Below, one piece after another: positions 1-64,000 of a stretch of DNA of 64,000 bases. The stretch's first letter is position 1. Every line of letters starts with the position of its first letter. The DNA is from Pseudosulfitobacter sp. DSM 107133 (GTDB lineage: Bacteria; Pseudomonadota; Alphaproteobacteria; Rhodobacterales; Rhodobacteraceae): assembly GCF_022788695.1 (NCBI RefSeq), contig NZ_CP085154.1, positions 1,984,001 through 2,048,000 on the forward strand. Reading direction: 5' to 3'. The notes under the pieces are model-generated. The model ran no database searches, was not told the DNA's origin, and saw only the letters and a program-made list of their open reading frames with translations. Made by a program: the position numbers and the translations under genes.

Positions 1-789
1 CTGAGCGCGCGGTTGACGGAGTTGGAGAAAACGCTTCGGGAAGCCGACACTGCCTTTGCCGCCGTGTCCGGGGCATCAACCAGTTTCGACGCGCTGGTGA
101 CCGGGGAAGGGACCGCGATGGTCGCCGATGCCCGCGCCGTGCTGGCGAGCGCTCGGACAACGCTTGCTTCGCTCGAAAGCGTGGTTCAGGTCGATGTGCC
201 CGCCGTAGTGACCGACATCCGCCGTGCCGTGACAACGGCAACAGAGGCGGTGGAGCGGGTTGCGGGGGATGTAACCGGTCTGACGGCGCGCTTGGATCCG
301 ATGGCGGCGCAGACCGAAACGGCGCTGGCCTCCGCGACCGCGTTGATGCAGCGGGCGCAGGTCAGCCTTGATGGCATTGACAAAACGCTGAGCGGAACGG
401 ACACGGCGTTGACGGCGGCCGAAACGGCATTCGATGCCGCGACCGGGCTGATGCAAACCGATCTCGCTCCGGTTCTGAGCGACATCCGCACCGCCTCGGA
501 CAGGATCAGCGTCGCGGTCGAAGGCGTGGCCCGCGACGTGCCCGCAATTACCGCCGACTTGCGCGCGCTGATCGCGCGGGCGGATACCGTGGTGGGGCAG
601 GTACAGGCGGCAGTTGCTGCCACGGCACCGGGCCTTGGCAATTTCGCCCAGACCGGCCTGCCAGAGCTGACCCGTCTGAGCGCAGAGGCGCGGGGCCTCG
701 TCACGACCCTGAACAACCTCGTGCGGCGGATCGAGCGTGATCCGGCCCGTTTCCTGCTCGACAACCGCGTTCCTGAATATCGGAGATGA
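1..789 (+). CDS. MCE (MlaD-like) family protein, C-terminal part
   Basis: The gene starts before the window; frame 1 is open from base 1 to the TGA at 787-789. The visible 260 or so residues are a long Ala/Thr/Asp-rich helical stretch with heptad-like repeats (for example ALASATALMQ and ALTAAETAFDAAT), as found C-terminal to the MCE domain in MlaD/PqiB/Mce-type proteins that hold lipids between inner and outer membrane. The MCE domain itself is not in view. The call rests on this helical tail and on the next gene, a PqiC-like lipoprotein that commonly ends such operons, four bases downstream. The family call is therefore an inference from context, but a good one. Confidence 0.6.
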   Translation: MSARLTELEKTLREADTAFAAVSGASTSFDALVTGEGTAMVADARAVLASARTTLASLESVVQVDVPAVVTDIRRAVTTATEAVERVAGDVTGLTARLDPMAAQTETALASATALMQRAQVSLDGIDKTLSGTDTALTAAETAFDAATGLMQTDLAPVLSDIRTASDRISVAVEGVARDVPAITADLRALIARADTVVGQVQAAVAATAPGLGNFAQTGLPELTRLSAEARGLVTTLNNLVRRIERDPARFLLDNRVPEYRR

Positions 790-793
790 CACC

Positions 794-1411
794 ATGACAG
801 CGAATATACTGACCCGACGCATCGCCCTGCTGGGCGCGACAAGCCTGCTTAGCGGGTGCGGCGCGCTGGGTTCGCTGAATACGGCCGCACAGCCATTGGA
901 CACCTACGACCTGGCCCCCGCTGCCGGATCGACATCGGGACCGCGCAGTGCCGCCAAACTGCTGATCGCCCGACCGGAGGCCTCGGCGGCGCTGGCCACG
1001 GATCGCATCATGGTAAGGTCCGACGGCGCCACGATCACCTATCTGCCCGACGCCCGCTGGGCCGACGAGGCCCCGCTGGTGATGCAAGCACTGCTGGTGC
1101 GCAGCATCGCGGGGACGGGGCGGATCGGATATGTGGGGCGCAGTGAGGGCGGACCGGTGCCGGATGCCGCGTTGCTTGTGCGGATGGATGCTTTCGAGGT
1201 CGTCGTGGCACCCGGTGGTGAGGTTCGCGTACATGTCGAGATTGACCTGACCGTGGTGAACGACCGTGACCAGCGCGTGCTCGGCAGGCAAAGCTTCGCA
1301 CAAGTGGCAAATGCCACGAATGACAGCCCACCTGCCATCACCGCTGCATTTCAGGCTGCGCTGAACGTCCTTTTGCCCTCTGCCGCCGAATGGATCTTAC
1401 AAACTCTGTAA
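794..1411 (+). CDS. ABC-type transport auxiliary lipoprotein (PqiC-like)
   Basis: This 205-residue protein starts at ATG 794, with GGAG about nine bases upstream and only four bases after the previous stop. The N-terminus is a lipoprotein signal: basic residues, a hydrophobic run and the lipobox LLSGC near residue 21. The body matches the ABC_trans_aux type of outer-membrane-anchored partner of MCE transporters, with the typical YDLAPA start and a late stretch of paired strands. It presumably works with the upstream MCE protein in moving lipids across the envelope. An in-frame upstream start would add 19 residues before the signal and is unlikely. Confidence 0.8.
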   Translation: MTANILTRRIALLGATSLLSGCGALGSLNTAAQPLDTYDLAPAAGSTSGPRSAAKLLIARPEASAALATDRIMVRSDGATITYLPDARWADEAPLVMQALLVRSIAGTGRIGYVGRSEGGPVPDAALLVRMDAFEVVVAPGGEVRVHVEIDLTVVNDRDQRVLGRQSFAQVANATNDSPPAITAAFQAALNVLLPSAAEWILQTL

Positions 1412-1528
1412 GTCTTGCCCTCAGGCTCGGTGTTGTCCTGACAGTCGCATTCAATATCAAGTTAGCACTCTTCAGTGTTTCACTGCTCCCCTGGAACATT
1501 TTGTTCTTTGCAAACCGAATGATAGGGA

Positions 1529-1675
1529 CTGGACCTGTCACGGTTTGATGCCGCTCCCTTGATGGCGTTAATGCTGCAAAGGAGACGAGCTATGGGCACA
1601 GGAAGAGAGGATGAATTTCGCAAAGACGCGGTGCGCATTGCATTGGCCAGCGGGCTAACTCTGCGTCAGGTTCGA
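1529..1675 (+). pseudogene. IS3-family element tip with truncated orfA
   Basis: Bases 1529-1557 are repeated exactly at 26743-26771 and look like the terminal part of an IS3-type element. About 35 bases further on, after AAAGGAGACGAG, comes ATGGGCACAGG, giving MGTGREDEFRKDAVRIA and SGLTLRQV. This is the start of an IS3 OrfA helix-turn-helix protein. After LRQV (near 1672) the similarity stops and the frame closes at 1756 without an OrfA body. Only the first 30 or so OrfA codons survive. The rest of 1412-1915 shows no gene. Confidence 0.6.
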
Positions 1676-1915
1676 ACGGAACCCTCTTTCTTTGGTGTCC
1701 CCAAGGCTCTTCTTCTATTGGATCATCATCCAGATGCAGTACGGTTTTCTGCGTAAGATATTGGCAAATCTATATTCTTCCTGCATGTGCGCGCAGCAGC
1801 GAAAAAGCTGCCCCACTCGCGTCAGGTGTGGCTCACGACACCGCGAACTGTCGATTAAGGCGCGTGTCGGCGGGGATATGCTGACCTTACCGGATACAGT
1901 GCACAAACAATGCGT

Positions 1916-3595
1916 TCATCTTGCCGAATAGGTGACCTTTCCGTCGCAAATCGTCACCTGCGCCGAGGCATCCGTGATCTGTGCAGGGGCCAGCGTGGTT
2001 ACATCGTGGCTGAGGATGGTCACGTCGGCCATCATTCCGGCCTTCAGCTTGCCTTTGCGGTCTTCGTTGAACTCGACCCAGGCGTTGTCGCGGGTATAGC
2101 TGGCCAGCGTGTCGGTCAGGCTTTGCGTCTGGTCGCGCCATTTTGGACCCAGATCCAGCGGGGCGATGGCGGCCTTGATGGTGTCCATCACGTCGATCTG
2201 GATCACCGGCCAGTCGGTCGAGAAGATCACCCTGGCGCCGGTGTTGCGGATGTCCTGCCATGCATAGGCACCGGCGATCTGGTCGTCGTGCAGATATTGC
2301 CCCACGCCCGAGGGCGGGAAGATATGGCCGCGCGGCGCGTGTCCGGGCTGGATCGACGCCACGATGCCCAGTTCAGCCAGACGCGGAATGTCGTCGGTGT
2401 GCATGACTTCAAGGTGTTCGATCCGGTGGCGGCTGTCGCGCGCTCCGTTGGCCTGTTGTGCTGCGGCGTAGGCGTCGATGGTGCGCCGCACAGCTGCGTC
2501 GCCAATGGCGTGCACAGCGATCTGAAACCCAAGGCGGTCCGCCTCGACGGCGCAGGCCACGAAATGGTCCTGGGTAAAGACTTCGTCGCCGGTATTGCCG
2601 TCCTTGCCCAGGTCACCGGGGTAGGGGCGCAGCATCAGCGCTGTGCCGCTTTCGATCACCCCGTCGATGAACATTTTCACGTGGTTGCAACGCAATTTGT
2701 CGCCCTGATAGCGGGCCCGCATTTCCGGGGCTTCGCGGGACATCCGCGCGACCGGATCAGTGCCTTTCATGTGAAAGGGCACTTCGCAGCGGCACAGCAG
2801 GCGACCTTCGGCTTCCAGCTCGCTCAGCAGTTCCAGCTGATAGGTATTGCCATCCATCAGATGCAGGCCGGTGATGCCTTGGGCGGCGCAATGTTTCAGC
2901 CCGGCCGCGATCACATCCTTGTCCATCTCACGTTGGGCAGGGGTGGGCGCTGGCACCGGATCCTTGCCTGTGGTCAGCCCCATCATTTCGCGGCCCGCGT
3001 GGCGGGTCAGTGCCAGAACGGGGCTGTAGGCCCCCGGTTCCAGCAACTCGCCACTGGCCAGACCGTCGTCGCCCATAACAATCTGCGACCCGGCGTCAAC
3101 GACGCCACCTTGTAACAGCCCTGCCGCCTTCAGCGCGGCCGTGTTGGCCCAGACGGTATGGTGGTCGGGTGCAAACATGGCCAGCGGGCGGTCGGGCAGG
3201 ATGGTGTCCAGATCGTGACGGGTCAGCGTGTGGCCGGTGCCAAGAATGTCATAGTCGGCCATCACGCAGAACACCAAGGTGTCGTCGGGGTTGGCGGCGG
3301 CATAGGGTACAATCGCCTGACGCATCCCGTCCAGACCCTGCACGCCATACAGGCTCAGCTGCGACAGTTCGACCGAGCCGCCGAACAGATGCACATGGCT
3401 GTCGATAAAGCCCGGCAACACGGTGCCGCCCTTGGCGTCGATCATGCGGGTTTGCACGTCGCCAAGCCCCTTGACCATCGCATCATCACCAACGGCAATG
3501 ATCCGGCCATCGGCGATGGCCAGCGCTTGCGCCTGCGGGGCGTCGGGATCAAAGGTGATCAGTTTGCCGTTAAAAATGATGATATCTGCCGTCAT
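1916..3595 (-). CDS. amidohydrolase family protein (Amidohydrolase_3, YtcJ-like)
   Basis: A 559-residue metal-dependent hydrolase. It opens with the amidohydrolase beta-sandwich (ADIIIFNGKLITFD), then the metal motif GFIDSHVHLFGG near residue 65. Later elements are a conserved HAIGDAAVRRTID segment, the RIEHLEV motif and STDWPV. These are marks of the Amidohydrolase_3 group (YtcJ, N-substituted formamide deformylase-like). The exact substrate cannot be read. The gene follows the polyamine-type transporter on the same strand, which suggests it hydrolyses an imported amine, amide or carbamoyl compound. An intrinsic terminator lies directly before it, so it is expressed by read-through or from its own promoter. 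Confidence 0.85.
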   Translation of the reverse strand: MTADIIIFNGKLITFDPDAPQAQALAIADGRIIAVGDDAMVKGLGDVQTRMIDAKGGTVLPGFIDSHVHLFGGSVELSQLSLYGVQGLDGMRQAIVPYAAANPDDTLVFCVMADYDILGTGHTLTRHDLDTILPDRPLAMFAPDHHTVWANTAALKAAGLLQGGVVDAGSQIVMGDDGLASGELLEPGAYSPVLALTRHAGREMMGLTTGKDPVPAPTPAQREMDKDVIAAGLKHCAAQGITGLHLMDGNTYQLELLSELEAEGRLLCRCEVPFHMKGTDPVARMSREAPEMRARYQGDKLRCNHVKMFIDGVIESGTALMLRPYPGDLGKDGNTGDEVFTQDHFVACAVEADRLGFQIAVHAIGDAAVRRTIDAYAAAQQANGARDSRHRIEHLEVMHTDDIPRLAELGIVASIQPGHAPRGHIFPPSGVGQYLHDDQIAGAYAWQDIRNTGARVIFSTDWPVIQIDVMDTIKAAIAPLDLGPKWRDQTQSLTDTLASYTRDNAWVEFNEDRKGKLKAGMMADVTILSHDVTTLAPAQITDASAQVTICDGKVTYSAR

Positions 3596-3611
3596 ATGTG
3601 CCTCGTCAGGG

Positions 3612-3642
3612 AAAAACGCGGCCCCCTTGATCAGGGGCCGCG
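3612..3642 (-). terminator. intrinsic terminator between transporter and amidohydrolase
   Basis: On the minus strand a perfect 9-bp stem (CGCGGCCCC at 3617-3625 with GGGGCCGCG at 3634-3642) has an 8-base loop and is followed by five T residues (3612-3616). It lies just after the stop of the binding-protein gene and about 17 bases before the amidohydrolase ATG. It should cap most transcripts of the transporter operon and protect the binding-protein mRNA. Confidence 0.8.
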
Positions 3643-3651
3643 CGAACGGGT

Positions 3652-4677
3652 TTATTTCAAAAGTTCGGTCCAGATCGCCGTGTACAGTTTGGACGCCGAA
3701 GGCGGGCAGGTGCGCGCGATATAGGCGGCGCCTTTCAGCTCTTCGGGAACCACCACTTCGGGTGCTGTCTTCATGTCTTCGGGCAAAAACGCTTCTGAAC
3801 CTGCAATGCCGTTGGCGTAACGGGCAAACGACGACAGCATCGCTGCGTTTTCAGGGTCCATAATGAAGTTCAGGAAGATCTTGGCGTTATCGACGTTTTG
3901 CGCGTCGGCCAGGATCGCCGCATTGTCCATCCAGACCGGAAAGCCTTCTTGCGGATAACCGAATGCAATGTCCGGATTGTCAACGCGCGAACGGAATGAC
4001 GCGCCGTTCCAGTTCACCCCGGCGGCCAGGTCGCCCTTGGCGAATTTTTCGATGTTACCATAGTCCATCGACACCCAGAACGGTTTGGCCGCTTGCAGAA
4101 CATCGCGGACTTTCATCAGCGTTTCCTTGTCGTCGGTACATTGTTCGCCGCCGACATAGTGGATCGCCATGCCCATCACGTCGTTCATTTCAGGCACCAC
4201 GTTGATCTTGCCCTTGAGCTCTTCGGGCGGATCAAAGATCACGGCGGCGGTGTTGATGTCTCCACCATAAACTGCGGTGTTCACGGTAACCCCCACGGTG
4301 CCCCATTGCCATGGCACGGTATAGTTGCGGCCCGGATCAAATTCGACATCAACCCACTGCGGGTCCATGTTCTTGAAGTTCTCCATCTCGTTGGGCTTGG
4401 ATTCCATCAGCAGACCTTCCTGGATGAAGATCGGCACATAAGTCCCTGATGGCACGACAATATCAAAACCGTGACCGCCGGCCTTGATCTTGGCCAGCGC
4501 TGTGTCGTTGCTGTCGTAATCGGTGATTGTAACCTTGATACCGGTCTCGGCTTCGAACTTTTTGATCATTTCGGGGCTGGTGTAGTTGCCCCAGTTGTAG
4601 ATGTTCAGCTCACCATCGGCCAAAGCCGGACTGCTGATCGCCATCACGGCGGCAATGCTTGTCAGTGTCTTTCTCAT
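3652..4677 (-). CDS. polyamine-type ABC transporter substrate-binding protein
   Basis: A 341-residue periplasmic binding protein of the PotD/PotF family. A cleavable signal peptide ends at SSPALA (residue 20), followed directly by the family start [17 protein letters not shown] and then [17 protein letters not shown]. These are standard landmarks of spermidine/putrescine-binding proteins. It is the fourth gene of the operon, 27 bases after the second permease gene, and delivers substrate to the two permeases and the ATPase upstream. Polyamine specificity is inferred from the family; related proteins also bind opines and other amines. Confidence 0.88.
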
Positions 4678-4704
4678 TTTCAGACTCCCAGTTGTTATTA
4701 TGGT

Positions 4705-5505
4705 TCAGGTCTTGAGTTTGCTGAGCGCGGTAAAGGCGACAACCATGGTCACCGAGATCCCCAGCAGGACGGTCGAGATCGCGTTGACCTCGGGCGTTAC
4801 GATGCGGCGCAGTTGCCCCAGCATATAGGTGGGCAGCGTATCCTGGCCGGCGGATTTCACAAATTCTGTAATCACCACGTCATCCAGACTGATCACAAAG
4901 GCCAGCATCGCCCCCGCAAGGATACCGGGCCACAATTGGGGCAGGGTGATGCGGGTAAAGACGCGAAACGGCGGCGCATAGAGATCGGCCGCCGCCTGTT
5001 CCAGCGCCAGATCCATCCCCGTCAGACGCGCGCGGATCGGCATATAGGCGAAAGGAATACAAAAGGCGGTGTGCGCAATGACCAGATACATCAGACCGGT
5101 GTAGCCCGTGGCCACCTTGATCATCGCAAAGAAAATCAGCAGCGCAACGGCAGTGACAATCTCGGGGACCATCAGCGGTTGGTTGATCATTGCAAAGACC
5201 GCCGACTGGCCTTTGAACCGTGGGGTGCGGGTGGTGGCCAGGGCGGCCAGAACCGCCAGTGTTGTCGAAATGCCCGACGCCCAGAAGGCGATTATCAGAC
5301 TGCGCACCGTGGCCTCCTGGACCTGTTCATTGGCCCAGGCGGACACATACCAGCGCCACGAGAACCCTTCCCAGATGGCGATGGAGGTGCCTGCATTGAA
5401 CGAATAGATCACCAACAGGATGATCGGCATATACAGCAGTACAAAGGTAACTGTCGCGATGGATCTAAAGCCCGGCATCCGTTGAATTTCAAAGCGCTTA
5501 GCCAT
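4705..5505 (-). CDS. polyamine-type ABC transporter permease (PotC/PotI-like)
   Basis: A 266-residue inner-membrane permease with about six membrane segments, from TVTFVLLYMPIILLVIYSF onward, and a clear EAA loop (EQAAADLYA, then ITLPQLWPGILAGA). The start is taken at the ATG at 5505, giving MAKRFEIQRMPG. It overlaps the upstream permease gene by eight bases, as is usual for translationally coupled permease pairs; the longer frame to 5538 would run far into the upstream gene. It forms the channel together with the permease encoded just before it. Confidence 0.9.
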   Translation of the reverse strand: MAKRFEIQRMPGFRSIATVTFVLLYMPIILLVIYSFNAGTSIAIWEGFSWRWYVSAWANEQVQEATVRSLIIAFWASGISTTLAVLAALATTRTPRFKGQSAVFAMINQPLMVPEIVTAVALLIFFAMIKVATGYTGLMYLVIAHTAFCIPFAYMPIRARLTGMDLALEQAAADLYAPPFRVFTRITLPQLWPGILAGAMLAFVISLDDVVITEFVKSAGQDTLPTYMLGQLRRIVTPEVNAISTVLLGISVTMVVAFTALSKLKT

Positions 5506-6430
5506 GATGCGTCTCCTCGCTTCCGACGCTGCGCACATAGGCCATCAGCGCCACCATCACGATGGCCAGCAATGTGATCGACAGCGCCGCACCCAATGGC
5601 CAGTTGCGCCCCTGCCCGAATTGCAATTCGATCAGGTTGCCGATCATCAACTGGTTGCCGCCGCCCATGACCCGCGGTGTGACATAGGCGCCAAGCGAGG
5701 GCACGAAAACCAGAATGGATCCGGCTATCACTCCCGGTTTGACCAGCGGCAGGATGATGCGTCCCAGCACCTTCATGCGCGTTGCATACAGATCGTAACC
5801 CGCTTCAACCAAAGAGAAATCCAGCCGTTCCATCGAGGCATACAGTGGCAGTACCATCAGCGGCAGATAGACATAGATCATGCCCACAAGGATCGAGAAT
5901 TCGGTGAACAGCATCTGGATCGGCTGGTCTATAATGCCTGTCCACATCAGCAAGGTGTTGATCGTGCCTTCGTTGCGGATCAGTTCTACCACCGCAAAGG
6001 TGCGGATCAGAATGTTGGTCCAGAACGGGATGATAATCAGCAACATCCACAGGTCACGCTGTTTCTTGGGGCGTGTGGCGATGAAATAGGCGGTGGGAAA
6101 GCCGAATATGATGCAGCCCACGGTGGTCATCAGTGACAGTTTGACCGACCGCCAGAAGATCGACAAATGCGCATCGGACCAGCTGAGCGTGTCATCAAAA
6201 ATATCGCGCTGCATGAACACGTTGAACCATGCATCGCCCGAGGGCTGCCAGACCACGCCACCATAGTCACCAGGCGTCAGCACCGAATAAATCAGCGTGA
6301 TCAGCAGCGGGCCCGACGCTGCAAACAGCAGCACCAGCAAGGCCGGCGCCAACAGCATCCAGCGCACACGCGACGCACGTTTTTGCGCTTCGGTGGCGGT
6401 GCGCGGTGCGGGGGGTGCAAGCTCTGCCAT
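5498..6430 (-). CDS. polyamine-type ABC transporter permease (PotB/PotH-like)
   Basis: A 310-residue permease. It has a first membrane span at about residues 25-47, a periplasmic loop rich in aromatic residues, then the typical block of spans and an EAA loop (VEAGYDLYATRM, then ILPLVKPGVIAGS). It starts two bases after the ATPase stop and overlaps the next permease by eight bases, so the operon is tightly coupled. It pairs with the PotC-like subunit. Confidence 0.9.
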   Translation of the reverse strand: MAELAPPAPRTATEAQKRASRVRWMLLAPALLVLLFAASGPLLITLIYSVLTPGDYGGVVWQPSGDAWFNVFMQRDIFDDTLSWSDAHLSIFWRSVKLSLMTTVGCIIFGFPTAYFIATRPKKQRDLWMLLIIIPFWTNILIRTFAVVELIRNEGTINTLLMWTGIIDQPIQMLFTEFSILVGMIYVYLPLMVLPLYASMERLDFSLVEAGYDLYATRMKVLGRIILPLVKPGVIAGSILVFVPSLGAYVTPRVMGGGNQLMIGNLIELQFGQGRNWPLGAALSITLLAIVMVALMAYVRSVGSEETHHG

Positions 6431-6432
6431 GC

Positions 6433-7512
6433 TCAGTCCCTCAGAACCTGACCAACACCGGGTGCGAACTGCACGCCGATCCGGTCGCCGGTGGTAAAGC
6501 CTGCCGCTTCGTCGGGGCGGTTCTGGCGTCGCACGACAAATCCGGTGCCGTCATCCAGCGCCACATGGTAATGGGTGTCGGTGCCGAAATAGACGATCTC
6601 GGCCAGCCTGCCGGGCAACAGCCCGTCGGCCTCGGGGCCGATGCTGGCATGTTCGGGGCGCACAGCCAGCGTGACCTTGCCCTGCATGGCCTCACCCTCG
6701 GGCATCTTGGCGACGACCGTCTTGCCCGACGACAGGGTGACCTGCGCATCCGTACCGTTGTTTGCGGCGACTTCGGCGGGGACAAAGTTGGTATCGCCAA
6801 TGAAATCGGCAACAAAGCGTTCGGTCGGATGGTCATAGATTTCACGCGGCCCGCCGATCTGGCGGATGGTGCCCGCACTCATCACCGCGATGCGATCAGA
6901 CATGGTCAGCGCTTCTTCCTGATCGTGGGTGACAAAGATAAAGGTAATGCCGGTTTCCATCTGCAAGCGTTTCAATTCCAGCTGCATGTCCTTGCGCAGC
7001 TTGAAATCCAGTGCGCTGAGCGGTTCGTCCAGCAACAGCACCTTGGGGCGCGGGGCCAGCGCACGGGCCAGTGCCACGCGTTGCTGTTGACCACCCGAAA
7101 TCTGACCCGTCTGGCGGTCGGCCATTTCGGTCATCTTCACCAGTTCCATCATTTCGCCGACGGTCCGCTTGATTTCGGACCTGGGTTTTCCCAACATCTC
7201 AAGGCCAAAGCCGATGTTTTGCGCCACCGTCATATGCGGAAACAAAGCATAGCTTTGAAACACTGTGTTCACGGGCCGCTTGTAGGGAGGTTGGTGCGTC
7301 AGGTCCGCACCGTGCATCGTCAGGCTGCCAGAGGTCGGATGTTCAAACCCTGCGATCAAGCGCAGCAACGTGGTCTTGCCGCACCCGGATGGCCCCAGAA
7401 GGGTGAAAAATTCGTTGTGCACAATGTCGATACTGGCGTCGGCCAGCGCGACGACATCCGGCGATCCAGAGTATACTTTGCGTAGATTGCGCGCACTAAT
7501 CGCTGCGGTCAC
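6433..7512 (-). CDS. polyamine-type ABC transporter ATP-binding protein (PotA/PotG-like)
   Basis: A 359-residue ATPase and first gene of the transporter operon. It contains Walker A (GPSGCGKTT), the Q-loop region, the ABC signature (ISGGQQQR), Walker B ([12 protein letters not shown]) and the switch His (FVTHDQEEA). These are followed by a C-terminal TOBE_2 domain with VRPEHASIG, as in PotA/PotG. It powers import through the two permeases. The promoter should lie in the 464-base divergent region toward the chemoreceptor gene. Confidence 0.93.
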
Positions 7513-7976
7513 AGGCAGTGTCTCCCTTGGGTATTACGGGTCTGTAGCGCCCGTTTTGATCATAACCGAGAGGTCGAGAGTCGGATCCGCATCACCAATT
7601 TTACGCAAATATCCAATTTTTTAAGTGTGATACATATCCAGCAGACGACAATTCAGATTAATTTGATCAAATGTTAGGACGGATTTTCCGTTTCTGCAAC
7701 GATAGTATGCAACGCGCAGCGAAAATTTGGCACCCCCGAAAATTCTGCCCGTTTAAAGCGCATCTTTCCCCGCGCCGGTTACACCTGAATGGCAACAGGA
7801 CGGTCGATTTCGTCCGGGGCAGTGTCGCAGCCGGTTGGCCAAACCTTCCGCGCACGGGCAACTCTTAGAAATTTTGTGAAACCGCAAATAGGGTTAAGTG
7901 ACTGTTCACCCATCCGCGTCATAACCGCAAGAGGCAGGCAATCGCCGCCAATGTCTGCGTGTGAACAACAAATCGG
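7513..7976. other. divergent intergenic region (transporter operon / chemoreceptor)
   Basis: This 464-base stretch separates two genes reading away from each other and must hold both promoters. Its AT-richer part, near 7600-7680, includes TTTTACGCAAATATCC and AATTTGATC runs suitable for the minus-strand promoter. Short open frames here have no recognisable similarity and no good ribosome-binding sites. A candidate CtrA half-site pair is listed separately. Confidence 0.5.
7894..7908 (+). promoter_or_regulatory. candidate CtrA site before the chemoreceptor gene
   Basis: The sequence reads TTAA, seven bases (GTGACTG), TTCA. It differs at one position from the alphaproteobacterial CtrA consensus TTAA-N7-TTAA. 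It lies 69 bases upstream of the chemoreceptor ATG. In related Rhodobacterales, chemotaxis and motility genes are under CtrA control. A 7-of-8 match by chance is not rare, so this is only a candidate. Confidence 0.35.
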
Positions 7977-10871
7977 ATGCTAAAGACCATGCGCCTTTCT
8001 GTAAAATTGCCTTTGGCCATCGTTTTGATGGGGCTTGCAGCGACCACTTTGATGGGTGTTTTCGCCTTCAGAGAGGCGCGCTCGGCGTTGATCGCCGAAG
8101 GGGAGGATCGCATAAGGCTGGCAACAGCAGCACGGCGCCAGGAGGTTTCCGAATGGTTCGACGCAGCGCTTTCGGACATAGCATTTCAATCGACCAGCCC
8201 GAATGTGGTCAATGCCTTACGCTCGTTTGATGGCGCCTGGGCCGCTTTGGGCGATGACGCCGACACATACCTGCGCGACGTTTTTATTGTGCAAAACCCG
8301 GCGGAAGCGACGCAACGGGATACGCTGATATATCCCAAGGATAGATCGGCATATTCCCGCAATCACAAGAAATATCACGAATTTTTCCAGTCCATCGCGC
8401 ATAAGAACGGGTTCGAGGACGTCTATCTTTTGGATCGCGACGGTCGTGTTCTGTACAGTGTGTTCAAACTGGATGACTTTGCTCAGGTCACACCACCATC
8501 AGCACTCGGCGATGCGCTGGATCGAGCAATTGCTGTGCCAGAGGGCAGTGCGGTTCTGTTGCCCTTTCAACCCTATCCGGCGGGCGCAGCATCGTCTGCC
8601 ATGTTTGCCAGCGTTGTCCGGGACGGTGGCGGGTCGCCCATCGGGGCAATCGCATACCGGGTAAGTGATGAACGGCTGTCGACCATTCTGAACCGTTCGG
8701 CAGTCTTGGGGGCAGGCACGGTTACCTATCTGATTGCGCCAGACCAGACCATACAGGTCAAGTTGGGGGCGGATACACCCCTGGCCGATCCGAACAGCCT
8801 GCACGCCGACAGATCATTGGAACGCAGCGGCGCGCCCAATGCCGAATTGCTGGTCTCGCATGAAACAATCGACGTTGCGGGGCAGCCATGGCAGGTCATC
8901 TCGCAAACGCCGCTGGTCGATTTGATCGCAACTGCCAACCAACTGCGCACAATCATGGTCCAGCAGGGGGCTATCGGGATGTTTTTCCTGGCATTATGCG
9001 GGCTGCTTGTCGCACGTTCGATGGTACGCCCGCTGGCCCAGGTACGCGACAGTATGGCGACAATCGGAACCGGTGCATATGACGTTGACGTACCTGTCAG
9101 AACCCGCCGCGACGAAATTGGTGCAATCGCCCAAACACTGGACGAATTCCGCCTGTCCCTGCTACAGGCCGAAGCAACACGCCGCGACATCGCCGTAAAG
9201 AATGCCGCGCTCGAGGCCAGTTCGGCCGCGTTGATGATCGTTGAAACGGACGGCACGATTGCGGGCATGACACCGTCAGCTGTACGTCTGTTTCAGGGCT
9301 TGCAGGTCGAATTTATCGCGGCCTGCCCGGATCTGGACCCGAACGCATTGATAGGTATTCCCCTAAACGATTTGTCATTCATACCGCAAACGACACTGGA
9401 TCATATACAGCTGTCTGAGCAGTTTCCGCTGACCGCGGAAGCGACGCTCGGGAATGAACATCTGGGGATCAAAATCAATGCAATAGGCACGGGCAATGGT
9501 GAAAATCACGGTTGGGTCATCGAATGGACTCTGATCACCGAGACCCGACGAAAATCGGCATTGCTCGACACGATCGAACGCCATCAGTTGCAAGCAGAGT
9601 TTTCCCCCCTCGGACAACTTGAGCGCAGCAACGACCTGTTTGATGCAGCTGTGAAACAGGCACGCGCCGGTGCGCAATGGCAGGATTTGATCCAAAGCGC
9701 CGAAGGGTTGGAGTGGTCGCACCTGTTGCGCGGCAATCGCTGGTCGGGCCAGATGACATTCTGTGCCCCCGACGGAACGCAAACCGTTGTGGACGGCAGC
9801 CTGACACCGGTATCCGACCGTGAGGGCAACGTTCTGACGCTTGCCTTGTTGGGCAATGACGTGACCCGTTCGGCCGCAGAACTACAATCTGCCGAAGCAA
9901 AACGCCAGGATATGCAGGTGGCACAGGCACGCGTGGTTGATACATTGCGCAAGGCAATGGCCCAGTTGCGCGACGGCAACCTGACAGTCACCCTGAACGA
10001 ACCGTTCAGTGCCGAATACGAACAGCTGCGACAGGATTTCAACCGTGCAACCCGCCAGCTGGGCGCTGCGTTGCGTGAAGTGTCGGACAGCAGCGTTCTT
10101 ATGCGGGCGGGATCGGATGACATTGCCGCCGCTTCGGCGAACCTGTCAGGGCGCGCAGAAAGCCAGGCACGGGCATTGCGCGAAACCGCCAGCGCTTTGG
10201 ATCGCATGACGGAAAGTGTTCAGACCGCGGCGCAAAGCGCCGACACTGCCAGTCAGATCGTGGCCCAAACCCGTGCAGAAGCCGAGCAGAACACCGCAGC
10301 ACTTGCAGATGCCGAAGAGGCAATGACAGCCATCCTGAATTCCAGTTCGGAAATCGCCCATATTATCTCGGTCATCGACGATATTGCCTTTCAAACCAAT
10401 CTGCTGGCGCTGAACGCGGGCGTTGAAGCCGCGCGTGCTGGGGAAGCGGGGCGCGGCTTTGCCGTTGTGGCCTCCGAAGTACGCGCACTGGCCCAACGCA
10501 GCGCCGAGGCGGCTTCGCAAATCAACGGACTGATTGCGCAATCCGGTGATCAGGTTCGCAATGGTGTCGACAGATTTCGCCAGACAGGCGCAGCACTTAC
10601 AAAAATTGCCAATTCCGTCACCGAGATGAGCGACCAGGTCGATGCCATCGCCCGCTCCAGCAAGTCACAGTCGGACGGGTTGGGGGGGATCAACGAAACG
10701 CTCAGCGGTATCGACGCAGCGACACAGGAAAACGTGGCAATGTTTGAACAAACCACGGCTGCAAGTCAGTCATTATTGACGCGATCCGAAGCGTTGCTGC
10801 ACACACTGGCACTGTTCGAAACACCGCAGGCTGCGGTGCACGAAGACCTGAAAACAAAGCAGGCGGGTTGA
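7977..10871 (+). CDS. methyl-accepting chemotaxis protein
   Basis: A large 964-residue chemoreceptor. A first membrane span (about residues 13-32) leads into a long periplasmic region of roughly 290 residues with Cache-like features ([17 protein letters not shown]). A second span (about 325-347, [13 protein letters not shown]) follows, then a HAMP domain ([18 protein letters not shown]). After that come a PAS-like middle part, a second HAMP-like helix ([13 protein letters not shown]) and the signalling hairpin. The hairpin tip is close to consensus ([27 protein letters not shown]). No CheR-docking pentapeptide is seen at the C-terminus. It is followed by cheD and faces the cheA operon. The ligand cannot be told. 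Confidence 0.93.
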
Positions 10872-10937
10872 CGAAATGAGGCATCTGCACGGCAGGAGAT
10901 CAAAATTGACCCGTGACGACAGGTTGGGGGATATGCA

Positions 10938-11453
10938 ATGACCGAAACCCGTATGCATATTACCCAAGGACAGCACGCTGCATCGACTGACCCGAACGTC
11001 GTAATAACAACGTTGCTCGGGTCTTGTGTCGCATGTTGCCTTTGGGACCCTGAGGCAAAAGTCGGGGGAATGAACCACATGTTGCTTACTGTGCGCCGCG
11101 ACGCAGATCTGACCGACAACCTTGTTGGCGTCAATGCGATGGAGGTTTTGATCAATGAACTGATCAAAGCTGGCGCACGGCGTGAATCGCTTCGTGCCAA
11201 AGCCTTTGGTGGCGCACGCATGGTTGATGGATTATCGGACATTGGTGAATCCAATGCCCAGTTCACGCTTGAATTCCTCGCCCGCGAAGGCATCGTCTGC
11301 GACGGACATTCATTCGGCGGAACAAATGCGCGCAACGTTCGCTTCTGGCCTGCGACCGGCAGAGTGCTGCAACGGATTTCCAGCGACCGCATTGTCGAGC
11401 CCAAGCCAATAGTTCCGGCGCATCAAGAGGGTAATGATCTGGAGTTGTTCTGA
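10938..11453 (+). CDS. cheD: chemoreceptor glutamine deamidase CheD
   Basis: A 171-residue protein. Its catalytic triad can be placed with the same spacing as in known CheD: Thr24, Cys30 (LLGSCVACC) and His47 (GGMNHMLL), followed by the conserved FGGARM segment. CheD deamidates receptor glutamines and tunes adaptation. It sits 66 bases after the chemoreceptor gene, probably in one transcript. With cheA broken downstream on the other strand, it is likely idle in this strain. Confidence 0.92.
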   Translation: MTETRMHITQGQHAASTDPNVVITTLLGSCVACCLWDPEAKVGGMNHMLLTVRRDADLTDNLVGVNAMEVLINELIKAGARRESLRAKAFGGARMVDGLSDIGESNAQFTLEFLAREGIVCDGHSFGGTNARNVRFWPATGRVLQRISSDRIVEPKPIVPAHQEGNDLELF

Positions 11454-11535
11454 AAATAGCCGACACCGCAGAAGTAAGGCTTTTTCCTTCTGCGCGGAAA
11501 TCTGTGTCTTCGTGTGTTGACCTGCCATGGCCCAT

Positions 11536-11680
11536 CTATCGGGTGATGTATGGCCCCTCGGGCAGCGCCAAGGCGTCCGGCACATCCTGCTTCAATCGCT
11601 TGCGTGGTTTGATCTTGATCCGAAGGTTCAGTTCCAATGCGCTGTGGAGTCCAATAGACGCGTTTATGGTGCAACTCCGA
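11536..11680 (-). pseudogene. IS3-family orfB fragment
   Basis: On the minus strand, HHKRVY followed in another frame by ELNLRIKIKPRKRLKQDV and LALPEGP matches the region of IS3 OrfB just before its integrase core (usual form NLRIKPRKRL...LAVPE). The stretch is frameshifted and stops at 11536, so only about 45 codons remain. It lies at the left edge of a zone of IS remains between cheD and the che operon. Bases 11454-11535 show no feature. Confidence 0.55.
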
Positions 11681-11705
11681 CAGGGCTGTTGGATCGCTCG
11701 GGCAT

Positions 11706-12031
11706 TCAAACCAACGGCACGCCTCCCGTCACGGGCATGTCCAAAGGATAGAAAGGCCTCCACCACAGACTCTTTTTCTTCAAGTCATGCATCCAAGAAT
11801 AAAGCTGCTGCCACGTAATCTCGGGGCACTGTGCCACCTGTGTCACCGTCGCCCCAACCGACATGATAATCTGGACCTTGTCATCAACGCGCCAGAATCG
11901 CCGCCGCTTCAGGCCAAGAATCTCACTACGCATCGCAGACCCCGCAAAAGACATGGCGTGACCGACGTCTTTCGAGATGTATATTAGATCATCGCCCACC
12001 GTCAGGCAGGCGGTGCCAATGGGGTGGTTAC
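11706..12031 (-). pseudogene. IS66-family element end with degenerate tnpA
   Basis: The minus-strand reading is a decayed version of the IS66 TnpA at 17348-17728. The two share MRSEILG(L/A), RRRFW, the DDK block, VTQVAQ, LKKK and LDMPVT. The element end is also recognisable: bases 11999-12031 resemble 17795-17827, the outer end of the intact IS66, and finish in the same GGTTAC. The copy lacks tnpB, tnpC and its other end. It is a relic of the same IS66 group that later hit cheA. Confidence 0.7.
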
Positions 12032-12119
12032 GCCATTCTTGTATCCTTTCAAAGATAGGGGAATTGCCTGGCTAACTTTCAGATTTTCCAGGGTTATTTC
12101 ACTTTGGCAGCAGACAAAG

Positions 12120-12574
12120 CCCCATTCACCACCGCCAATCCGCGCTGCCGAGGTGCCGGCGGCGAGGTCGATCGCCACGTCCCCGACGATCAGCCGCAGT
12201 TTGCCACTTGGTTGCGGGGAAGGTTCCGGTGCTTGCGGAGGTTCCGGATCGCACAACACCAGCGGCGCGAAGGTCGTCGGTTCAGTCGCCATCCCGACGG
12301 CGGGCGGGACCAGCTTGCGCTGCTTGGCCAGACATCGCCACGCAGAAAGCTGGTTCGGCTTCACTCCGTAACGCCCAGCTACGGCGTTGACGGTTGCCCC
12401 CGGTTCCAGAGACTCCGCGACGGCCTGCGCCTTTACGGCCTCCGGCCATCGCCGGTGCCCGCTCTCGAAAACCTCAACCCCGAGCGATCTGAGAAAAGCA
12501 GTCTGAGCATCATTGCGAAACGCACTCCCATCATAAGATGGGTACCACCTCGCTGCTCGCGCCGGCGCGAGCAA
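12120..12574 (-). pseudogene. second IS66-type orfA-like fragment (different lineage)
   Basis: The minus-strand product contains SGHRRWPEAVKAQAVAESL, EPGATVNAVAGRYGVKP and NQLSAWRCLAKQ, a helix-turn-helix protein of the IS66 OrfA/TnpA type but of another subgroup than the intact element. It continues to GDVAIDLAAG and TSAARIGG. It then runs into unrelated sequence near 12120 and is cut at 12031 by the neighbouring IS66 end. The usual C-terminal end is missing and no partner genes follow. Bases 12032-12119 encode a short unrecognised stretch in the same frame. Bases 12575-12706 hold nothing recognisable. Confidence 0.6.
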
Positions 12575-12706
12575 TGTGTGGCTCGGACACCGCTAACGCA
12601 CTTTCTTCGACTTCCGGTATTGAACGAAACGACCGGCAGTTTAACACCTGCGGTTAATGTTTCCCATCAGGTCGAATGCGCAGCCCAGGTTCAGACCAAC
12701 AAAATC

Positions 12707-13045
12707 TCAGAACAAATCCAATGCACCCGCATTTCCATGTTGAACATTTGAATGTGCTTGATCATCAATCAGACGCCGTGTGCTTTCAAGACGCACTGTG
12801 TCACCTAAAGAACTCTTATTGAGTTCTGGCTCGCGAAACCGTCTGACCAGCTCTGAAATATCCATCAACGACTGGTGCAAATAGTCCAGCTTTTGCATTC
12901 CCGTCAGAAAGTCGGCTTCGGTCATATCCAGATGTTTGAAATGGGCACCAATCAACAGCTCGACTTGCCGCACTTGGGCGGCAAGTTCAGCCAGATGCGC
13001 GCCTGTGCGAACGGTCAATGGAATGTCCACGGTATTATTGCTCAT
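12707..13045 (-). CDS. small conserved-looking protein at the end of the che operon
   Basis: A 112-residue protein starting MSNNTVDIPLTVRTGAHLAE at ATG 13045. Its start overlaps the cheY stop (ATGA type), so it is translationally coupled to the chemotaxis operon. It is mainly helical with charged heptads (LAELAAQVRQVELLIGAHF) and has no membrane span or known catalytic motif. I do not recognise the family. Position argues for a chemotaxis accessory role. It is the last gene before the IS debris, where further che genes may once have lain. Confidence 0.6.
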   Translation of the reverse strand: MSNNTVDIPLTVRTGAHLAELAAQVRQVELLIGAHFKHLDMTEADFLTGMQKLDYLHQSLMDISELVRRFREPELNKSSLGDTVRLESTRRLIDDQAHSNVQHGNAGALDLF

Positions 13046-13428
13046 AGCGGTCCTACAACAGTTTCGATGCACCGTTTTAAGTCAATGGGTTCGAACGGCT
13101 TTTTAAGGTAATTGTTCATACCCAACTTGCGGCCATGATCAATGATCTGTTGCTCTGCGCGCCCGGTGATCAGAATAAAGCCGATTTTCTGTGTCGCAGG
13201 CTGGCTGCGCAGGTGATGCAAGAAATTCAAGCCATCCATATTGGGCATATTGTAATCGGAAATTACCAGATGGACAGGAGTGCGTTGCAACTGAACCAAT
13301 GCAGCGGCACCATCATCTGAGGTATAGACCGTCTGAATTCCAAAACCGTCCAAGGCCTGAGTGATCAGACCGCGGCTGGTGGACATATCGTCGACGACCA
13401 TGATCCGGATTTGGTCACGAAGAGCCAT
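13042..13428 (-). CDS. cheY: chemotaxis response regulator CheY (first copy)
   Basis: A 128-residue single-domain receiver. It has the acidic pair VVDD (13-14), phospho-acceptor Asp58 in SDYNMPNMDG, the conserved Thr in ILITGRAE and Lys in LKKPF. The start MALRDQIRIM at 13428 overlaps the 3' end of cheR by 14 bases; the longer open frame would run deep into cheR. It should carry the signal from CheA to the flagellar motor or act as a phosphate sink beside the second CheY at 19762-20127. Confidence 0.92.
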   Translation of the reverse strand: MALRDQIRIMVVDDMSTSRGLITQALDGFGIQTVYTSDDGAAALVQLQRTPVHLVISDYNMPNMDGLNFLHHLRSQPATQKIGFILITGRAEQQIIDHGRKLGMNNYLKKPFEPIDLKRCIETVVGPL

Positions 13429-14326
13429 TTGTTTTCCCCTGTTTGTCGTAAGTGCTTGATGTGCTGGATTTCTGAGATTGTGATTTGGAATATGTCGTCG
13501 GTCCCGAGATAACAAAGCCAACAGCATCTGGATTGCCCACCCGTTCGGAGTGACCAAGGAACAACCGACCTTGGGGTGCCAAAGCAGCATGAAATCGCGG
13601 CCAAAGCGACTCTTGCGTTGGCCCATCAAAGTAGATGACGACATTGCGACAAAAAATGGCATCAAAAACGTGACTCATGGGCCAGGCGTTCATCAGGTTC
13701 AGTTCTTTGAAACGTATCAGGTGCCGGACCGTATCGATCATTTTATGGGCCGGCTGTCCCTTGACTAAAGTCGGTTCCATAAAGCGCGTTCGCAAGTTCT
13801 CAGGTATGCCTTCGATCATCCGATCCGGGTAAATTGCTGCACGCGCAAAAGAAATAACCTTTGGATCAATATCTGTGGCCAGAATGCGAAAATCTGCATT
13901 TAACAAACTGGGATCTCGGTCCAGCAAATGCATCACAATCGAAAATGCCTCTTGTCCGTTGGAACAACCTGCAGACCAAATTCGGAACCGTCCGCCGCGT
14001 TTAATCTGTGATTGCGCCAAGGGCAAAATTTCATCCGCGAGTATTTCAAAGTGGTGCGGTTCACGAAAAAAATGCGACACATTCGTTGTCAGTGCCGAAA
14101 TCATCATACGCCGCTCACTGGCGCCAGCATCCGAACGAACCAGCGCCAGATATGCTTCGAATGTTGTGAGTCCCGTCTCTCTCAGACGGAAACGCAGGCG
14201 CGACTGCACCATGCGCGCTTTTTCCGGGGCAAGGATCAGGCCCGCCGCGTGGTATGACACTTGATGAAGCGCTTCGAGGGTTGCCAACGACAGCTCGACC
14301 TCAGTGTCATCTTCAGGCAACATCAT
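13415..14326 (-). CDS. cheR: protein-glutamate O-methyltransferase CheR
   Basis: A 303-residue methyltransferase with the N-terminal all-alpha CheR domain. It then has the SAM-binding domain with RIWSAGCSNGQEAFSI, the acidic loop LATDIDP and FDAIFCRNVVIYFD, all hallmarks of CheR. It methylates receptor glutamates with SAM during adaptation. The start overlaps the cheW stop by four bases and the end overlaps cheY. No cheB is present in the window. Confidence 0.94.
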   Translation of the reverse strand: MMLPEDDTEVELSLATLEALHQVSYHAAGLILAPEKARMVQSRLRFRLRETGLTTFEAYLALVRSDAGASERRMMISALTTNVSHFFREPHHFEILADEILPLAQSQIKRGGRFRIWSAGCSNGQEAFSIVMHLLDRDPSLLNADFRILATDIDPKVISFARAAIYPDRMIEGIPENLRTRFMEPTLVKGQPAHKMIDTVRHLIRFKELNLMNAWPMSHVFDAIFCRNVVIYFDGPTQESLWPRFHAALAPQGRLFLGHSERVGNPDAVGFVISGPTTYSKSQSQKSSTSSTYDKQGKTNGSS

Positions 14327-14781
14327 GCTGCATCGCTTTGTAGCGTCGGCACAATTTCGGACAACTCAAGAACACGGATCATCCGGTCATCCAGTAGTGT
14401 AAGTGCTTTGATAACACCCGGGCCACCGGCCGATGCAGCGTCCGGCGGAGGTTGCAGGTCGCTTGAAGTCAATGCAATGATATCCGACACTGCATCGACC
14501 AAGAGGCCGGTCATCGTTTCCTCGAATTTGACCACTATGATAACATTGCGGTCCGTATGCTCGCGGGGTGGCAAACCCAGCCGTTCGGCCAGATCCATGA
14601 CAGGCAACACCGTGCCACGCAGGTTAATGACACCCTTCATATAGCTGGGCGCATGTGGCAGGGGGGTGGTACGGGTCCAGCCACGGATTTCGCGGACACA
14701 CATGATGTCGAGCGAATATTCCTGGTCGCTCAACCGAAAGGTCAAGAGTTCAACGGGCGTGCTGGATTTTATGTCACTCAT
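14323..14781 (-). CDS. cheW: chemotaxis coupling protein CheW
   Basis: A 152-residue CheW-domain protein with ELLTFRLSDQEYSLDI, VREI, MKGVINLRGTVLPVMDL and a conserved GLLVDAVSDII block. CheW bridges receptors and CheA. Its start overlaps the cheA stop by four bases. The IS66 insertion in cheA lies upstream in the same operon, so its transcription may now depend on a promoter inside the element. Confidence 0.93.
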   Translation of the reverse strand: MSDIKSSTPVELLTFRLSDQEYSLDIMCVREIRGWTRTTPLPHAPSYMKGVINLRGTVLPVMDLAERLGLPPREHTDRNVIIVVKFEETMTGLLVDAVSDIIALTSSDLQPPPDAASAGGPGVIKALTLLDDRMIRVLELSEIVPTLQSDAA

Positions 14782-15016
14782 GATGTCATTTCCATCAGGT
14801 TAGGGGCAGGGGCCATGGTGCTGCCCTGTGCCTGTGCGATGATGTCGGAAGGATCCAGGATCAGGGCGATCTGTCCGTCTCCGAGGATTGTGGCCGCGGC
14901 GATCCCCGGGGCCCGGTAAAAACTTTCGTCCAGACCTTTGATAACAACCTGACGCTGGTCCTGAATTTCATCGACGATCAGCGCCGCACGACTGCCAGCC
15001 TCGTCAGCGATCAACA
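14778..15016 (-). pseudogene. cheA: cheA, 3' fragment cut off by the IS66 insertion
   Basis: The last 76 codons of cheA (from GCT at 15008 to the stop at 14778) encode ADEAGSRAALIVDEI, QDQRQVVIKGLDE and PGIAAATILGDGQIALILD. This is the C-terminal part of the CheW-like regulatory domain that CheA uses to join receptor arrays. Bases 15009-15016 (GATCAACA) are the target duplication. Fused to the 5' part at 17828-19750 the gene reads through in frame as VVLLI-ADEAG, giving a 717-residue CheA. An apparent start at 15029 (MGRLLLIAD) lies in the IS end and is not the native one. Confidence 0.93.
15009..15016. repeat. left copy of the 8-bp target duplication (GATCAACA)
   Basis: GATCAACA directly precedes the IS66 end starting GTAACCGC at 15017 and recurs at 17828-17835 directly after the other end. 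Eight bases is the duplication length typical of the IS66 family. The perfect match argues for a single simple and recent insertion. Confidence 0.95.
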
Positions 15017-15031
15017 GTAACCGCCCCATTG

Positions 15032-15328
15032 CTACCGCAGTGATTTAGCTTTGATGCGTGTCACCAGATCGGTGTCATCCACGAAGTTATCAAGGAACTC
15101 ATGCCATGTTTTGTTGGTGATGCGAGCGGCGCGGATCATTTCCTTCAACTCTTCGATCCCGTCATCGGTCAGTGCGGTGATTGTTTCGTCGGGTCCGACG
15201 TAGATGCTGACGATGTTTCCATAGGTCAGGTTGTCGTCGTTGTAGATGATCGCTTCAAGAAGTTCGGCATCCTCACCCAACATTCTGGCGACGTAATCGA
15301 TAGTGCAAACATGGGTCACCGCAGCCAT
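15032..15328 (-). CDS. IS66 passenger protein, unknown function
   Basis: A 98-residue acidic protein starting MAAVTHVCTIDYVARMLGED. Its ATG is taken at 15328, overlapping the end of tnpC, and the stop lies 15 bases from the IS end. It has no membrane span and no motif that I can assign; helices dominate (GIEELKEMIRAARIT, KTWHEFLDNFVDD). Its position wholly inside the element and coupled to tnpC shows that it travels with this IS. I believe similar proteins accompany other alphaproteobacterial IS66 elements, but this could not be checked here. Confidence 0.75.
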   Translation of the reverse strand: MAAVTHVCTIDYVARMLGEDAELLEAIIYNDDNLTYGNIVSIYVGPDETITALTDDGIEELKEMIRAARITNKTWHEFLDNFVDDTDLVTRIKAKSLR

Positions 15329-16941
15329 CAGGCGGCCTTTGATTGTGCAGTTGCCAGCGGCACCCAATTCCACGGCAGCAGTTCATCCAGCCGGTTGATC
15401 TTGTGATCGTGGATACGGTCGAAGATGTCAGCCAGATAGGCCAGCGGGTCAAGGCCGTTGAGCTTGGCCGTTTCGATGATGGTCATAGCGCGGGCCAAGG
15501 TTTCCGCACCGGTATCTGCCCCTGCAAATAACCAATTCTTACGTCCAATTCCAATCGGTCGCAGGGCACGTTCAGCAGGGTTGTTGTCGATGGCCACACG
15601 TCCATCGGTCAGAAATAGGCTGAAGGCCTCCTGTCGACTGAGGCCGTAGCGGAAGGCTTTGGCCAGGTCGCTTTTACCCGGGATGCGCAGAAGCTGTTGT
15701 TCGGACCAGACAAAGAAGGCCTCGACTTGTGGGCGGCTGAGCTTTTGACGCGTCGCATAACGGACGTCAGCGGGCTGACCGTTGATGTCTCGTTCAATAT
15801 CGTAGAACTTGCCGATCCGGTCGAGTGCCTCGCGGGCGATCTCGGACTTGGTCGAGGCCCAAAAATCGTGGAAGTCTCGGCGCAGGTGAGCCCAACAGGC
15901 CGCCTCGCGTAAACGCCGCGTGCCATCGGGGTCAGGCTCATAGAGCTTGGCATAACCCTTGTAGCCGTCAGCCTGAAGGATGCCGCGGGCGTTGGCCAGA
16001 TGGCCGAGAACATGCTCTTCCTTCCAGTCTGGCGCAAAGCGATAGACAGCACCCGGTGGCGATGCCCCCGCCCAAGGGCGTTGATCGCGCACATAGGCCC
16101 AGATCCGGCCTTGTTTAACCCCTTTGCCAAGCCCCTTGTCGCGCAAAGAGCGATCCAGCACCCGGATGGGTGTGTCGTCCGCATGCAGCAGGTCGCTGGC
16201 CATGATGTCAGCCTCGATCCGCTCGATCAGCGGCGACAGGGTTTTCATGGCGCGGCCACACCAGCCTACCAGCGTGCTTTCGGGAATGTCTGCCCCCATT
16301 CGCGCGAAGATCTCGTGTTGGCGATATAACGGAAGGTGGTCGTCAAACTTCGAGACCAGCACATGTGCGAGCAGGTTCGGCCCTGCCATGCTGCCCGGGA
16401 TCGGACGGCTGGGGGCCGGTTCCTGCACCATCCGCTCACAACGGCGACAGGATTTCTTGATCCGGGCGATCTGGATCACCTTCATCTGGGCGGCGATCAT
16501 GTCCAGCAATTCGCTGACATCCTCGCCTACCACGCGCAGGTCGCCGCCGCAGTCAGGGCAGCAGGTGCCGGGGTCCAGTTCACGACGCTCGCGCGGGGTC
16601 GTATCCGAAACCCGTGGTCGGCGGCGCAAAGCGGGCGCATCAGCAGTGTCTGGTGACGGTTCATCCTGCCCTTCGTCGATGGGGGCTTCATCGCCTTCAG
16701 CCACCGCGACCAATAAATCTTCCAGCGCCAGTTCCAACTGTTCGATCTCGCGCTCGATCTTTTCCGAGGATTTGCCAAAGGCCAGTTTCTGCAACTTGGC
16801 GATCCGCAGGCGAAGCGCCTGAACCAGCTGGTCATGAACCCGCAACGTAGCCGATATCTTGGCATTCTCCGCTTGCAAAGCCGCGATCATCGCCTTCAAC
16901 ACAGCGGGGTCATCGGGGAGGTTTTCGGCGTGTTTCGACAT
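15328..16941 (-). CDS. tnpC: IS66 transposase TnpC (DDE type)
   Basis: A 537-residue transposase. The N-terminus is a leucine-rich coiled coil (LQAENAKISATLRVHDQL), followed by a zinc-binding segment (CCPDCGGDL, then SCRRCERMVQEP). The DDE core has Asp in LLHADDTPIRVL, Asp in ILQADGYKGYAKLYE and Glu in NNPAERALRPI. The C-terminus is IS66-typical (LDELLPWNW). The start is set at ATG 16941 (MSKHAENLPDD); an upstream ATG at 16956 would add five residues. It catalyses transposition with TnpA and TnpB. Confidence 0.93.
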   Translation of the reverse strand: MSKHAENLPDDPAVLKAMIAALQAENAKISATLRVHDQLVQALRLRIAKLQKLAFGKSSEKIEREIEQLELALEDLLVAVAEGDEAPIDEGQDEPSPDTADAPALRRRPRVSDTTPRERRELDPGTCCPDCGGDLRVVGEDVSELLDMIAAQMKVIQIARIKKSCRRCERMVQEPAPSRPIPGSMAGPNLLAHVLVSKFDDHLPLYRQHEIFARMGADIPESTLVGWCGRAMKTLSPLIERIEADIMASDLLHADDTPIRVLDRSLRDKGLGKGVKQGRIWAYVRDQRPWAGASPPGAVYRFAPDWKEEHVLGHLANARGILQADGYKGYAKLYEPDPDGTRRLREAACWAHLRRDFHDFWASTKSEIAREALDRIGKFYDIERDINGQPADVRYATRQKLSRPQVEAFFVWSEQQLLRIPGKSDLAKAFRYGLSRQEAFSLFLTDGRVAIDNNPAERALRPIGIGRKNWLFAGADTGAETLARAMTIIETAKLNGLDPLAYLADIFDRIHDHKINRLDELLPWNWVPLATAQSKAA

Positions 16942-17003
16942 GCGCCTGACTACCAAAAGTCAGGTTAAAACGCCATATAAATAACGTGAATCCTAGCGCA
17001 CAA

Positions 17004-17351
17004 TCACCCCACGCGCGCCGGCGGAGCACCCCAATCGGGACGCCGCCAGTCGATCCCTTCCCACAACATCGCAAGCTGCGCCGAGGTCAGCCGCATCGCC
17101 CCATCCTGGGCATTTGGCCAAGGGAAACGGCCTCGTTCGAGCACCTTGTAATAGAGGCAAAACCCTTGCCCATCCCAGAACAGAAGCTTGATCCGGTCAC
17201 CCCGACGGCCTCGAAACGCAAACACCGCCCCACTGGTAGGCTTTTGTCGCAACACGTCCTGGGTCAGCGCCGCCAGCCCTGCGATCCCCTTGCGCATATC
17301 CGTGACACCGCAGGCCAGATACACACGCACACCGGTGCCCGGGCCGATCAT
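17004..17351 (-). CDS. tnpB: IS66 accessory protein TnpB
   Basis: A 115-residue protein with the standard TnpB blocks VYLACGVTDMRKGIAGL, GAVFAFRGRRGDRIKLLFWD and GQGFCLYYKVLERGRF. It is required for IS66 transposition although its exact role is unclear. It overlaps tnpA by four bases and precedes tnpC by 62 bases. Confidence 0.93.
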   Translation of the reverse strand: MIGPGTGVRVYLACGVTDMRKGIAGLAALTQDVLRQKPTSGAVFAFRGRRGDRIKLLFWDGQGFCLYYKVLERGRFPWPNAQDGAMRLTSAQLAMLWEGIDWRRPDWGAPPARVG

Positions 17352-17728
17352 GCCCCTTCCACCGCGCGGATCAGGCCCGACAGCGCAGCCGGATCGACCG
17401 TGCTTTCAAAATGCAAACTGCGCCCGCCACGCAGGCGCAATTCAACAGCAACTGGAGGCGGCAGTTCAGCGACCGGTGCCTGCGCCACCGGCACCCCTGC
17501 AGTCACGGGCATGTCCAACGGCAAGAAAAGCGCCCCGGCATCGGGCGACCACAAGCCTTTTTTCTTCAGTTCATGTCGCCACGCGTAAATCTGTTGTCGC
17601 TTAATCTCATGGCGCTGCGCAACCTGCGTCACGCTCGCCCCGGCAATCCCAACCGACCCGACAATCTCAAGCTTGTCGTCGTCATGCCAAAAGCGTCGCC
17701 GCTCCGCCCCAAGAATTTCGCCACGCAT
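17348..17728 (-). CDS. tnpA: IS66 accessory protein TnpA
   Basis: A 126-residue protein with an N-terminal helix-turn-helix (RRRFWHDDDKLEIVGSVG, then VTQVAQRHEIKRQQIYAWR) and a Pro-rich linker before a C-terminal domain (VELRLRGGRSLHFES). It is the first gene of the IS, about 100 bases from the outer end. A decayed relative lies at 11706-12031. Confidence 0.92.
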   Translation of the reverse strand: MRGEILGAERRRFWHDDDKLEIVGSVGIAGASVTQVAQRHEIKRQQIYAWRHELKKKGLWSPDAGALFLPLDMPVTAGVPVAQAPVAELPPPVAVELRLRGGRSLHFESTVDPAALSGLIRAVEGA

Positions 17729-17827
17729 TCCAGACCCCGCATAAGAGACGTCGCTAATGACGTCTTTAACGACGTCTCTTAGATCATCGCCCCAGCCTCA
17801 GGCAGGCGGTGCCAATGGCGCGGTTAC

Positions 17828-17835
17828 GATCAACA
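17828..17835. repeat. right copy of the 8-bp target duplication (GATCAACA)
   Basis: This copy is identical to 15009-15016 and directly abuts the IS66 terminus ending GGTTAC at 17827. In the coding direction the duplicated bases are TGTTGATC, covering most of the codons Leu-Leu-Ile in cheA. Confidence 0.95.
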
Positions 17836-19750
17836 GAACGACGGCATCAAGATAGCTTTCCTGAGCAGACCGATATCCCAGCTCGACACCCAGATCGAAA
17901 AGCGAGACAAATTCGCCGCGTACGCGCACTACATTGAGGCCCGGGCGGGTTTGTTCCAGATTCTCATTGTCGATCGTCAATGTCTCGATGACCAGATTCA
18001 GCGGCAACACCATGGTTTCGCCGGCCACCTGCACAACCATTCCGTCCAGTACCGCCAATGTCAGCGGCAACGAGATCGAAAACGTCGTGCCCTCGCCCGG
18101 GGTTGACGTAATGGTGATCCGCCCACCCAGAGATTGGATGGCATTGCGCACCACATCCATACCGACGCCGCGCCCCGAAAGATCGGACACTTCTTTGGCT
18201 GTCGAAAAACCGGGCAGGAACAAGAGGTTGTCAATCTCGACATCCGAAAGCGACGCGTCTGGGGCAATCAACCCCTTTTCGGTGGCAATCTGCTGGACCC
18301 TCGGCCGGTTAATGCCACCGCCGTCATCCGAAACTTCGATGATCACACGACCGGACCGGTGTGCGGCTGTCAACTTTACAATACCCTGATCCGGTTTGCC
18401 CGCTGCGCGGCGCTCTTCCGTACTTTCCAGACCATGATCGACAGCGTTGCGGATCATGTGCGTCAGCGGATCGGCCAGACGTTCGATAACCGTTTTGTCA
18501 ACTTCGGTGGTGTCACCCTCGGTCACGAGACGCACATCCTTGCGCACAGCAGCGGAACATTCGCGGATGATACGCGACATACGTTGGAAAAGGGATTTGA
18601 CCGGCTGGGCGCGGATCATCATCACGCTGTCTTGAATATCGCGGGTCAAACGCTGGAACTCTTCAAGACCGTTCATTGCGTCGGAATGGGGTGACAATCC
18701 TGCAGATTCAAGACTTTGTGAGAGCATGGCCTGATTGATCACCAGTTCGCCCACCAGATTCACCAAGCGCTCAATCCGGTCCAGATCAACGCGTACAACC
18801 GATTTTGCAGGCGTCTGAGGTGGGGTTTTGGTTTTCGTCGGTGCGGAGACGTCTGGCTCCTTGGACACCTCTGGCAGCAACGGCTCTGGATCAACAATCA
18901 CGGTCTGTGCGGGGGCCGGATCGGGCAGGGAGGCGCGCTCGGGAACAGGATCTATTGCATCGAATACTGGATTTTCAGTTTCAGCTTCCCCCTTCGTTGG
19001 CGCGTCGATGGTAAGAACACACAGACCTTCGACAAATTCGAAAACAGATTTGATTTCAGCCTCTTGCACATTTGCGCTCAGTACGATGTTCCAAGACAGA
19101 TAACCGGCTTCGGGCGCAAACTCGGCCAGTTGGGGCACCTGTGTGCTGACACATGTCACTTCGCAGGGACCAAGCTCTGCCAGCGCGCGCAGGATCATGA
19201 AAGGTTCGTTGCCTGTCTCATACAATTCGGCATCGGGGGCGAAATGGATGACGAATTGTTTGGGTTCGATGGCGGGAATTTCCGGCAAGCCAAGATCCAG
19301 CGAGAGGCCCATGGGTTGAAAATCAATCTCCGCCTCGGCGACCTCTTCAACTCCGGCATCGCCCAACAGCGCGTCCAGTTCGGCCAAAATCGCAGCCCCT
19401 TCGGCCTCGGGCAGCACACCCTCATCTCGTGATTCCCGTACCAGGTCCGACAGGTGATCGGCGGCGCGAAAGAACAGCTTGATCGCCTCGCTATCCGCCA
19501 CCAATGTATTGCTGCGCACCCCGTCCAGCACGGTTTCATAACGGTGGGCAAAGCGCACCAGCCCTTCCAGCCCAAAGGCGCCGGCCCCCCCTTTTATCGA
19601 ATGGACCGCGCGAAAGACGATATTGATGGTTTCAAGATCGCCTGTCTCTTCGGACATGGTTTCAAGGCCGTCTTGCAAAGACTCCAGCAACTCTTCGCAT
19701 TCGATAAAGAACGAGGCTTTGATTTCAGCCATAGGGTCGGGTGCGGACAT
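17828..19750 (-). pseudogene. cheA: cheA, 5' part truncated by the IS66 insertion
   Basis: The fragment encodes 641 native residues of the chemotaxis histidine kinase. It has an N-terminal HPt domain with phospho-His50 (FRAVHSIKGG), an acidic linker, the dimerisation helices and the ATPase domain. The ATPase domain shows LTHMIRNAVDHGLE, VSDDGGGIN, GRGVGMDVV and GEGTTFSI. The start of the CheW-like domain follows. After DAVVLLI the frame enters the IS and ends as VTAPLAPPA at 17798. The protein lacks the last 76 residues of the CheW-like domain, so kinase parts may fold but receptor coupling should fail. Confidence 0.94.
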
Positions 19751-19761
19751 CGTGCAGTCTC

Positions 19762-20127
19762 CTATCCTGCAACCATTTGCAGTGCTTTGATCAGTTTTGC
19801 GGGATCAAACGGTTTGACGATCCAGCCCGTTGCACCGGCGGTGCGGGCACGCGCCTTTAGCTCGGGTGCGGCTTCGGTGGTCAGCACCAGAATGGGCGTG
19901 GCGCGGTGTTTGTCCTGACCACGCACCGCATCAATAAAACCGAAACCGTCCATGCGGGGCATGTTGATGTCGGTGATGATCGCATCCGGTGCGATGCCGT
20001 TTAGCACTTCGACGCCGTGCACTCCGTCGTCGGCTGTGGTCACGGTAAATCCCGCAGGTTCCAGCGCCAGCCGGATCATATCGCGCATTGTACGGCTGTC
20101 ATCTACAGCAAGAATTTTCAGGGTCAT
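19762..20127 (-). CDS. cheY: chemotaxis response regulator CheY (second copy)
   Basis: A 121-residue receiver: VDD at 8-10, phospho-acceptor Asp53 in ITDINMPRMDG, Thr in LVLTTEA and Lys in IVKPF. It overlaps the STAS gene upstream by four bases and precedes cheA by 11 bases. It lies upstream of the IS66 insertion and should still be expressed. The two CheY proteins of this locus differ clearly in sequence, which suggests distinct roles. Confidence 0.92.
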   Translation of the reverse strand: MTLKILAVDDSRTMRDMIRLALEPAGFTVTTADDGVHGVEVLNGIAPDAIITDINMPRMDGFGFIDAVRGQDKHRATPILVLTTEAAPELKARARTAGATGWIVKPFDPAKLIKALQMVAG

Positions 20128-20393
20128 TGCGCGGCCTCGGTGATTTTTTCGGGGGTCATGCCCATCCAGTGCAATTGTTCCAGCCCCTTGTCCGTGACGT
20201 TGGTCAACTGAACGCGATCCCCCATCGACTTGGTCAAGGCGATGACCATTTGCAGGCCCAATGCGCCGAAATGTATGACGTTGCCAGCATCCAACACCAA
20301 CGGCTCGGTGTCCGGTGCCGATTTCAACGCGGATAGAACATCAGGCACACTGGACAGATCCAGCCGCGGTGGCAGCACGATGGGATCAGCCAT
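20124..20393 (-). CDS. STAS-domain protein heading the che operon
   Basis: An 89-residue STAS-domain protein (anti-sigma-factor-antagonist type) with VLDAGNVIHFGALGLQMV in the position of the usual phosphorylatable Ser loop. The loop has His-Phe-Gly where a Ser is common, so control by Ser phosphorylation is doubtful. It is the first gene of the minus-strand chemotaxis operon and overlaps cheY by four bases. Small STAS proteins head several alphaproteobacterial che clusters; their role is unclear. Confidence 0.85.
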   Translation of the reverse strand: MADPIVLPPRLDLSSVPDVLSALKSAPDTEPLVLDAGNVIHFGALGLQMVIALTKSMGDRVQLTNVTDKGLEQLHWMGMTPEKITEAAQ

Positions 20394-20481
20394 TCGGCAA
20401 TCCTTTCGAAATGGGGAAGGGGTGCAACATCACAGTCTCCACAAGCCTCGTCAGCAGTTTCATCTGTCTAACGGATGCTTC

Positions 20482-20497
20482 GTTAAGAACGGGTTAC
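20482..20497. promoter_or_regulatory. candidate CtrA box upstream of the che operon
   Basis: The plus strand reads GTTAA, seven bases (GAACGGG), TTAC. On the operon strand this is GTAA-N7-TTAAC, one mismatch from the CtrA consensus TTAA-N7-TTAAC. It lies about 90-100 bases upstream of the STAS start at 20393, a sensible promoter distance. Confidence 0.45.
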
Positions 20498-20605
20498 GCT
20501 GTGTGGATGTATGCGGACAGTCGTTCGCAAACTGTCGTGTGATGGTCAAAAACGCGTGTCATGCCACGGGCTTTGACCGGCTTTTCAACGCGGCAGCCCA
20601 AGACG

Positions 20606-20635
20606 AAAAACCCCGGTGCGCAGAACACACCGGGG
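20606..20635 (-). terminator. intrinsic terminator after the methyltransferase gene
   Basis: On the minus strand the stem is CCCCGGTG/CACCGGGG (20628-20635 with 20611-20618) with a 9-base loop, followed by five T residues (20606-20610). It lies 25 bases after the stop of the methyltransferase gene and ends the one-carbon operon before the che operon promoter region. Confidence 0.8.
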
Positions 20636-20660
20636 ACAAATCTGTAGAATTCAGAGTGCT

Positions 20661-21743
20661 TTAACCGCGCCGGCGACGCCCACCCGAACGGCCATCGCGG
20701 CCACGGCCTTCCTGGCCTGCCTTGGGGGCCACTTTGTTAAAGCGGATCCAGTCCGTGCCATGGGGGTCATTGTCGGTCAGGAAGTTGGCGGCGCGAATGG
20801 CTTCCATTTCCTTGCCCGCACGCGGCAGGGTCGATCCCAGACCGAACATCTGAACGAAAGTCTCGTCGTCCATCTCGTCGGGTACAATGATCCCGGCTGC
20901 GGCGGCTTCGGCACGCTTCTCGGCAATTTTCGACGCGCCAATCGGCAGGCCGACAGGGTTCATGATGGCGCTGGTCATGCCGGCCGCCATTGCCATCGGC
21001 AGAAAGGCATTGTTGATACCGTGACGGTTGGGCAGGCCAAAGCTGATGTTGGACGCACCGCAAGTGGTGTTCACGCCCAATTCGTCGCGCAGACGGCGCA
21101 CAAGGGTAAAGACCTGCAAGCCCGCTGTCGCCATCGCGCCAATCGGCATCACCAGCGGGTCGACAACGATGTCATGCGCCGGAATGCCGAAATCGGCGGC
21201 CCGCTGAACGATTTTCTTGGCCACTTCGAACCGCACATCGGGGTCTTCGGAAATGCCGGTGTCATCGTTCGAGATTGCCACAACAGGCACGTTGTATTTC
21301 TTGACCAGCGGCAGAACCAGTTCCAGACGCTCTTCCTCGCCGGTGACCGAGTTCAGCAGCGGGCGGCCTTCGGCAGCGGCCAGACCGTTTTCCAACGCAC
21401 CGGGCACCGAGCTGTCAATACACAGGGGCACATCGACAATCGCCTGAACCCGCTCGACCAGGGCCTTCATCAGCATCGGCTCGACAAAGTTGTTGTCCGC
21501 ATAGCGGGGGTCTTCGGCCATCTTGTTGGAAAACACAGCACCCGAGTTCACGTCCAGAATGTTCGCACCTGCCGCAACCTGCGCCAGCGCGTCGGCTTCG
21601 ACACGGCTGAAATCGTCGCGCTCCAGCTCCTCGGCCAGGATCTTGCGGCCCGTGGGGTTGATACGTTCCCCGATCACGCAGAACGGTTGGTCAAAGCCGA
21701 TGATCGCGGTTTTGGTTTTGGATTCAACAATAGTGCGTGTCAT
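20661..21743 (-). CDS. methyltetrahydrofolate:corrinoid/homocysteine methyltransferase-type pterin-binding protein
   Basis: A 360-residue protein of the pterin-binding (MeTr/MetH folate domain) family. It has VIGERINPTGRKILAEEL, ANILDVNSGAVF, PLCIDSSVPGALENGL, a conserved NDDTGISED and GASNISFGLPNR. It moves the methyl group of methyl-THF to a corrinoid. It ends in an Arg/Gly-rich tail (GRGRDGRSGGRRRRG) unusual for the family. The MetF-like gene lies directly upstream, so the pair can make and use methyl-THF. In relatives such as Phaeobacter, methionine synthase is split and a protein like this supplies the folate part; whether that holds here is inference. Confidence 0.85.
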   Translation of the reverse strand: MTRTIVESKTKTAIIGFDQPFCVIGERINPTGRKILAEELERDDFSRVEADALAQVAAGANILDVNSGAVFSNKMAEDPRYADNNFVEPMLMKALVERVQAIVDVPLCIDSSVPGALENGLAAAEGRPLLNSVTGEEERLELVLPLVKKYNVPVVAISNDDTGISEDPDVRFEVAKKIVQRAADFGIPAHDIVVDPLVMPIGAMATAGLQVFTLVRRLRDELGVNTTCGASNISFGLPNRHGINNAFLPMAMAAGMTSAIMNPVGLPIGASKIAEKRAEAAAAGIIVPDEMDDETFVQMFGLGSTLPRAGKEMEAIRAANFLTDNDPHGTDWIRFNKVAPKAGQEGRGRDGRSGGRRRRG

Positions 21744-21756
21744 GGATTATGGTCCT

Positions 21757-22686
21757 TCAGGAATTGGCCGGTTGGGCAGCTGCGCCGCCGTTTTCGATGG
21801 CCCAATGCGCGTTGGTCTTGATACCGCCCAGTGGGAAGAAATGTACGTTGGTGACGTTAAAGTCGGGGTTGGCTGCCTTGTGCGCGGCCAGTTGCGAAAT
21901 CACGTCGGTTGGTTCGAAAGGCAGCAACAGCTTGGTCACGTCCTTGGCCCGACGCTGTAGCACACGCAAAGACGCACCAACACCACAAGCAACCGCAAAT
22001 TTGATCATGGTCTGCAATTTCGCAGGGCCCGCGATTCCGATGTGAACCGGCAAGTCGATGCCTGCGGCCTTGATGCCGTCGGCCCAATCGATGATCGGCT
22101 GCGCTTCAAAGGCGAACTGGGTGGCCAGCGCCATCTTGGCGTCGGTCCGGTTCGAGAAATCCTGTTTCCAGCGCAGCGCATCGGCGACGTTGACACCACG
22201 GCCATCGGGGTCGATGTCCTTGTTGCCCTCGGGGTGGCCGGCAACGTGCAGGCGCTCGAAACCCGCCTTGTCGAACGCACCGGTTTCCATCAGCTGCATC
22301 GAGCTGTCGAAATCCCCGTGCGGCGTGGCCACACCACCGGCCAGCAGCAGCGCCTGTTTCACGTCTGCCTCACCCTGATAGCGGGCAATCCAGTCTTCCA
22401 GCATGGTGCGGTTGTGGATGATACGCGCGGGAAAATGGGGCATGACCGGAAAGCCGTCGGCATTCAGACGTTTGGCGGTGGCCACCATGTCTTCGATCGG
22501 GGTGCCTTCGATGTGGGCAATATAAACGCGGGTCCCTGCGGGCAGCAGGGCGCGGAAATCTTCAACCTTTTCGGCGGTGCGTGGCATCACCTCAATCGAA
22601 TAGCCTTGCATAAAGGCTTCGACTTCGGGCGAGATGCAGCCCGCAACAGGACCTACGGGAGATTTCTTGAAACTGAGAAGTGCCAT
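21757..22686 (-). CDS. methylenetetrahydrofolate reductase-family protein (MetF-like)
   Basis: A 309-residue TIM-barrel protein of the MTHFR family. Visible blocks are IEVMPRTAEKVEDFRALLP, GTRVYIAHIEGTPIEDMVA, FPVMPHFPARI and HVAGHPEGNKDIDPDGRG, then a late HIGIAGPAKLQ segment. It is more divergent than E. coli MetF and belongs to the group found next to pterin-binding methyltransferases. The expected reaction is reduction of methylene-THF to methyl-THF with FAD. It is 13 bases upstream of the methyltransferase gene. Confidence 0.82.
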   Translation of the reverse strand: MALLSFKKSPVGPVAGCISPEVEAFMQGYSIEVMPRTAEKVEDFRALLPAGTRVYIAHIEGTPIEDMVATAKRLNADGFPVMPHFPARIIHNRTMLEDWIARYQGEADVKQALLLAGGVATPHGDFDSSMQLMETGAFDKAGFERLHVAGHPEGNKDIDPDGRGVNVADALRWKQDFSNRTDAKMALATQFAFEAQPIIDWADGIKAAGIDLPVHIGIAGPAKLQTMIKFAVACGVGASLRVLQRRAKDVTKLLLPFEPTDVISQLAAHKAANPDFNVTNVHFFPLGGIKTNAHWAIENGGAAAQPANS

Positions 22687-22722
22687 GACAGGGAACCTTG
22701 TACAAAGGGAATGGACGGGCGG

Positions 22723-23019
22723 TCAGGCCCAGCCTTCGTTGTCGATCAGCGCCTTGATCCGCGCGGTGTCGTATTCGGTGTCGAGCCGGGTGGCCTCGGC
22801 TTCGGCGATCTGGTCGGGGTCGCCGTCCATCTCGTAGGTAGGGGCCTTGCGCCATTCGGCCAGATAGGCGTCGGCGTCCTTGGCATTCACCTTCATCGCT
22901 GCACGGTCGATGGCCTGTTCGAACCGTTCCGGCAACTGGCGTTTGGAACCGCGACGGCCTTTGCCCACGATTACCTGCGCCGGTATATCCCGCCAGTATA
23001 CGATTGTCACATCAGGCAT
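22723..23019 (-). CDS. virulence-factor-family small protein (PF13769-like)
   Basis: A 98-residue soluble protein, MPDVTIVYWRDIPAQVIVGK, with charged helices (RFEQAIDRAAMKVNAKDADA) and the ending NEGWA. I recognise it as the small family labelled virulence factor, which sits beside MetF-like and methyltransferase genes in Rhodobacteraceae. The label has no proven meaning here. The start is set at ATG 23019; the longer open frame has no family similarity. It is the first gene of the three-gene operon. Confidence 0.7.
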   Translation of the reverse strand: MPDVTIVYWRDIPAQVIVGKGRRGSKRQLPERFEQAIDRAAMKVNAKDADAYLAEWRKAPTYEMDGDPDQIAEAEATRLDTEYDTARIKALIDNEGWA

Positions 23020-23273
23020 CTCTGATTCCCCGTTCACGATTTTGCCCTGTCTAAGGCACGCGTCCAGATCCTCGGTGGCGTTTTTCGACCGAAAGCAATC
23101 TGTCAGCGACCCTTTGCTATGCGATGCGGGATTGCAGGGCCAGTGGCAGGGCGGCCCAAAGCGCTCATCATCATTATGCATGGTTCCGATGCACGCCATG
23201 TCACAAAGGCGGCCTTGCACGGGATGCAGCAAACGCCTATCGTTTCCCCAACTCGTTATGAAAGGCGCATCCC

Positions 23274-24386
23274 ATGGCGCCAAAGCGTCCCAAAGGTGCG
23301 GGCGCGCTCGAACAACCGGCTCTGAGCCCCGTGCCTCAGTCTGGATCAGGTGAGCTTTATGCCGCGCTCGATCTGGGCACGAACAGTTGTCGCATGCTGA
23401 TTGCTCAACCCAAGGGGACGGGCTTTCAGGTGATCGACAGTTTCTCCAAATCCGTCCAGTTGGGCGCGGGTCTGGAGCGCACCGGGCGTTTGTCGCGCGG
23501 ATCCATGGCGCGCACCATCCAGGCATTGCGAATCTGCCAGCAAAAGCTGCGCCAGCACAAGGTGCGGCGGATGAAACTGGTCGCCACGGAAGCCTGTCGG
23601 CGCGCGACCAATTCCCATGAATTCATCCAGCGGGTGCAACGTGAAACCGGTCTGCGTCTGGAAATCATCCAGCCCGAGGAAGAAGCCCGTCTGGCGGTGA
23701 TTTCCTGCGCGCCGCTGGTCAGCCGCAAGACCCAGAACCTGCTGGTTGTCGACATCGGCGGCGGCTCGACCGAACTGGTCTGGATCGACATTTCCAAAGT
23801 GCCCAAACACGACCGCCCGCAAGCGATCATGCGCTTGCACAGCGGTTTCAATACAGCCGCAGTCAAGAACGTGGCGCAGGCGCGCGTTGTCGACTGGATC
23901 AGCGTGCCCCTGGGCGTTGCGACCCTGCGCGACCAGTTCAGCGACGTCGAGGACGATGCCGCCCGTTTTGCGCTGATGAGTTGGTTCTTTGAAGAAAACC
24001 TTGCCGATTTTGCGCCCTACCACGACACCAAAGTGCACGAGAAGTTCCAGATTGTCGGGACATCCGGCACCGTGACGACCGTGGCGGCGTCGCATCTGGG
24101 GCTAAAGCGCTATGACCGTACGCGGGTGGACGGATTGCGCATGTCGTCGGTGCAGATCGACAAGGTGATCCGCAGCTATCTGGACATGGGGCCGGGCGGG
24201 CGGCGGGCCGATCCGCGCATCGGACAGGACCGGCAGGCGCTGATCATGTCGGGCGCTGCCATCTTGCAGGCGCTGATGCGGTGCTGGCCCACAGACCGGC
24301 TGAGCGTGGCCGACCGTGGCCTGCGCGAAGGGTTGCTATATGCCCAGATGAGCGCCGACGGTGTGCTGGGTGAAGGCGTGCTTTAG
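23274..24386 (+). CDS. Ppx/GppA family phosphatase
   Basis: A 370-residue member of the actin/Hsp70-fold Ppx/GppA family. It has [18 protein letters not shown], the [11 protein letters not shown] block, [13 protein letters not shown] and [15 protein letters not shown]. The family hydrolyses polyphosphate ends or pppGpp. At 370 residues it is the short, two-domain form common in alphaproteobacteria, without the long C-terminal HD-like extension of E. coli Ppx. It is divergent from the one-carbon operon and followed by rlmE. Confidence 0.9.
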
Positions 24387-24444
24387 GGGGCTGTCTGCCC
24401 CCCGGCCTGCGGCCTTCCCCCCGAGGATTTCTTGTACCAGAGAA
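24387..24444. repeat. dispersed GC-rich intergenic repeat, copy 1
   Basis: After the ppx stop comes a G-run/C-run block (GGGGGCTGTCTGCCCCCCGG) with a second hairpin (CCTGCGG region), then CCCCCCGAGGATTTCTTG and a short purine-rich tail. It is a diverged member of the element described at 26307-26358, 39757-39793, 46803-46861 and 56808-56860, each placed just after a coding region. Confidence 0.5.
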
Positions 24445-24517
24445 GGCGGAATGTGTACCATCGCTTGAAGCGGTGCGTCCAAGCGCGTATCTGGTCGGCA
24501 ACGAAAGGCGGATTTCC

Positions 24518-25234
24518 GTGGCAAAAACACCTGATGGCAAGAACACCTCTGGACGCGGGCAGCGCGAGCTGACCGTCAAGGTCAAGACCGCGCGCGGGCG
24601 TTCGCTGAGCTCGACACGCTGGTTGCAGCGCCAGTTGAACGACCCTTACGTCAAACGCGCGCAGGCCGAAGGCTATCGCGGGCGCGCGGCGTTCAAGATC
24701 ATGGAGCTGGATGACAAGTACCGCTTTCTTGTGCCCGGTGCGCGCGTGGTCGATCTGGGAGCCGCGCCGGGGGGCTGGTGTCAGGTGGCGGTCAAGCGGG
24801 TCAATGCGCTGAACGAACGCTCGGGCAAGAAGGTCGGGACCATTCTGGGGGTCGATCTGCAGGAAATGGAACCCATCGCCGGCTGCGAGTTGCATGTGCT
24901 GGATTTCATGGCGGATGACGCCGACATTCAGGTCAAGGAATGGCTGGGTGGCAAGGCCGATGTGGTGATGTCGGACATGGCGGCCTCAAGCTCGGGACAC
25001 AAGCAAACCGACCACTTGCGTATCATCGCGCTGTGCGAAGCGGCGGCTTATTTCGCCTTTGATGTGCTGGAAGAGGGCGGCACCTTTGTTGCCAAGGTTC
25101 TGGCGGGGGGCGCCGAGGGCGATCTGCAAAAACTGCTCAAGCAACGTTTTGACAAGGTCGCCAATATCAAGCCGCCTGCATCACGGTCGGACAGTTCGGA
25201 AAAATTTGTGGTCGCAAGCGGGTTTCGCGGCTGA
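24518..25234 (+). CDS. rlmE: 23S rRNA (uridine2552-2'-O)-methyltransferase RlmE
   Basis: A 238-residue RrmJ/FtsJ-family enzyme that methylates U2552 of 23S rRNA late in 50S assembly. It shows [13 protein letters not shown] (catalytic Lys), the SAM loop [31 protein letters not shown] (catalytic Asp), [11 protein letters not shown] (Lys) and [13 protein letters not shown] (Glu). The start is taken at GTG 24518 because AAAGGCGG lies just upstream; a GTG at 24473 in the same frame has no such site and lengthens the N-terminus beyond the family norm. Confidence 0.9.
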
Positions 25235-25249
25235 ACGCTGCGTTTGCGG

Positions 25250-25432
25250 TCAATTGCGGCGCGCGAAGGACTGGCGGGCGATGGCTTTGATCTGCTCGGC
25301 CTCGTCTGCGCTGATCTGGCGAATGGAAAAGCCTTTGACCCGCGCAACTGTTGTTTTTGCGCGATTTTCCTGACGCATCAGCTCGAACAGCCGGAGGTGC
25401 CGGGGAATCTTGGGCTGAATCGCATAGGTCAT
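25250..25432 (-). CDS. small hypothetical protein
   Basis: A 60-residue basic protein beginning MTYAIQPKIPRHLRLFELMR, convergent with rlmE. An AAGGA motif stands eight bases before the ATG. There is no membrane span and no recognised domain. The good ribosome site and a codon choice that looks normal for this genome favour a real gene, but the size makes this uncertain. Confidence 0.45.
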   Translation of the reverse strand: MTYAIQPKIPRHLRLFELMRQENRAKTTVARVKGFSIRQISADEAEQIKAIARQSFARRN

Positions 25433-25651
25433 GCACAGGGTCCTTCGCTATCGCCGGGCCAATGCGGCGCGGTTTTCGGGTGTGCACCGTCTGTGCCCGT
25501 ATTTTGTGGCACCGGTACGGCGGTATTGGGGCGCGAATGGGGAAACAGATACAATTGAAACCAGTTTTCCGGCCGCCGCGCAGCCTGGGTAACACTGGAT
25601 TCACCTCATTATATTACGAGCGTCGGGACAGTTTATCAAAGGAGACTTCCC

Positions 25652-26227
25652 ATGATCAAATGCCTGACGACGGCGACATGTGCCCTGGGCTTGCTTGCCG
25701 CGCCTTTGGCCGCGGACGAAGCGGGGGATGCCATGTCGCACTATGCCGCCGAAAAAGCGGCGGAATGGCTGCAATCCGATGCCGTAATTGCCGCGATCAA
25801 CAGCCAGAACGCGCGCACCGCAGACCTGTCGGCGGAAGAAATTGACGGTCTGGACAAAAACTGGCGCGCACAGGTGGGGCAGGTGGACGCACCGCTGATC
25901 TCTTCTGTCATGGGCAATCCGCTGTCGGTCTATCTTACGAACCATGTGGCAGAGGCGGGCGGGCTGATCACCGAAATGTTTGTGATGGATGCGCAAGGGT
26001 TGAATGTCGCGGCAAGCTCGGTGACCTCGGATTATTGGCAAGGGGACGAAGCCAAGTTCCAGCAGACCTTTGGCGTCGGGCCGCAAGCCATGCATGTCAG
26101 CGAGGTTGAACTGGACGAAAGCACGCAGACCTATCAGGCACAGGTGTCGCTGAGCCTGACAGATCCGGCAACGGGTAACGTGATCGGCGCCGTAACCTTT
26201 GGTTTGAACGCGCAGGCTTTTTTCTAA
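25652..26227 (+). CDS. periplasmic single Cache-like domain protein
   Basis: A 191-residue exported protein with a signal peptide ending near AAPLAAD (residue 21). The mature part has the pattern of a stand-alone Cache/PDC sensor: a long N-terminal helix, then ITEMFVMDAQGLNVAASS and VTSDYWQGDEAKFQQTF, and strands to the end. Such domains normally form the ligand-binding part of chemoreceptors and kinases; here nothing follows, so it is a soluble binding protein. RBS AAGGAG stands ten bases before the ATG. The ligand is unknown. Confidence 0.75.
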   Translation: MIKCLTTATCALGLLAAPLAADEAGDAMSHYAAEKAAEWLQSDAVIAAINSQNARTADLSAEEIDGLDKNWRAQVGQVDAPLISSVMGNPLSVYLTNHVAEAGGLITEMFVMDAQGLNVAASSVTSDYWQGDEAKFQQTFGVGPQAMHVSEVELDESTQTYQAQVSLSLTDPATGNVIGAVTFGLNAQAFF

Positions 26228-26306
26228 ATCACCTTTTCCCGCCGAAAGTCCCCGGGTCTGGCACGCACAGTGGGGGGCAGTCTGGCAAGTTGTGGAGATT
26301 GAAATC

Positions 26307-26358
26307 TCATCCGGGGGCCAGCCCCCGGACCCCCGGGATATTTGGGGCCAAAAGAAGT
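26307..26358. repeat. dispersed GC-rich intergenic repeat, copy 2
   Basis: GGGGGCCAGCCCCCGGACCC is followed by CCGGGATATTTGGGGCCAAA and AGAAG. The reverse complement of 56808-56860 matches it closely. It stands behind the Cache gene. Confidence 0.7.
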
Positions 26359-26742
26359 GATGTTGTCAGGCTGCCGAAGGGGCTTTGACACATCGTGAAA
26401 GCGTGCAGATGGGAGAGTGGATAAACCAACTGAAGGAAATCTGACGCGCGCACCTGGGGTGGGCGGTCATATGTGAGCGCAGCCCGTATTGCCCGGCACC
26501 CATCAAATGGCACTTATTCAAGTGCCATTCAACTTCTGCATGATGACATCGAGTAATTATCGAGAAGATGCTCATAATTACCTTTTCCTGACAGCGGCTT
26601 AGGGTCTGGTCCCGTGGCAATTCTTGCGGAGAGAAAGCAGGGCCAAGAAGATAAGTAAAGCACTGAAAAAATGAGCATTTTTAGTGCAATAATTTAGCGC
26701 ACCTCTATTTATACCACAGCTTGTTTCCCGCGCAGCCTCGGT
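26359..26742. other. AT-richer gene-free stretch with a perfect hairpin
   Basis: No gene is supported here; open frames on both strands lack similarity and start sites. It contains a perfect inverted repeat at 26506-26529 (AATGGCACTT and AAGTGCCATT around ATTC) and a second one (GTAATTAT with ATAATTAC, near 26550-26580). Base composition is lower in GC than the neighbours and it ends in the 29-base IS3 tip, so it is probably old transposon debris. Confidence 0.45.
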
Positions 26743-26771
26743 CTGGACCTGTCACGGTTTGATGCCGCTCC
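26743..26771. repeat. 29-base IS3-type tip repeated at 1529-1557
   Basis: The 29 bases starting CTGGACCTGTCACGGTTTGA are identical to 1529-1557. At the first site they lead into an orfA remnant; here they end seven bases before the right end of the IS110 element. The IS110 target therefore lay at an older IS3 terminus. Confidence 0.75.
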
Positions 26772-26791
26772 TTTCCTAGCAACTGTATTTC

Positions 26792-27751
26792 TCAAGCGAG
26801 TTGAGTAGTCCATTTCTGCCGACTTTTGCAAAGGGCGTTCACGATTGTCACAAGCTTTCTTGCGACGGCGGTGATTATCACTTTGTGTGGTTTTCCGGCT
26901 TCGCGAAGGCGGTCTGCGAACGGCTTCAGGACGGGATTGTGGTGACTGGCGACGAGCGCCGCCTGGAACATAACGTGTCGCAGCGGGCGCCGGCCGCCTC
27001 CGATAGCGCGCTTGCCCCGCATCGCGCCGCTGTCATGGGCAATGGGCGCAAGGCCTGTCAGCGCGGCGGCTTGTTCGCCCGTGATCTGGCCGAGTTCCGG
27101 CATTTCAGCGATCAACATCGTGCTGGCGACCGGGCCAATGCCGGGAACTGAACGCAAGATGGCAGCAGTCGTGGCAAGGCCTTCCTCTGAGGCGATGATC
27201 TGTTCGATCCGGACCTCAAGTCCTGCAATCTGGCGATCCAGTAGGTCTTTCAGGTCACCATCCATGACGTCGAACAGATCATCCGAACCCAGTTTCGCAT
27301 GCGCCTTGATTTGCGCCAAAAGCCGTTTGCGTGTTTCGACGAGCTGACCACGCTTGGACACCAAAGCCCTGAGAAGACGTATCTTTTCATGCGGCAAGGT
27401 CCGCCCTGCATCAGGCCGAAAGGCCATGAACCGCGCGATAAGCTCCGCGTCGATCCTATCCGTTTTCGCCCGCGTGCCCCGGCTGGCGGCAAAGGCTTTG
27501 ATTTGCGCGGGCGGCAGTTGCCTGGTCGCGACCCCTGCAACGTCGAGGGCCGACCACAGACGCCATTCCTGCCCCCCTGTGGCCTCAAAACAAACCAGCG
27601 CACAGGCTGACTTTGCCAGGGCGCCCACGCGCGCATGCCCGTCCTCGGAATTGGGCAATCGAAGTCTCTGATTGCTTGGCAGGCAATGAATGTCCAGCCA
27701 ATCGCGGCTGACATCTATGCCAAGGATTGCGTCTCGTGTTATCCTGTTCAT
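26792..27751 (-). CDS. IS110 family transposase (DEDD recombinase), copy 1
   Basis: A 319-residue recombinase. The N-terminal RuvC-like DEDD domain has ILGIDVSRDWLDIH, VCFEATGGQEW and TDRIDAELIARFM. A coiled coil follows, and then the C-terminal Tnp domain has SVPGIGPVASTMLIAE and GLAPIAHDSGAMRGKR with the probable catalytic Ser. The start is set at ATG 27751 (MNRITRDAILGID); further upstream the frame runs into the RNA-coding left end. The gene looks intact. Confidence 0.92.
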   Translation of the reverse strand: MNRITRDAILGIDVSRDWLDIHCLPSNQRLRLPNSEDGHARVGALAKSACALVCFEATGGQEWRLWSALDVAGVATRQLPPAQIKAFAASRGTRAKTDRIDAELIARFMAFRPDAGRTLPHEKIRLLRALVSKRGQLVETRKRLLAQIKAHAKLGSDDLFDVMDGDLKDLLDRQIAGLEVRIEQIIASEEGLATTAAILRSVPGIGPVASTMLIAEMPELGQITGEQAAALTGLAPIAHDSGAMRGKRAIGGGRRPLRHVMFQAALVASHHNPVLKPFADRLREAGKPHKVIITAVARKLVTIVNALCKSRQKWTTQLA

Positions 27752-27925
27752 GTTCTCTTCCTTCTGATCCGTGGTCCAAGCTGGCCACAAGCAACTGTTC
27801 GAGATGGATGAAGAGAGACAGTGCTGGCTCGCTAGCAAACGTGGTCCCAGTTCAACTTGGGCCACAAGGCTCTGACGCCATACAACGTCCCGTCAGTGAC
27901 CTCGGCCAAGGTCGCTGACGGGGGA
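27752..27925 (-). ncRNA. candidate bridge RNA of IS110 copy 1
   Basis: The region upstream of the transposase folds into three parts on the minus strand. First is a 14-bp 5' stem-loop (27889-27923, one mismatch). Second is a target loop with guide CAGAGCCT (27867-27874), a hairpin (27841-27865) and guide TTTGCTAG (27832-27839). Third is a donor loop with guide ACAGTTGCT (27790-27798), a hairpin and guide CAGAAG (27761-27766). The donor guides match the element ends (26778-26786 and 27946-27951). The target guides match the insertion site with one mismatch each. Architecture follows the published IS110 bridge RNA; the exact RNA ends are not known. Confidence 0.7.
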
Positions 27926-28043
27926 ACAATAACAGATCGGAGATACAGAAGGGTCTGGACAACTGCACTTTGGCACATTCGATGCCGGTGGAGCAGGAGC
28001 CAGCCACCTCATCCGCAAAGGGCCGCTTTCCACATCCCCATTC

Positions 28044-31000
28044 TCAATGGAAATCCCGGCTCGGGAACAACCGCTTCGCCTGTTCTCGCGGATGACGGGC
28101 ACGCGGCGGGTAGCGCGGCGGGCGAGGCGCGTCGTCGGCTTGGGGCTGGGTGATGCCGATGGCGTTGTCGAGCGGGTGACCCAGCTCTGAGAGCTTGTAC
28201 GACAGGTCTTCGATGTGATCGGCGATGAGGTGGACGACGATGCCTTCGCGCTCCAGCCGCCCGGTGACGCGCACAAGTCGTCCTCCCATGACAATGCGGC
28301 GGAAACGGTCGTAGACTTTGGGCCAGACCACCACATTTGAGACGCCGGTTTCGTCTTCGAGCGTCAGGAAGATCACGCCTGAGGCCGTGCCGGGACGTTG
28401 CCGGGTGATGACGAGGCCGCAGACCGTGGTGCGGATGAGGGGCGCGACGGGCAGGCGGTCATGCGGCGTCAGGCCGGGGAGTGAGGGGCGCAAAAGTTCC
28501 ATCGGATGAGCGCGGAGCGTCAGGCGCAGAGCGACGTAATCCTCCACCACTTCCTCGCCCAGATGCATGTTGGGCAGGATCACCTCCGGCTCGCGAATGC
28601 CCTCGCCATCGAGCGGATCGGCGAACAGCGGCAGCGGTTTGGGGGCCCGGATCGCGCGCACCTGCCATAGCGCGTCGCGGCGGGTCAGCCCCATGCCGAT
28701 GAACGCGTCTGCCTCGGCCAGTCGTTCAAGCACGGAGGGCGTGACGCCCGCCCGGAGCCAGACGCTTTCTGGGTCTTGGTAACCGTTGCCGCGCGCCGCT
28801 GTGATCCAGCCCGCGTCCTCTTCGCGAAAGCCTTTGATCTGACGAAACCCGAGCCGGAGCGCCAGCGCCCCGTCGGCGCGGCGTTCCAACAGGTTGTCCC
28901 AGTTGGAATGGTTCACACAGACGGGCCGCACCACAACACCATGGTCGCGCAGGTCCCGCACGATTTGTGCGGGGGCGTAAAACCCCATCGGCTGGGAATT
29001 CAGCAAGGCACAGGCAAACACCGCCGGGTGGTGGCATTTGAGCCAGGACGACACATAGGTCAGCATGGCAAAGGCCGCCGCGTGGCTTTCGGGAAAACCG
29101 TAATCGGCGAAACCTTCGATCTGGCCGAAACAGGCCATGGCGACCTCTTCGGAATATCCGTTCTCCATCATACCGCGCACAAACCGGTCACGGTGCTCGC
29201 CGATGGTGCCCATGCGCCGAAAGGAGGCCAGCGAGCGGCGCAGCTTGTCGGCCTCCTCTGCTGAATAGCCAGCGCCAACGACAGCGATCTGCATCGCCTG
29301 TTCTTGAAACAGCGGCACGCCGAGGGTTTTGCGCGTGACCTCTTCGAGAGCGGGGCCAAAGGGTTCGGGGGCCTCCAATCCCTGACGCCGCCGGATATAG
29401 GGTTTGACCATCCCGCCCTGAATGGGGCCGGGGCGCACGATGGCGACCTCGATCACCAGATCGTAAAAGGTCGCGGGGCGCATGCGCGGCAGGAAATTCA
29501 TCTGCGCCCGGCTTTCGACCTGAAACACCCCCACCGCATCGGCGCGTTGCAGCATATCATAGGTCGCGCGGTCCTCTTGCGGAACGGTGTCGAGGGTAAG
29601 CCGGGTCTTCTCGTGCGCGTCCAAAAGATCGAAGCTTTTGCGCAGGCATGTGAGCATCCCGAGGCTCAGAATATCGACCTTGAGAATGCCCAAAGCGTCG
29701 ATATCGTCCTTGTCCCATTCGATCACCGTGCGGTTTTCCATCGCGGCGTTTTCGATGGGGCAAAGCTCGTCGAGACGCCCGCGCGTGATGATGAACCCAC
29801 CGACATGCTGGCTCAGGTGACGCGGAAATCCGATGATCTCGCCGATCAGTTCAATCGTCTGCGCCAACCGCCGGTCCTTGGGATTGAGGCCCAGCTCTTT
29901 CGCCCGCTCCATATCCGCACCCGAATTGGTCAGCCCCCAAATGTCGCCCGAGAGCCGCGCGGTGAGGTCTTGGGACAGGCCCATGACCTTGCCGACCTCG
30001 CGAATGGCGGCGCGGGTGCGGAAATGGATCACGGTCGCACAAAGTCCGGCGCGGTGGCGACCGTATTTCTCATAGATCCACTGGATCACCTCCTCGCGGC
30101 GTTCGTGTTCGAAATCCACGTCGATATCGGGGGGCTCGCCGCGATGGCGGGAAATGAAGCGCTCGAACACCATGCCGATCATGTCGGGGGACACATCGGT
30201 GATGCCCAGAAGATAACAGAGGATGGAATTGGCCGCCGAACCACGCCCCTGGCAAAGAATTCCGCGTGCGCGGGCCTCCCCAACGATGTCATGGACGGTG
30301 AGAAAATAGGGCGCGTACCGCAGCTCGCCGACGAGATTTAACTCCTTTTCTATCAGATCATGCACACGCTGCGAGACGCCATGCGGATAGCGGCGTTTTA
30401 TCCCCTCGCGCGCCAGTCGGTCGAGCCGGGTCTGAGGTGTCTCGCCCTCTGACATCTCGTCGGGATATTCATAACTCAGTTCCGAGAGATCGAAACCACA
30501 GCGCGCGGCGATCTCCAACGTGCGTTTGAGCGCTGCCGGATGGTTGCGATAGAGCCGCGCCATGTCGGCGGCGCCCTTGAGGCGACGTTCGGCATTGGGC
30601 AGCGCTTTCGTGCCGATCCGGTCGATGGTCAGCCCCTCGCGCAGACAGGTCAGCACATCCGCGAGCCTGCGCCGCCGCCCGTGATGCATCAATACATCGC
30701 CGACCGCCACCATCGGGGTCGAACACCGAAGCGCCAGCGCGGCACAGGCGTCGAACCACGCCTGATCGGAGCCGTCATATCGCGGCGCGGCCCCGAGAAA
30801 GACGTGACCGGGGTAACGGCGTTGCAGCTTTTGAAGGGCCGGTTGAGCACAGGGGAGATCCTTTGGCGGCAGGGCAATGAGGATCATCCCCTGACATCCC
30901 GCCTCCAGATCGCTCAGATCGAGATGGCATTCGGCCTTCTCCGCTCGTCGTTTGCCCAAGGTCAAAAGTCGCGACAGCCGATGATAGGCGGCACGGTCCG

Positions 31001-31391
31001 TGGGCAGTGCCAGCCATTCGACGGGGCAATCGCGCAGGACAAGCCGGGTGCCGACGACGAGCTTCGGCAGTTTCGGCATGGCGGGGCATGGCAAGTCGAC
31101 GGGGGAGCCGAATTCCTGCCGAGAACAGGGATCGATCTGATGCGAAGAGCGCACGCGAAGCTGTTCGGCGGCCTCTTCGCGGAGTGTCTTGAGCGCCGAA
31201 TACGCCCGCACCACCCCGGCGAGCGTGTTGCGGTCGGTGATCGCGATGGCCTCCACCCCCAGCTCGGCGGCGCGCAGGATCAGTTCTTCGGGATGCGAAG
31301 CGCCTGTGAGAAAGGTAAAGTTCGAAGTGACGCAAAGCTCGGCGTAAGAGGCGGGCTGGGGATGAGTATTTGGACTGCAATGAAGGCTCAT
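28044..31391 (-). CDS. dnaE2: error-prone DNA polymerase DnaE2 (ImuC)
   Basis: A 1115-residue C-family polymerase of the DnaE2 group. The N-terminal PHP domain has YAELCVTSNFTFLTGASHPEE-type sequence, then the polymerase core has GRGSAANSILCYLLG, PDIDVDFEHERREEVIQWIY and DILSLGMLTCL. A late OB fold has TASGVIFLTLEDETG. It carries out mutagenic translesion synthesis with ImuA and ImuB after DNA damage. The start is taken at ATG 31391, overlapping the imuB stop by four bases, so the long upstream extension of the frame is not used. Confidence 0.95.
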   Translation of the reverse strand: MSLHCSPNTHPQPASYAELCVTSNFTFLTGASHPEELILRAAELGVEAIAITDRNTLAGVVRAYSALKTLREEAAEQLRVRSSHQIDPCSRQEFGSPVDLPCPAMPKLPKLVVGTRLVLRDCPVEWLALPTDRAAYHRLSRLLTLGKRRAEKAECHLDLSDLEAGCQGMILIALPPKDLPCAQPALQKLQRRYPGHVFLGAAPRYDGSDQAWFDACAALALRCSTPMVAVGDVLMHHGRRRRLADVLTCLREGLTIDRIGTKALPNAERRLKGAADMARLYRNHPAALKRTLEIAARCGFDLSELSYEYPDEMSEGETPQTRLDRLAREGIKRRYPHGVSQRVHDLIEKELNLVGELRYAPYFLTVHDIVGEARARGILCQGRGSAANSILCYLLGITDVSPDMIGMVFERFISRHRGEPPDIDVDFEHERREEVIQWIYEKYGRHRAGLCATVIHFRTRAAIREVGKVMGLSQDLTARLSGDIWGLTNSGADMERAKELGLNPKDRRLAQTIELIGEIIGFPRHLSQHVGGFIITRGRLDELCPIENAAMENRTVIEWDKDDIDALGILKVDILSLGMLTCLRKSFDLLDAHEKTRLTLDTVPQEDRATYDMLQRADAVGVFQVESRAQMNFLPRMRPATFYDLVIEVAIVRPGPIQGGMVKPYIRRRQGLEAPEPFGPALEEVTRKTLGVPLFQEQAMQIAVVGAGYSAEEADKLRRSLASFRRMGTIGEHRDRFVRGMMENGYSEEVAMACFGQIEGFADYGFPESHAAAFAMLTYVSSWLKCHHPAVFACALLNSQPMGFYAPAQIVRDLRDHGVVVRPVCVNHSNWDNLLERRADGALALRLGFRQIKGFREEDAGWITAARGNGYQDPESVWLRAGVTPSVLERLAEADAFIGMGLTRRDALWQVRAIRAPKPLPLFADPLDGEGIREPEVILPNMHLGEEVVEDYVALRLTLRAHPMELLRPSLPGLTPHDRLPVAPLIRTTVCGLVITRQRPGTASGVIFLTLEDETGVSNVVVWPKVYDRFRRIVMGGRLVRVTGRLEREGIVVHLIADHIEDLSYKLSELGHPLDNAIGITQPQADDAPRPPRYPPRARHPREQAKRLFPSRDFH

Positions 31392-32842
31392 GCGAATTCC
31401 CCCTGCACGAACCAGCCGGGGTTTTGCGGCGTGTGATAGAGCCAGAGGCGGCGTCCTTCGCGGGTCTCGATCCGCCAGTAGTCGCGCACGCCGGAGCGCC
31501 ACGCGTCATCCGACAGCCACCATTCCGCCGCGATGCGTTCGGGGCCGATGGCGCGCCCGGTGGTGAGCGACATGCTGCGCCATCGGAAGCGGGCGGGCGG
31601 CTCTGAGCCTTGAGCGGCTATCGGTTCCGGTGGAAACAGGCGCAGCGGGCGCGGGCGCAGGCAGAACCACGCGCTGTCGGGCATGCTGAAGGCGGCGGGT
31701 GCGATGGTAAAGCTACGCTCCGGAATGTGGCTGTCGGCGGGGAGAAAGCGTTGGATGTTTTCCAATCCGATGCGTGTGCCGATGCGGGTGATCAGGTCGT
31801 TGAGCTGATCAGGCGAGGTTTGGACGTTGCCGATCTGTTGCACGGGGAGCGGTTCGACCTGTATGGCCTCCAGCCGGATTTGGTCGATGCCAAAGCCCGC
31901 GTCCACCTCGCCCACGCCGCGTTCGAAGAGCGGCAGGATGCGGTGCGGATCGCGCATGGGCGCGGCGAGGCGCAGATCGACCTGCTGGCTTCCCTGATCG
32001 ACCCGGCGCAGGGTCAGCGTAAGGTGGCGCGCGCCCATTTCATGGCGGTTAAGCTTGTCACACAGCGGGGTCAGAAGCCGCGCGGTGAGCCCCATCACAT
32101 CTTCCTTCAAACCGATTGGCTCAGGCAGGCTCATGCGGGTCGCAAAGCGCGGTGGCTCGACCTCGGGCATGACGGGTTCGGGGATATGGCCCATGGCTTG
32201 ATCGAGACGCAGCAGAAGATCGGGGCCGAACCGACGGGCCAGGGGTGCGCGGGCGGCCCCCGTCAGATCGCCAATGCTGCGCAGGCCGAGACGTTGAAGT
32301 GCGGTGACGGTGGCCTCTTCAAGGCGCAGCGCGGCCACTGGAAGATCGGTGAGCGCCTCTGTCCCTGTGCCGAAATGGGCAAAGGCCCAAGCCGCACCAC
32401 GGGTCGCTGCACAGCCCAGGCGGAGCGTCAGCCCGGCGCGTCTCGCACGGCTCTGAATATCCGCCAGCATCTCAGCTTCTCCGCCCCAAAGGTGGGTTGA
32501 GCCGGTGACATCCAGCACCAACCCGTCCGTGCCATCGCGCCCAACCCAAGGGCAATAGTGCGTCGCCCAGCGGCGCAGGGTGGCGAGAAAGCGGGCGTCG
32601 AGATCGGGGCGCGCGGGCTGGCTGATCAGGTCGGGGCAAAAGGCGCGGGCATCGGCAAAGCTCGTGCCGCGCGTCAGGCCGAGCCGTTCGGCGGTCTCGT
32701 TGAGGCAATAAATCCGTTCGGTGTTGTTCGACTTGAGCGTGATCGCGAAGGGGCCATCAAGTGGGCGCAGTCGCAGAACCCGGTCGCTCGCCAACCGGGG
32801 AAACCACATGCACACGACGCGTTTTTTGATCCCATCGAACAT
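31388..32842 (-). CDS. imuB: ImuB, inactive Y-family polymerase homologue
   Basis: A 484-residue protein of the DinB/UmuC-like family used as a hub in the mutasome. It has VVCMWFPRLASDRVLR, TAERLGLTRGTSFADARAFC and LVLDVTGSTHLWGGEAEML in place of an active polymerase palm. The C-terminal part contains the extended ImuB domain. ImuB links DnaE2, ImuA and the beta clamp. The start is set at ATG 32842 (MFDGIKKRV), inside the imuA end; a TTG at 32854 is an alternative. Confidence 0.93.
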   Translation of the reverse strand: MFDGIKKRVVCMWFPRLASDRVLRLRPLDGPFAITLKSNNTERIYCLNETAERLGLTRGTSFADARAFCPDLISQPARPDLDARFLATLRRWATHYCPWVGRDGTDGLVLDVTGSTHLWGGEAEMLADIQSRARRAGLTLRLGCAATRGAAWAFAHFGTGTEALTDLPVAALRLEEATVTALQRLGLRSIGDLTGAARAPLARRFGPDLLLRLDQAMGHIPEPVMPEVEPPRFATRMSLPEPIGLKEDVMGLTARLLTPLCDKLNRHEMGARHLTLTLRRVDQGSQQVDLRLAAPMRDPHRILPLFERGVGEVDAGFGIDQIRLEAIQVEPLPVQQIGNVQTSPDQLNDLITRIGTRIGLENIQRFLPADSHIPERSFTIAPAAFSMPDSAWFCLRPRPLRLFPPEPIAAQGSEPPARFRWRSMSLTTGRAIGPERIAAEWWLSDDAWRSGVRDYWRIETREGRRLWLYHTPQNPGWFVQGEFA

Positions 32843-33335
32843 TCCAGGCCCCAACCGTTCCCGATTTGTTCTTTTTAATTTCCCATCGCATCAGAGTCGA
32901 GTCTTCGCTGTGTGTGTCAAAGATCGGCGCGGCATGCCAACGGGTCTCGGCCGCGTTTGACCCCATGCCTTCGGGAATGATGCAAAGCCCGGTCGTGCCG
33001 CCTGCCTTGGCCGCGAGTTGCAACCGCCGCCCCTCGCGCAGGTTCAACGGGCGCGTGATCTCAATGACGACAAAGGGGAGCGCACCGTCTTTCAGCGCCT
33101 CCTCGGCCACGGCGAGCGCGTCGATCTGCTCCTTAGGGCGCGCCAGAAGAAGCCGCGTCGGATCAAGATAGCGCAGGAGTCCCTGAGGCGTGATCGTGTC
33201 GCCGAGCCAGCCCTCACGGATCCAGAGCGCCCCATCCCCCACCGACATCGCCGCAAATCCCATCGCAACAGGCCCGCAGACCTCATGGACGCGGGCGGGC
33301 CGGAGCGGAAAGATATCTCGAAGATCGACTCGCAT
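32757..33335 (-). CDS. imuA: ImuA, SOS mutagenesis accessory protein
   Basis: A 192-residue RecA-like-fold protein of the ImuA type (MRVDLRDIFPLRPARVHEVC, PTRLLLARPKEQIDALAVAE and VVIEITRPLNLREGRRLQ). It is the first gene of the imuA-imuB-dnaE2 cassette and overlaps imuB by 86 bases, which is common in this family. The start ATG 33335 is favoured by the family N-terminus; a TTG at 33371 would add 12 residues and would overlap the SOS box. A likely LexA site lies 27 bases upstream. Confidence 0.9.
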   Translation of the reverse strand: MRVDLRDIFPLRPARVHEVCGPVAMGFAAMSVGDGALWIREGWLGDTITPQGLLRYLDPTRLLLARPKEQIDALAVAEEALKDGALPFVVIEITRPLNLREGRRLQLAAKAGGTTGLCIIPEGMGSNAAETRWHAAPIFDTHSEDSTLMRWEIKKNKSGTVGAWNVRWDQKTRRVHVVSPVGERPGSATAPT

Positions 33336-33361
33336 AGGTGAGAACGTAAAGAGAGCGAGGG

Positions 33362-33376
33362 GTCCGGGCAACGTTC
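33362..33376 (-). promoter_or_regulatory. candidate LexA (SOS) box of the imuA operon
   Basis: The plus strand reads GTCC, seven bases (GGGCAAC), GTTC. It differs at one base from the alphaproteobacterial LexA consensus GTTC-N7-GTTC. It lies 27-41 bases before the imuA ATG. The cassette is a classic LexA target, so position and function agree. Confidence 0.6.
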
Positions 33377-33799
33377 ATATTCATATGCTGGGTTGTGGTG
33401 ATAGACCAATCACTGAACGGCAGGGCCGGGCCGTCAGTGAAGACGCCCCGGCCACAGGTATTGCCGCGTCTTCGCAGGATGAACTATCCCCATTAGGGAA
33501 CGACTTCATTCGGCACAAGGCCTACCCGCACGATCCAGCGTCGCGCACCGGATGGATCGACCGCCAGGAGAGACCATTTCCATCTCCGTGACGGCCCGCA
33601 CCAAGGGTCCGCACAAGATTTCCAGTCAGCTTTCCGCCAAGATTACTCATCAAAAAGTACCACGATTTCTACCAAGCAATGAATAGAAACGAGTCTAATC
33701 GAAGAGAAGCCAAATGTAACAATGAATGCAGATAAACCAACAAAAACAGCCCCGTAAGGGGCTGAACGCTACCAAGTGAAACTGTATGAAAATGGTAAG
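33377..33799. other. gene-free stretch between imuA and tRNA-Ser
   Basis: I see no supported gene here. An open frame at 33190-33591 is the shadow of imuA and its promoter region. Near the right end is a short palindromic stretch (GCCCCGTAAGGGGC at about 33750-33765) that may end the tRNA transcript, and an AT-rich run (33660-33740). Confidence 0.5.
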
Positions 33800-33889
33800 T
33801 GGCGGAGAGACAGGGATTCGAACCCTGGGAACCCGTGAAGGCTCAACGGTTTTCGAGACCGCCCCGTTCGACCACTCCGGCACCTCTCC
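33800..33889 (-). tRNA. tRNA-Ser (anticodon CGA)
   Basis: The minus strand folds into a serine tRNA of 90 nt including an encoded CCA. The acceptor stem is GGAGAGG with TCTCTCC (one G-U pair). The anticodon loop is CTCGAAA with anticodon CGA. There is a long variable arm, and the T arm holds GGTTCGAATCC. The discriminator base is G, as in bacterial tRNA-Ser. It reads UCG codons. Confidence 0.97.
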
Positions 33890-33908
33890 GCGGGGGTCTG
33901 GTTCGGAC

Positions 33909-33937
33909 CCAATAGTAAGGTTTGGCGGGGGTGGCAA
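33909..33937 (-). promoter_or_regulatory. promoter of the tRNA-Ser gene
   Basis: On the minus strand TTGCCA (33932-33937), a 17-base spacer and TATTGG (33909-33914) form a sigma-70-like promoter. The -10 element ends 19 bases before the first tRNA base. Confidence 0.5.
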
Positions 33938-34028
33938 GAGGGTTTTGCCCATGATTGCCGATGACGGGATATTTAATTGCCCGTGAACGCAAAATCCATA
34001 TGGTTGGGGCAAACCCGAAAGGACCATC

Positions 34029-34856
34029 ATGTTTGCTCTCGCACGTTCGCTTTGCCTTACATTTACCCTTGCACTGGCCGCCACAACCACACAGGCCGCC
34101 GACCGCGCGCAGTTAGAGACGTTTCTGGAAGTGACCGGATTCGACGTGGCGCTGGACAGCATCCGCCTGTCGGCCAGCTCGGCGCCGGCGATGCTGGGGC
34201 TACAGACCGATGATTTCGGCGCGCAGTGGACGGTGATGGCCGACAGCGTCTTTGACACGGGCATCATGCACGACATGGCGCTGGATATTCTGGGCGAGAC
34301 GCTGGACGACGATCTGCTGGATCACGCAATCGCCTTTTACAACACCGATCTGGGCCAACGTCTGGTGGTGGCTGAAAACGACAGTCACATGGACGATGAC
34401 AGCGACACCAAGTCCGAGGCGGGGCAGGCCATTGTTGACGGGCTGATGCGCATCGGGTCGCCACGGCTGGAGGCGCTGAAACGGATGAATGCCGCCAGTG
34501 ACAGCGCAGGCACCGCGGTGCGGGCGATTCAGGAGGTGCAGGTGCGGTTTCTGATGGCCGCCGCCGGGGCAGGGGTGATCGAACTGAAGATGGAGGAACC
34601 GGACCTGCGCGAAGCGCTGCGGGCGGATGAAGACGCCCTGCGCCTGTCGATATCGCAAAACGCGTTAAGCGGTGCGGCCTATACCTATCAGGCATTTTCC
34701 GATGACGAAGTGCTGGACTATGCCAAGGCGCTGGAAGATCCGGACATGCGCAAGGTCTATGATTTGATGAATGCCGTGCAATACGAGATCATGGCCAACC
34801 GCTATGAAGCCCTGGCCGCCCGTATGCGCGACTTGCAACCCTCTCAGGAGCTTTGA
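34029..34856 (+). CDS. exported DUF2059-like protein, first of a tandem pair
   Basis: A 275-residue protein with a signal peptide ending at TTTQAAD (residue 24). The mature part is all-helical and acidic, with SVFDTGIMHDMALDILGE and AIAFYNTDLGQRLVVAEND. The last block resembles the DUF2059 pattern (helices, then FYxTxxGQ). It is probably periplasmic; function unknown. The next gene encodes a protein of the same plan with two bases between stop and start, so they are co-expressed and likely act together. Confidence 0.7.
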   Translation: MFALARSLCLTFTLALAATTTQAADRAQLETFLEVTGFDVALDSIRLSASSAPAMLGLQTDDFGAQWTVMADSVFDTGIMHDMALDILGETLDDDLLDHAIAFYNTDLGQRLVVAENDSHMDDDSDTKSEAGQAIVDGLMRIGSPRLEALKRMNAASDSAGTAVRAIQEVQVRFLMAAAGAGVIELKMEEPDLREALRADEDALRLSISQNALSGAAYTYQAFSDDEVLDYAKALEDPDMRKVYDLMNAVQYEIMANRYEALAARMRDLQPSQEL

Positions 34857-34858
34857 AG

Positions 34859-35677
34859 ATGCTGCGTTTCGCTGTTGCCCTGTGGCTGGCGCTGGCCTGT
34901 GCTGCACAGGCTGGCCCCGAAGCGGATCAAACCATTCGTCTGATTAATCTGGAAGCACAGATGCAGGTGGCCCGTGCCGAAGGGTTGAGTCATGCCGAAA
35001 CGCTGAACAGCGATATGCTGGACGGGCACGGCGGCAGGCTGTGGGACAGCCAGATCGACGGTATCTATGACGCCGCACGCATGACCGAAGATGCGCGCCC
35101 TGCGATCGAAGCAATCGACCCTGCGATCTTGGCGCGTCTAAATCTGTTTCTGGGCAGCGATCTGGGTCAGAAAATCACCAGCCTGGAACTGGCCGCGCGC
35201 ACCGCGATGATGGACAAGGACAGCGAAGCGGCCGCGCGCAGTGCCTTTGAAAGCCTTCAGGGCTCGGACGATCCACGCCTGAAAGTCGCGCGCGAGATCA
35301 TCGAAACCGGCGACCTGATCGAACGCAATGTCAGCACCGCGCTGAACGCCAGCTATCAGTTCTATCGTGCTTTGGTCGACGGTGGCGCCTATAAAATGAC
35401 CGAAGATCAGATCATATCCGAGGTTTGGTCGCAGGAAGAGGCATTGCGCACAGACACCGAAAGCTGGTTGATGGGTTATCTTTTGCTGCTGGTGCAGCCG
35501 CTGGATGCGGACGACCGTGCAACCTATCTGGCCTTTTTGAAGACACCCGAAGCGGGCGCACTGAACGCCGCCCTTTTCGACGGCTTCGGAACGGTCTACA
35601 GCGATCTCAGCTATGCGCTTGGGCGCGTTGTCGCCCTGAACATCAGGGCGCTGGGGGACGGCAGCTCGGAGCTGTAA
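34859..35677 (+). CDS. exported DUF2059-like protein, second of a tandem pair
   Basis: A 272-residue exported protein: signal peptide MLRFAVALWLALACAAQA, then helices with RLNLFLGSDLGQKITSLE at the place where the first protein has FYNTDLGQ. The start is the ATG at 34859 with AGGAG eight bases upstream; the TTG at 34853 overlaps the previous stop. It has the same length and helix order as the neighbour but low identity, so it is an old duplication. Function unknown. Confidence 0.7.
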   Translation: MLRFAVALWLALACAAQAGPEADQTIRLINLEAQMQVARAEGLSHAETLNSDMLDGHGGRLWDSQIDGIYDAARMTEDARPAIEAIDPAILARLNLFLGSDLGQKITSLELAARTAMMDKDSEAAARSAFESLQGSDDPRLKVAREIIETGDLIERNVSTALNASYQFYRALVDGGAYKMTEDQIISEVWSQEEALRTDTESWLMGYLLLLVQPLDADDRATYLAFLKTPEAGALNAALFDGFGTVYSDLSYALGRVVALNIRALGDGSSEL

Positions 35678-35861
35678 CAAAACTGGGCTCACAGCGCTTG
35701 ACTTTGGACCGCGTGTGGTGCATTGCGCGGCTTCGAACGGGGTCTTTGGGCCTTTCATATGTATATACATCCCCGAAGGGATGCGCAGTCCGTGGCGCGA
35801 AGATCGCACGAAATCCGGGACTTCCGGTGCCAAACGACGCGGTAGAGTAAGGAAGAACGAT

Positions 35862-36542
35862 ATGTTCGCGGTTCTCAAAACCGGCGGCAAACAGTACAAA
35901 GTTCAATCGGGCGACACGCTCCGCGTTGAAAAACTGGCCGCAAAAGCAGGTGACAAAATTCAATTCAACGAAGTGATGATGATCGGTGGCGAAACGCCCA
36001 CGGTCGGCGCTCCTTTGGTTGCAGATGCCGGCGTTCAAGCCGAAGTCATCGACCACATCAAAGGCGTCAAGACCATCAACTTCGTCAAACGCCGCCGTAA
36101 ACACTCGAGCAAGCGGACCAAAGGCCACCGTCAGCAACTGACACTGGTGCGCATCACCGACATTCTCGCCTCGGGCGCTGACAAGTCGGGCGTGATGGCC
36201 GCCGTGGGTGGTGCTGGTTACACAGCCGATTTCGCAGTCGGTCAAAACGCCAAGCTGAAAACCGCGCAGGCTGAAAAGTCCCGCAAGGCTGATGCAGGTG
36301 AAGCTGCTCCTGCCAAGGCCCCCAAAGCCAAGGCAGCCGAAGGCGCCGACGATCTCAAGAAGCTGTCGGGCGTTGGCCCCGCGCTTGAGAAGAAACTGCA
36401 TGAAGCCGGTGTGACCACCTTTGCCCAAATCGCGGCATGGACGGAAGCAGACGTAGCTGATATTGACGAGAAACTGTCGTTCAAAGGCCGGATCGAGCGT
36501 GAAGGCTGGATCGAACAGGCCAAAGACATGACCAAAGGCTAA
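35862..36542 (+). CDS. rplU: 50S ribosomal protein L21 with a C-terminal helix-hairpin-helix domain
   Basis: The first 100 or so residues are L21 ([44 protein letters not shown]). The protein goes on to 226 residues. An Ala/Lys linker ([17 protein letters not shown]) leads to a helix-hairpin-helix domain ([39 protein letters not shown]). Usual bacterial L21 is about 103 residues. The start is ATG 35862 with AAGGAAG upstream; the longer frame lacks a ribosome site. It binds 23S rRNA; the extra domain may add nucleic-acid contacts. Confidence 0.93.
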
Positions 36543-36553
36543 GGAGAGACCAA

Positions 36554-36823
36554 ATGGCACATAAAAAAGCAGGTGGTTCATCCCGCAACGGCCGCGACTC
36601 AGCGGGTCGTCGTCTTGGTGTGAAACTCTATGGTGGCCAGGCTGCCATCCCCGGCAACATCATCGTGCGTCAGCGCGGGACCAAATTCTGGCCCGGCGCA
36701 GGCGTCGGCATGGGCAAGGATCACACGATCTTTGCAACTGTCGATGGCGCTGTGACCTTTCACAAAGGGCTGAAAAACCGCACGTTTATTTCGGTTCTGC
36801 CACAAGCGGAAGCTGCAGAATAA
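36554..36823 (+). CDS. rpmA: 50S ribosomal protein L27
   Basis: An 89-residue L27 with the standard start [20 protein letters not shown] and [15 protein letters not shown]. It reaches toward the peptidyl-transferase centre with its N-terminus. It follows rplU by 11 bases with a GGAGAG ribosome site and is followed by a terminator. Confidence 0.97.
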
Positions 36824-36853
36824 GCCGAACCTGACAGGTTAGAAAATCTTGAA

Positions 36854-36882
36854 GGGATCGGCGACACCGCCGGTCCCTTTTT
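36854..36882 (+). terminator. intrinsic terminator after rplU-rpmA
   Basis: GGGATCGGCG (36854) pairs with CGCCGGTCCC across a four-base loop with one G-T pair, followed by TTTTT (36878-36882). It lies 30 bases after the rpmA stop. Confidence 0.85.
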
Positions 36883-37055
36883 CATTTGATACAAATTGAT
36901 TAGGGGCCGGTTTCACCCAGACAACGCCACGGTTTTTATGTGGCAGCCCCAACGGCAGACCTCGCAAAACGCGCGGTCGCACCTTATCTGATCTACACCT
37001 TTTGCGCGCAACGTGCAGTTGGCGAAATTCGGACTGTTCGAGGAGGAGCATGACG

Positions 37056-37592
37056 ATGGAAATGACCAAAGTGGCCACACAACCGGTGATCGAAACCGAG
37101 CGGTTCGACCTGCGCCCGCTGCGCAAGTCCGACCTTGGGCTGATCGAAATGTATGCCGCCGACAAACGTGTTGCCACGATGACCACCTCTATTCCGCACC
37201 CTCTGCCCCCCGGCACGACCGAGGCATTTGTGACCCGCGCCATGTCGGCAACCCGCGAAGAAGACGTCTGGGCCATTGATGGCACCAAAGAGGGCGGGTC
37301 GGAACTGATGGGGCTGATCTCGATGCAGCAGATCGACCGCAATCAGGCCGAACTGGGCTACTGGGTGGCCCCGGCGTTCTGGAACACAGGTCTGGCATCG
37401 GAAGCGGTGCAGGCACTGGTTGATGCCAATCCGATGGGCAATCAGGCCCTTTTTGCAGTGGTGTTTCAGGACAATGCTGCCTCTGCCAAGGTGTTGACGC
37501 ACTGCGGTTTTCAGTATCTGGGTGAGGCAGAAAGTTTTTCTGTTGCCCGCAACGCGACCGTCCCCACCTGGACGTATTCGCGCAAACTCTAA
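37056..37592 (+). CDS. GNAT family N-acetyltransferase
   Basis: A 178-residue acetyltransferase of the RimJ/RimL type. It has IETERFDLRPLRKSDLGLIE at the N-terminus, the acceptor side LGYWVAPAFWNTGLASEAVQ and FAVVFQDNAASAKVLTHCGF for acetyl-CoA binding. The start is set at ATG 37056, nine bases after AGGAGG; ATGs at 37050 and 37062 are also possible. A gene of this family between rpmA and obgE is typical of Rhodobacterales. It may modify a ribosomal protein N-terminus, but this is not shown. Confidence 0.85.
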   Translation: MEMTKVATQPVIETERFDLRPLRKSDLGLIEMYAADKRVATMTTSIPHPLPPGTTEAFVTRAMSATREEDVWAIDGTKEGGSELMGLISMQQIDRNQAELGYWVAPAFWNTGLASEAVQALVDANPMGNQALFAVVFQDNAASAKVLTHCGFQYLGEAESFSVARNATVPTWTYSRKL

Positions 37593-37621
37593 CGGGGCCC
37601 CGAGGGGCCCGCACAGGCTAG

Positions 37622-39756
<2,135 letters not shown>

Positions 39757-39759
<3 letters not shown>

Positions 39760-39793
39760 CCTTTCTTTTGGCTATAAATATCCCCGCCGGAGG
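39757..39793. repeat. dispersed GC-rich intergenic repeat, copy 3 (partial)
   Basis: CTTTCTTTTGGCTATAAATA is followed by TCCCCGCCGGAGG. It is the reverse-orientation, shortened form of the repeat at 26307-26358 and lies exactly at the proB stop. Confidence 0.45.
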
Positions 39794-39833
39794 CATAGAA
39801 TCTTTGCCAAGGCAGACCACAAGGACCAGACCG

Positions 39834-41099
39834 ATGAAAGATTTCGCTGACATTCCCGCGCTGATGGCCGACATTGGCGCGCGCGCCAAAGCTGCTGCTG
39901 CCGAACTGGCCGTTGCTTCGGCTGAGCGCAAACATGCCGCCCTGGTCAGCGCTGCCAGCGCCGTCTGGGCGCAACGTGAAACGATTCTGATTGCCAATGC
40001 CAAAGATATGGACTTTGGCCGCGACAAGGGCCTGTCGCCTGCGATGATGGACCGTCTGAAGCTGGACGAGGACCGCATTCAGGGCATCGTCGACGGCTTG
40101 CGCAGCGTTGCTGAACAGGCCGACCCTGTCGGCGCGGTCATGGCCGAATGGGACCGTCCCAACGGTCTGCACATCACCCGCGTGCGCACGCCGCTGGGTG
40201 TGATTGGTGTGATCTATGAATCGCGCCCCAATGTCACCTCAGATGCCGGCGCGCTGTGCCTGAAGGCGGGCAATGCGGTGATCCTGCGCGGCGGGTCCGA
40301 AAGTTTTCATTCCTCGCAAGCCATTCACGCCTGCCTGATGAAGGGGCTGCGCGATGCAAACCTGCCCGAGGATGCGATCCAGCTGGTGCCCACACGCGAC
40401 CGCGCCGCCGTGTCCGAGATGCTGACCATGACGGGGACGATCGACGTGATCGTGCCCCGCGGCGGCAAGGGGCTTGTGGGACTGGTCCAGCGTGAGGCCC
40501 GCGTGCCCGTTTTCGCCCACCTCGAAGGCATCGTGCATATATATGTAGACAAGGACGCCGACCCCGAAAAAGCCCTGCGCGTGGTGCTGAACGCCAAGAC
40601 GCGGCGCACGGGTATTTGCGGTTCGGCGGAATGTCTTCTGATCCACCGCGACGTGCTGTCGACCATCGGTCAGGGGCTGGTCAAGGCGCTGATGGATGCC
40701 GGCGTCGAAATGCGCGTGGATGATACGCTCAAGGCCATCGACGGCACGGTCGAGGCGCAGGACGACGACTGGGGCCGGGAATATCTGGACATGATCATGG
40801 CCGCCCGCGTGGTCGATGACATCGACGCGGCCATCGACCATATCCGGACCTATGGATCGCAACACACCGAATGCATCCTGACCGAGGATGAGGCCGCTGC
40901 CGCCCGCTTCATGGCCCGGCTTGATTCTGCGATCATCATGCACAATGCCTCGACCCAGTTTGCCGACGGGGGCGAGTTTGGCATGGGCGCCGAGATTGGT
41001 ATTGCCACGGGCAAGATGCACGCGCGCGGCCCCGTGGGGGCCGAGCAGTTGACCAGTTTCAAATATCTGGTGCGCGGTGACGGTACGACGCGGACCTAA
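39834..41099 (+). CDS. proA: gamma-glutamyl phosphate reductase
   Basis: A 421-residue NADPH-dependent enzyme for the second step of proline synthesis. It shows [35 protein letters not shown] and the catalytic Cys in [13 protein letters not shown], then [20 protein letters not shown]. The start is ATG 39834 ([11 protein letters not shown]); the open frame upstream covers the repeat and is not used. Confidence 0.96.
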
Positions 41100-41121
41100 G
41101 GCAGAGATCTAGGGTCGGACC

Positions 41122-41689
41122 CTAGAAACGAAGGGTCATATCGGTGCCCTGACCGACAACCGACAGCTTGCGCCCTGCGTCCGCAACAACAGCGGGCAGC
41201 AGGGCAAATTGCACATGCGCGGGCTGTATTTCCTGCGGCACGATCGCACTTTCCAACCCTTCCCACAGCGCGGAATCGACGTTCAGCTTCTCGCCGCGCC
41301 CGTGCACGGTCCAGCGTTCGCGTTCGCAGGTTACCTCGATCCGGCCCCCATAGGGCATTGCCGTTTCCAGACATTGAATCGCCAGAAACGCCATGCGCAC
41401 CGCATCGCGCGGCTGTTCGTCCATTGGCCCCCAGGCCACGGTCAAACGGCCAGTGCCCATCAGATCGCGCAGCACGCTGACAATCTCGGCGCGGCCCATT
41501 TCCTGATCACCTGCCGCCCCGTAAGCGATGCGAAAGAACCGGATGCGCGCCGTGGCATTGCCGACCGATTCAGAAATCAGCTGGATCTCCGGCCCGTCGT
41601 TGCTGCCGGTCATCTCTAACAGCTCCAGCCCATTGTTGATCGCGCCAATGGGGGATATGAGATCGTGACAGATGCGGCTGCCAATCAAG
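41122..41689 (-). pseudogene. chpT: chpT, 3' part cut off by IS110 copy 2
   Basis: The fragment encodes LIGSRICHDLISPIGAINNG and then NGLELLEMT, the first helix with the phospho-accepting His of the histidine phosphotransferase ChpT. The degenerate kinase-like C-terminal domain follows, ending GTDMTLRF. ChpT carries phosphate from CckA to CtrA. The first ten codons and the ribosome site lie on the far side of the IS at 42845-42875. A start codon here (ATT/TTG at the junction) has no native ribosome site, so expression is doubtful. Removal of the IS restores a frame of about 198 residues. Confidence 0.9.
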
Positions 41690-41701
41690 TATCCGTCTTG
41701 G

Positions 41702-42646
41702 TCAAGGGTGTTTTGGTGTCCATTCTCTGTTTTCGCTTATGAGAGTGTTTGCGAGGATCAGGAGTTTTCGCATGAGGACGGCGAGCGCGACCTTGTGGGG
41801 TTTTCCGGCGGCTCTGAGGGCATCGTATTTCTGGCTCAGATCGGGGTTTCGCTTCATGGCGACGAGGGCGGGCATGAACAGGCTCTCGCGCAGGAGCCTG
41901 CGCCCGCCCTGGATGTGGGCCTTTCCGCTCCACTGACCGGACTGACACGTGATCGGCGCGAGACCTGCGAGCGCCGCGATCTGCTTTGACCCCAGAGTGC
42001 CGATCTCGGGGCATTCGCTGAGCAGCGCCCGTGCGGTGATGGCACCGATCCCGGGGATCGAGGTGAGAATGCCGGTTGCCCTGGCGCGTTCCGGGCAATC
42101 GCGGTTTCGCCGTTCGATTTCGGCGTTAAGCCTGTCGATCTGGTGGTTGACCTGACGCAGGCGTGCCCGGGTCAGGCGGCGGGTCACGTCGAGCTGTTGC
42201 GTGCCAAGGCGGTTCATCAGCGCGGTACGATCCCGCACCAGCCCGGTGCGGGCGACATGCAACTCCTTGATTTCACGCTGTTTGGGGTCGGTTGGCTGGT
42301 CCGGAACCAGCTCCAGCGCGCGCCCCATGAGCGCGAGCATGCGGGCATCGACCGCGTCGGTCTTAGCGCGTGTGCCGTGGGCCTGCGCGAAGCGGCGGGC
42401 CTGCAGCGGGTTCACCTTGACGAGCGGCAGGCGGCCTGAGAAATGGCTCTCGAGGCGTCGGTGGTAGGGGCCGGTGGGCTCGAAGACCACGCGCTCCGGC
42501 GTTGTCTGCCCCAACCAGCGCTCGAAGGCGCGCAGGCCTGTCGCGGTATTGTCGAACCGGGCGTGGGTTGCGGTGCTGAGCCGGTGCGCGTCAAGATGCG
42601 CTTTCGAGATGTCGATGCCGATGGTATCGTTGATCATCTTCGTCAT
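41702..42646 (-). CDS. IS110 family transposase (DEDD recombinase), copy 2
   Basis: A 314-residue recombinase: DTIGIDISKAHLDAH (Asp), VVFEPTGPYHRRLE (Glu), TDAVDARMLALMG (Asp-Asp). A helical middle part follows, then the Tnp domain with SIPGIGAITARALLSECP and GLAPITCQSGQWSGKA with the probable catalytic Ser. It is only distantly related to copy 1 but of the same group. The stop lies 12 bases from the right end of the element. Confidence 0.92.
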   Translation of the reverse strand: MTKMINDTIGIDISKAHLDAHRLSTATHARFDNTATGLRAFERWLGQTTPERVVFEPTGPYHRRLESHFSGRLPLVKVNPLQARRFAQAHGTRAKTDAVDARMLALMGRALELVPDQPTDPKQREIKELHVARTGLVRDRTALMNRLGTQQLDVTRRLTRARLRQVNHQIDRLNAEIERRNRDCPERARATGILTSIPGIGAITARALLSECPEIGTLGSKQIAALAGLAPITCQSGQWSGKAHIQGGRRLLRESLFMPALVAMKRNPDLSQKYDALRAAGKPHKVALAVLMRKLLILANTLISENREWTPKHP

Positions 42647-42842
42647 GTCCTTTGCTTGTCGTGCAGAGCCTGTGAGCTGCTGCGTATCCGTTCAGGCCTC
42701 ATGCGAAGACGACGGGCGATCTCACTTGATTACGGTCCTCGAAGACCTGGCCGCAGACGATCCACCCGTCGCCGGTGCCTGCGATCCAAAAGGTGGCTGG
42801 CACCGGCTCCACCTTCGCAGAAGAGCCACGGAAAGTCTGAGA
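42647..42842 (-). ncRNA. candidate bridge RNA of IS110 copy 2
   Basis: On the minus strand the left end has a CCGGTGCC/GGCACCGG stem. A target loop follows, closed by CGACGGG/CCCGTCG; it holds guide GCGGCC (42749-42754), a hairpin (42734-42747) and guide AATCAAG (42725-42731). A donor loop then holds guide ACGGATAC (42684-42691), a GCAG/CTGC hairpin and guide GACAAG (42655-42660). GCGGCC and AATCAAG match chpT left of and across the insertion core (GCGGC-CT-TGATT). ACGGATAC and GACAAG match the right and left ends of the element. True transcript ends are unknown. Confidence 0.8.
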
Positions 42843-42844
42843 CA

Positions 42845-42875
42845 AGGCCGCCAGATTGACGTTACTGGTGCCCAT
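42845..42875 (-). pseudogene. chpT: chpT, 5' fragment (first ten codons)
   Basis: ATG at 42875 with AGGAGG just upstream encodes MGTSNVNLAA and the start of a Leu codon, the usual N-terminus of ChpT in this group. It is then cut by the IS110 element. Joined to 41122-41689 it gives NLAA-LIGSRICHD in frame. The start is only 26 bases from the DUF3553 gene reading the other way. Confidence 0.9.
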
Positions 42876-42901
42876 GGGCGGCCTCCTGTAAAGGGTGACA
42901 G

Positions 42902-43087
42902 ATGGAAGATCTAAATGCCATTCTGGCTCCTGGTATGTTGGTGCGCCATCCCGATTGCCCGGACTGGGGAGTGGGTCAGGTACAAAGCAACATCGCCAAG
43001 CGGGTCACTGTCAACTTTCGTGAGCAAGGTAAAGTTGTCATCGACAGCACGCGTATTGCTTTGGTACCAGTCTTTGATGGCCTATGA
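42902..43087 (+). CDS. DUF3553 family protein
   Basis: A 61-residue protein: LAPGMLVRHPDCPDWGVGQV and KRVTVNFREQGKVVID, a small SH3-like/UvrD-tail-like beta fold known as DUF3553. It is a fixed neighbour of chpT in Rhodobacterales. Function unknown; such folds bind RNA polymerase or nucleic acid in other proteins. Its promoter must have lain in or before the chpT start, where the IS110 element now sits. Confidence 0.85.
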   Translation: MEDLNAILAPGMLVRHPDCPDWGVGQVQSNIAKRVTVNFREQGKVVIDSTRIALVPVFDGL

Positions 43088-43190
43088 TCCTTGCGGAAAC
43101 GTTAACAGATACCCCTGAGAACCGATTTGAGTTAATTTCTGCCCATCCCGCGCGGCTCCGCGCGAAGGGACCCAAAACAGACTGATCCCA

Positions 43191-43973
43191 ATGCCCATGA
43201 CCCGCCCCGCCCGAGAGACTGCGCCACACTTCAGGGTTTCGATGGCACGTGATGCCGACGACCTGAAAGCGGCCCAGCGGCTGCGCTATGACGTCTTTGT
43301 GCGCGAGTTGGGTGGCGGTGGCGCGCTGGTGGATCACGATGCGGGGCTTGAGAAAGACCGCTTTGACCCGTTCTTTGACCATCTGTTGCTGCACGACGAA
43401 ACGCGGGGCCAGGTGGTGGGCGTGTATCGTATGTTGCGCGGCGATCAGGCGCGTGCAGCGGGGCAGTTTTATTCCGAGGACGAATACGACCTGACGCCAT
43501 TGCGCAACTCGGGGCGCAACCTGTTGGAGTTGGGACGTTCGTGCCTGCATCCCGATTACCGCGGCGGGATGGCAATGCACTATCTGTGGTCAGCGCTGGC
43601 GTCTTATGTTGCCGAGCACAAGATAGACATCCTGTTTGGCGCCGCCAGTTTTCATGGCACCGACGCGCAGGCTCTGGCCGCCCCCCTGTCGTTGCTGCAC
43701 CACCGGCATCTTGCGCCTCCCGGGGTGCGCGTGCGTGCGCGAGCGGCCTCCTTCCAGTCGATGAACCTGATTTCCGAGGACGCGCTGGACCGGCGTGCGG
43801 CGATGTTGCAGGTGCCTGCGCTGATCAAGGCCTATTTGCGGCTGGGCGGCGTGGTGGGCGAGGGCGCGTGGATTGATCGCACGTTCAACACCACCGATGT
43901 CTGTCTGGTCATGGACACGGCACAGCTGAACACCCGCCAAAGCCGCCTGTACACCGCACGGGACAAGGCATGA
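43191..43973 (+). CDS. olsB: L-ornithine N(alpha)-acyltransferase OlsB
   Basis: A 260-residue acyltransferase of the OlsB/hemolysin-like GNAT group: AQRLRYDVFVRELGGGGALV, VVGVYRMLRGDQA, LELGRSCLHPDYRGG and FGAASFHGTD. It makes lyso-ornithine lipid from ornithine and 3-hydroxyacyl-ACP. It overlaps olsA by four bases, and together they make ornithine lipid, a phosphorus-free membrane lipid common in marine Rhodobacteraceae. An ATG six bases later is an alternative start. Confidence 0.9.
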   Translation: MPMTRPARETAPHFRVSMARDADDLKAAQRLRYDVFVRELGGGGALVDHDAGLEKDRFDPFFDHLLLHDETRGQVVGVYRMLRGDQARAAGQFYSEDEYDLTPLRNSGRNLLELGRSCLHPDYRGGMAMHYLWSALASYVAEHKIDILFGAASFHGTDAQALAAPLSLLHHRHLAPPGVRVRARAASFQSMNLISEDALDRRAAMLQVPALIKAYLRLGGVVGEGAWIDRTFNTTDVCLVMDTAQLNTRQSRLYTARDKA

Positions 43974-44821
43974 GCATGATCTGGGACGACGGCAATGTGC
44001 CACCGCCACGCCGCTTCGGGTTTGGTGACTGGATGCGCGTAGTGGTGCGCGGCCTGACAGTGGGTGCGCTGGTGTTTGGCGGGCTCGCGGTGCTGCTGAT
44101 GGTGCGGCTGATCGAGCGGCCATTGTTCGGGCTGCGCCGCCCGGTCACGCCCTTCATCACCGTGGGCGTGTGCAAGGGGGCGCTGCGGCTGATGGGGTTG
44201 CCGTTGCAGGTGACCGGAACGCCGATGCGCGGGCAGGGGGCGGTGGTGGCCAACCATTCCTCTTGGCTGGATATTTTCGTCCTGAACGCCTCAAAACGCA
44301 TATATTTCGTGTCGAAATCCGAGGTCGCGAACTGGCCCGGGATCGGCTGGCTTGCGCGGGCCACCGGCACCGTCTTTGTCGTGCGTGACCCGCGCCGCGC
44401 CGCCGAACAGACGCAGATGTTCCAAGACCGCCTGCTGGCCGGCCACAGGCTGCTGTTCTTCCCCGAAGGCACCAGCACCGACGGCCTGCGGGTGCTGCCG
44501 TTCAAACCGACGCTGTTTCAGGCGTTTTTCGCGCCCGAACTGCGGGACACCTTGCAAGTGCAGCCCGTCACGGTGATCTACCACGCACCGGCAGGCGCGG
44601 ATGCACGGTTTTACGGCTGGTGGGGGGATATGGATTTTGCCACACATCTGCTGTCCACACTGGCCGCCGCCCGTCAGGGACGCGTTGACGTGGTATATCA
44701 CGCGCCGTTGAAGGTGGCCGATTTTGCCGATCGCAAATCGTTGGCTGCTGCTGCCGAGGCCACGGTGCGCGACGCGCATGTGCTGGCGGAGATCGCGTGC
44801 GCGTCGGGGGCTGCAAAATAA
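43970..44821 (+). CDS. olsA: lyso-ornithine lipid O-acyltransferase OlsA
   Basis: A 283-residue PlsC-type acyltransferase. It has a membrane span (about residues 25-46), the catalytic VVANHSSWLDIFVLNA (HX4D), the acceptor motif LFFPEGTSTDG and a late VTVIYHAP. It adds the second acyl chain to lyso-ornithine lipid and may also act on lysophosphatidic acid. Coupled to olsB by an ATGA overlap. Confidence 0.9.
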   Translation: MSMIWDDGNVPPPRRFGFGDWMRVVVRGLTVGALVFGGLAVLLMVRLIERPLFGLRRPVTPFITVGVCKGALRLMGLPLQVTGTPMRGQGAVVANHSSWLDIFVLNASKRIYFVSKSEVANWPGIGWLARATGTVFVVRDPRRAAEQTQMFQDRLLAGHRLLFFPEGTSTDGLRVLPFKPTLFQAFFAPELRDTLQVQPVTVIYHAPAGADARFYGWWGDMDFATHLLSTLAAARQGRVDVVYHAPLKVADFADRKSLAAAAEATVRDAHVLAEIACASGAAK

Positions 44822-44834
44822 GGGCAAACCGCTC

Positions 44835-44863
44835 TTGCACCCCGCGCAAAACCGGCCTATACG
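44835..44863 (+). promoter_or_regulatory. promoter of rpsB-tsf
   Basis: TTGCAC (44835-44840), a 17-base spacer and TATACG (44858-44863) form a sigma-70-like promoter. It lies about 120 bases before the rpsB start and shortly after olsA. Confidence 0.65.
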
Positions 44864-44869
44864 CGCGAC

Positions 44870-44984
44870 ACTTCAATCCGCAGGTGGGGATTGGGCTTTC
44901 CGGGGGAGAAATCCCCGGATGTCCGCCGGTTGGTGCAGTCGCACTGATACCCCGCCAAGGCGAAAACCGGAAAAGGAATAAGAC
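44870..44984 (+). promoter_or_regulatory. structured rpsB leader
   Basis: The 115-base 5' leader contains a strong hairpin (TCCGGGGGA with TCCCCGGA, 44899-44918) and further GC-rich pairing partners (CCGCAGG, CCGCCGG). S2 represses its own operon in other bacteria through such leaders. No exact family match can be claimed. Confidence 0.4.
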
Positions 44985-45779
44985 ATGGCTCTTCCCGAGT
45001 TCTCCATGCGCCAGCTGCTGGAAGCAGGCGTACACTTTGGTCACCAGACACAGCGCTGGAACCCCCGCATGGGCCCGTTCATCTACGGCGCACGCAACGG
45101 CATCCACATCATGGACCTGACGCAAACTGTTCCAATGCTGGACCAGGCGCTGCAAGTCATCCGTGACACCGTCGCCAAAGGCGGCAGCATTCTCTTCGTC
45201 GGCACCAAGCGTCAGGCCGCACAGCCCATCGCAGATGCCGCAGAAAAATGCGCACAGTATTACATGAACCACCGCTGGCTGGGCGGCACGCTGACCAACT
45301 GGCAGACCGTGTCCAAGTCGATCCAGCGTCTGAAAACCATCGACGAACAGTCGGAACTGGGTTTCGAAGGCTTCACCAAAAAAGAACGTCTGGGCATGGA
45401 ACGTGACCAGTTCAAACTGGAAGCATCGCTGGGCGGTATCCGTGAAATGGGCGGCCGTCCCGACCTGATCTTCGTCATCGACGTGAAAAAAGAAGCGCTG
45501 GCAATTGCCGAAGCCAACAAGCTGGGCATCCCGGTTGTGGCCGTGGTTGACACCAACTGCTCGCCTGACGGCATTGATTATATCATTCCGGGCAACGACG
45601 ACGCGGCCCGCGCCATCACGCTGTATTGCGATCTGGCCGCCCGCGCAGCGCTCGACGGCATGAGCGCCCAACTGGGTGCGGCCGGCGTCGACATCGGCGC
45701 GATGGAAGAAGCGCCCGTTGAAGAAGCCGTTGCAGAAGAAACGGCACCGGCAGCCGAAGAGGCCAAAGCCGACAGCTAA
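44985..45779 (+). CDS. rpsB: 30S ribosomal protein S2
   Basis: A 264-residue S2: [50 protein letters not shown] and [15 protein letters not shown]. It carries an acidic Ala/Glu C-terminal tail, as usual in alphaproteobacteria. It is needed for S1 binding on the 30S subunit. tsf follows 76 bases later. Confidence 0.97.
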
Positions 45780-45855
45780 GGCTGTTACATGGTTTTGATA
45801 AAAAGCGGCGGGGGCAACCCCGCCGACCCGCAATAAATCTGAGGAGACCCGACAG

Positions 45856-46731
45856 ATGGCAATTACAGCATCTATGGTCAAAGAACTGCGCGAAAGCACA
45901 GGCGCAGGCATGATGGACGCCAAAAAGGCGTTGACCGAAAACGATGGCGACATGGAAGCAGCGGTCGATTGGCTGCGCACCAAAGGTCTGGCCAAAGCGG
46001 CCAAGAAATCGGGCCGCACCGCTGCCGAAGGTCTGGTTGCAGTCAAGGTTGACGGCAACAAGGGTATCGCGGTCGAAGTGAACTCGGAAACCGACTTTGT
46101 CGGCAAGAACGCCGAATTCCAGGGCATGGTGTCGGGCATTGCCGACGTGGCAATCACCGTCGATTCCGTTGACGCGCTGAACGCGGCTCCGATGGGTGGC
46201 AAGACTGTCGCCGAAATCGTGACCGACAAGATCGCCACAATCGGTGAAAACATGTCGGTGCGCCGCATGCAGTCGATCACTGGCGACACAGTTGTGTCCT
46301 ATGTCCACAACGCAGCCGCACCCGGCATGGGCAAAATCGGCGTTCTGGTCGCAATGACCGGTGGCGACGACGCCTTTGGCAAACAGGTTGCGATGCACAT
46401 CGCGGCTGTGAACCCTGCTTCGTTGAGCGAAGCCGATCTTGACCCCGCCGTGGTCGAGAAGGAAAAGCAGGTTCAGATCGACATCGCCCGCGAAAGCGGC
46501 AAGCCTGACGCCGTCATCGAAAAGATGATCGTTGGCCGTATGAAAAAATACATGTCGGAAGTGACCCTGCTGAACCAGCAGTTCGTCGTGAACCCCGACC
46601 TGACCGTTGCGGATGCCGCAAAAGAAGCGGGTGCCACAATCACCGGTTTCGTGCGTCTGGAAGTGGGCGAAGGCATTGAAGTGGTCAAAGAAGACTTTGC
46701 CGCCGAAGTGGCCAAAGTCGGCCAAAGCTGA
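45856..46731 (+). CDS. tsf: elongation factor Ts
   Basis: A 291-residue EF-Ts. The N-terminal UBA-like helices have [20 protein letters not shown], and the core has [20 protein letters not shown] with the TDFV motif that opens EF-Tu. It exchanges GDP for GTP on EF-Tu. A GGAG site precedes the ATG. Confidence 0.97.
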
Positions 46732-46768
46732 TTTCGGCGCTTTTGTAAGCGACGACAGAGAACACAGG

Positions 46769-46792
46769 CAGGGCATCCCTTGGGGTGCCCTG
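46769..46792 (+). terminator. terminator after tsf
   Basis: CAGGGCATCCC pairs with GGGGTGCCCTG around a two- to three-base loop, followed by TTT. It lies 37 bases after the tsf stop. Confidence 0.7.
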
Positions 46793-46802
46793 TTTGCATT
46801 TT

Positions 46803-46861
46803 GGGGCGCTGCCCCCGCGTCTGCGACGCGCCCCCGGAGTTTATCTGGCAAGATGAAGAGC
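46803..46861. repeat. dispersed GC-rich intergenic repeat, copy 4
   Basis: GGGGCGCTGCCCCCGCG, a CGTCTGCGACG hairpin and CCCCCGGAGTTTATCTGGCA with the tail AGATGAAGAG. It matches the layout of copy 1 at 24387-24444. Confidence 0.55.
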
Positions 46862-46937
46862 CGTTCACGCATTTGTGGTCTGGGCGAATGGTTCAACCGT
46901 ACTAGGTTAAGTGCAAAGCAACCAACCGGGGATGATA

Positions 46938-47705
46938 ATGACCATGATACCGCGCAGAACCTTTCTGGCCAGCAGTGCTGCCGCCATCACCTTTTTGCCC
47001 TATGCCGCACGCGCTGCGGCCCATGCCGGGGACAGATTTTCCACCGACACTGGCGACATCACGGTTTTCCCTGTCGATCATGCGTCGTTCGTGATGACCA
47101 CACCGGCGGGCACGATCTATAATGATCCCATCGGAGATCCAGCAAATTACGCAGATTTCCCTGCCGCCGACCTGATCCTTGTCACCCATGAGCACGGTGA
47201 CCATTACAATGCCGAAACCCTGGCGGCCCTGATGGGCGAGAACACCGTTCTGGTGGTCAATCCTGCGGTTGCGGCCCTGCTGCCTGAAGATCTGGCCGGG
47301 CGGGCAACCGTGCTGGCCAATGGCGAGCAAGCGATGGCGGGCGATGTGTCTATCAACGCCATTCCGGCCTATAACACCACCGAAGAGCGCAAGAACTTCC
47401 ACCCCGAAGGACGTGACAACGGCTATGTGCTGACAATCGACGGTTTTCGCACCTATATCTCGGGTGACACCGAAGGCACGCGCGAGATGAAGGCGCTGAG
47501 CGATATTGATCTGGCCTTTGTCTGCATGAACCTGCCGTTCACAATGGATTCGGATGCGGCTGCCGAAGCCGTGGCCGCCTTCAAGCCAACCCATGTCTAT
47601 CCTTACCACTACCGTGGCCGTGACGGTGGCACACAGGACCCGGAGGCCTTTGCCGCCGCTGTGGGCGACGCGACCATCGTCAAAATGGGCAACTGGTACA
47701 GTTAA
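46938..47705 (+). CDS. MBL-fold metallohydrolase, exported (Tat-like signal)
   Basis: A protein of about 255 residues with an N-terminal RRTFLASSAAAITF signal that resembles a Tat signal ending at ARAAA. The body is the UlaG-like metallo-beta-lactamase fold with the metal motif VTHEHGDHYNAETL and a late HVYPYHYRG. The lactone, phosphodiester or other substrate is unknown. Starts at 46932, 46938 and 46944 are all possible; 46938 has the best spacing to GGGG. Confidence 0.8.
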   Translation: MTMIPRRTFLASSAAAITFLPYAARAAAHAGDRFSTDTGDITVFPVDHASFVMTTPAGTIYNDPIGDPANYADFPAADLILVTHEHGDHYNAETLAALMGENTVLVVNPAVAALLPEDLAGRATVLANGEQAMAGDVSINAIPAYNTTEERKNFHPEGRDNGYVLTIDGFRTYISGDTEGTREMKALSDIDLAFVCMNLPFTMDSDAAAEAVAAFKPTHVYPYHYRGRDGGTQDPEAFAAAVGDATIVKMGNWYS

Positions 47706-47710
47706 AAGCG

Positions 47711-47742
47711 AACGGAGCCACCCGGGCAGGAGTGGCTCCGTT
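47711..47742 (+). terminator. perfect hairpin after the MBL gene
   Basis: AACGGAGCCAC and GTGGCTCCGTT form an 11-bp perfect inverted repeat with a 10-base loop, six bases after the stop. There is no T-run, so it is a factor-dependent end or an mRNA-protecting hairpin. Confidence 0.6.
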
Positions 47743-48108
47743 CCAATGACCCCGGGTCTTGATCACGGGGATGAGACGTGACCCTGAGGTTTGGTTCCGA
47801 TCCCGAAGACTGACTATACGTCCCGGGACCGGGGTCCGGTAAGACCGGTCGGTTGGCAGGGCCCCGAAATCGCGAGGATGCCTTCCGCTGCTCCAATGGC
47901 ATAAGCCACCACTCACGGAACATCTTGATATTGACGGTTAACCTTACTTTACGAAAGTCAGGTAATCCTTACCCGATAGTCAGATTATTGCCGCCGCTCG
48001 GGAAGGGGAAAGAACAATCTGTCGCGTCACGGGTGACGATTCTTGCAGATGTTACGCGAAATTTCTGTGAAAGGGCGCAGCACAACGGTGCCGGCGCCTT
48101 GTTCGGCC
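47743..48108. other. gene-free stretch before the LuxR-type gene end
   Basis: The MBL and LuxR-type genes converge here. No supported gene is seen. The region holds GC-rich palindromic pieces (CCCGGGACCGGGG near 47822, GGTAAGACCGGTCGG near 47838) and TTAA-N7-TTAC at 47938-47952, a weak CtrA-like pattern. Confidence 0.4.
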
Positions 48109-48870
48109 CTAGGCTTCGAGAATGAACATCTGGTTGGCAAAGGCCGCCTTGAGCACCGCCTGCGCAGTGGTTTCAACCGCCAGCGCCTCGCGCGCCAGGC
48201 GCAGATGCTTTTCCACGGTGGCCGAGGTCAGGCCCATCAGCACGGCGATGTCCTGCATGGTCTTGCCGTCACCCACCCATTCCAATGCCTCGCGCTGACG
48301 CTTGGTCAGGCCGCGATTGGGACCGGCATAGGGCAGCGTCAGAATCTTGAGGTGGGCCACATTGTTCATCAAATGAATGTCACGGCCATGTTCGGCCCAG
48401 ACCGCGTCGATCTCGTCCTGGGTCAGGCCCTTGCGTGCGGTCAAGGCAATTGCGCCCTTGGACCGTGCCGAGACCGACTTGAAACTGATGGTGTAGCCGA
48501 CGGTGACGCCCATCTTCTTGTTAAATTCCATCACCCGCGCTTCGGCAGGGGTCAGGGTTTGGGTCTCGACCATCTGGCCCAGAATGCGCCAGCTGCCCGC
48601 ACCTTCGTTGTTCAGCGCCCAACTGACCATGGGAGCATGGACATAGTGCTGCTCGCCCATGAACACGTCGGTATAGGATTTGTCATGGTTCGTCAGAATG
48701 ATGAAATCTTCGGGGTCGCCCAGGTTGTTGCCGGACCGATAGCGGGTAAACCCATAGATCAGACGATCGAACCCGTAGCTGGCCATCTTGTCGGTATGGG
48801 CATCCCACAGTTCTTCCATGGTCTGGCAATTGGACAACCCGTGCAGATAGGCGCGCATACCGTCACTCAT
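48109..48870 (-). CDS. LuxR family transcriptional regulator with autoinducer-binding-like domain
   Basis: A 253-residue regulator. The N-terminal part resembles the acyl-homoserine-lactone binding domain (MASYGFDRLIYGFTRYR, then the HAPMVSWALNNEGAGSW region). The C-terminal LuxR helix-turn-helix reads LTKRQREALEWVGDGKTMQD and SATVEKHLRLAREAL. No luxI gene is in the window, so it is a solo type or answers a synthase elsewhere. Its ATG overlaps the aroQ stop by four bases, so it is translationally coupled to a shikimate-pathway gene. Confidence 0.85.
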   Translation of the reverse strand: MSDGMRAYLHGLSNCQTMEELWDAHTDKMASYGFDRLIYGFTRYRSGNNLGDPEDFIILTNHDKSYTDVFMGEQHYVHAPMVSWALNNEGAGSWRILGQMVETQTLTPAEARVMEFNKKMGVTVGYTISFKSVSARSKGAIALTARKGLTQDEIDAVWAEHGRDIHLMNNVAHLKILTLPYAGPNRGLTKRQREALEWVGDGKTMQDIAVLMGLTSATVEKHLRLAREALAVETTAQAVLKAAFANQMFILEA

Positions 48871-49310
48871 CGTGCAGACTCCAGATGTTTGGCCAGAACC
48901 TGTATCGCCAGATCATAGCCCTGCGCGCCAAATCCAGCAATCTGGCCGAGCGCCACGGGGGCGATGTGGCTGTAATGGCGAAATGCCTCGCGGGCATGGA
49001 TGTTGGACAGATGTACTTCGACCACCGGCACTTCGACCGAGGCAATCGCATCGCGCAGCGCAACAGAGGTGTGGGTATAGGCCCCGGCGTTCAGCACGAT
49101 GCCCCCGTGGGTGCCTTTGGCGGCGTGAATTGCGTCGATCATCACGCCCTCGTGGTTGGACTGGGCGCAAACCACGTCCAGCCCCACGGCCTTACCCCAC
49201 GCGACGCACATCTCCTCGACATCTTTCAGCGTCGTGCGCCCGTAAACATCGGGCTGGCGCGTGCCCAGCAGGTTCAGGTTTGGTCCGTTGAGGACAAGAA
49301 TCGACGTCAT
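48867..49310 (-). CDS. aroQ: type II 3-dehydroquinate dehydratase
   Basis: A 147-residue dodecameric type II enzyme of the shikimate pathway. It has VLNGPNLNLLGTRQPDVYG (catalytic Tyr and Arg), SNHEGVMIDAIH, LNAGAYTHTSVALRDAI and EVHLSNIHAREAFR. It removes water from 3-dehydroquinate. It is followed by the coupled LuxR-type gene. Confidence 0.95.
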   Translation of the reverse strand: MTSILVLNGPNLNLLGTRQPDVYGRTTLKDVEEMCVAWGKAVGLDVVCAQSNHEGVMIDAIHAAKGTHGGIVLNAGAYTHTSVALRDAIASVEVPVVEVHLSNIHAREAFRHYSHIAPVALGQIAGFGAQGYDLAIQVLAKHLESAR

Positions 49311-49388
49311 ACCATCTCTCTTGCAAATTCAACGCACAGTTAGCCGCACAGCGCCCTTGGTGTCCAGCGCAGTGCGGCGCTTTGTCTG

Positions 49389-49865
49389 TCAGTTTGCAGG
49401 GCCAAATACTGCCAATCCCAGCCATTCGGCGATCAGGGCAGGGGTTTCTTCGCCCTCGATCTCGATCGTCAGGCCGGTTTCACGCAGCAAATCAGTGGCG
49501 TTGCGCTGCTTGACCGAGTTGATGACAAACCGCCCCCGCACCCGCGCGCCAGCCTTGACCGGGTTCAGGAACCGCAGTTTGTTGAACCCATAGTTGATGC
49601 CCATCACCTGACCATCGGCCATGGCAAAACAGTCATAGGCAAAGCGGCTGGCGAGGCTAAGTGTCAAAAACCCGTGGGCGATAGATCCGCCAAAGGGTGT
49701 TTCGCGGGCGGCACGTTCGGGATCAATGTGGATCCACTGCTGGTCTTGTGTGGTCTCGGCAAAACTGTCGATCATCGCCTGATCGACGGTGATCCAGTTG
49801 GATGTGCCGACCTCCTGGCCGATCAGCCCCTCAAGACGGGCTACTTCTGTTTCGATTGGTGTCAT
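49389..49865 (-). CDS. MaoC family dehydratase
   Basis: A 158-residue hotdog-fold protein with the hydratase motif (SFAETTQDQQWIHIDPERA, then TPFGGSIAHGFLTLSL). Such proteins are (R)-specific enoyl-CoA hydratases. It fits the neighbouring acyl-CoA catabolic island. It lies 26 bases after the oxidoreductase gene on the same strand. Confidence 0.9.
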   Translation of the reverse strand: MTPIETEVARLEGLIGQEVGTSNWITVDQAMIDSFAETTQDQQWIHIDPERAARETPFGGSIAHGFLTLSLASRFAYDCFAMADGQVMGINYGFNKLRFLNPVKAGARVRGRFVINSVKQRNATDLLRETGLTIEIEGEETPALIAEWLGLAVFGPAN

Positions 49866-49891
49866 GTTCTTCTCCCTAAAAATCTATGCAA

Positions 49892-50896
49892 TCACGCAGG
49901 GTCGGCGGCGACGCGCACCATGCGTTTGCCTTTGTTGTCGCCCGCCAGCAGGCCGATCAGCGCTTTGGGTGCGTTTTCCAGCCCTTCGACCACATCTTCT
50001 GTCACCTTGACCTGACCGCTGCGCACCCATGTTTGCAGGGCGCGGATGGCCTTGGCATCGTCATCGGCAAAATCCATCACGATAAAGCCTTCCATACGCA
50101 GCCGTTTGACCACGACCAGACCGGGCAGGTTGCGCGGGCCGGTGGGGGATTTGGTGTCATACTGGCTGATGGCGCCACAGCAAGCGATGCGGCCCTTGTC
50201 GTTCATCAAGGCCAATACCGTTTCCAGCACGGTGCCGCCGACGTTGTCGAAATAGACGTCCACGCCGACAGGGCATTCCGCACGCAGCGCCTTGAACAGC
50301 CCTGCCTCGCGGTAATCGACGCAGGCGTCAAAGCCCAACTCGTCCACCACCCATTTGCATTTCTCAGGCCCGCCGGCGATGCCCACGACGCGGCAACCCA
50401 AGGCCTTGCCGATCTGACCGACAAAGCCGCCGACCGATCCAGCCGCCGCAGAAACGACAATCGTTTCGCCCGCCATCGGTTTGCCGACGCTGACCAGCCC
50501 GTGAAAGGCTGTCTTGCCTGCTATGCCAAACACGCTGATCAGATGGCTTAGCTGGTCGACCTTTGGCAGCTTCTGCACCTTGTGGGCAGGGCGCACAACA
50601 TAGTCTGCCCAAACCGATTCAGCGGCAACAATGTCTCCGACCGCCACGCGGGAAGAATTGGATTCGACCACTTCGCAGATCGAATAGGTGGCCATCACAT
50701 CGCCCGCCTTGACCGCATCGCGGTAGGTCGCGCCCTGCATCCAGCTGCGGTTGGCAGCGTCGATCGACATCAGGATGGTCTTCAACAGCACTTCGCCGTC
50801 GCCTGCGGCGGGCATGGGCGTCTCTTGCAGGGCAAAGTTGTCCTCGGTCAACGTGCCGTCGGGCAGCGTTTGCACGACAATCTGTCGGTTGTTCAT
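49892..50896 (-). CDS. NADP-dependent oxidoreductase (MDR superfamily, CurA-like)
   Basis: A 334-residue zinc-free medium-chain reductase: LSHLISVFGIAGKTAFHGL, the nucleotide loop VVSAAAGSVGGFVGQIGKAL and VDVYFDNVGGTVLETVLALM. This is the leukotriene B4 dehydrogenase/CurA group, which reduces enone double bonds. The start is ATG 50896 (MNNRQIVVQ); seven extra upstream residues are less likely. It is divergent from a histidine phosphatase gene. Confidence 0.88.
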   Translation of the reverse strand: MNNRQIVVQTLPDGTLTEDNFALQETPMPAAGDGEVLLKTILMSIDAANRSWMQGATYRDAVKAGDVMATYSICEVVESNSSRVAVGDIVAAESVWADYVVRPAHKVQKLPKVDQLSHLISVFGIAGKTAFHGLVSVGKPMAGETIVVSAAAGSVGGFVGQIGKALGCRVVGIAGGPEKCKWVVDELGFDACVDYREAGLFKALRAECPVGVDVYFDNVGGTVLETVLALMNDKGRIACCGAISQYDTKSPTGPRNLPGLVVVKRLRMEGFIVMDFADDDAKAIRALQTWVRSGQVKVTEDVVEGLENAPKALIGLLAGDNKGKRMVRVAADPA

Positions 50897-50940
50897 TGTC
50901 AGCGTTCCTTTTATCAAACGTGAAAAGAGAAAGGTTTGTC

Positions 50941-51603
50941 ATGTCCCGTGAATTCCGCCAGCCCGTCTATGCGCCGCCCAAAGGGTCCACCGACCTTCTG
51001 TTGATCCGTCACGGTGAAAGCGCGCCGGCACGCGAGGGCGTGCATTTCGACACGGTCGACGGGCACGGCGATCCGCATCTGCATCCGCAAGGGCACAAAC
51101 AGGCCGAGCGTGTGGGTGCGCGGCTGAAGAACAACGCGATCAGCGCGATCTATGTGACCAAGCTGACGCGCACCCAACAGACGGCGGCACCGCTGGTGCA
51201 GCATCTGGGACTGACGCCGCAGCAAAACCCCGACCTGCACGAGGTGCACCTGGGCGACTGGGACGGCGGTCTGTACCGCGTCAAGGCCGCTGCAAACGAT
51301 CCGGTTTACCGTCGCGCGATGGAGGCGCAGGACTGGGGCCTGATCCCAAATGCCGAAACCCGCGATGCGTTCTTTGAACGGGTGACGCGCGGGTTGATGG
51401 CCATTGCCGCCGATCACATTGACGAACAGGTTGCCGTGTTCGTGCACGGCGGTGTCATCGCGGCCGCGCTGGCCGTGGCCACGCGGTCCGAACCCTTTGC
51501 CTTTCTGGGGGCCGCGAACGGGTCGATCAGCCGCCTTGTGATCCAAGGCGACCGAATGACCATTCGCGGGTTCAACGATACATCGCATCTGGATGGCCTT
51601 TGA
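50941..51603 (+). CDS. histidine phosphatase family protein (first copy)
   Basis: A 220-residue phosphoglycerate-mutase-like protein: LLLIRHGESAPAREGV with the catalytic RHG, a middle THLTRTQQTAA-like block (TKLTRTQQTAAPLVQHLG) and FVHGGVIAAAL with the second His. Substrate unknown. It is convergent with the quinone oxidoreductase-like gene. Confidence 0.85.
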   Translation: MSREFRQPVYAPPKGSTDLLLIRHGESAPAREGVHFDTVDGHGDPHLHPQGHKQAERVGARLKNNAISAIYVTKLTRTQQTAAPLVQHLGLTPQQNPDLHEVHLGDWDGGLYRVKAAANDPVYRRAMEAQDWGLIPNAETRDAFFERVTRGLMAIAADHIDEQVAVFVHGGVIAAALAVATRSEPFAFLGAANGSISRLVIQGDRMTIRGFNDTSHLDGL

Positions 51604-51612
51604 TTTCAAAGG

Positions 51613-52608
51613 TCATTCGACCTTAAGCACCACCTTGCCCTGCACCTTGCGGTCCTGAATGTACTCCAGCGCCTTGCCCGCCTCTTGCAGCGGGAACGTG
51701 GCGTCGATGCGCGGCTTGATCTTGCCCGCGGCGTAGAGCGTGAACAGGTCCTGCATGTTTTCCATGTGGCCCTTGGGGTCCTGACGGGTCGACGCGCCCC
51801 AGAACACGCCGACGATCTGGCATGATTTCAGCAAGGTCAGGTTCAACGGAATCTTGGGAATGCCGGCAGGGAACCCCACCACGAGAAAGCGACCGGCCCA
51901 GCCCATCGCGCGAATGACCGGCTCGGCATAGTTGCCGCCCACGGCGTCATAGGCCACATCGATGCCTTTCGGGCCGACCAGATCCTTGATTTCCTTGGAA
52001 AACGCACGCTGCGCGTCCTTGTCCATGTCGCGGGTGTAGACCAGCGTTTCATCCGCGCCGACCGCGCGGCAGAACTGCGCCTTTTCCTCGGAAGACACAG
52101 CGGCAATCACGCGCGCGCCTGCCGCCTTGCCAAGCTCGATCGCAGCAACACCAACGCCGCCGGCAGCGCCCAGAATAAACAGCGTCTCGCCCGGCTGGAT
52201 GTTGGCGCGGTCCTTCAGCGCGTGGTGCGAGGTGCCATAGGTCAGCACCAGACAGGCCGCATCTTCGAACGGCATATCGTCAGGCATTTTCAGACAGGCC
52301 GCCGCAGGGGCGCACAGCTGCGTGGCAAAGCCACCGAAACCGGTCATCGCGATCACCTTGTCGCCGACCGCAAAGCCAGAAACCCCTTCGCCCAGTTCCT
52401 CGACCACGCCCGACACTTCACCGCCGGGGGCAAAGGGGCGTTCCGGCTTCATCTGATACATGTCGCGGATGATCAGTGTGTCGGGAAAGTTCACACCCGC
52501 CGCCTTGACCGCAATCCGCACCTCGCCCTTGGCGGGCTTTGGATCCGGCATTTCGGTCAGTTCCAAGGTTTCCGGTCCGCCCACGGCGGTGCTCAACATT
52601 GCTTTCAT
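51613..52608 (-). CDS. NADPH:quinone oxidoreductase family protein
   Basis: A 331-residue zinc-free MDR protein. It has AVKAAGVNFPDTLIIRDMYQ, APGGEVSGVVEELGEGV and the nucleotide loop LFILGAAGGVGVAAIELGK. The start is ATG 52608 (MKAMLSTAVGGPETLEL); the longer frame covers the promoter. It is divergent from the acyl-CoA dehydrogenase operon and shares the operator region with it. Confidence 0.88.
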   Translation of the reverse strand: MKAMLSTAVGGPETLELTEMPDPKPAKGEVRIAVKAAGVNFPDTLIIRDMYQMKPERPFAPGGEVSGVVEELGEGVSGFAVGDKVIAMTGFGGFATQLCAPAAACLKMPDDMPFEDAACLVLTYGTSHHALKDRANIQPGETLFILGAAGGVGVAAIELGKAAGARVIAAVSSEEKAQFCRAVGADETLVYTRDMDKDAQRAFSKEIKDLVGPKGIDVAYDAVGGNYAEPVIRAMGWAGRFLVVGFPAGIPKIPLNLTLLKSCQIVGVFWGASTRQDPKGHMENMQDLFTLYAAGKIKPRIDATFPLQEAGKALEYIQDRKVQGKVVLKVE

Positions 52609-52704
52609 AACGGGTTCCCCTCCATAATCTGTGACGCAACGGCACGACTGGCCACAGCATCTTGTCATGCGCAATCCTGCCTGCCACACCTTGTCAGCGC
52701 AATT

Positions 52705-52730
52705 GCGAAATGCAATTTTGCATTGCGGAA
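52705..52730. promoter_or_regulatory. candidate IclR operator, site 1
   Basis: This is a 26-base sequence with an inverted repeat (CGAAATGCA, ATTT, TGCATTGCG). It is located between the divergent oxidoreductase and acyl-CoA dehydrogenase genes. It equals 61702-61727 at 23 of 26 positions, sharing GCGAAAT, CAATTTTGCA and GCGGAA. The IclR gene closing the island is the natural candidate regulator. Confidence 0.65.
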
Positions 52731-52763
52731 CGTAACGGCACTGCTGCATCGGGGAGGATGAGC

Positions 52764-53930
52764 ATGAGCGATGACGCACTGAACGCATTCCGGGCGGAGG
52801 TCCGGACATGGCTGGAGGAGAACTGCCCCCAAGAGATGCGCGACGGCGCGTCCGGTGAGGATGCAATCGTCTGGGGCGGACGCAACTGGAAATTCAAGAG
52901 CGACGCGCAAAAGCTGTGGCTGGAACGGATGGCGTCCAAGGGCTGGACCGTGCCAACCTGGCCGGTGGAATATGGCGGCGCAGGCTTGGACCGCGCCCAC
53001 CACAAGATCCTTCTGGACGAAATGCGCAAGATGGGCGCACGCGTGCCGCTGCAAAGCTTTGGCATCTGGATGCTGGGGCCTGCGCTGCTCGCGTTCGGTT
53101 CGCACGAACAGAAACTGCAATACCTGCCGCCCATCGCGCGCGGCGAAGTGCGCTGGTGTCAGGGCTATTCCGAACCGGGAGCGGGATCGGATCTGGCAAG
53201 CGTGCAGACCAAGGCCGAGAGCGACGGTGACCACTATATCGTCAACGGCCAGAAAATCTGGACCTCCTACGCCGACAAGGCCGATTGCATCTTTGCGCTG
53301 GTGCGCACCGACCGTGACGCGCCGAAACATCTGGGCATCACGTTCCTGCTGATCGACATGGAAACGCCCGGCGTGACCACCAAGCCGATCCGCCTGATCT
53401 CGGGCAAGTCGCCGTTCTGCGAGACCTTCTTTGACGACGTGCGGGTGCCCAAGGCCAATGTGGTCGGCACCGAAAACCGCGGCTGGGACGTGGCCAAACA
53501 CCTGTTGACCCACGAACGCGAGATGATCTCGGGTGGCGGGCAGGGTCTGTTGGGTGGCAGGCCGCTGGGCGCGGTGCTGAGCGAACAAGACGGCGGGCTG
53601 ACCGATCCCGTGCTGCGCGCTGAAGCGATGGCCTGCGAGATTGACGCGCTGGCCGTGGCACTGACGCTGGAACGCTACAAGGACCAGGCCGAAAGCGGTG
53701 GCGGCGTGGGCGACGCCTCGGCCATGCTGAAATACGCAGGCACCGAACTGAACAAGCGGCGGCACGAGCTGATGATGTCCGCTGGCGGTGCGGATGCGCT
53801 GATCTGGGACGGCAAACATGACGGGCTTGCCGCCGACTGGCTGCGCACCAAGGCAAACTCGATCGAAGGCGGCACATCCGAGGTGATGCTGTCCATTATT
53901 TCCCGTCGTGTATTGGGGCTGCCGGCATGA
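52764..53930 (+). CDS. acyl-CoA dehydrogenase, first of a pair
   Basis: A 388-residue flavoprotein: WCQGYSEPGAGSDLASVQTK, IVNGQKIWTSYADKAD, LTHEREMISGG and the C-terminal IEGGTSEVMLSIISRRVLG. The start is ATG 52764, seven bases after GGGGAGG. An ATG at 52758 is too close to that site. It overlaps the next dehydrogenase gene by four bases, as in heteromeric acyl-CoA dehydrogenases. Confidence 0.92.
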   Translation: MSDDALNAFRAEVRTWLEENCPQEMRDGASGEDAIVWGGRNWKFKSDAQKLWLERMASKGWTVPTWPVEYGGAGLDRAHHKILLDEMRKMGARVPLQSFGIWMLGPALLAFGSHEQKLQYLPPIARGEVRWCQGYSEPGAGSDLASVQTKAESDGDHYIVNGQKIWTSYADKADCIFALVRTDRDAPKHLGITFLLIDMETPGVTTKPIRLISGKSPFCETFFDDVRVPKANVVGTENRGWDVAKHLLTHEREMISGGGQGLLGGRPLGAVLSEQDGGLTDPVLRAEAMACEIDALAVALTLERYKDQAESGGGVGDASAMLKYAGTELNKRRHELMMSAGGADALIWDGKHDGLAADWLRTKANSIEGGTSEVMLSIISRRVLGLPA

Positions 53931-55042
53931 GCACACTTTTGTTGACCGAAGACGAAACCATGCTGCAAGACGCCGCGCGCGGCTTTCTGGACGGCGCGGC
54001 CCCCGTGTCGCATTTCCGCAAGCTGCGCGATGCGGGGCAGACACATGATGCAAAGCTGTGGGCCGAGATGGCGCAGATGGGTTGGACCGGCGTGCTGGTC
54101 CCCGAGGATGCGGGCGGGTCCGACATGGGCCATGCCGCCGCGGCCGTTCTGGCGGGCGAGCTGGGCAAGACCTTGGTAACCTCTCCCTTTATCTCTACCG
54201 CCGTGATCGCCGCGACGGCGCTGCGACAGGTGGCGACGGATCGAGCACGCGATGCCCTGGCTGCCATCGCGGATGGCAGCGTGATTTACGGGTTGGCCGT
54301 GGACGAGGGGGCGAAACATGACCCCGATGCCACGCAGCTTGAAGCCAAGGCCGACGGCAACGGGTTTCGCCTGTCCGGCACCAAGGGCTTTGTCGTCGAC
54401 GGCAGCAATGCTGACCGTCTGCTGGTTCTGGCAAAAACAGACGCCGGCCTGACCCTGTTCGACCTGCCTGCCGACCGCGAGGGGATCACCCGCACGGGCC
54501 AGAACATGGTCGATGCCCGCGACGCGGCGCAGGTGACCTTTGATAACGTGCAAGCCACGGGCGATGATGTGTTGGGATCGGTCGATGACGCCATGACCGT
54601 GCTGAAACCGGCGTTGGAAGCCGGTCAGGCGGCGCTGTCGGCCGAAATGCTGGGCCTTAGTGCCGGAGCCTTTGCCATGACGGTCGGCTATCTGAAAGAG
54701 CGCAAACAGTTCGGCGTTGAGATTGGCCGCTTTCAAGCACTTCAACATCGCGCTGCACATCTTTGGTCTGAAACGGAAATCACGCTTTCAGCTGTGCGCC
54801 ATGCTGGCCGCAAACTGGACGAGGATCCCGACAACGCCACGCTGGCCGTATCGCTGGCCAAGGCCCGCGCGACACAGACCGCAAAGCTGGCCGTGATCGA
54901 AGGCGTGCAGATGCACGGCGGGATCGGCATGACCGATGATTTCGACATGGGCTTTTTCATGAAGCGCGCCCGCGTCGCAACCGAGTGGCTGGGCGACTAC
55001 GGCTATCACGCCGCAAAGGTCGCCGCTGCGCGCGGTTTTTAA
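53927..55042 (+). CDS. acyl-CoA dehydrogenase, second of a pair
   Basis: A 371-residue paralogue of the preceding protein with a more divergent core: MGWTGVLVPEDAGGSDMGHA, GFRLSGTKGFVVDGSNADR, YLKERKQFGVEIGRFQALQH and GVQMHGGIGMTDDFDMGFF. In known alpha2beta2 acyl-CoA dehydrogenases (for example of sterol side chains) one subunit of this kind completes the active site. Tight coupling to the first gene supports a heteromer. Confidence 0.9.
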   Translation: MSTLLLTEDETMLQDAARGFLDGAAPVSHFRKLRDAGQTHDAKLWAEMAQMGWTGVLVPEDAGGSDMGHAAAAVLAGELGKTLVTSPFISTAVIAATALRQVATDRARDALAAIADGSVIYGLAVDEGAKHDPDATQLEAKADGNGFRLSGTKGFVVDGSNADRLLVLAKTDAGLTLFDLPADREGITRTGQNMVDARDAAQVTFDNVQATGDDVLGSVDDAMTVLKPALEAGQAALSAEMLGLSAGAFAMTVGYLKERKQFGVEIGRFQALQHRAAHLWSETEITLSAVRHAGRKLDEDPDNATLAVSLAKARATQTAKLAVIEGVQMHGGIGMTDDFDMGFFMKRARVATEWLGDYGYHAAKVAAARGF

Positions 55043-55057
55043 GGTAAAGGAAGAACT

Positions 55058-55882
55058 ATGACACCGAATGATCTGTTTTCATTGAAGGGTAAGGTCACAC
55101 TGGTGACCGGGGGTGCCACCGGCATTGGCCGTATGGCAACCACCGGGCTGATGCAGGCTGGCGCACATGTGCTGATCGCCTCACGCAAGGCCGACGCCTG
55201 TATTGCCGTTGCGGATGAGCTGAACCAGATGGACGCCCCCGGCAGTGTCGAGGGTTTCGCAGGCGATGTCGGCACCGAGGAAGGGGTCGCAGCACTGACC
55301 AAGGCCGTACAGGAACGCACCGACAAGCTTCACATCCTGATGAACAACGCGGGCGTCAGCTGGGGCGCGCCGATGGGGCAGTTCCCCTTTGATGCCTGGG
55401 CCAAGGTGATGAACGTCAACAACGCAGGCATGTTCAGCCTGACACAATCGCTGCTGCCGATGCTGATCGCCTCGTCCAACGCCGATGATCCGGCGCGTGT
55501 GGTCAACGTGGGCTCGGTCATGGGCGATGCGCCTCTGGGCGACGGGGCCTACAGCTATGCCGCGTCGAAGGCTGCGGTGCACCAGATCACCCGTATCATG
55601 GCCAAGGAATTGGCCAGCCACCACGTCACTGTGAACGCGCTGGCTCCCGGGCCATTTGTCAGCCGCATGACCGCCTTTGCCACCGCAGACGAAACCACCC
55701 GCTCCAAGGTCGGTGACGACGTGCCACTGGGCCGCGTGGGCCGCGAGGAGGACATCGCAGGCTGTATGCAGTTCCTGTGCGGCCGTGGCGGCAGCTATAT
55801 CACCGGTGCAATCCTGCCGGTGTCGGGCGGCATTCAGGTGATGTCCGGCCCCAATCTTTTCCGTGCTGCTCTGGAGGGCTGA
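55058..55882 (+). CDS. SDR family oxidoreductase
   Basis: A 274-residue short-chain dehydrogenase: cofactor loop LVTGGATGIGRMATTG, NNAGVSWG and the catalytic Ser/Tyr/Lys in GSVMG and AYSYAASKAAVHQ. It is probably an NAD(P)-dependent 3-hydroxyacyl-CoA or hydroxy-substrate dehydrogenase. It follows the dehydrogenase pair by 15 bases with an AAGGAAG site. Confidence 0.9.
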   Translation: MTPNDLFSLKGKVTLVTGGATGIGRMATTGLMQAGAHVLIASRKADACIAVADELNQMDAPGSVEGFAGDVGTEEGVAALTKAVQERTDKLHILMNNAGVSWGAPMGQFPFDAWAKVMNVNNAGMFSLTQSLLPMLIASSNADDPARVVNVGSVMGDAPLGDGAYSYAASKAAVHQITRIMAKELASHHVTVNALAPGPFVSRMTAFATADETTRSKVGDDVPLGRVGREEDIAGCMQFLCGRGGSYITGAILPVSGGIQVMSGPNLFRAALEG

Positions 55883-55885
55883 GAT

Positions 55886-56803
55886 ATGATCCGTTTTGAT
55901 GACCGCGTTGCCATTGTGACAGGCGCAGGCGTCGGCCTGGGCCGTTGTCACGCGCTGGGTCTGGCCGAGCGCGGGGCCAAGGTCGTGGTGAACGATCTGG
56001 GCGCCAGCACCGATGGTGCGAGCACCGGATCGGACGCAGCCCAAAAGGTCGTGGCCGAGATCGAGGCGATGGGCGGCGAGGCGATTGCCCACGGCGCAGA
56101 TGTGTCGAATGAGGAGCAGGTCAACGACATGGTCGCCAAGACCATGGAAAAATGGGGCCGCATCGACATTCTGATCAACAACGCGGGCATCCTGCGCGAC
56201 AAGACCTTCGGCAAGATGACGATGGACGATTTCCGCAAGGTTGTTGACGTTCACCTGATCGGCACCGCCAATTGTTGCCATGCGGTCTGGCCGCACATGC
56301 GCGCCGCGCAATACGGGCGCATCGTGGTCACCACCTCGGCCTCGGGGCTTTACGGCAACTTTGGCCAGTCCAACTATGGCGCGGCCAAGGCCGGTGTCAT
56401 GGGGTTGATGAACGTGCTGCATCTGGAAGGCGCGCGCGACAACATCCGCGTCAACACGCTGGCGCCCACCGCCGCCACCCGCATGACCGAAAACCTGATG
56501 CCGCCCGAGGCGCTGGAGCTGCTGAAACCCGAGACCATCACGCCGGGCGTGCTCTATCTGGTCTCCGAAGACGGCCCCAGCCGCAAGATCCTTGGCGCAG
56601 GGGCAGGTCACTTTGCACTGACCCGCGTCTACGAAACCGCAGGCGCGCTGATCGAGGGCGACATCACCCCCGAGGCGGTCGCCGCCCAATGGGATGCGAT
56701 CTCGGCCGCCGAAGGTCAGGAAGAACTGAACGACGCTTTCGGACAAACCCGCAAATTCGCGCTCTCTGCCGCCAAGGCGAAGGGCATCAAACTCGACTGG
56801 TAA
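55886..56803 (+). CDS. SDR of the multifunctional-enzyme type 2 (HSD17B4-like) 3-hydroxyacyl-CoA dehydrogenase
   Basis: A 305-residue SDR resembling the dehydrogenase domain of peroxisomal MFE-2: VTGAGVGLGRCHALGLAERG, KVVVNDLGASTDG, INNAGILRDKTFGKM and the active site SASGLYGNFGQSNYGAAKAG. It oxidises (R)-3-hydroxyacyl-CoA. The stand-alone MaoC-type hydratase at 49389-49865 is the partner fused to it in eukaryotes. It begins four bases after the first SDR. Confidence 0.92.
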   Translation: MIRFDDRVAIVTGAGVGLGRCHALGLAERGAKVVVNDLGASTDGASTGSDAAQKVVAEIEAMGGEAIAHGADVSNEEQVNDMVAKTMEKWGRIDILINNAGILRDKTFGKMTMDDFRKVVDVHLIGTANCCHAVWPHMRAAQYGRIVVTTSASGLYGNFGQSNYGAAKAGVMGLMNVLHLEGARDNIRVNTLAPTAATRMTENLMPPEALELLKPETITPGVLYLVSEDGPSRKILGAGAGHFALTRVYETAGALIEGDITPEAVAAQWDAISAAEGQEELNDAFGQTRKFALSAAKAKGIKLDW

Positions 56804-56807
56804 CTTT

Positions 56808-56860
56808 CTTTTGGCCCCAAATATCCCGGGGTCCGGGGCAGCGCCCCGAAAATCCCGTCC
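56808..56860. repeat. dispersed GC-rich intergenic repeat, copy 5
   Basis: CTTTTGGCCCCAAATATCCC is followed by GGGGTCCGGGGCAGCGCCCC, the reverse complement of the element at 26307-26358 with few changes. It stands between the second SDR and the thiolase gene. Confidence 0.7.
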
Positions 56861-56881
56861 AACCTACAAGGAACCCAACCC

Positions 56882-58078
56882 ATGCGTGACGCAGTTATCG
56901 TATCCACCGCCCGCACCCCGATCGGCAAGGCCTATCGCGGTGCGTTCAACGCCACCACTCCTCAGGCGCTTGCCGCCCATGCCATTGAAAACGCCGTAAA
57001 ACGCGCCGGCCTTGACGGGTCGGAAATCGCGGATTGCGTCTTCGGCTCGGCCTTGCAGCAGGGGTATCAGGCGGGCAACATCGCCCGTCAGGCCGCCATT
57101 CGCGCCGGTCTGCCTGTCACCGTGGGTGGCATGTCGCTGGACCGTCAGTGTGCCTCGGGCATGATGGCGATTGCCACGGCGGCCAAGCAGGTCATCACCG
57201 ACGGCATGGACATTGTCATTGGCGGTGGTGTGGACAGCATTTCGTTGGTGCAGACGCCCGAAATGCGCGTGAGCGCCGATCCGTGGCTGAAGCAGACCAA
57301 GCCCGAGATTTACATGACCATGCTGGAAACCGCCGAGAACGTGGCCGAACGTTACAATGTCAGCCGCGAGGCGCAGGACGAATATTCCGCCCGCAGCCAG
57401 GAACTGACCCATCAGGCGCAGCAAGCTGGCCGTTTCGACGATGAAATCGTTGCGATGACCACCACCATGATGATCCAGGACAAGGAAACCAAGGAGATTT
57501 CCAAACACGAGGTCACTCTGGACAAGGACGAGGGCAACCGCCCCGGCACCACCGCCGAAAGCCTTGCAGGCCTGAAACCCGTGTTCAAGGACGGCATTCA
57601 CCTGAAAGAAGGTAAATTCATCACCGCGGGCAACGCGTCGCAACTGTCTGATGGTGCATCCGCTGCCGTGGTCATGGAAGCCAAGGAAGCCGAGCGTCGC
57701 GGTTTGCAACCGCTGGGCCGTTATGTCGGCGTCATGGCCGCGGGCTGTGAGCCGGACGAGATGGGCATCGGCCCGATCTATGCCGTACCCAAGCTGCTGG
57801 AAGCACATGGGCTGAAGATCGAAGACATCGGCCTGTGGGAGCTGAACGAGGCCTTTGCCTGCCAGGTCATCGCATCGCGTGACAAGCTGGGCATTCCGGA
57901 CGAGTTGCTGAACGTGGACGGCGGGGCGATTTCCATTGGTCACCCTTACGGCATGTCGGGCGCGCGCATGGTTGGCCACGCGCTGATCGAAGGCAAACGT
58001 CGCGGCGCGAAATACGTGGTTTGTACCATGTGTGTCGGCGGCGGCATGGGGGCGGCGGGTCTGTTTGAGGTTCTCTAA
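56882..58078 (+). CDS. acetyl-CoA C-acetyltransferase (thiolase)
   Basis: A 398-residue thiolase with the nucleophilic Cys in [27 protein letters not shown], the NEAFA motif ([10 protein letters not shown]), the His in [13 protein letters not shown] and the second Cys in [15 protein letters not shown]. It splits 3-ketoacyl-CoA in the last step of beta-oxidation. Part of the acyl-CoA island. Confidence 0.94.
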
Positions 58079-58163
58079 CAAGCGCGGCGGCACGTCTGCC
58101 GCCTATACCATCACAACAACCGGATGGGCACACAGCCCATCCCTTACCCAATCTGAAAGACAT

Positions 58164-59165
58164 ATGCCGATGCCCCGTGACGACAGCCATCTTCCCAAGG
58201 CCCTGCAAGGGCTGCGCGTGCCCATGGTGGCATCGCCCCTGTTCATCATTTCCGTTCCCGAACTGGTCATTGCCCAGTGCAAGGCGGGCGTCGTCGGCAG
58301 CTTTCCGGCGCTGAACGCCCGCGAGGCCGAGGGCGAGCATCCGTTGCTGGACACCTGGCTGACGCAGATCAGCGAAGAGCTGGACCGCCACAACCAGGCC
58401 AATCCCGACAGTCCTGCGGCCCCCTTTGCGGTCAACCAGATTGTCCACCGGTCGAACGGGCGTCTGGATCGGGATCTGGAGATTTGCGTGAAACACAAGG
58501 TGCCGATCTGGATCACCTCGCTGGGCGCACGCGAAGAGGTCAACGAGGCGGCGCATTCCTGTGGCGGCATCGTGCTGCATGATGTCATCAACAACACCTT
58601 CGCCAAGAAGGCGATCAGCAAGGGTGCTGACGGTCTGGTAGCCGTGGCTGCCGGTGCCGGGGGTCATGCGGGCATGCAATCGCCCTTTGCGCTGATCCGT
58701 GAAATCCGCAGCTGGTTCGATGGCCCGTTGCTGCTGTCTGGCGCGATTGCATCGGGCGAGGCACTGCTGGCCGCACGCGCCATGGGGGCCGACCTGGGCT
58801 ATGTCGGTTCGGCGTTCATCGCCACGGACGAGGCCAACGCCCAATCCGAATACAAACAGATGATTGCTGATAGCACCGCCGAAGACATCGTTTATTCCTC
58901 GCTGTTCACCGGCGTGTCGGGCAACTATCTGCGCGGCTCGATTGCAGCGGCCGGCATGGACCCCGACAACCTGCCATCGGCCGATGCGTCTTCGATGAAC
59001 TTTGGCGACGGGTCTTCCAAGCCGAAGGCGTGGAAATCCATTTGGGGCGCAGGGCAGGGCATTGGCGCTGTCACATCCGTCGGCCCCGCGTCAGCGGTCG
59101 TTGAACGGATTGCGGCCGAATACGAGGCGGCAGGCAAGCGGCTGGCCGCCGAGTTCACAGGGTAG
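58164..59165 (+). CDS. nitronate monooxygenase family protein
   Basis: A 333-residue FMN-dependent TIM barrel of the 2-nitropropane dioxygenase type: RVPMVASPLFIISVPELVIA, AVAAGAGGHAGMQSPFALI and a GSAFIATDEANAQSEYK block. In such clusters these proteins are often annotated without a proven substrate; a role as enoyl or nitronate oxidase is possible. The start is ATG 58164; an ATG at 58170 is an alternative. Confidence 0.85.
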   Translation: MPMPRDDSHLPKALQGLRVPMVASPLFIISVPELVIAQCKAGVVGSFPALNAREAEGEHPLLDTWLTQISEELDRHNQANPDSPAAPFAVNQIVHRSNGRLDRDLEICVKHKVPIWITSLGAREEVNEAAHSCGGIVLHDVINNTFAKKAISKGADGLVAVAAGAGGHAGMQSPFALIREIRSWFDGPLLLSGAIASGEALLAARAMGADLGYVGSAFIATDEANAQSEYKQMIADSTAEDIVYSSLFTGVSGNYLRGSIAAAGMDPDNLPSADASSMNFGDGSSKPKAWKSIWGAGQGIGAVTSVGPASAVVERIAAEYEAAGKRLAAEFTG

Positions 59166-59176
59166 GGCGCCCAGCA

Positions 59177-59821
59177 ATGGCAGAGCTCTATCTGATCCGC
59201 CACGGACAGGCCTCCTTTGGGGCCGACAACTATGACTGTCTCAGCGACAAGGGGCATAGTCAGTCAGCAGCCGTGGGCAACTGGCTGCGCAGCACCGGCT
59301 GGACGCCCGACCGTCTGGTCACCGGCACGCTGGAGCGTCAGCGCGACACGCTGACCTCGATGGGCTATCGCGGCGATACGGAAGTCTACGCAGGCTTTGA
59401 CGAATACGACTTTCACGATCTGTTGCAGGCCCGCTTTCAGGGCAATGTGCCCGACACGGTCCGGGGCGACCGCAAGACACACTTTCGCACCCTGCGTGAA
59501 ACGGTGCTGGAATGGCAGGCGGGCGGCTTGCCGGATGCCTCGGAAACCTATCAGGATTTCACCGAGCGCACCGCAGCGGCCATGCAGCAGGCGACCCGTG
59601 ACGGTGCCAAACGGGTGCTTGTGGTTTCGTCGGGCGGCGTGATCGGGCAACTGGTGGCGCGCGCATTGGAAGCGCCTGCGCGGATGATGATGGAGCTGAA
59701 TCTTCAGATCAAGAACACTGCCGTGACCAAATTTGTCTTTTCCGGCACGCGCCATTTCGTGCATCAGTTCAACGCCACACCGCATTTCGACACCGATCAG
59801 GATTTGCTGACATATAGCTGA
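59177..59821 (+). CDS. histidine phosphatase family protein (second copy)
   Basis: A 214-residue PGAM-like protein: ELYLIRHGQASFGADNYDCL with the catalytic RHG and LVTGTLERQRDTLTSMG. Where the second catalytic His is expected it has VVSSGGVIGQL, Ser in place of His, so activity may be reduced or altered. It lies 11 bases after the previous gene and 11 bases before the kinase gene, suggesting a phosphorylation-linked step. Confidence 0.85.
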   Translation: MAELYLIRHGQASFGADNYDCLSDKGHSQSAAVGNWLRSTGWTPDRLVTGTLERQRDTLTSMGYRGDTEVYAGFDEYDFHDLLQARFQGNVPDTVRGDRKTHFRTLRETVLEWQAGGLPDASETYQDFTERTAAAMQQATRDGAKRVLVVSSGGVIGQLVARALEAPARMMMELNLQIKNTAVTKFVFSGTRHFVHQFNATPHFDTDQDLLTYS

Positions 59822-59832
59822 GGGTCAAACAG

Positions 59833-60867
59833 ATGAGCCAAGACACACAAACGCTGGATCTCGACGCGGTCGAAACCTATCTGGCGGCCAACCTGCCGGG
59901 GTTCAAAGGCCCGATCGAGGCAGACAAGTTCCAACGCGGTCAGTCGAACCCGACCTTTCTGCTGAAAACGCCCACGCGCAACTATGTGCTGCGCCGCAAG
60001 CCCCCCGGACAATTGCTGAAATCGGCCCACGCAGTCGACCGCGAGTTTCGCGTGCAATCCGCGCTGGCCGATACCGATGTACCCGTAGCCAAGATGCACC
60101 TGCTGTGTGAAGACCCCGCGATCATCGGGTCCGATTTCTACATCATGGACCATATCGACGGGCGCAACTTCAATCTCCCAACGCTGGAGGAACTGGCCAA
60201 AGCGGATCGCACCGCCGTGCTGGACGACATGAACCGCGTTCTGGCAGCCTTGCACGATGTGGACATCGACGCGGTGGGCCTGTCGGATTTCGGCCCCCCG
60301 GGCAACTATTACGAACGTCAGATCGGCCGTTGGTCCAAACAATACCGCGCATCCGAAACCGAAACCGTGCCCGAGATGGACACTTTGATGGACGCGCTGT
60401 CCGCCCAGATCCCCGCAGACGATGGCCAGCGTACGCTGGTGCATGGTGACTATCGCATTGACAACATGATGTTTGAAAAGGATGGCACCAAATGTCTGGC
60501 CATTCTGGACTGGGAGCTGAGCACCATCGGCCATCCCTTTGCCGACCTTGCGGCGGTGCTGATGCAATGGCAAATGCCAGCCACGCCCGAAGGGCGCGGC
60601 ATGGCCGGAGTTGACCGCACCGCCATGGGGCTGCCCACCGATGCCGAGTTTGTTGCCAAATATTGCGAACGGCGTGGCATTGGCCCTATCGACAACATCG
60701 GGTTTTATGTGGCCTTCTGTTTCTTCCGCATGACTGCGATTATTCAGGGTGTGCTGAAACGGGCACTGGACGGGAACGCCTCAAACCCCGAAAGGGCGAT
60801 GCAGATGGGACAGTATGTGCCATTGTTCGCCCAACACGGGCTAAAGGCACTGGAGCAAAACGAATGA
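59833..60867 (+). CDS. APH-type phosphotransferase (ACAD10/11 or LvaA-like kinase)
   Basis: A 344-residue aminoglycoside-phosphotransferase-fold protein: KFQRGQSNPTFLLKTPTRNY, YVLRRKPPGQLLKSAHAVDR, the catalytic loop LVHGDYRIDNMMFE and the metal motif AILDWELSTIGHPFADLA. The same group forms the N-terminal kinase of eukaryotic ACAD10/ACAD11 and the LvaA kinase, which phosphorylate 4-hydroxyacyl-CoA. Its place among acyl-CoA dehydrogenase genes supports that role. It overlaps the IclR gene by four bases. Confidence 0.88.
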   Translation: MSQDTQTLDLDAVETYLAANLPGFKGPIEADKFQRGQSNPTFLLKTPTRNYVLRRKPPGQLLKSAHAVDREFRVQSALADTDVPVAKMHLLCEDPAIIGSDFYIMDHIDGRNFNLPTLEELAKADRTAVLDDMNRVLAALHDVDIDAVGLSDFGPPGNYYERQIGRWSKQYRASETETVPEMDTLMDALSAQIPADDGQRTLVHGDYRIDNMMFEKDGTKCLAILDWELSTIGHPFADLAAVLMQWQMPATPEGRGMAGVDRTAMGLPTDAEFVAKYCERRGIGPIDNIGFYVAFCFFRMTAIIQGVLKRALDGNASNPERAMQMGQYVPLFAQHGLKALEQNE

Positions 60868-61661
60868 ACGACCTTGATCTCGCGGACCAAGCGGCGGAAG
60901 ACAAAGACCGCAACTTTATTACGGCCCTGGCTCGCGGGCTCGATATTCTGCGCTGCTTCAAACAGGGCGAGCAGGCGCTGACCAATCAGGATTTCGCTGC
61001 GCGCACCGGGCTGCCCAAGCCTACGGTGTCGCGGCTGACCCATACGCTGTGCGTGCTGGAATACCTTGTGGCTGACCCGCGTACGGGAACGTACCAGTTG
61101 GGCGCGGGGGTGCTGCGGCTGGGTTTTTCGGTGCTGGCGTCGATGGATATGGTCGACCGCGCGCGCGACACCATGCGTGCGCTGTCAAACGGCCCCAACA
61201 GCTATATCACCGTGGCGCTGGCGCAGGCCTATCAGACCGATGCGGTCTATGTGGCGGTGGAAAAGTCGATGGAGAACGTTTCACTGACCATGCATGTGGG
61301 CGCGCGGCTGCCGATTTTTCATTCCGCCATCGGTCGGGCCATACTGGTTGGCATGAACGCAGATGACCGCGCGCTCATGTTCGAGCGCACAAAAGCCAAA
61401 GACCCCGAGGGGCACGCCGACCGTCAGATCGCTTTTGATCAGGCTTTGTCGGAATATGAAAGCCTTGGGTACTGCCGCAGTTATGGTGACTGGCGGCCTG
61501 ATGTGAACGGCATTGCCGCACCGGTCTTTGCACTCAGCGGACGCGGTGTTTACGGGCTGAACGTGGGCGGTCCGTCATTCCATGTTAAGAAAAAACACCT
61601 TGAGCAAGCCTATGGCAGATTGTTGATCGACGCAGCGGCAGCGCTGAGCCACGGTGGCTGA
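60864..61661 (+). CDS. IclR family transcriptional regulator
   Basis: A 265-residue regulator with N-terminal winged helix (FITALARGLDILRCFKQGEQ, then AARTGLPKPTVSRLTHTL) and C-terminal effector domain (VGARLPIFHSAIGRAILVGM, then NGIAAPVFALSGRGVYGLN). The start ATG 60864 overlaps the kinase stop. It is the last gene of the island. Twin copies of a 26-base motif at 52705 and 61702 are its likely sites; the effector may be a CoA ester or acid of the pathway. Confidence 0.92.
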   Translation: MNDLDLADQAAEDKDRNFITALARGLDILRCFKQGEQALTNQDFAARTGLPKPTVSRLTHTLCVLEYLVADPRTGTYQLGAGVLRLGFSVLASMDMVDRARDTMRALSNGPNSYITVALAQAYQTDAVYVAVEKSMENVSLTMHVGARLPIFHSAIGRAILVGMNADDRALMFERTKAKDPEGHADRQIAFDQALSEYESLGYCRSYGDWRPDVNGIAAPVFALSGRGVYGLNVGGPSFHVKKKHLEQAYGRLLIDAAAALSHGG

Positions 61662-62148
61662 TCCGGCGCTTTGTCGATGGGTCAAAGAATCATTGTTCTA
61701 AGCGAAATTCAATTTTGCAGAGCGGAAGCAGAGACCGCAAAACGACGCAGCGTAAATTGTGATACAGGGCGCGTGTCAGGCGGTATTTTCCAGTAATTTT
61801 CTCGTTGAATTTTGAAAAATTTCGGCCGGATTGCCGCTATTTTTGGCACCTGAACATGTCGGATAATCTCAAGATTAGCTCAACGAATTTTCAACTTAAT
61901 TATTTAATTTCAAATACTTAAGTGTCCCACTTGATCCTCTGCCCTCAGGCAGGACCTACCAGAGTGCCCGCGACCGGTCAGTGCCCAAAATTTGACCTCT
62001 GCAAGCGACACATAATGAGGCGCGAAACCGGCACCCTCGGCTTGGCGAAAGCTTGACTTATCCCACCAGTATGCAACTCTTTTTGCACACCGACGCATAG
62101 CTAATGCACGCAAGTGTAAGTCGGGGTATGTTCTAGGGAGGAACCTTA
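61662..62148 (+). other. intergenic promoter region before the ABC transporter genes
   Basis: This 487-base stretch is AT-rich in its middle (61790-61920) and holds no supported gene; a minus-strand frame at 61910-62113 has no similarity. It includes the second IclR-type site near its start and should contain the promoter for the binding-protein gene. The GGGAGGAA ribosome site lies just before 62149. Confidence 0.5.
61702..61727. promoter_or_regulatory. candidate IclR operator, site 2
   Basis: The site carries GCGAAAT, CAATTTTGCA and GCGGAA in the same spacing as 52705-52730 with three differences. It lies 41 bases after the IclR stop and upstream of the transporter genes, so the regulator could control substrate uptake as well as catabolism. 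Confidence 0.6.
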
Positions 62149-63399
62149 ATGCGTAAATCTATCAAGCTCGGCCTCGGTGCCGCGCTGGCGCTATCTGTCA
62201 GCACCGCCGCAGTATTTGCCGACAATGTCAAAATTGCTTTTATTGATCCGCTCAGCGGACCCTTTGCCAGCACCGGCACAAACGGGCTGCACCAGTTTGA
62301 ATTCGCAGCTGAAACACTGGTCAACGCCAAGGGTGGCGTTCTGGGCGGCGACATGTTCGAAATCCTGGCCTTCGACAACAAGATCAGCCCCAAGGAATCG
62401 CTGATCCAGTTGCAGGTCGCGATTGACCAGGGCGCGCGCTACATCGTTCAGGGCAACAGCTCGGGCGTTGCGAACGCACTGACCGAGGCGATTGACAAGC
62501 ACAACCGTCGCAACCCCGACAGCCAGGTCCTGTTCCTGAACTATTCTGCGGTCGACCCTGCGCTGACCAACGAAAAATGTAACTTCTGGCACTTCCGCTT
62601 TGATCCGCATGTCGACATGAAAATGGCCGCGCTGACGGATATGATTGCTGAAAATCAGGACATCAAAAAAGTCTATGTGATCGGTCAGGACTATTCGTTC
62701 GGCAAGGCCGTGGCAGATGCTGCCGTGTCGATGCTGGCTGAAAAACGCCCCGACATCGAAATCGTCGGCAACGAACTGCATCCTATCGGCAAGGTGAAGG
62801 ATTTCACCCCTTACAGCCGTAAAATCGTGTCTTCGGGTGCCGATGCGGTCATCACTGGTAACTGGGGCGCGGACATGCTGGGCCTGGGCAAGTCGATCCT
62901 TGAAAACGGGTTCGAAGGTCCGATCTTTACCTACTATGCTGCCGCTGATGGCATCACCGCTGCCTTTGGCGAAAGCGGCGTGGATTCCCTGTATCTGGTG
63001 GCAGAAGGCGACGACAACCCGCCGCCCAAGCCCGAAACGCAGGAATATGTGAAAGCGTTCAAGGCCAAGTATCCTGATGGCAACATGTCCCAGACCCGCA
63101 TCACCAACGTGATGCAGATGCTGGCACAAGCCATCGACGCGGCGGGCACTGCGACAGACGTTGTCAAAGTGGCCACCGCGCTGGAAGGCATGCACTTCAC
63201 AGACAGCCTGTGGAGCACCGAAGACATGTACATGCGTCCGCAGGATCACCAGGTCATTCAGGACATCCACATCTTTGGTCACCAGCCAGTCGCAGCACCC
63301 TATGACATGGACAACTCGGGCTATGGCCTGAAAGTCCAGTATACGGTCAAGGACGCCTCGGCTGACATCGCAACAACCTGTGACATGAAACGCCCGTAA
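62149..63399 (+). CDS. branched-chain amino acid-type ABC transporter substrate-binding protein
   Basis: A 416-residue periplasmic binding protein of the LivK/peripla_BP_6 type: signal peptide ending AAVFA (residue 24), then DNVKIAFIDPLSGPFASTGT, GARYIVQGNSSGVANALTEA and VYVIGQDYSFGKAVADAA. These proteins bind amino acids, amides or aromatic and aliphatic acids. Its position behind the catabolic island suggests the pathway substrate as ligand. A hairpin follows before livH. Confidence 0.88.
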   Translation: MRKSIKLGLGAALALSVSTAAVFADNVKIAFIDPLSGPFASTGTNGLHQFEFAAETLVNAKGGVLGGDMFEILAFDNKISPKESLIQLQVAIDQGARYIVQGNSSGVANALTEAIDKHNRRNPDSQVLFLNYSAVDPALTNEKCNFWHFRFDPHVDMKMAALTDMIAENQDIKKVYVIGQDYSFGKAVADAAVSMLAEKRPDIEIVGNELHPIGKVKDFTPYSRKIVSSGADAVITGNWGADMLGLGKSILENGFEGPIFTYYAAADGITAAFGESGVDSLYLVAEGDDNPPPKPETQEYVKAFKAKYPDGNMSQTRITNVMQMLAQAIDAAGTATDVVKVATALEGMHFTDSLWSTEDMYMRPQDHQVIQDIHIFGHQPVAAPYDMDNSGYGLKVQYTVKDASADIATTCDMKRP

Positions 63400-63413
63400 G
63401 GGTCTGTCTGTCT

Positions 63414-63440
63414 GGCCCGCCCCCTGAACCGGGGCGGGCC
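63414..63440 (+). terminator. hairpin between binding-protein and permease genes
   Basis: GGCCCGCCCC pairs with GGGGCGGGCC, 14 bases after the stop of the binding-protein gene, followed by GTTTC. It probably reduces read-through into the permease genes and stabilises the upstream message. Confidence 0.65.
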
Positions 63441-63484
63441 GTTTCATAACAAAATCGCCACATCCTACCTCGGAGGGACCCCGC

Positions 63485-64000
63485 ATGGACCTCGTACTCG
63501 TCAATCTTATCGACGGGCTGGTGACCGGACTGCTGTTGTTTATGCTGTCTGCCGGTCTGACACTGATTTTCTCAATGATGGGCGTTCTGAACTTCGCCCA
63601 TGCCAGCTTTTACATGTTGGGTGCCTATTTCGCCTACCAGATCAGCATCGCGCTGGGGTTCTGGATGGGTCTGTTGGTGGCACCCCTGATCGTCGGGGTC
63701 ATTGGCGCCGGAGTGGAACGCTATGGCCTGCGCCGCGTCCACCAATACGGCCATGTGCCGGAACTGATCTTTACCTTTGGCCTTGCGCTGCTGATCGAAG
63801 AGCTGGTGCAATTCATCTGGGGCAAGAACCAGTTGCCTTATCAGATCCCCGAAGTCCTGAACTTTACCGCCTTTGCCATCTCGGGCAATTCCATCCCGGC
63901 TTACAAGGTGTTCATGATCTTCATCTCGATCGCGATCTTTATCGGTCTGCTGTATGTGCTGACCAAGACGCGCGTTGGCATGATCATTCAGGCGGCCCTC
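63485..64000 (+). CDS. branched-chain-type ABC transporter permease (LivH-like), 5' part
   Basis: Translation from ATG 63485 stays open to the end of the window (172 residues): MDLVLVNLIDGLVTGLLLFM, then LSAGLTLIFSMMGVLNFAHA, SFYMLGAYFAYQI and later VFMIFISIAIFIGLLYVLT. The MGVLNFAHASFYMLGAY block is typical of LivH. At least four membrane segments are visible. CGGAGGG stands upstream of the start. It forms the membrane channel for the preceding binding protein. Confidence 0.92.
   Translation, partial: MDLVLVNLIDGLVTGLLLFMLSAGLTLIFSMMGVLNFAHASFYMLGAYFAYQISIALGFWMGLLVAPLIVGVIGAGVERYGLRRVHQYGHVPELIFTFGLALLIEELVQFIWGKNQLPYQIPEVLNFTAFAISGNSIPAYKVFMIFISIAIFIGLLYVLTKTRVGMIIQAAL

What the first reader, a model, noticed from the sequence alone, without database searches (positions are those of the whole stretch)
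41686..42875. IS110 copy 2: a readable bridge RNA whose target guides match its own insertion site in chpT
The 198-base non-coding left end holds two guide loops. In the target loop GCGGCC (42749-42754, minus strand) equals the chpT sequence left of the core, and AATCAAG (42725-42731) is the complement of the core plus right side CT-TGATT. In the donor loop ACGGATAC (42684-42691) equals the right end of the element (41689-41696), and GACAAG (42655-42660) is the complement of its left start. Both pairs frame a small hairpin, and the target loop is closed by CGACGGG/CCCGTCG. All four guides fall in the order and polarity known for IS110 bridge RNAs, so programmed insertion into chpT can be read from sequence alone.
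Basis: partly seen in the sequence, partly recalled or inferred. Interest (0 to 1): 0.92.

Follow-up and report, generated by a model that had tools for sequence, protein, structure and literature searches.

The report
RNA-guided IS110 element inside chpT
A small jumping gene in a marine bacterium carries a guide RNA whose letters match the place where it sits; such elements are already known, and this one is aimed at a family of short repeats and met the gene chpT because that gene carries the same letters by chance.

Summary
The element (1157 bp with one CT core, window 41690-42846, minus) has 18 near-identical copies in this genome, a Pseudosulfitobacter by inference. Across relatives the target guides covary with the flanks: left 4.25 of 6 positions matched against 2.69 in shuffles (32 guide sets), right 3.84 of 5 against 1.67 (31 sets). 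In the RNA fold 24 of 30 counted pairs show changes on both sides. It is an IS110-group element with a bridge RNA: a new member of a known kind.
Two corrections. The programme is aimed at REP-like palindromes, which hold 16 of 18 copies; chpT is a chance 12-base match absent from five congeners. And the left guide is read loosely: all 18 sites have CTTGATT, only 8 have GCGGC before it. Within the repeats occupancy falls with left-guide match: 8 of 8, 7 of 11, 0 of 2, 1 of 22. IS621 also targets REPs with some mismatch tolerance (PMC11208160). Transcription, mobility and any restart of chpT are untested.

The parts
41690..42846 (-). IS110 element, 1157 bp with one copy of the CT core
   Evidence: ends fixed by 18 copies in different flanks; positions
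41702..42646 (-). recombinase gene, 314 aa, DEDD/Ser type; D12, E56, D97, D100, S236 (positions checked) align with IS621 D11, E60, D102, D105, S241
   Evidence: Pfam PF01548 and PF02371; NCBIfam NF033542 'IS110 family RNA-guided transposase' over cut-off; PDB ISCro4 E 4.2e-33, IS621 E 4e-28; IS621 residue numbers from PMC11208158
42655..42834 (-). bridge RNA region; true 5' and 3' ends not known
   Evidence: fold of 42647-42846 z -3.37; 24 of 30 pairs with changes on both sides in 38 sequences, 37 distinct
42749..42754 (-). left target guide GCGGCC (CTGCGGCC 42749-42756 matches 7 of 8 type-1 repeats)
42725..42731 (-). right target guide AATCAAG, complement of CT-TGATT
42710..42716 (-). closing stem of target loop, 3' arm CCCGTCG
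   Evidence: helix 2, 98.0% of cells paired, 5 of 8 pairs with changes on both sides
42765..42771 (-). closing stem of target loop, 5' arm CGACGGG
42684..42691 (-). left donor guide ACGGATAC
42655..42660 (-). right donor guide GACAAG, complement of CT-TGTC
41690..41696 (-). left donor half ACGGATA (right end of the element)
42841..42844 (-). right donor half TGTC (left end of the element)
42845..42846 (-). CT core at the left junction
41688..41689 (-). CT core at the right junction
42847..42851 (-). left target half GCGGC, in chpT
41683..41687 (-). right target half TGATT, in chpT
42847..42875 (-). 5' piece of chpT from its ATG (42873-42875) into codon 10
   Evidence: same start region in five congeners
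41122..41689 (-). 3' piece of chpT with the HPTransfase domain; TTG 41686-41688 is chpT codon 11, in frame at the junction
   Evidence: Pfam PF10090 E 1.4e-30; ORF; codons
41700..41705 (-). TTGACC, -35-like box of a promoter that would form across the joined ends
   Evidence: TTG-N3 at this place in 50 of 50 elements listed
42834..42839 (-). CAGACT at the -10 position
   Evidence: TATNNN in 33 of 34 and TATGAN in 20 of 34 relatives with both ends read

Best explanation
This is a cut-and-paste IS110-group insertion sequence. Its recombinase (DEDD RuvC-like domain plus a serine domain) carries a bridge RNA made from the left end. The donor loop reads the joined ends of the excised circle (ACGGATA-CT-TGTC); the target loop reads GCGGC-CT-TGATT, and the two CT cores are exchanged. 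In this genome the target loop fits the hairpin foot of a family of REP-like repeats, and 8 of the 9 exact 12-base matches found are filled. chpT was hit because in this species codons 9-12 (GCG GCC TTG ATT) spell the same 12 bases. Shown: element ends, guide-site match, RNA covariation, occupancy gradient, uninterrupted chpT in congeners. Inferred from homology to IS621: transcription, circle, chemistry and present mobility.
For: 18 copies differ from the window copy by 0-3 SNPs and sit in different flanks, while repeat flanks differ by up to about 24% in the 40 of 68 flank matches listed: recent, mostly separate insertions. All 18 have CTTGATT. The exact 12-mer GCGGCCTTGATT is filled 8 times (7 repeats, chpT) and empty once. 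Repeat occupancy by left arm: GGC 8 of 8, GTGC 7 of 11, GAGC or GCGC 0 of 2, GCAC 1 of 22 (Fisher for GTGC against GCAC p 5e-4). Guide-flank covariation: left z 9.6, right z 10.9, 0 of 20,000 shuffles each. RNA: 95.6% of cells paired against 76.7% shuffled. Protein. None of five congeners' uninterrupted chpT genes has the 12-mer at that place.
Against: Half of the own sites fit the left guide poorly at the register that fits chpT (9 of 18, 1-3 of 6 positions); L017 fits only one register over (5 of 6, or 6 of 6 with rG:dT). Among GC|CTTGATT sites with a left edit distance of 2 or less, repeats are filled 15 of 21 times, other places 1 of 11, so guide match alone does not explain occupancy. One exact match (L047, read again as L190) is empty. 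In relatives the own flank is not the best fit for 13 of 32 left and 9 of 31 right guides. The window's single-sequence fold pairs most of both donor guides. The expected junction promoter has a poor -10 box. No RNA or mobility data.
Confidence: 0.94

Rival explanations
1. The recombinase recognises the REP-like hairpin itself, and the guide match is a by-product or only helps.
For: 16 of 18 copies sit in these palindromes; at a left edit distance of 2 or less repeats are filled 15 of 21 times, other sites 1 of 11.
Against: Within the repeats occupancy follows the guide. Two copies lie outside the repeats. Among relatives only 6 of 31 sites are unusually stable hairpins (one is the 97% sister in the same repeat type, two are one element). 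Survival could give the same bias: insertions in genes are lost, those between genes are kept.
Confidence: 0.15
2. Protein-only site choice; the guide-like matches in the left end are chance.
For: The 6-base guides alone are weak: GCGGCC occurs in 5,454 of 50,000 shuffles.
Against: 0 of 50,000 shuffles hold all four; guides and sites covary over 32 and 31 distinct guide sets.
Confidence: 0.01
3. The guide resembles the site because the element picked up flanking sequence after landing, not because the guide chose the site.
For: No direct evidence; it would also make guide and flank agree.
Against: The guide letters are the same in all 18 copies (the SNPs are at element positions 43, 149, 403 and 771), while the sites are of several kinds.
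Confidence: 0.01

Closest known systems
IS621 (Escherichia coli), IS110 group, bridge RNA; PMC11208160 and PMC11208158
   Same: Recombinase homologous over residues 9-300 (E 4e-28) with the five catalytic residues aligned; non-coding end upstream of the gene; target loop then donor loop, each with a left and a right guide; CT core; REP targets (144 of 173 insertion sites in the authors' assay); rG:dT tolerance reported there.
   Different: Target letters (GCGGC-CT-TGATT), host (Roseobacteraceae) and the repeat family; no PF01797 (REP-associated transposase type) protein was found in this genome.
ISCro4 (PDB 9t56)
   Same: Closest solved recombinase by sequence, E 4.2e-33.
   Different: Only its sequence match was seen; its RNA and target were not compared.
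ISPpu9, ISPpu10, ISPa11, ISRm19, ISRm22: insertion sequences found in REPs (PMC1525189, outline and abstract seen)
   Same: Insertion into repetitive palindromes.
   Different: Not compared by sequence here. ISPa11 is of the IS1111 type (PMC11187229, passages).

Membership tests
IS110 group with bridge RNA | DEDD RuvC-like domain plus serine Tnp domain | tested here: met
   PF01548, PF02371; NF033542 at 205.3 bits against cut-off 140; residues aligned with IS621
IS110 group with bridge RNA | long non-coding end upstream of the gene, short downstream end | tested here: met
   198 bases upstream (42647-42844); 12 bases from the stop codon to the core (41690-41701)
IS110 group with bridge RNA | structured RNA with two internal guide loops | tested here: met
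   target loop and donor hairpin covary; the openness of the donor guides is not shown by the window's own fold
IS110 group with bridge RNA | target guides complementary to the target, covarying between elements | tested here: met
IS110 group with bridge RNA | donor guides complementary to the joined ends | tested here: met
   exact in the window. Not counted over all relatives: L084 agrees in a changed left donor guide (AAGGGATAC in guide and end), L050 and L104 have one mismatch
IS110 group with bridge RNA | insertion without target duplication beyond the core | tested here: met
   18 junction pairs; only CTTG is repeated, the core plus TG that donor and target share
IS110 group with bridge RNA | promoter rebuilt across the joined ends | tested here: inconclusive
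   TTG-N3 in 50 of 50 and TATNNN after a 17-base spacer in 33 of 34 relatives, but CAGACT here
IS110 group with bridge RNA | transcribed RNA bound by the recombinase; circular form | not testable with these tools
   needs RNA-seq, binding assay and PCR
classical REP with RAYT | Y1 transposase (PF01797) in the genome | tested here: not met
   0 matches in the own genome; the control rings in 5 of 14 named genomes, E. coli among them; hence 'REP-like'

The most novel reading that the evidence does not exclude
The element is an RNA-guided insertion sequence whose right end gives an interrupted gene a new start. Both insertions outside the repeats (chpT after codon 10, a DUF2306 gene after codon 7) are in the gene's own direction and near its start, with the target's TTG in frame 13 bases after the recombinase stop codon, so the gene could be restarted by coupling to recombinase translation. 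Landing in C-TTG-ATT near a start would then spare the gene and be kept by selection.
Probability: 0.2. Interest if true: 0.5.

Novelty: new member of a known kind. Interest (0 to 1): 0.4.

Why it matters
Bridge-RNA elements have been studied as programmable tools since 2024. This genome is a natural test of their rules: one guide, 18 recent insertions, and a countable set of filled and empty sites in one repeat family. It suggests that core plus right half is read strictly and the left half loosely, and it shows how an element that mostly lands in repeats can hit a regulator gene when codon drift spells the target.

Tried and rejected
Hairpin targeting as a rule of this branch: not supported; 6 of 31 relatives' sites rank in the most stable 5% of 200 random windows from their own flanks, median rank 0.645. 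A one-base DNA bulge as a general feature of left pairing: not supported; gain 13 against 17.0 +/- 3.6 by shuffle, although it would fit the GTGC repeats. Wobble: allowing it does not sharpen the left signal (z 8.7 against 9.7). Rfam: 5 matches at E 1-4.3, none near its gathering score. One search (two mismatches) listed only part of its hits; some searches were used instead. Left-guide scoring with core offsets 8-9 (3.19 against 2.30, z 5.5) missed register 7, which many relatives use; one search repeats it with 7-9, the same freedom being given to the shuffles. The offset range was widened. Rows dropped: of 69 rows (window included), 38 had left guide and flank and 37 right guide and flank; dropping the window and same-record duplicates leaves 36 and 34, and one per distinct guide set 32 and 31; the other rows were lost to contig ends, degraded copies or motif misses. 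Related elements remain in these sets, so the z values are not strict probabilities. One search aligned 38 of the 43 sequences prepared. One search used 43 of the 56 empty GCCTTGATT places: 13 of the 14 that fall inside copies of the other IS110 gene (positions) were left out as repeats. A notebook entry (9 type-1 copies, 10 filled exact sites) was wrong; the report gives 8 and 8.

Full report
Observation. The four guide segments, the stem arms and the ends are at the stated places. With one CT core the element is 41690-42846 (minus), 1157 bp. In 50,000 dinucleotide shuffles of 188 bases of the non-coding end none held all four guides and 3 held three. Single 6-base guides are not convincing alone.

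Host. The genus is inferred: the same-genus genome G002 has the sister copy on a 131,106-base contig (listed), which is NZ_FQVP01000009.1 of Pseudosulfitobacter pseudonitzschiae DSM 26824.

Copies. The own genome (5.21 Mb, 13 contigs) holds 18 copies, 0-3 SNPs from the window copy. Eight sit in type-1 repeats (foot GCGGCGGCCTKCGGC|CTTGATTCCG), seven in type-2 repeats with a GTGC arm, one in a type-2 repeat with a GCAC arm, one in chpT (the window) and one in a DUF2306 gene (L017; Pfam E 2e-15; the gene start is my reading). Flanks gave 68 matches of 100 bases or more, 40 of them listed: mostly left flanks of one repeat type, 129-219 bases at 76-99% identity; the closest are L002/L003 (99.4%) and L004/L007 (96.1%); L002 and L009 also share 641 bases because they are neighbours. 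Since most flanks differ more than the elements do, I read the insertions as separate events. The repeats are thus larger mosaics than short REPs. No PF01797 protein was found.

Filled and empty sites. All 18 filled sites read CTTGATT. Exact GCGGCCTTGATT: 8 filled, 1 empty (L047). Empty hairpin-foot repeats: 27 (27 of the 28 places, read; the same 27): 21 with a GCAC arm, 4 GTGC, 1 GCGC, 1 GAGC. No empty type-1 repeat with a GGC arm was found (one search's spacing fits type 2 only). Filled of all: GGC 8 of 8, GTGC 7 of 11, GCGC or GAGC 0 of 2, GCAC 1 of 22. Fisher, tables entered by hand: GTGC against GCAC p 5e-4; GGC against all others p 9e-5. Seventy-six one-mismatch places are empty and one is filled (L002). 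Of 43 empty GC|CTTGATT places read, 37 are outside the repeats. At a left edit distance of 2 or less, repeats are filled 15 of 21 times and others 1 of 11 (p 0.002). I read that bias as survival of insertions between genes rather than hairpin recognition, but the data do not separate the two. Repeats whose TTGATT has changed were not searched for.

Relatives. Protein searches gave 17 of 394 family genomes at E 1e-60 or better, own genome included, and 59 loci in the named genome collection. Guides were taken by fixed motifs in the RNA, without looking at the flanks. Left: 32 guide sets, 136 of 192 positions matched, 4.25 per element against 2.69 in shuffles, z 9.6, own flank best or joint best for 19 of 32. 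Right: 31 sets, 119 of 155 matched, 3.84 against 1.67, z 10.9, best or joint best for 22 of 31. Three of the four poorest right matches (L099, L103, L109; the fourth is L080) have right flanks like the element's own left end TGTCT (3, 5 and 5 of 5; 30 others 0-2), as if the donor loop had chosen the target; donor-like off-targets are reported for IS621.

RNA. 38 sequences aligned. The consensus leaves both target guides unpaired between a covarying stem and a covarying hairpin. Of 30 pairs counted, 24 have changes on both sides; 95.6% of cells pair against 76.7% in shuffles and at most 58.1% when slid. Left out of that count: the pairing of the right donor guide with the left end, nearly invariant and implied by its being a guide to that end, and two pairs that take the GG of the left donor guide, almost without variation. 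In the window's own fold (z -3.37) the left target guide is open, while 2 of 7 bases of the right target guide, 5 of 8 of the left donor guide and all of the right donor guide are paired. Whether that holds in the complex is unknown.

Protein. Pfam and NCBIfam place it in IS110. ISCro4 and IS621 are the solved relatives. D12, E56, D97, D100 and S236 lie on the IS621 residues D11, E60, D102, D105 and S241 named in PMC11208158 (passages), by my reading of the printed alignment.

chpT. It is the only match to PF10090 in the own genome. In five congeners the gene is uninterrupted there and reads CTGGCCGCTCTGATC (two), CTGGCCGCTTTGGTC, CTGGCCGCGTTGATC or CTGGCGGCACTTGTC; none holds the 12-mer. The window species has GCG GCC TTG ATT at codons 9-12. 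Both genic insertions keep the target's TTG in frame, 13 bases after the recombinase stop; n is 2 and restart is a guess.

Sister element. P. pseudonitzschiae DSM 26824 has a copy 97% identical in protein, and strain H46 has one on a conjugative plasmid, 97.8% identical in DNA. Both carry GCAGCC in the left guide and sit in a type-1 repeat reading GCGGC, one mismatch; by their flanks it is probably one and the same site.

Literature seen. PMC11208160: passages and sections 6 and 9. PMC11208158: passages. PMC11187229: passages. PMC1525189: outline and abstract. Searches 'bridge RNA' + 'IS110', 'REP sequences' + 'IS110' + 'insertion sequence', 'bridge RNA' + 'repetitive extragenic palindromic' and 'Pseudosulfitobacter' + 'IS110' (0 papers) listed nothing whose title or abstract start names this element; the library lacks most subscription journals.

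Verdict. A well-supported, natural, multi-copy example of a known mechanism. It is useful as a data set on guide tolerance, not a new kind of system.

Noticed in passing
window 26792-27865 (-): The second IS110 gene belongs to a different element (38% protein identity; 13 near-full and 1 partial match in the genome). Of 14 places fetched, 12 aligned and 11 had flanks printed against the window copy: right flanks after GTTGCTAG vary, left flanks mostly end in GG. Its guides were not read.
   Followed up: partly
window 41700-41705 and 42834-42839: Joined ends would give TTGACC-17-CAGACT; 33 of 34 relatives have TATNNN at the -10 place. The box seems decayed here and in the P. pseudonitzschiae copy.
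   Followed up: partly
L103, L109, L099 right flanks: Right flanks resemble the element's own left end TGTCT, not its right target guide: possible donor-loop-chosen sites or tandem junctions.
   Followed up: partly
L050, L108, L130, L134 left flanks: Relatives inserted at the foot of long palindromes (AGAGCG...CGCTCTAG type), another repeat.
   Followed up: no
L017 junction: Element interrupts a DUF2306 gene after codon 7; the left guide fits this site only in a register shifted by one base, with one rG:dT pair.
   Followed up: partly
window 28044-32854 (-): Long ORFs beside the other IS110 look like an error-prone DnaE2 and ImuB pair, from recall of the sequences only.
   Followed up: no
window 15328-16956 (-): A 542-aa ORF looks like an IS66-type TnpC transposase, from recall only.
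   Followed up: no
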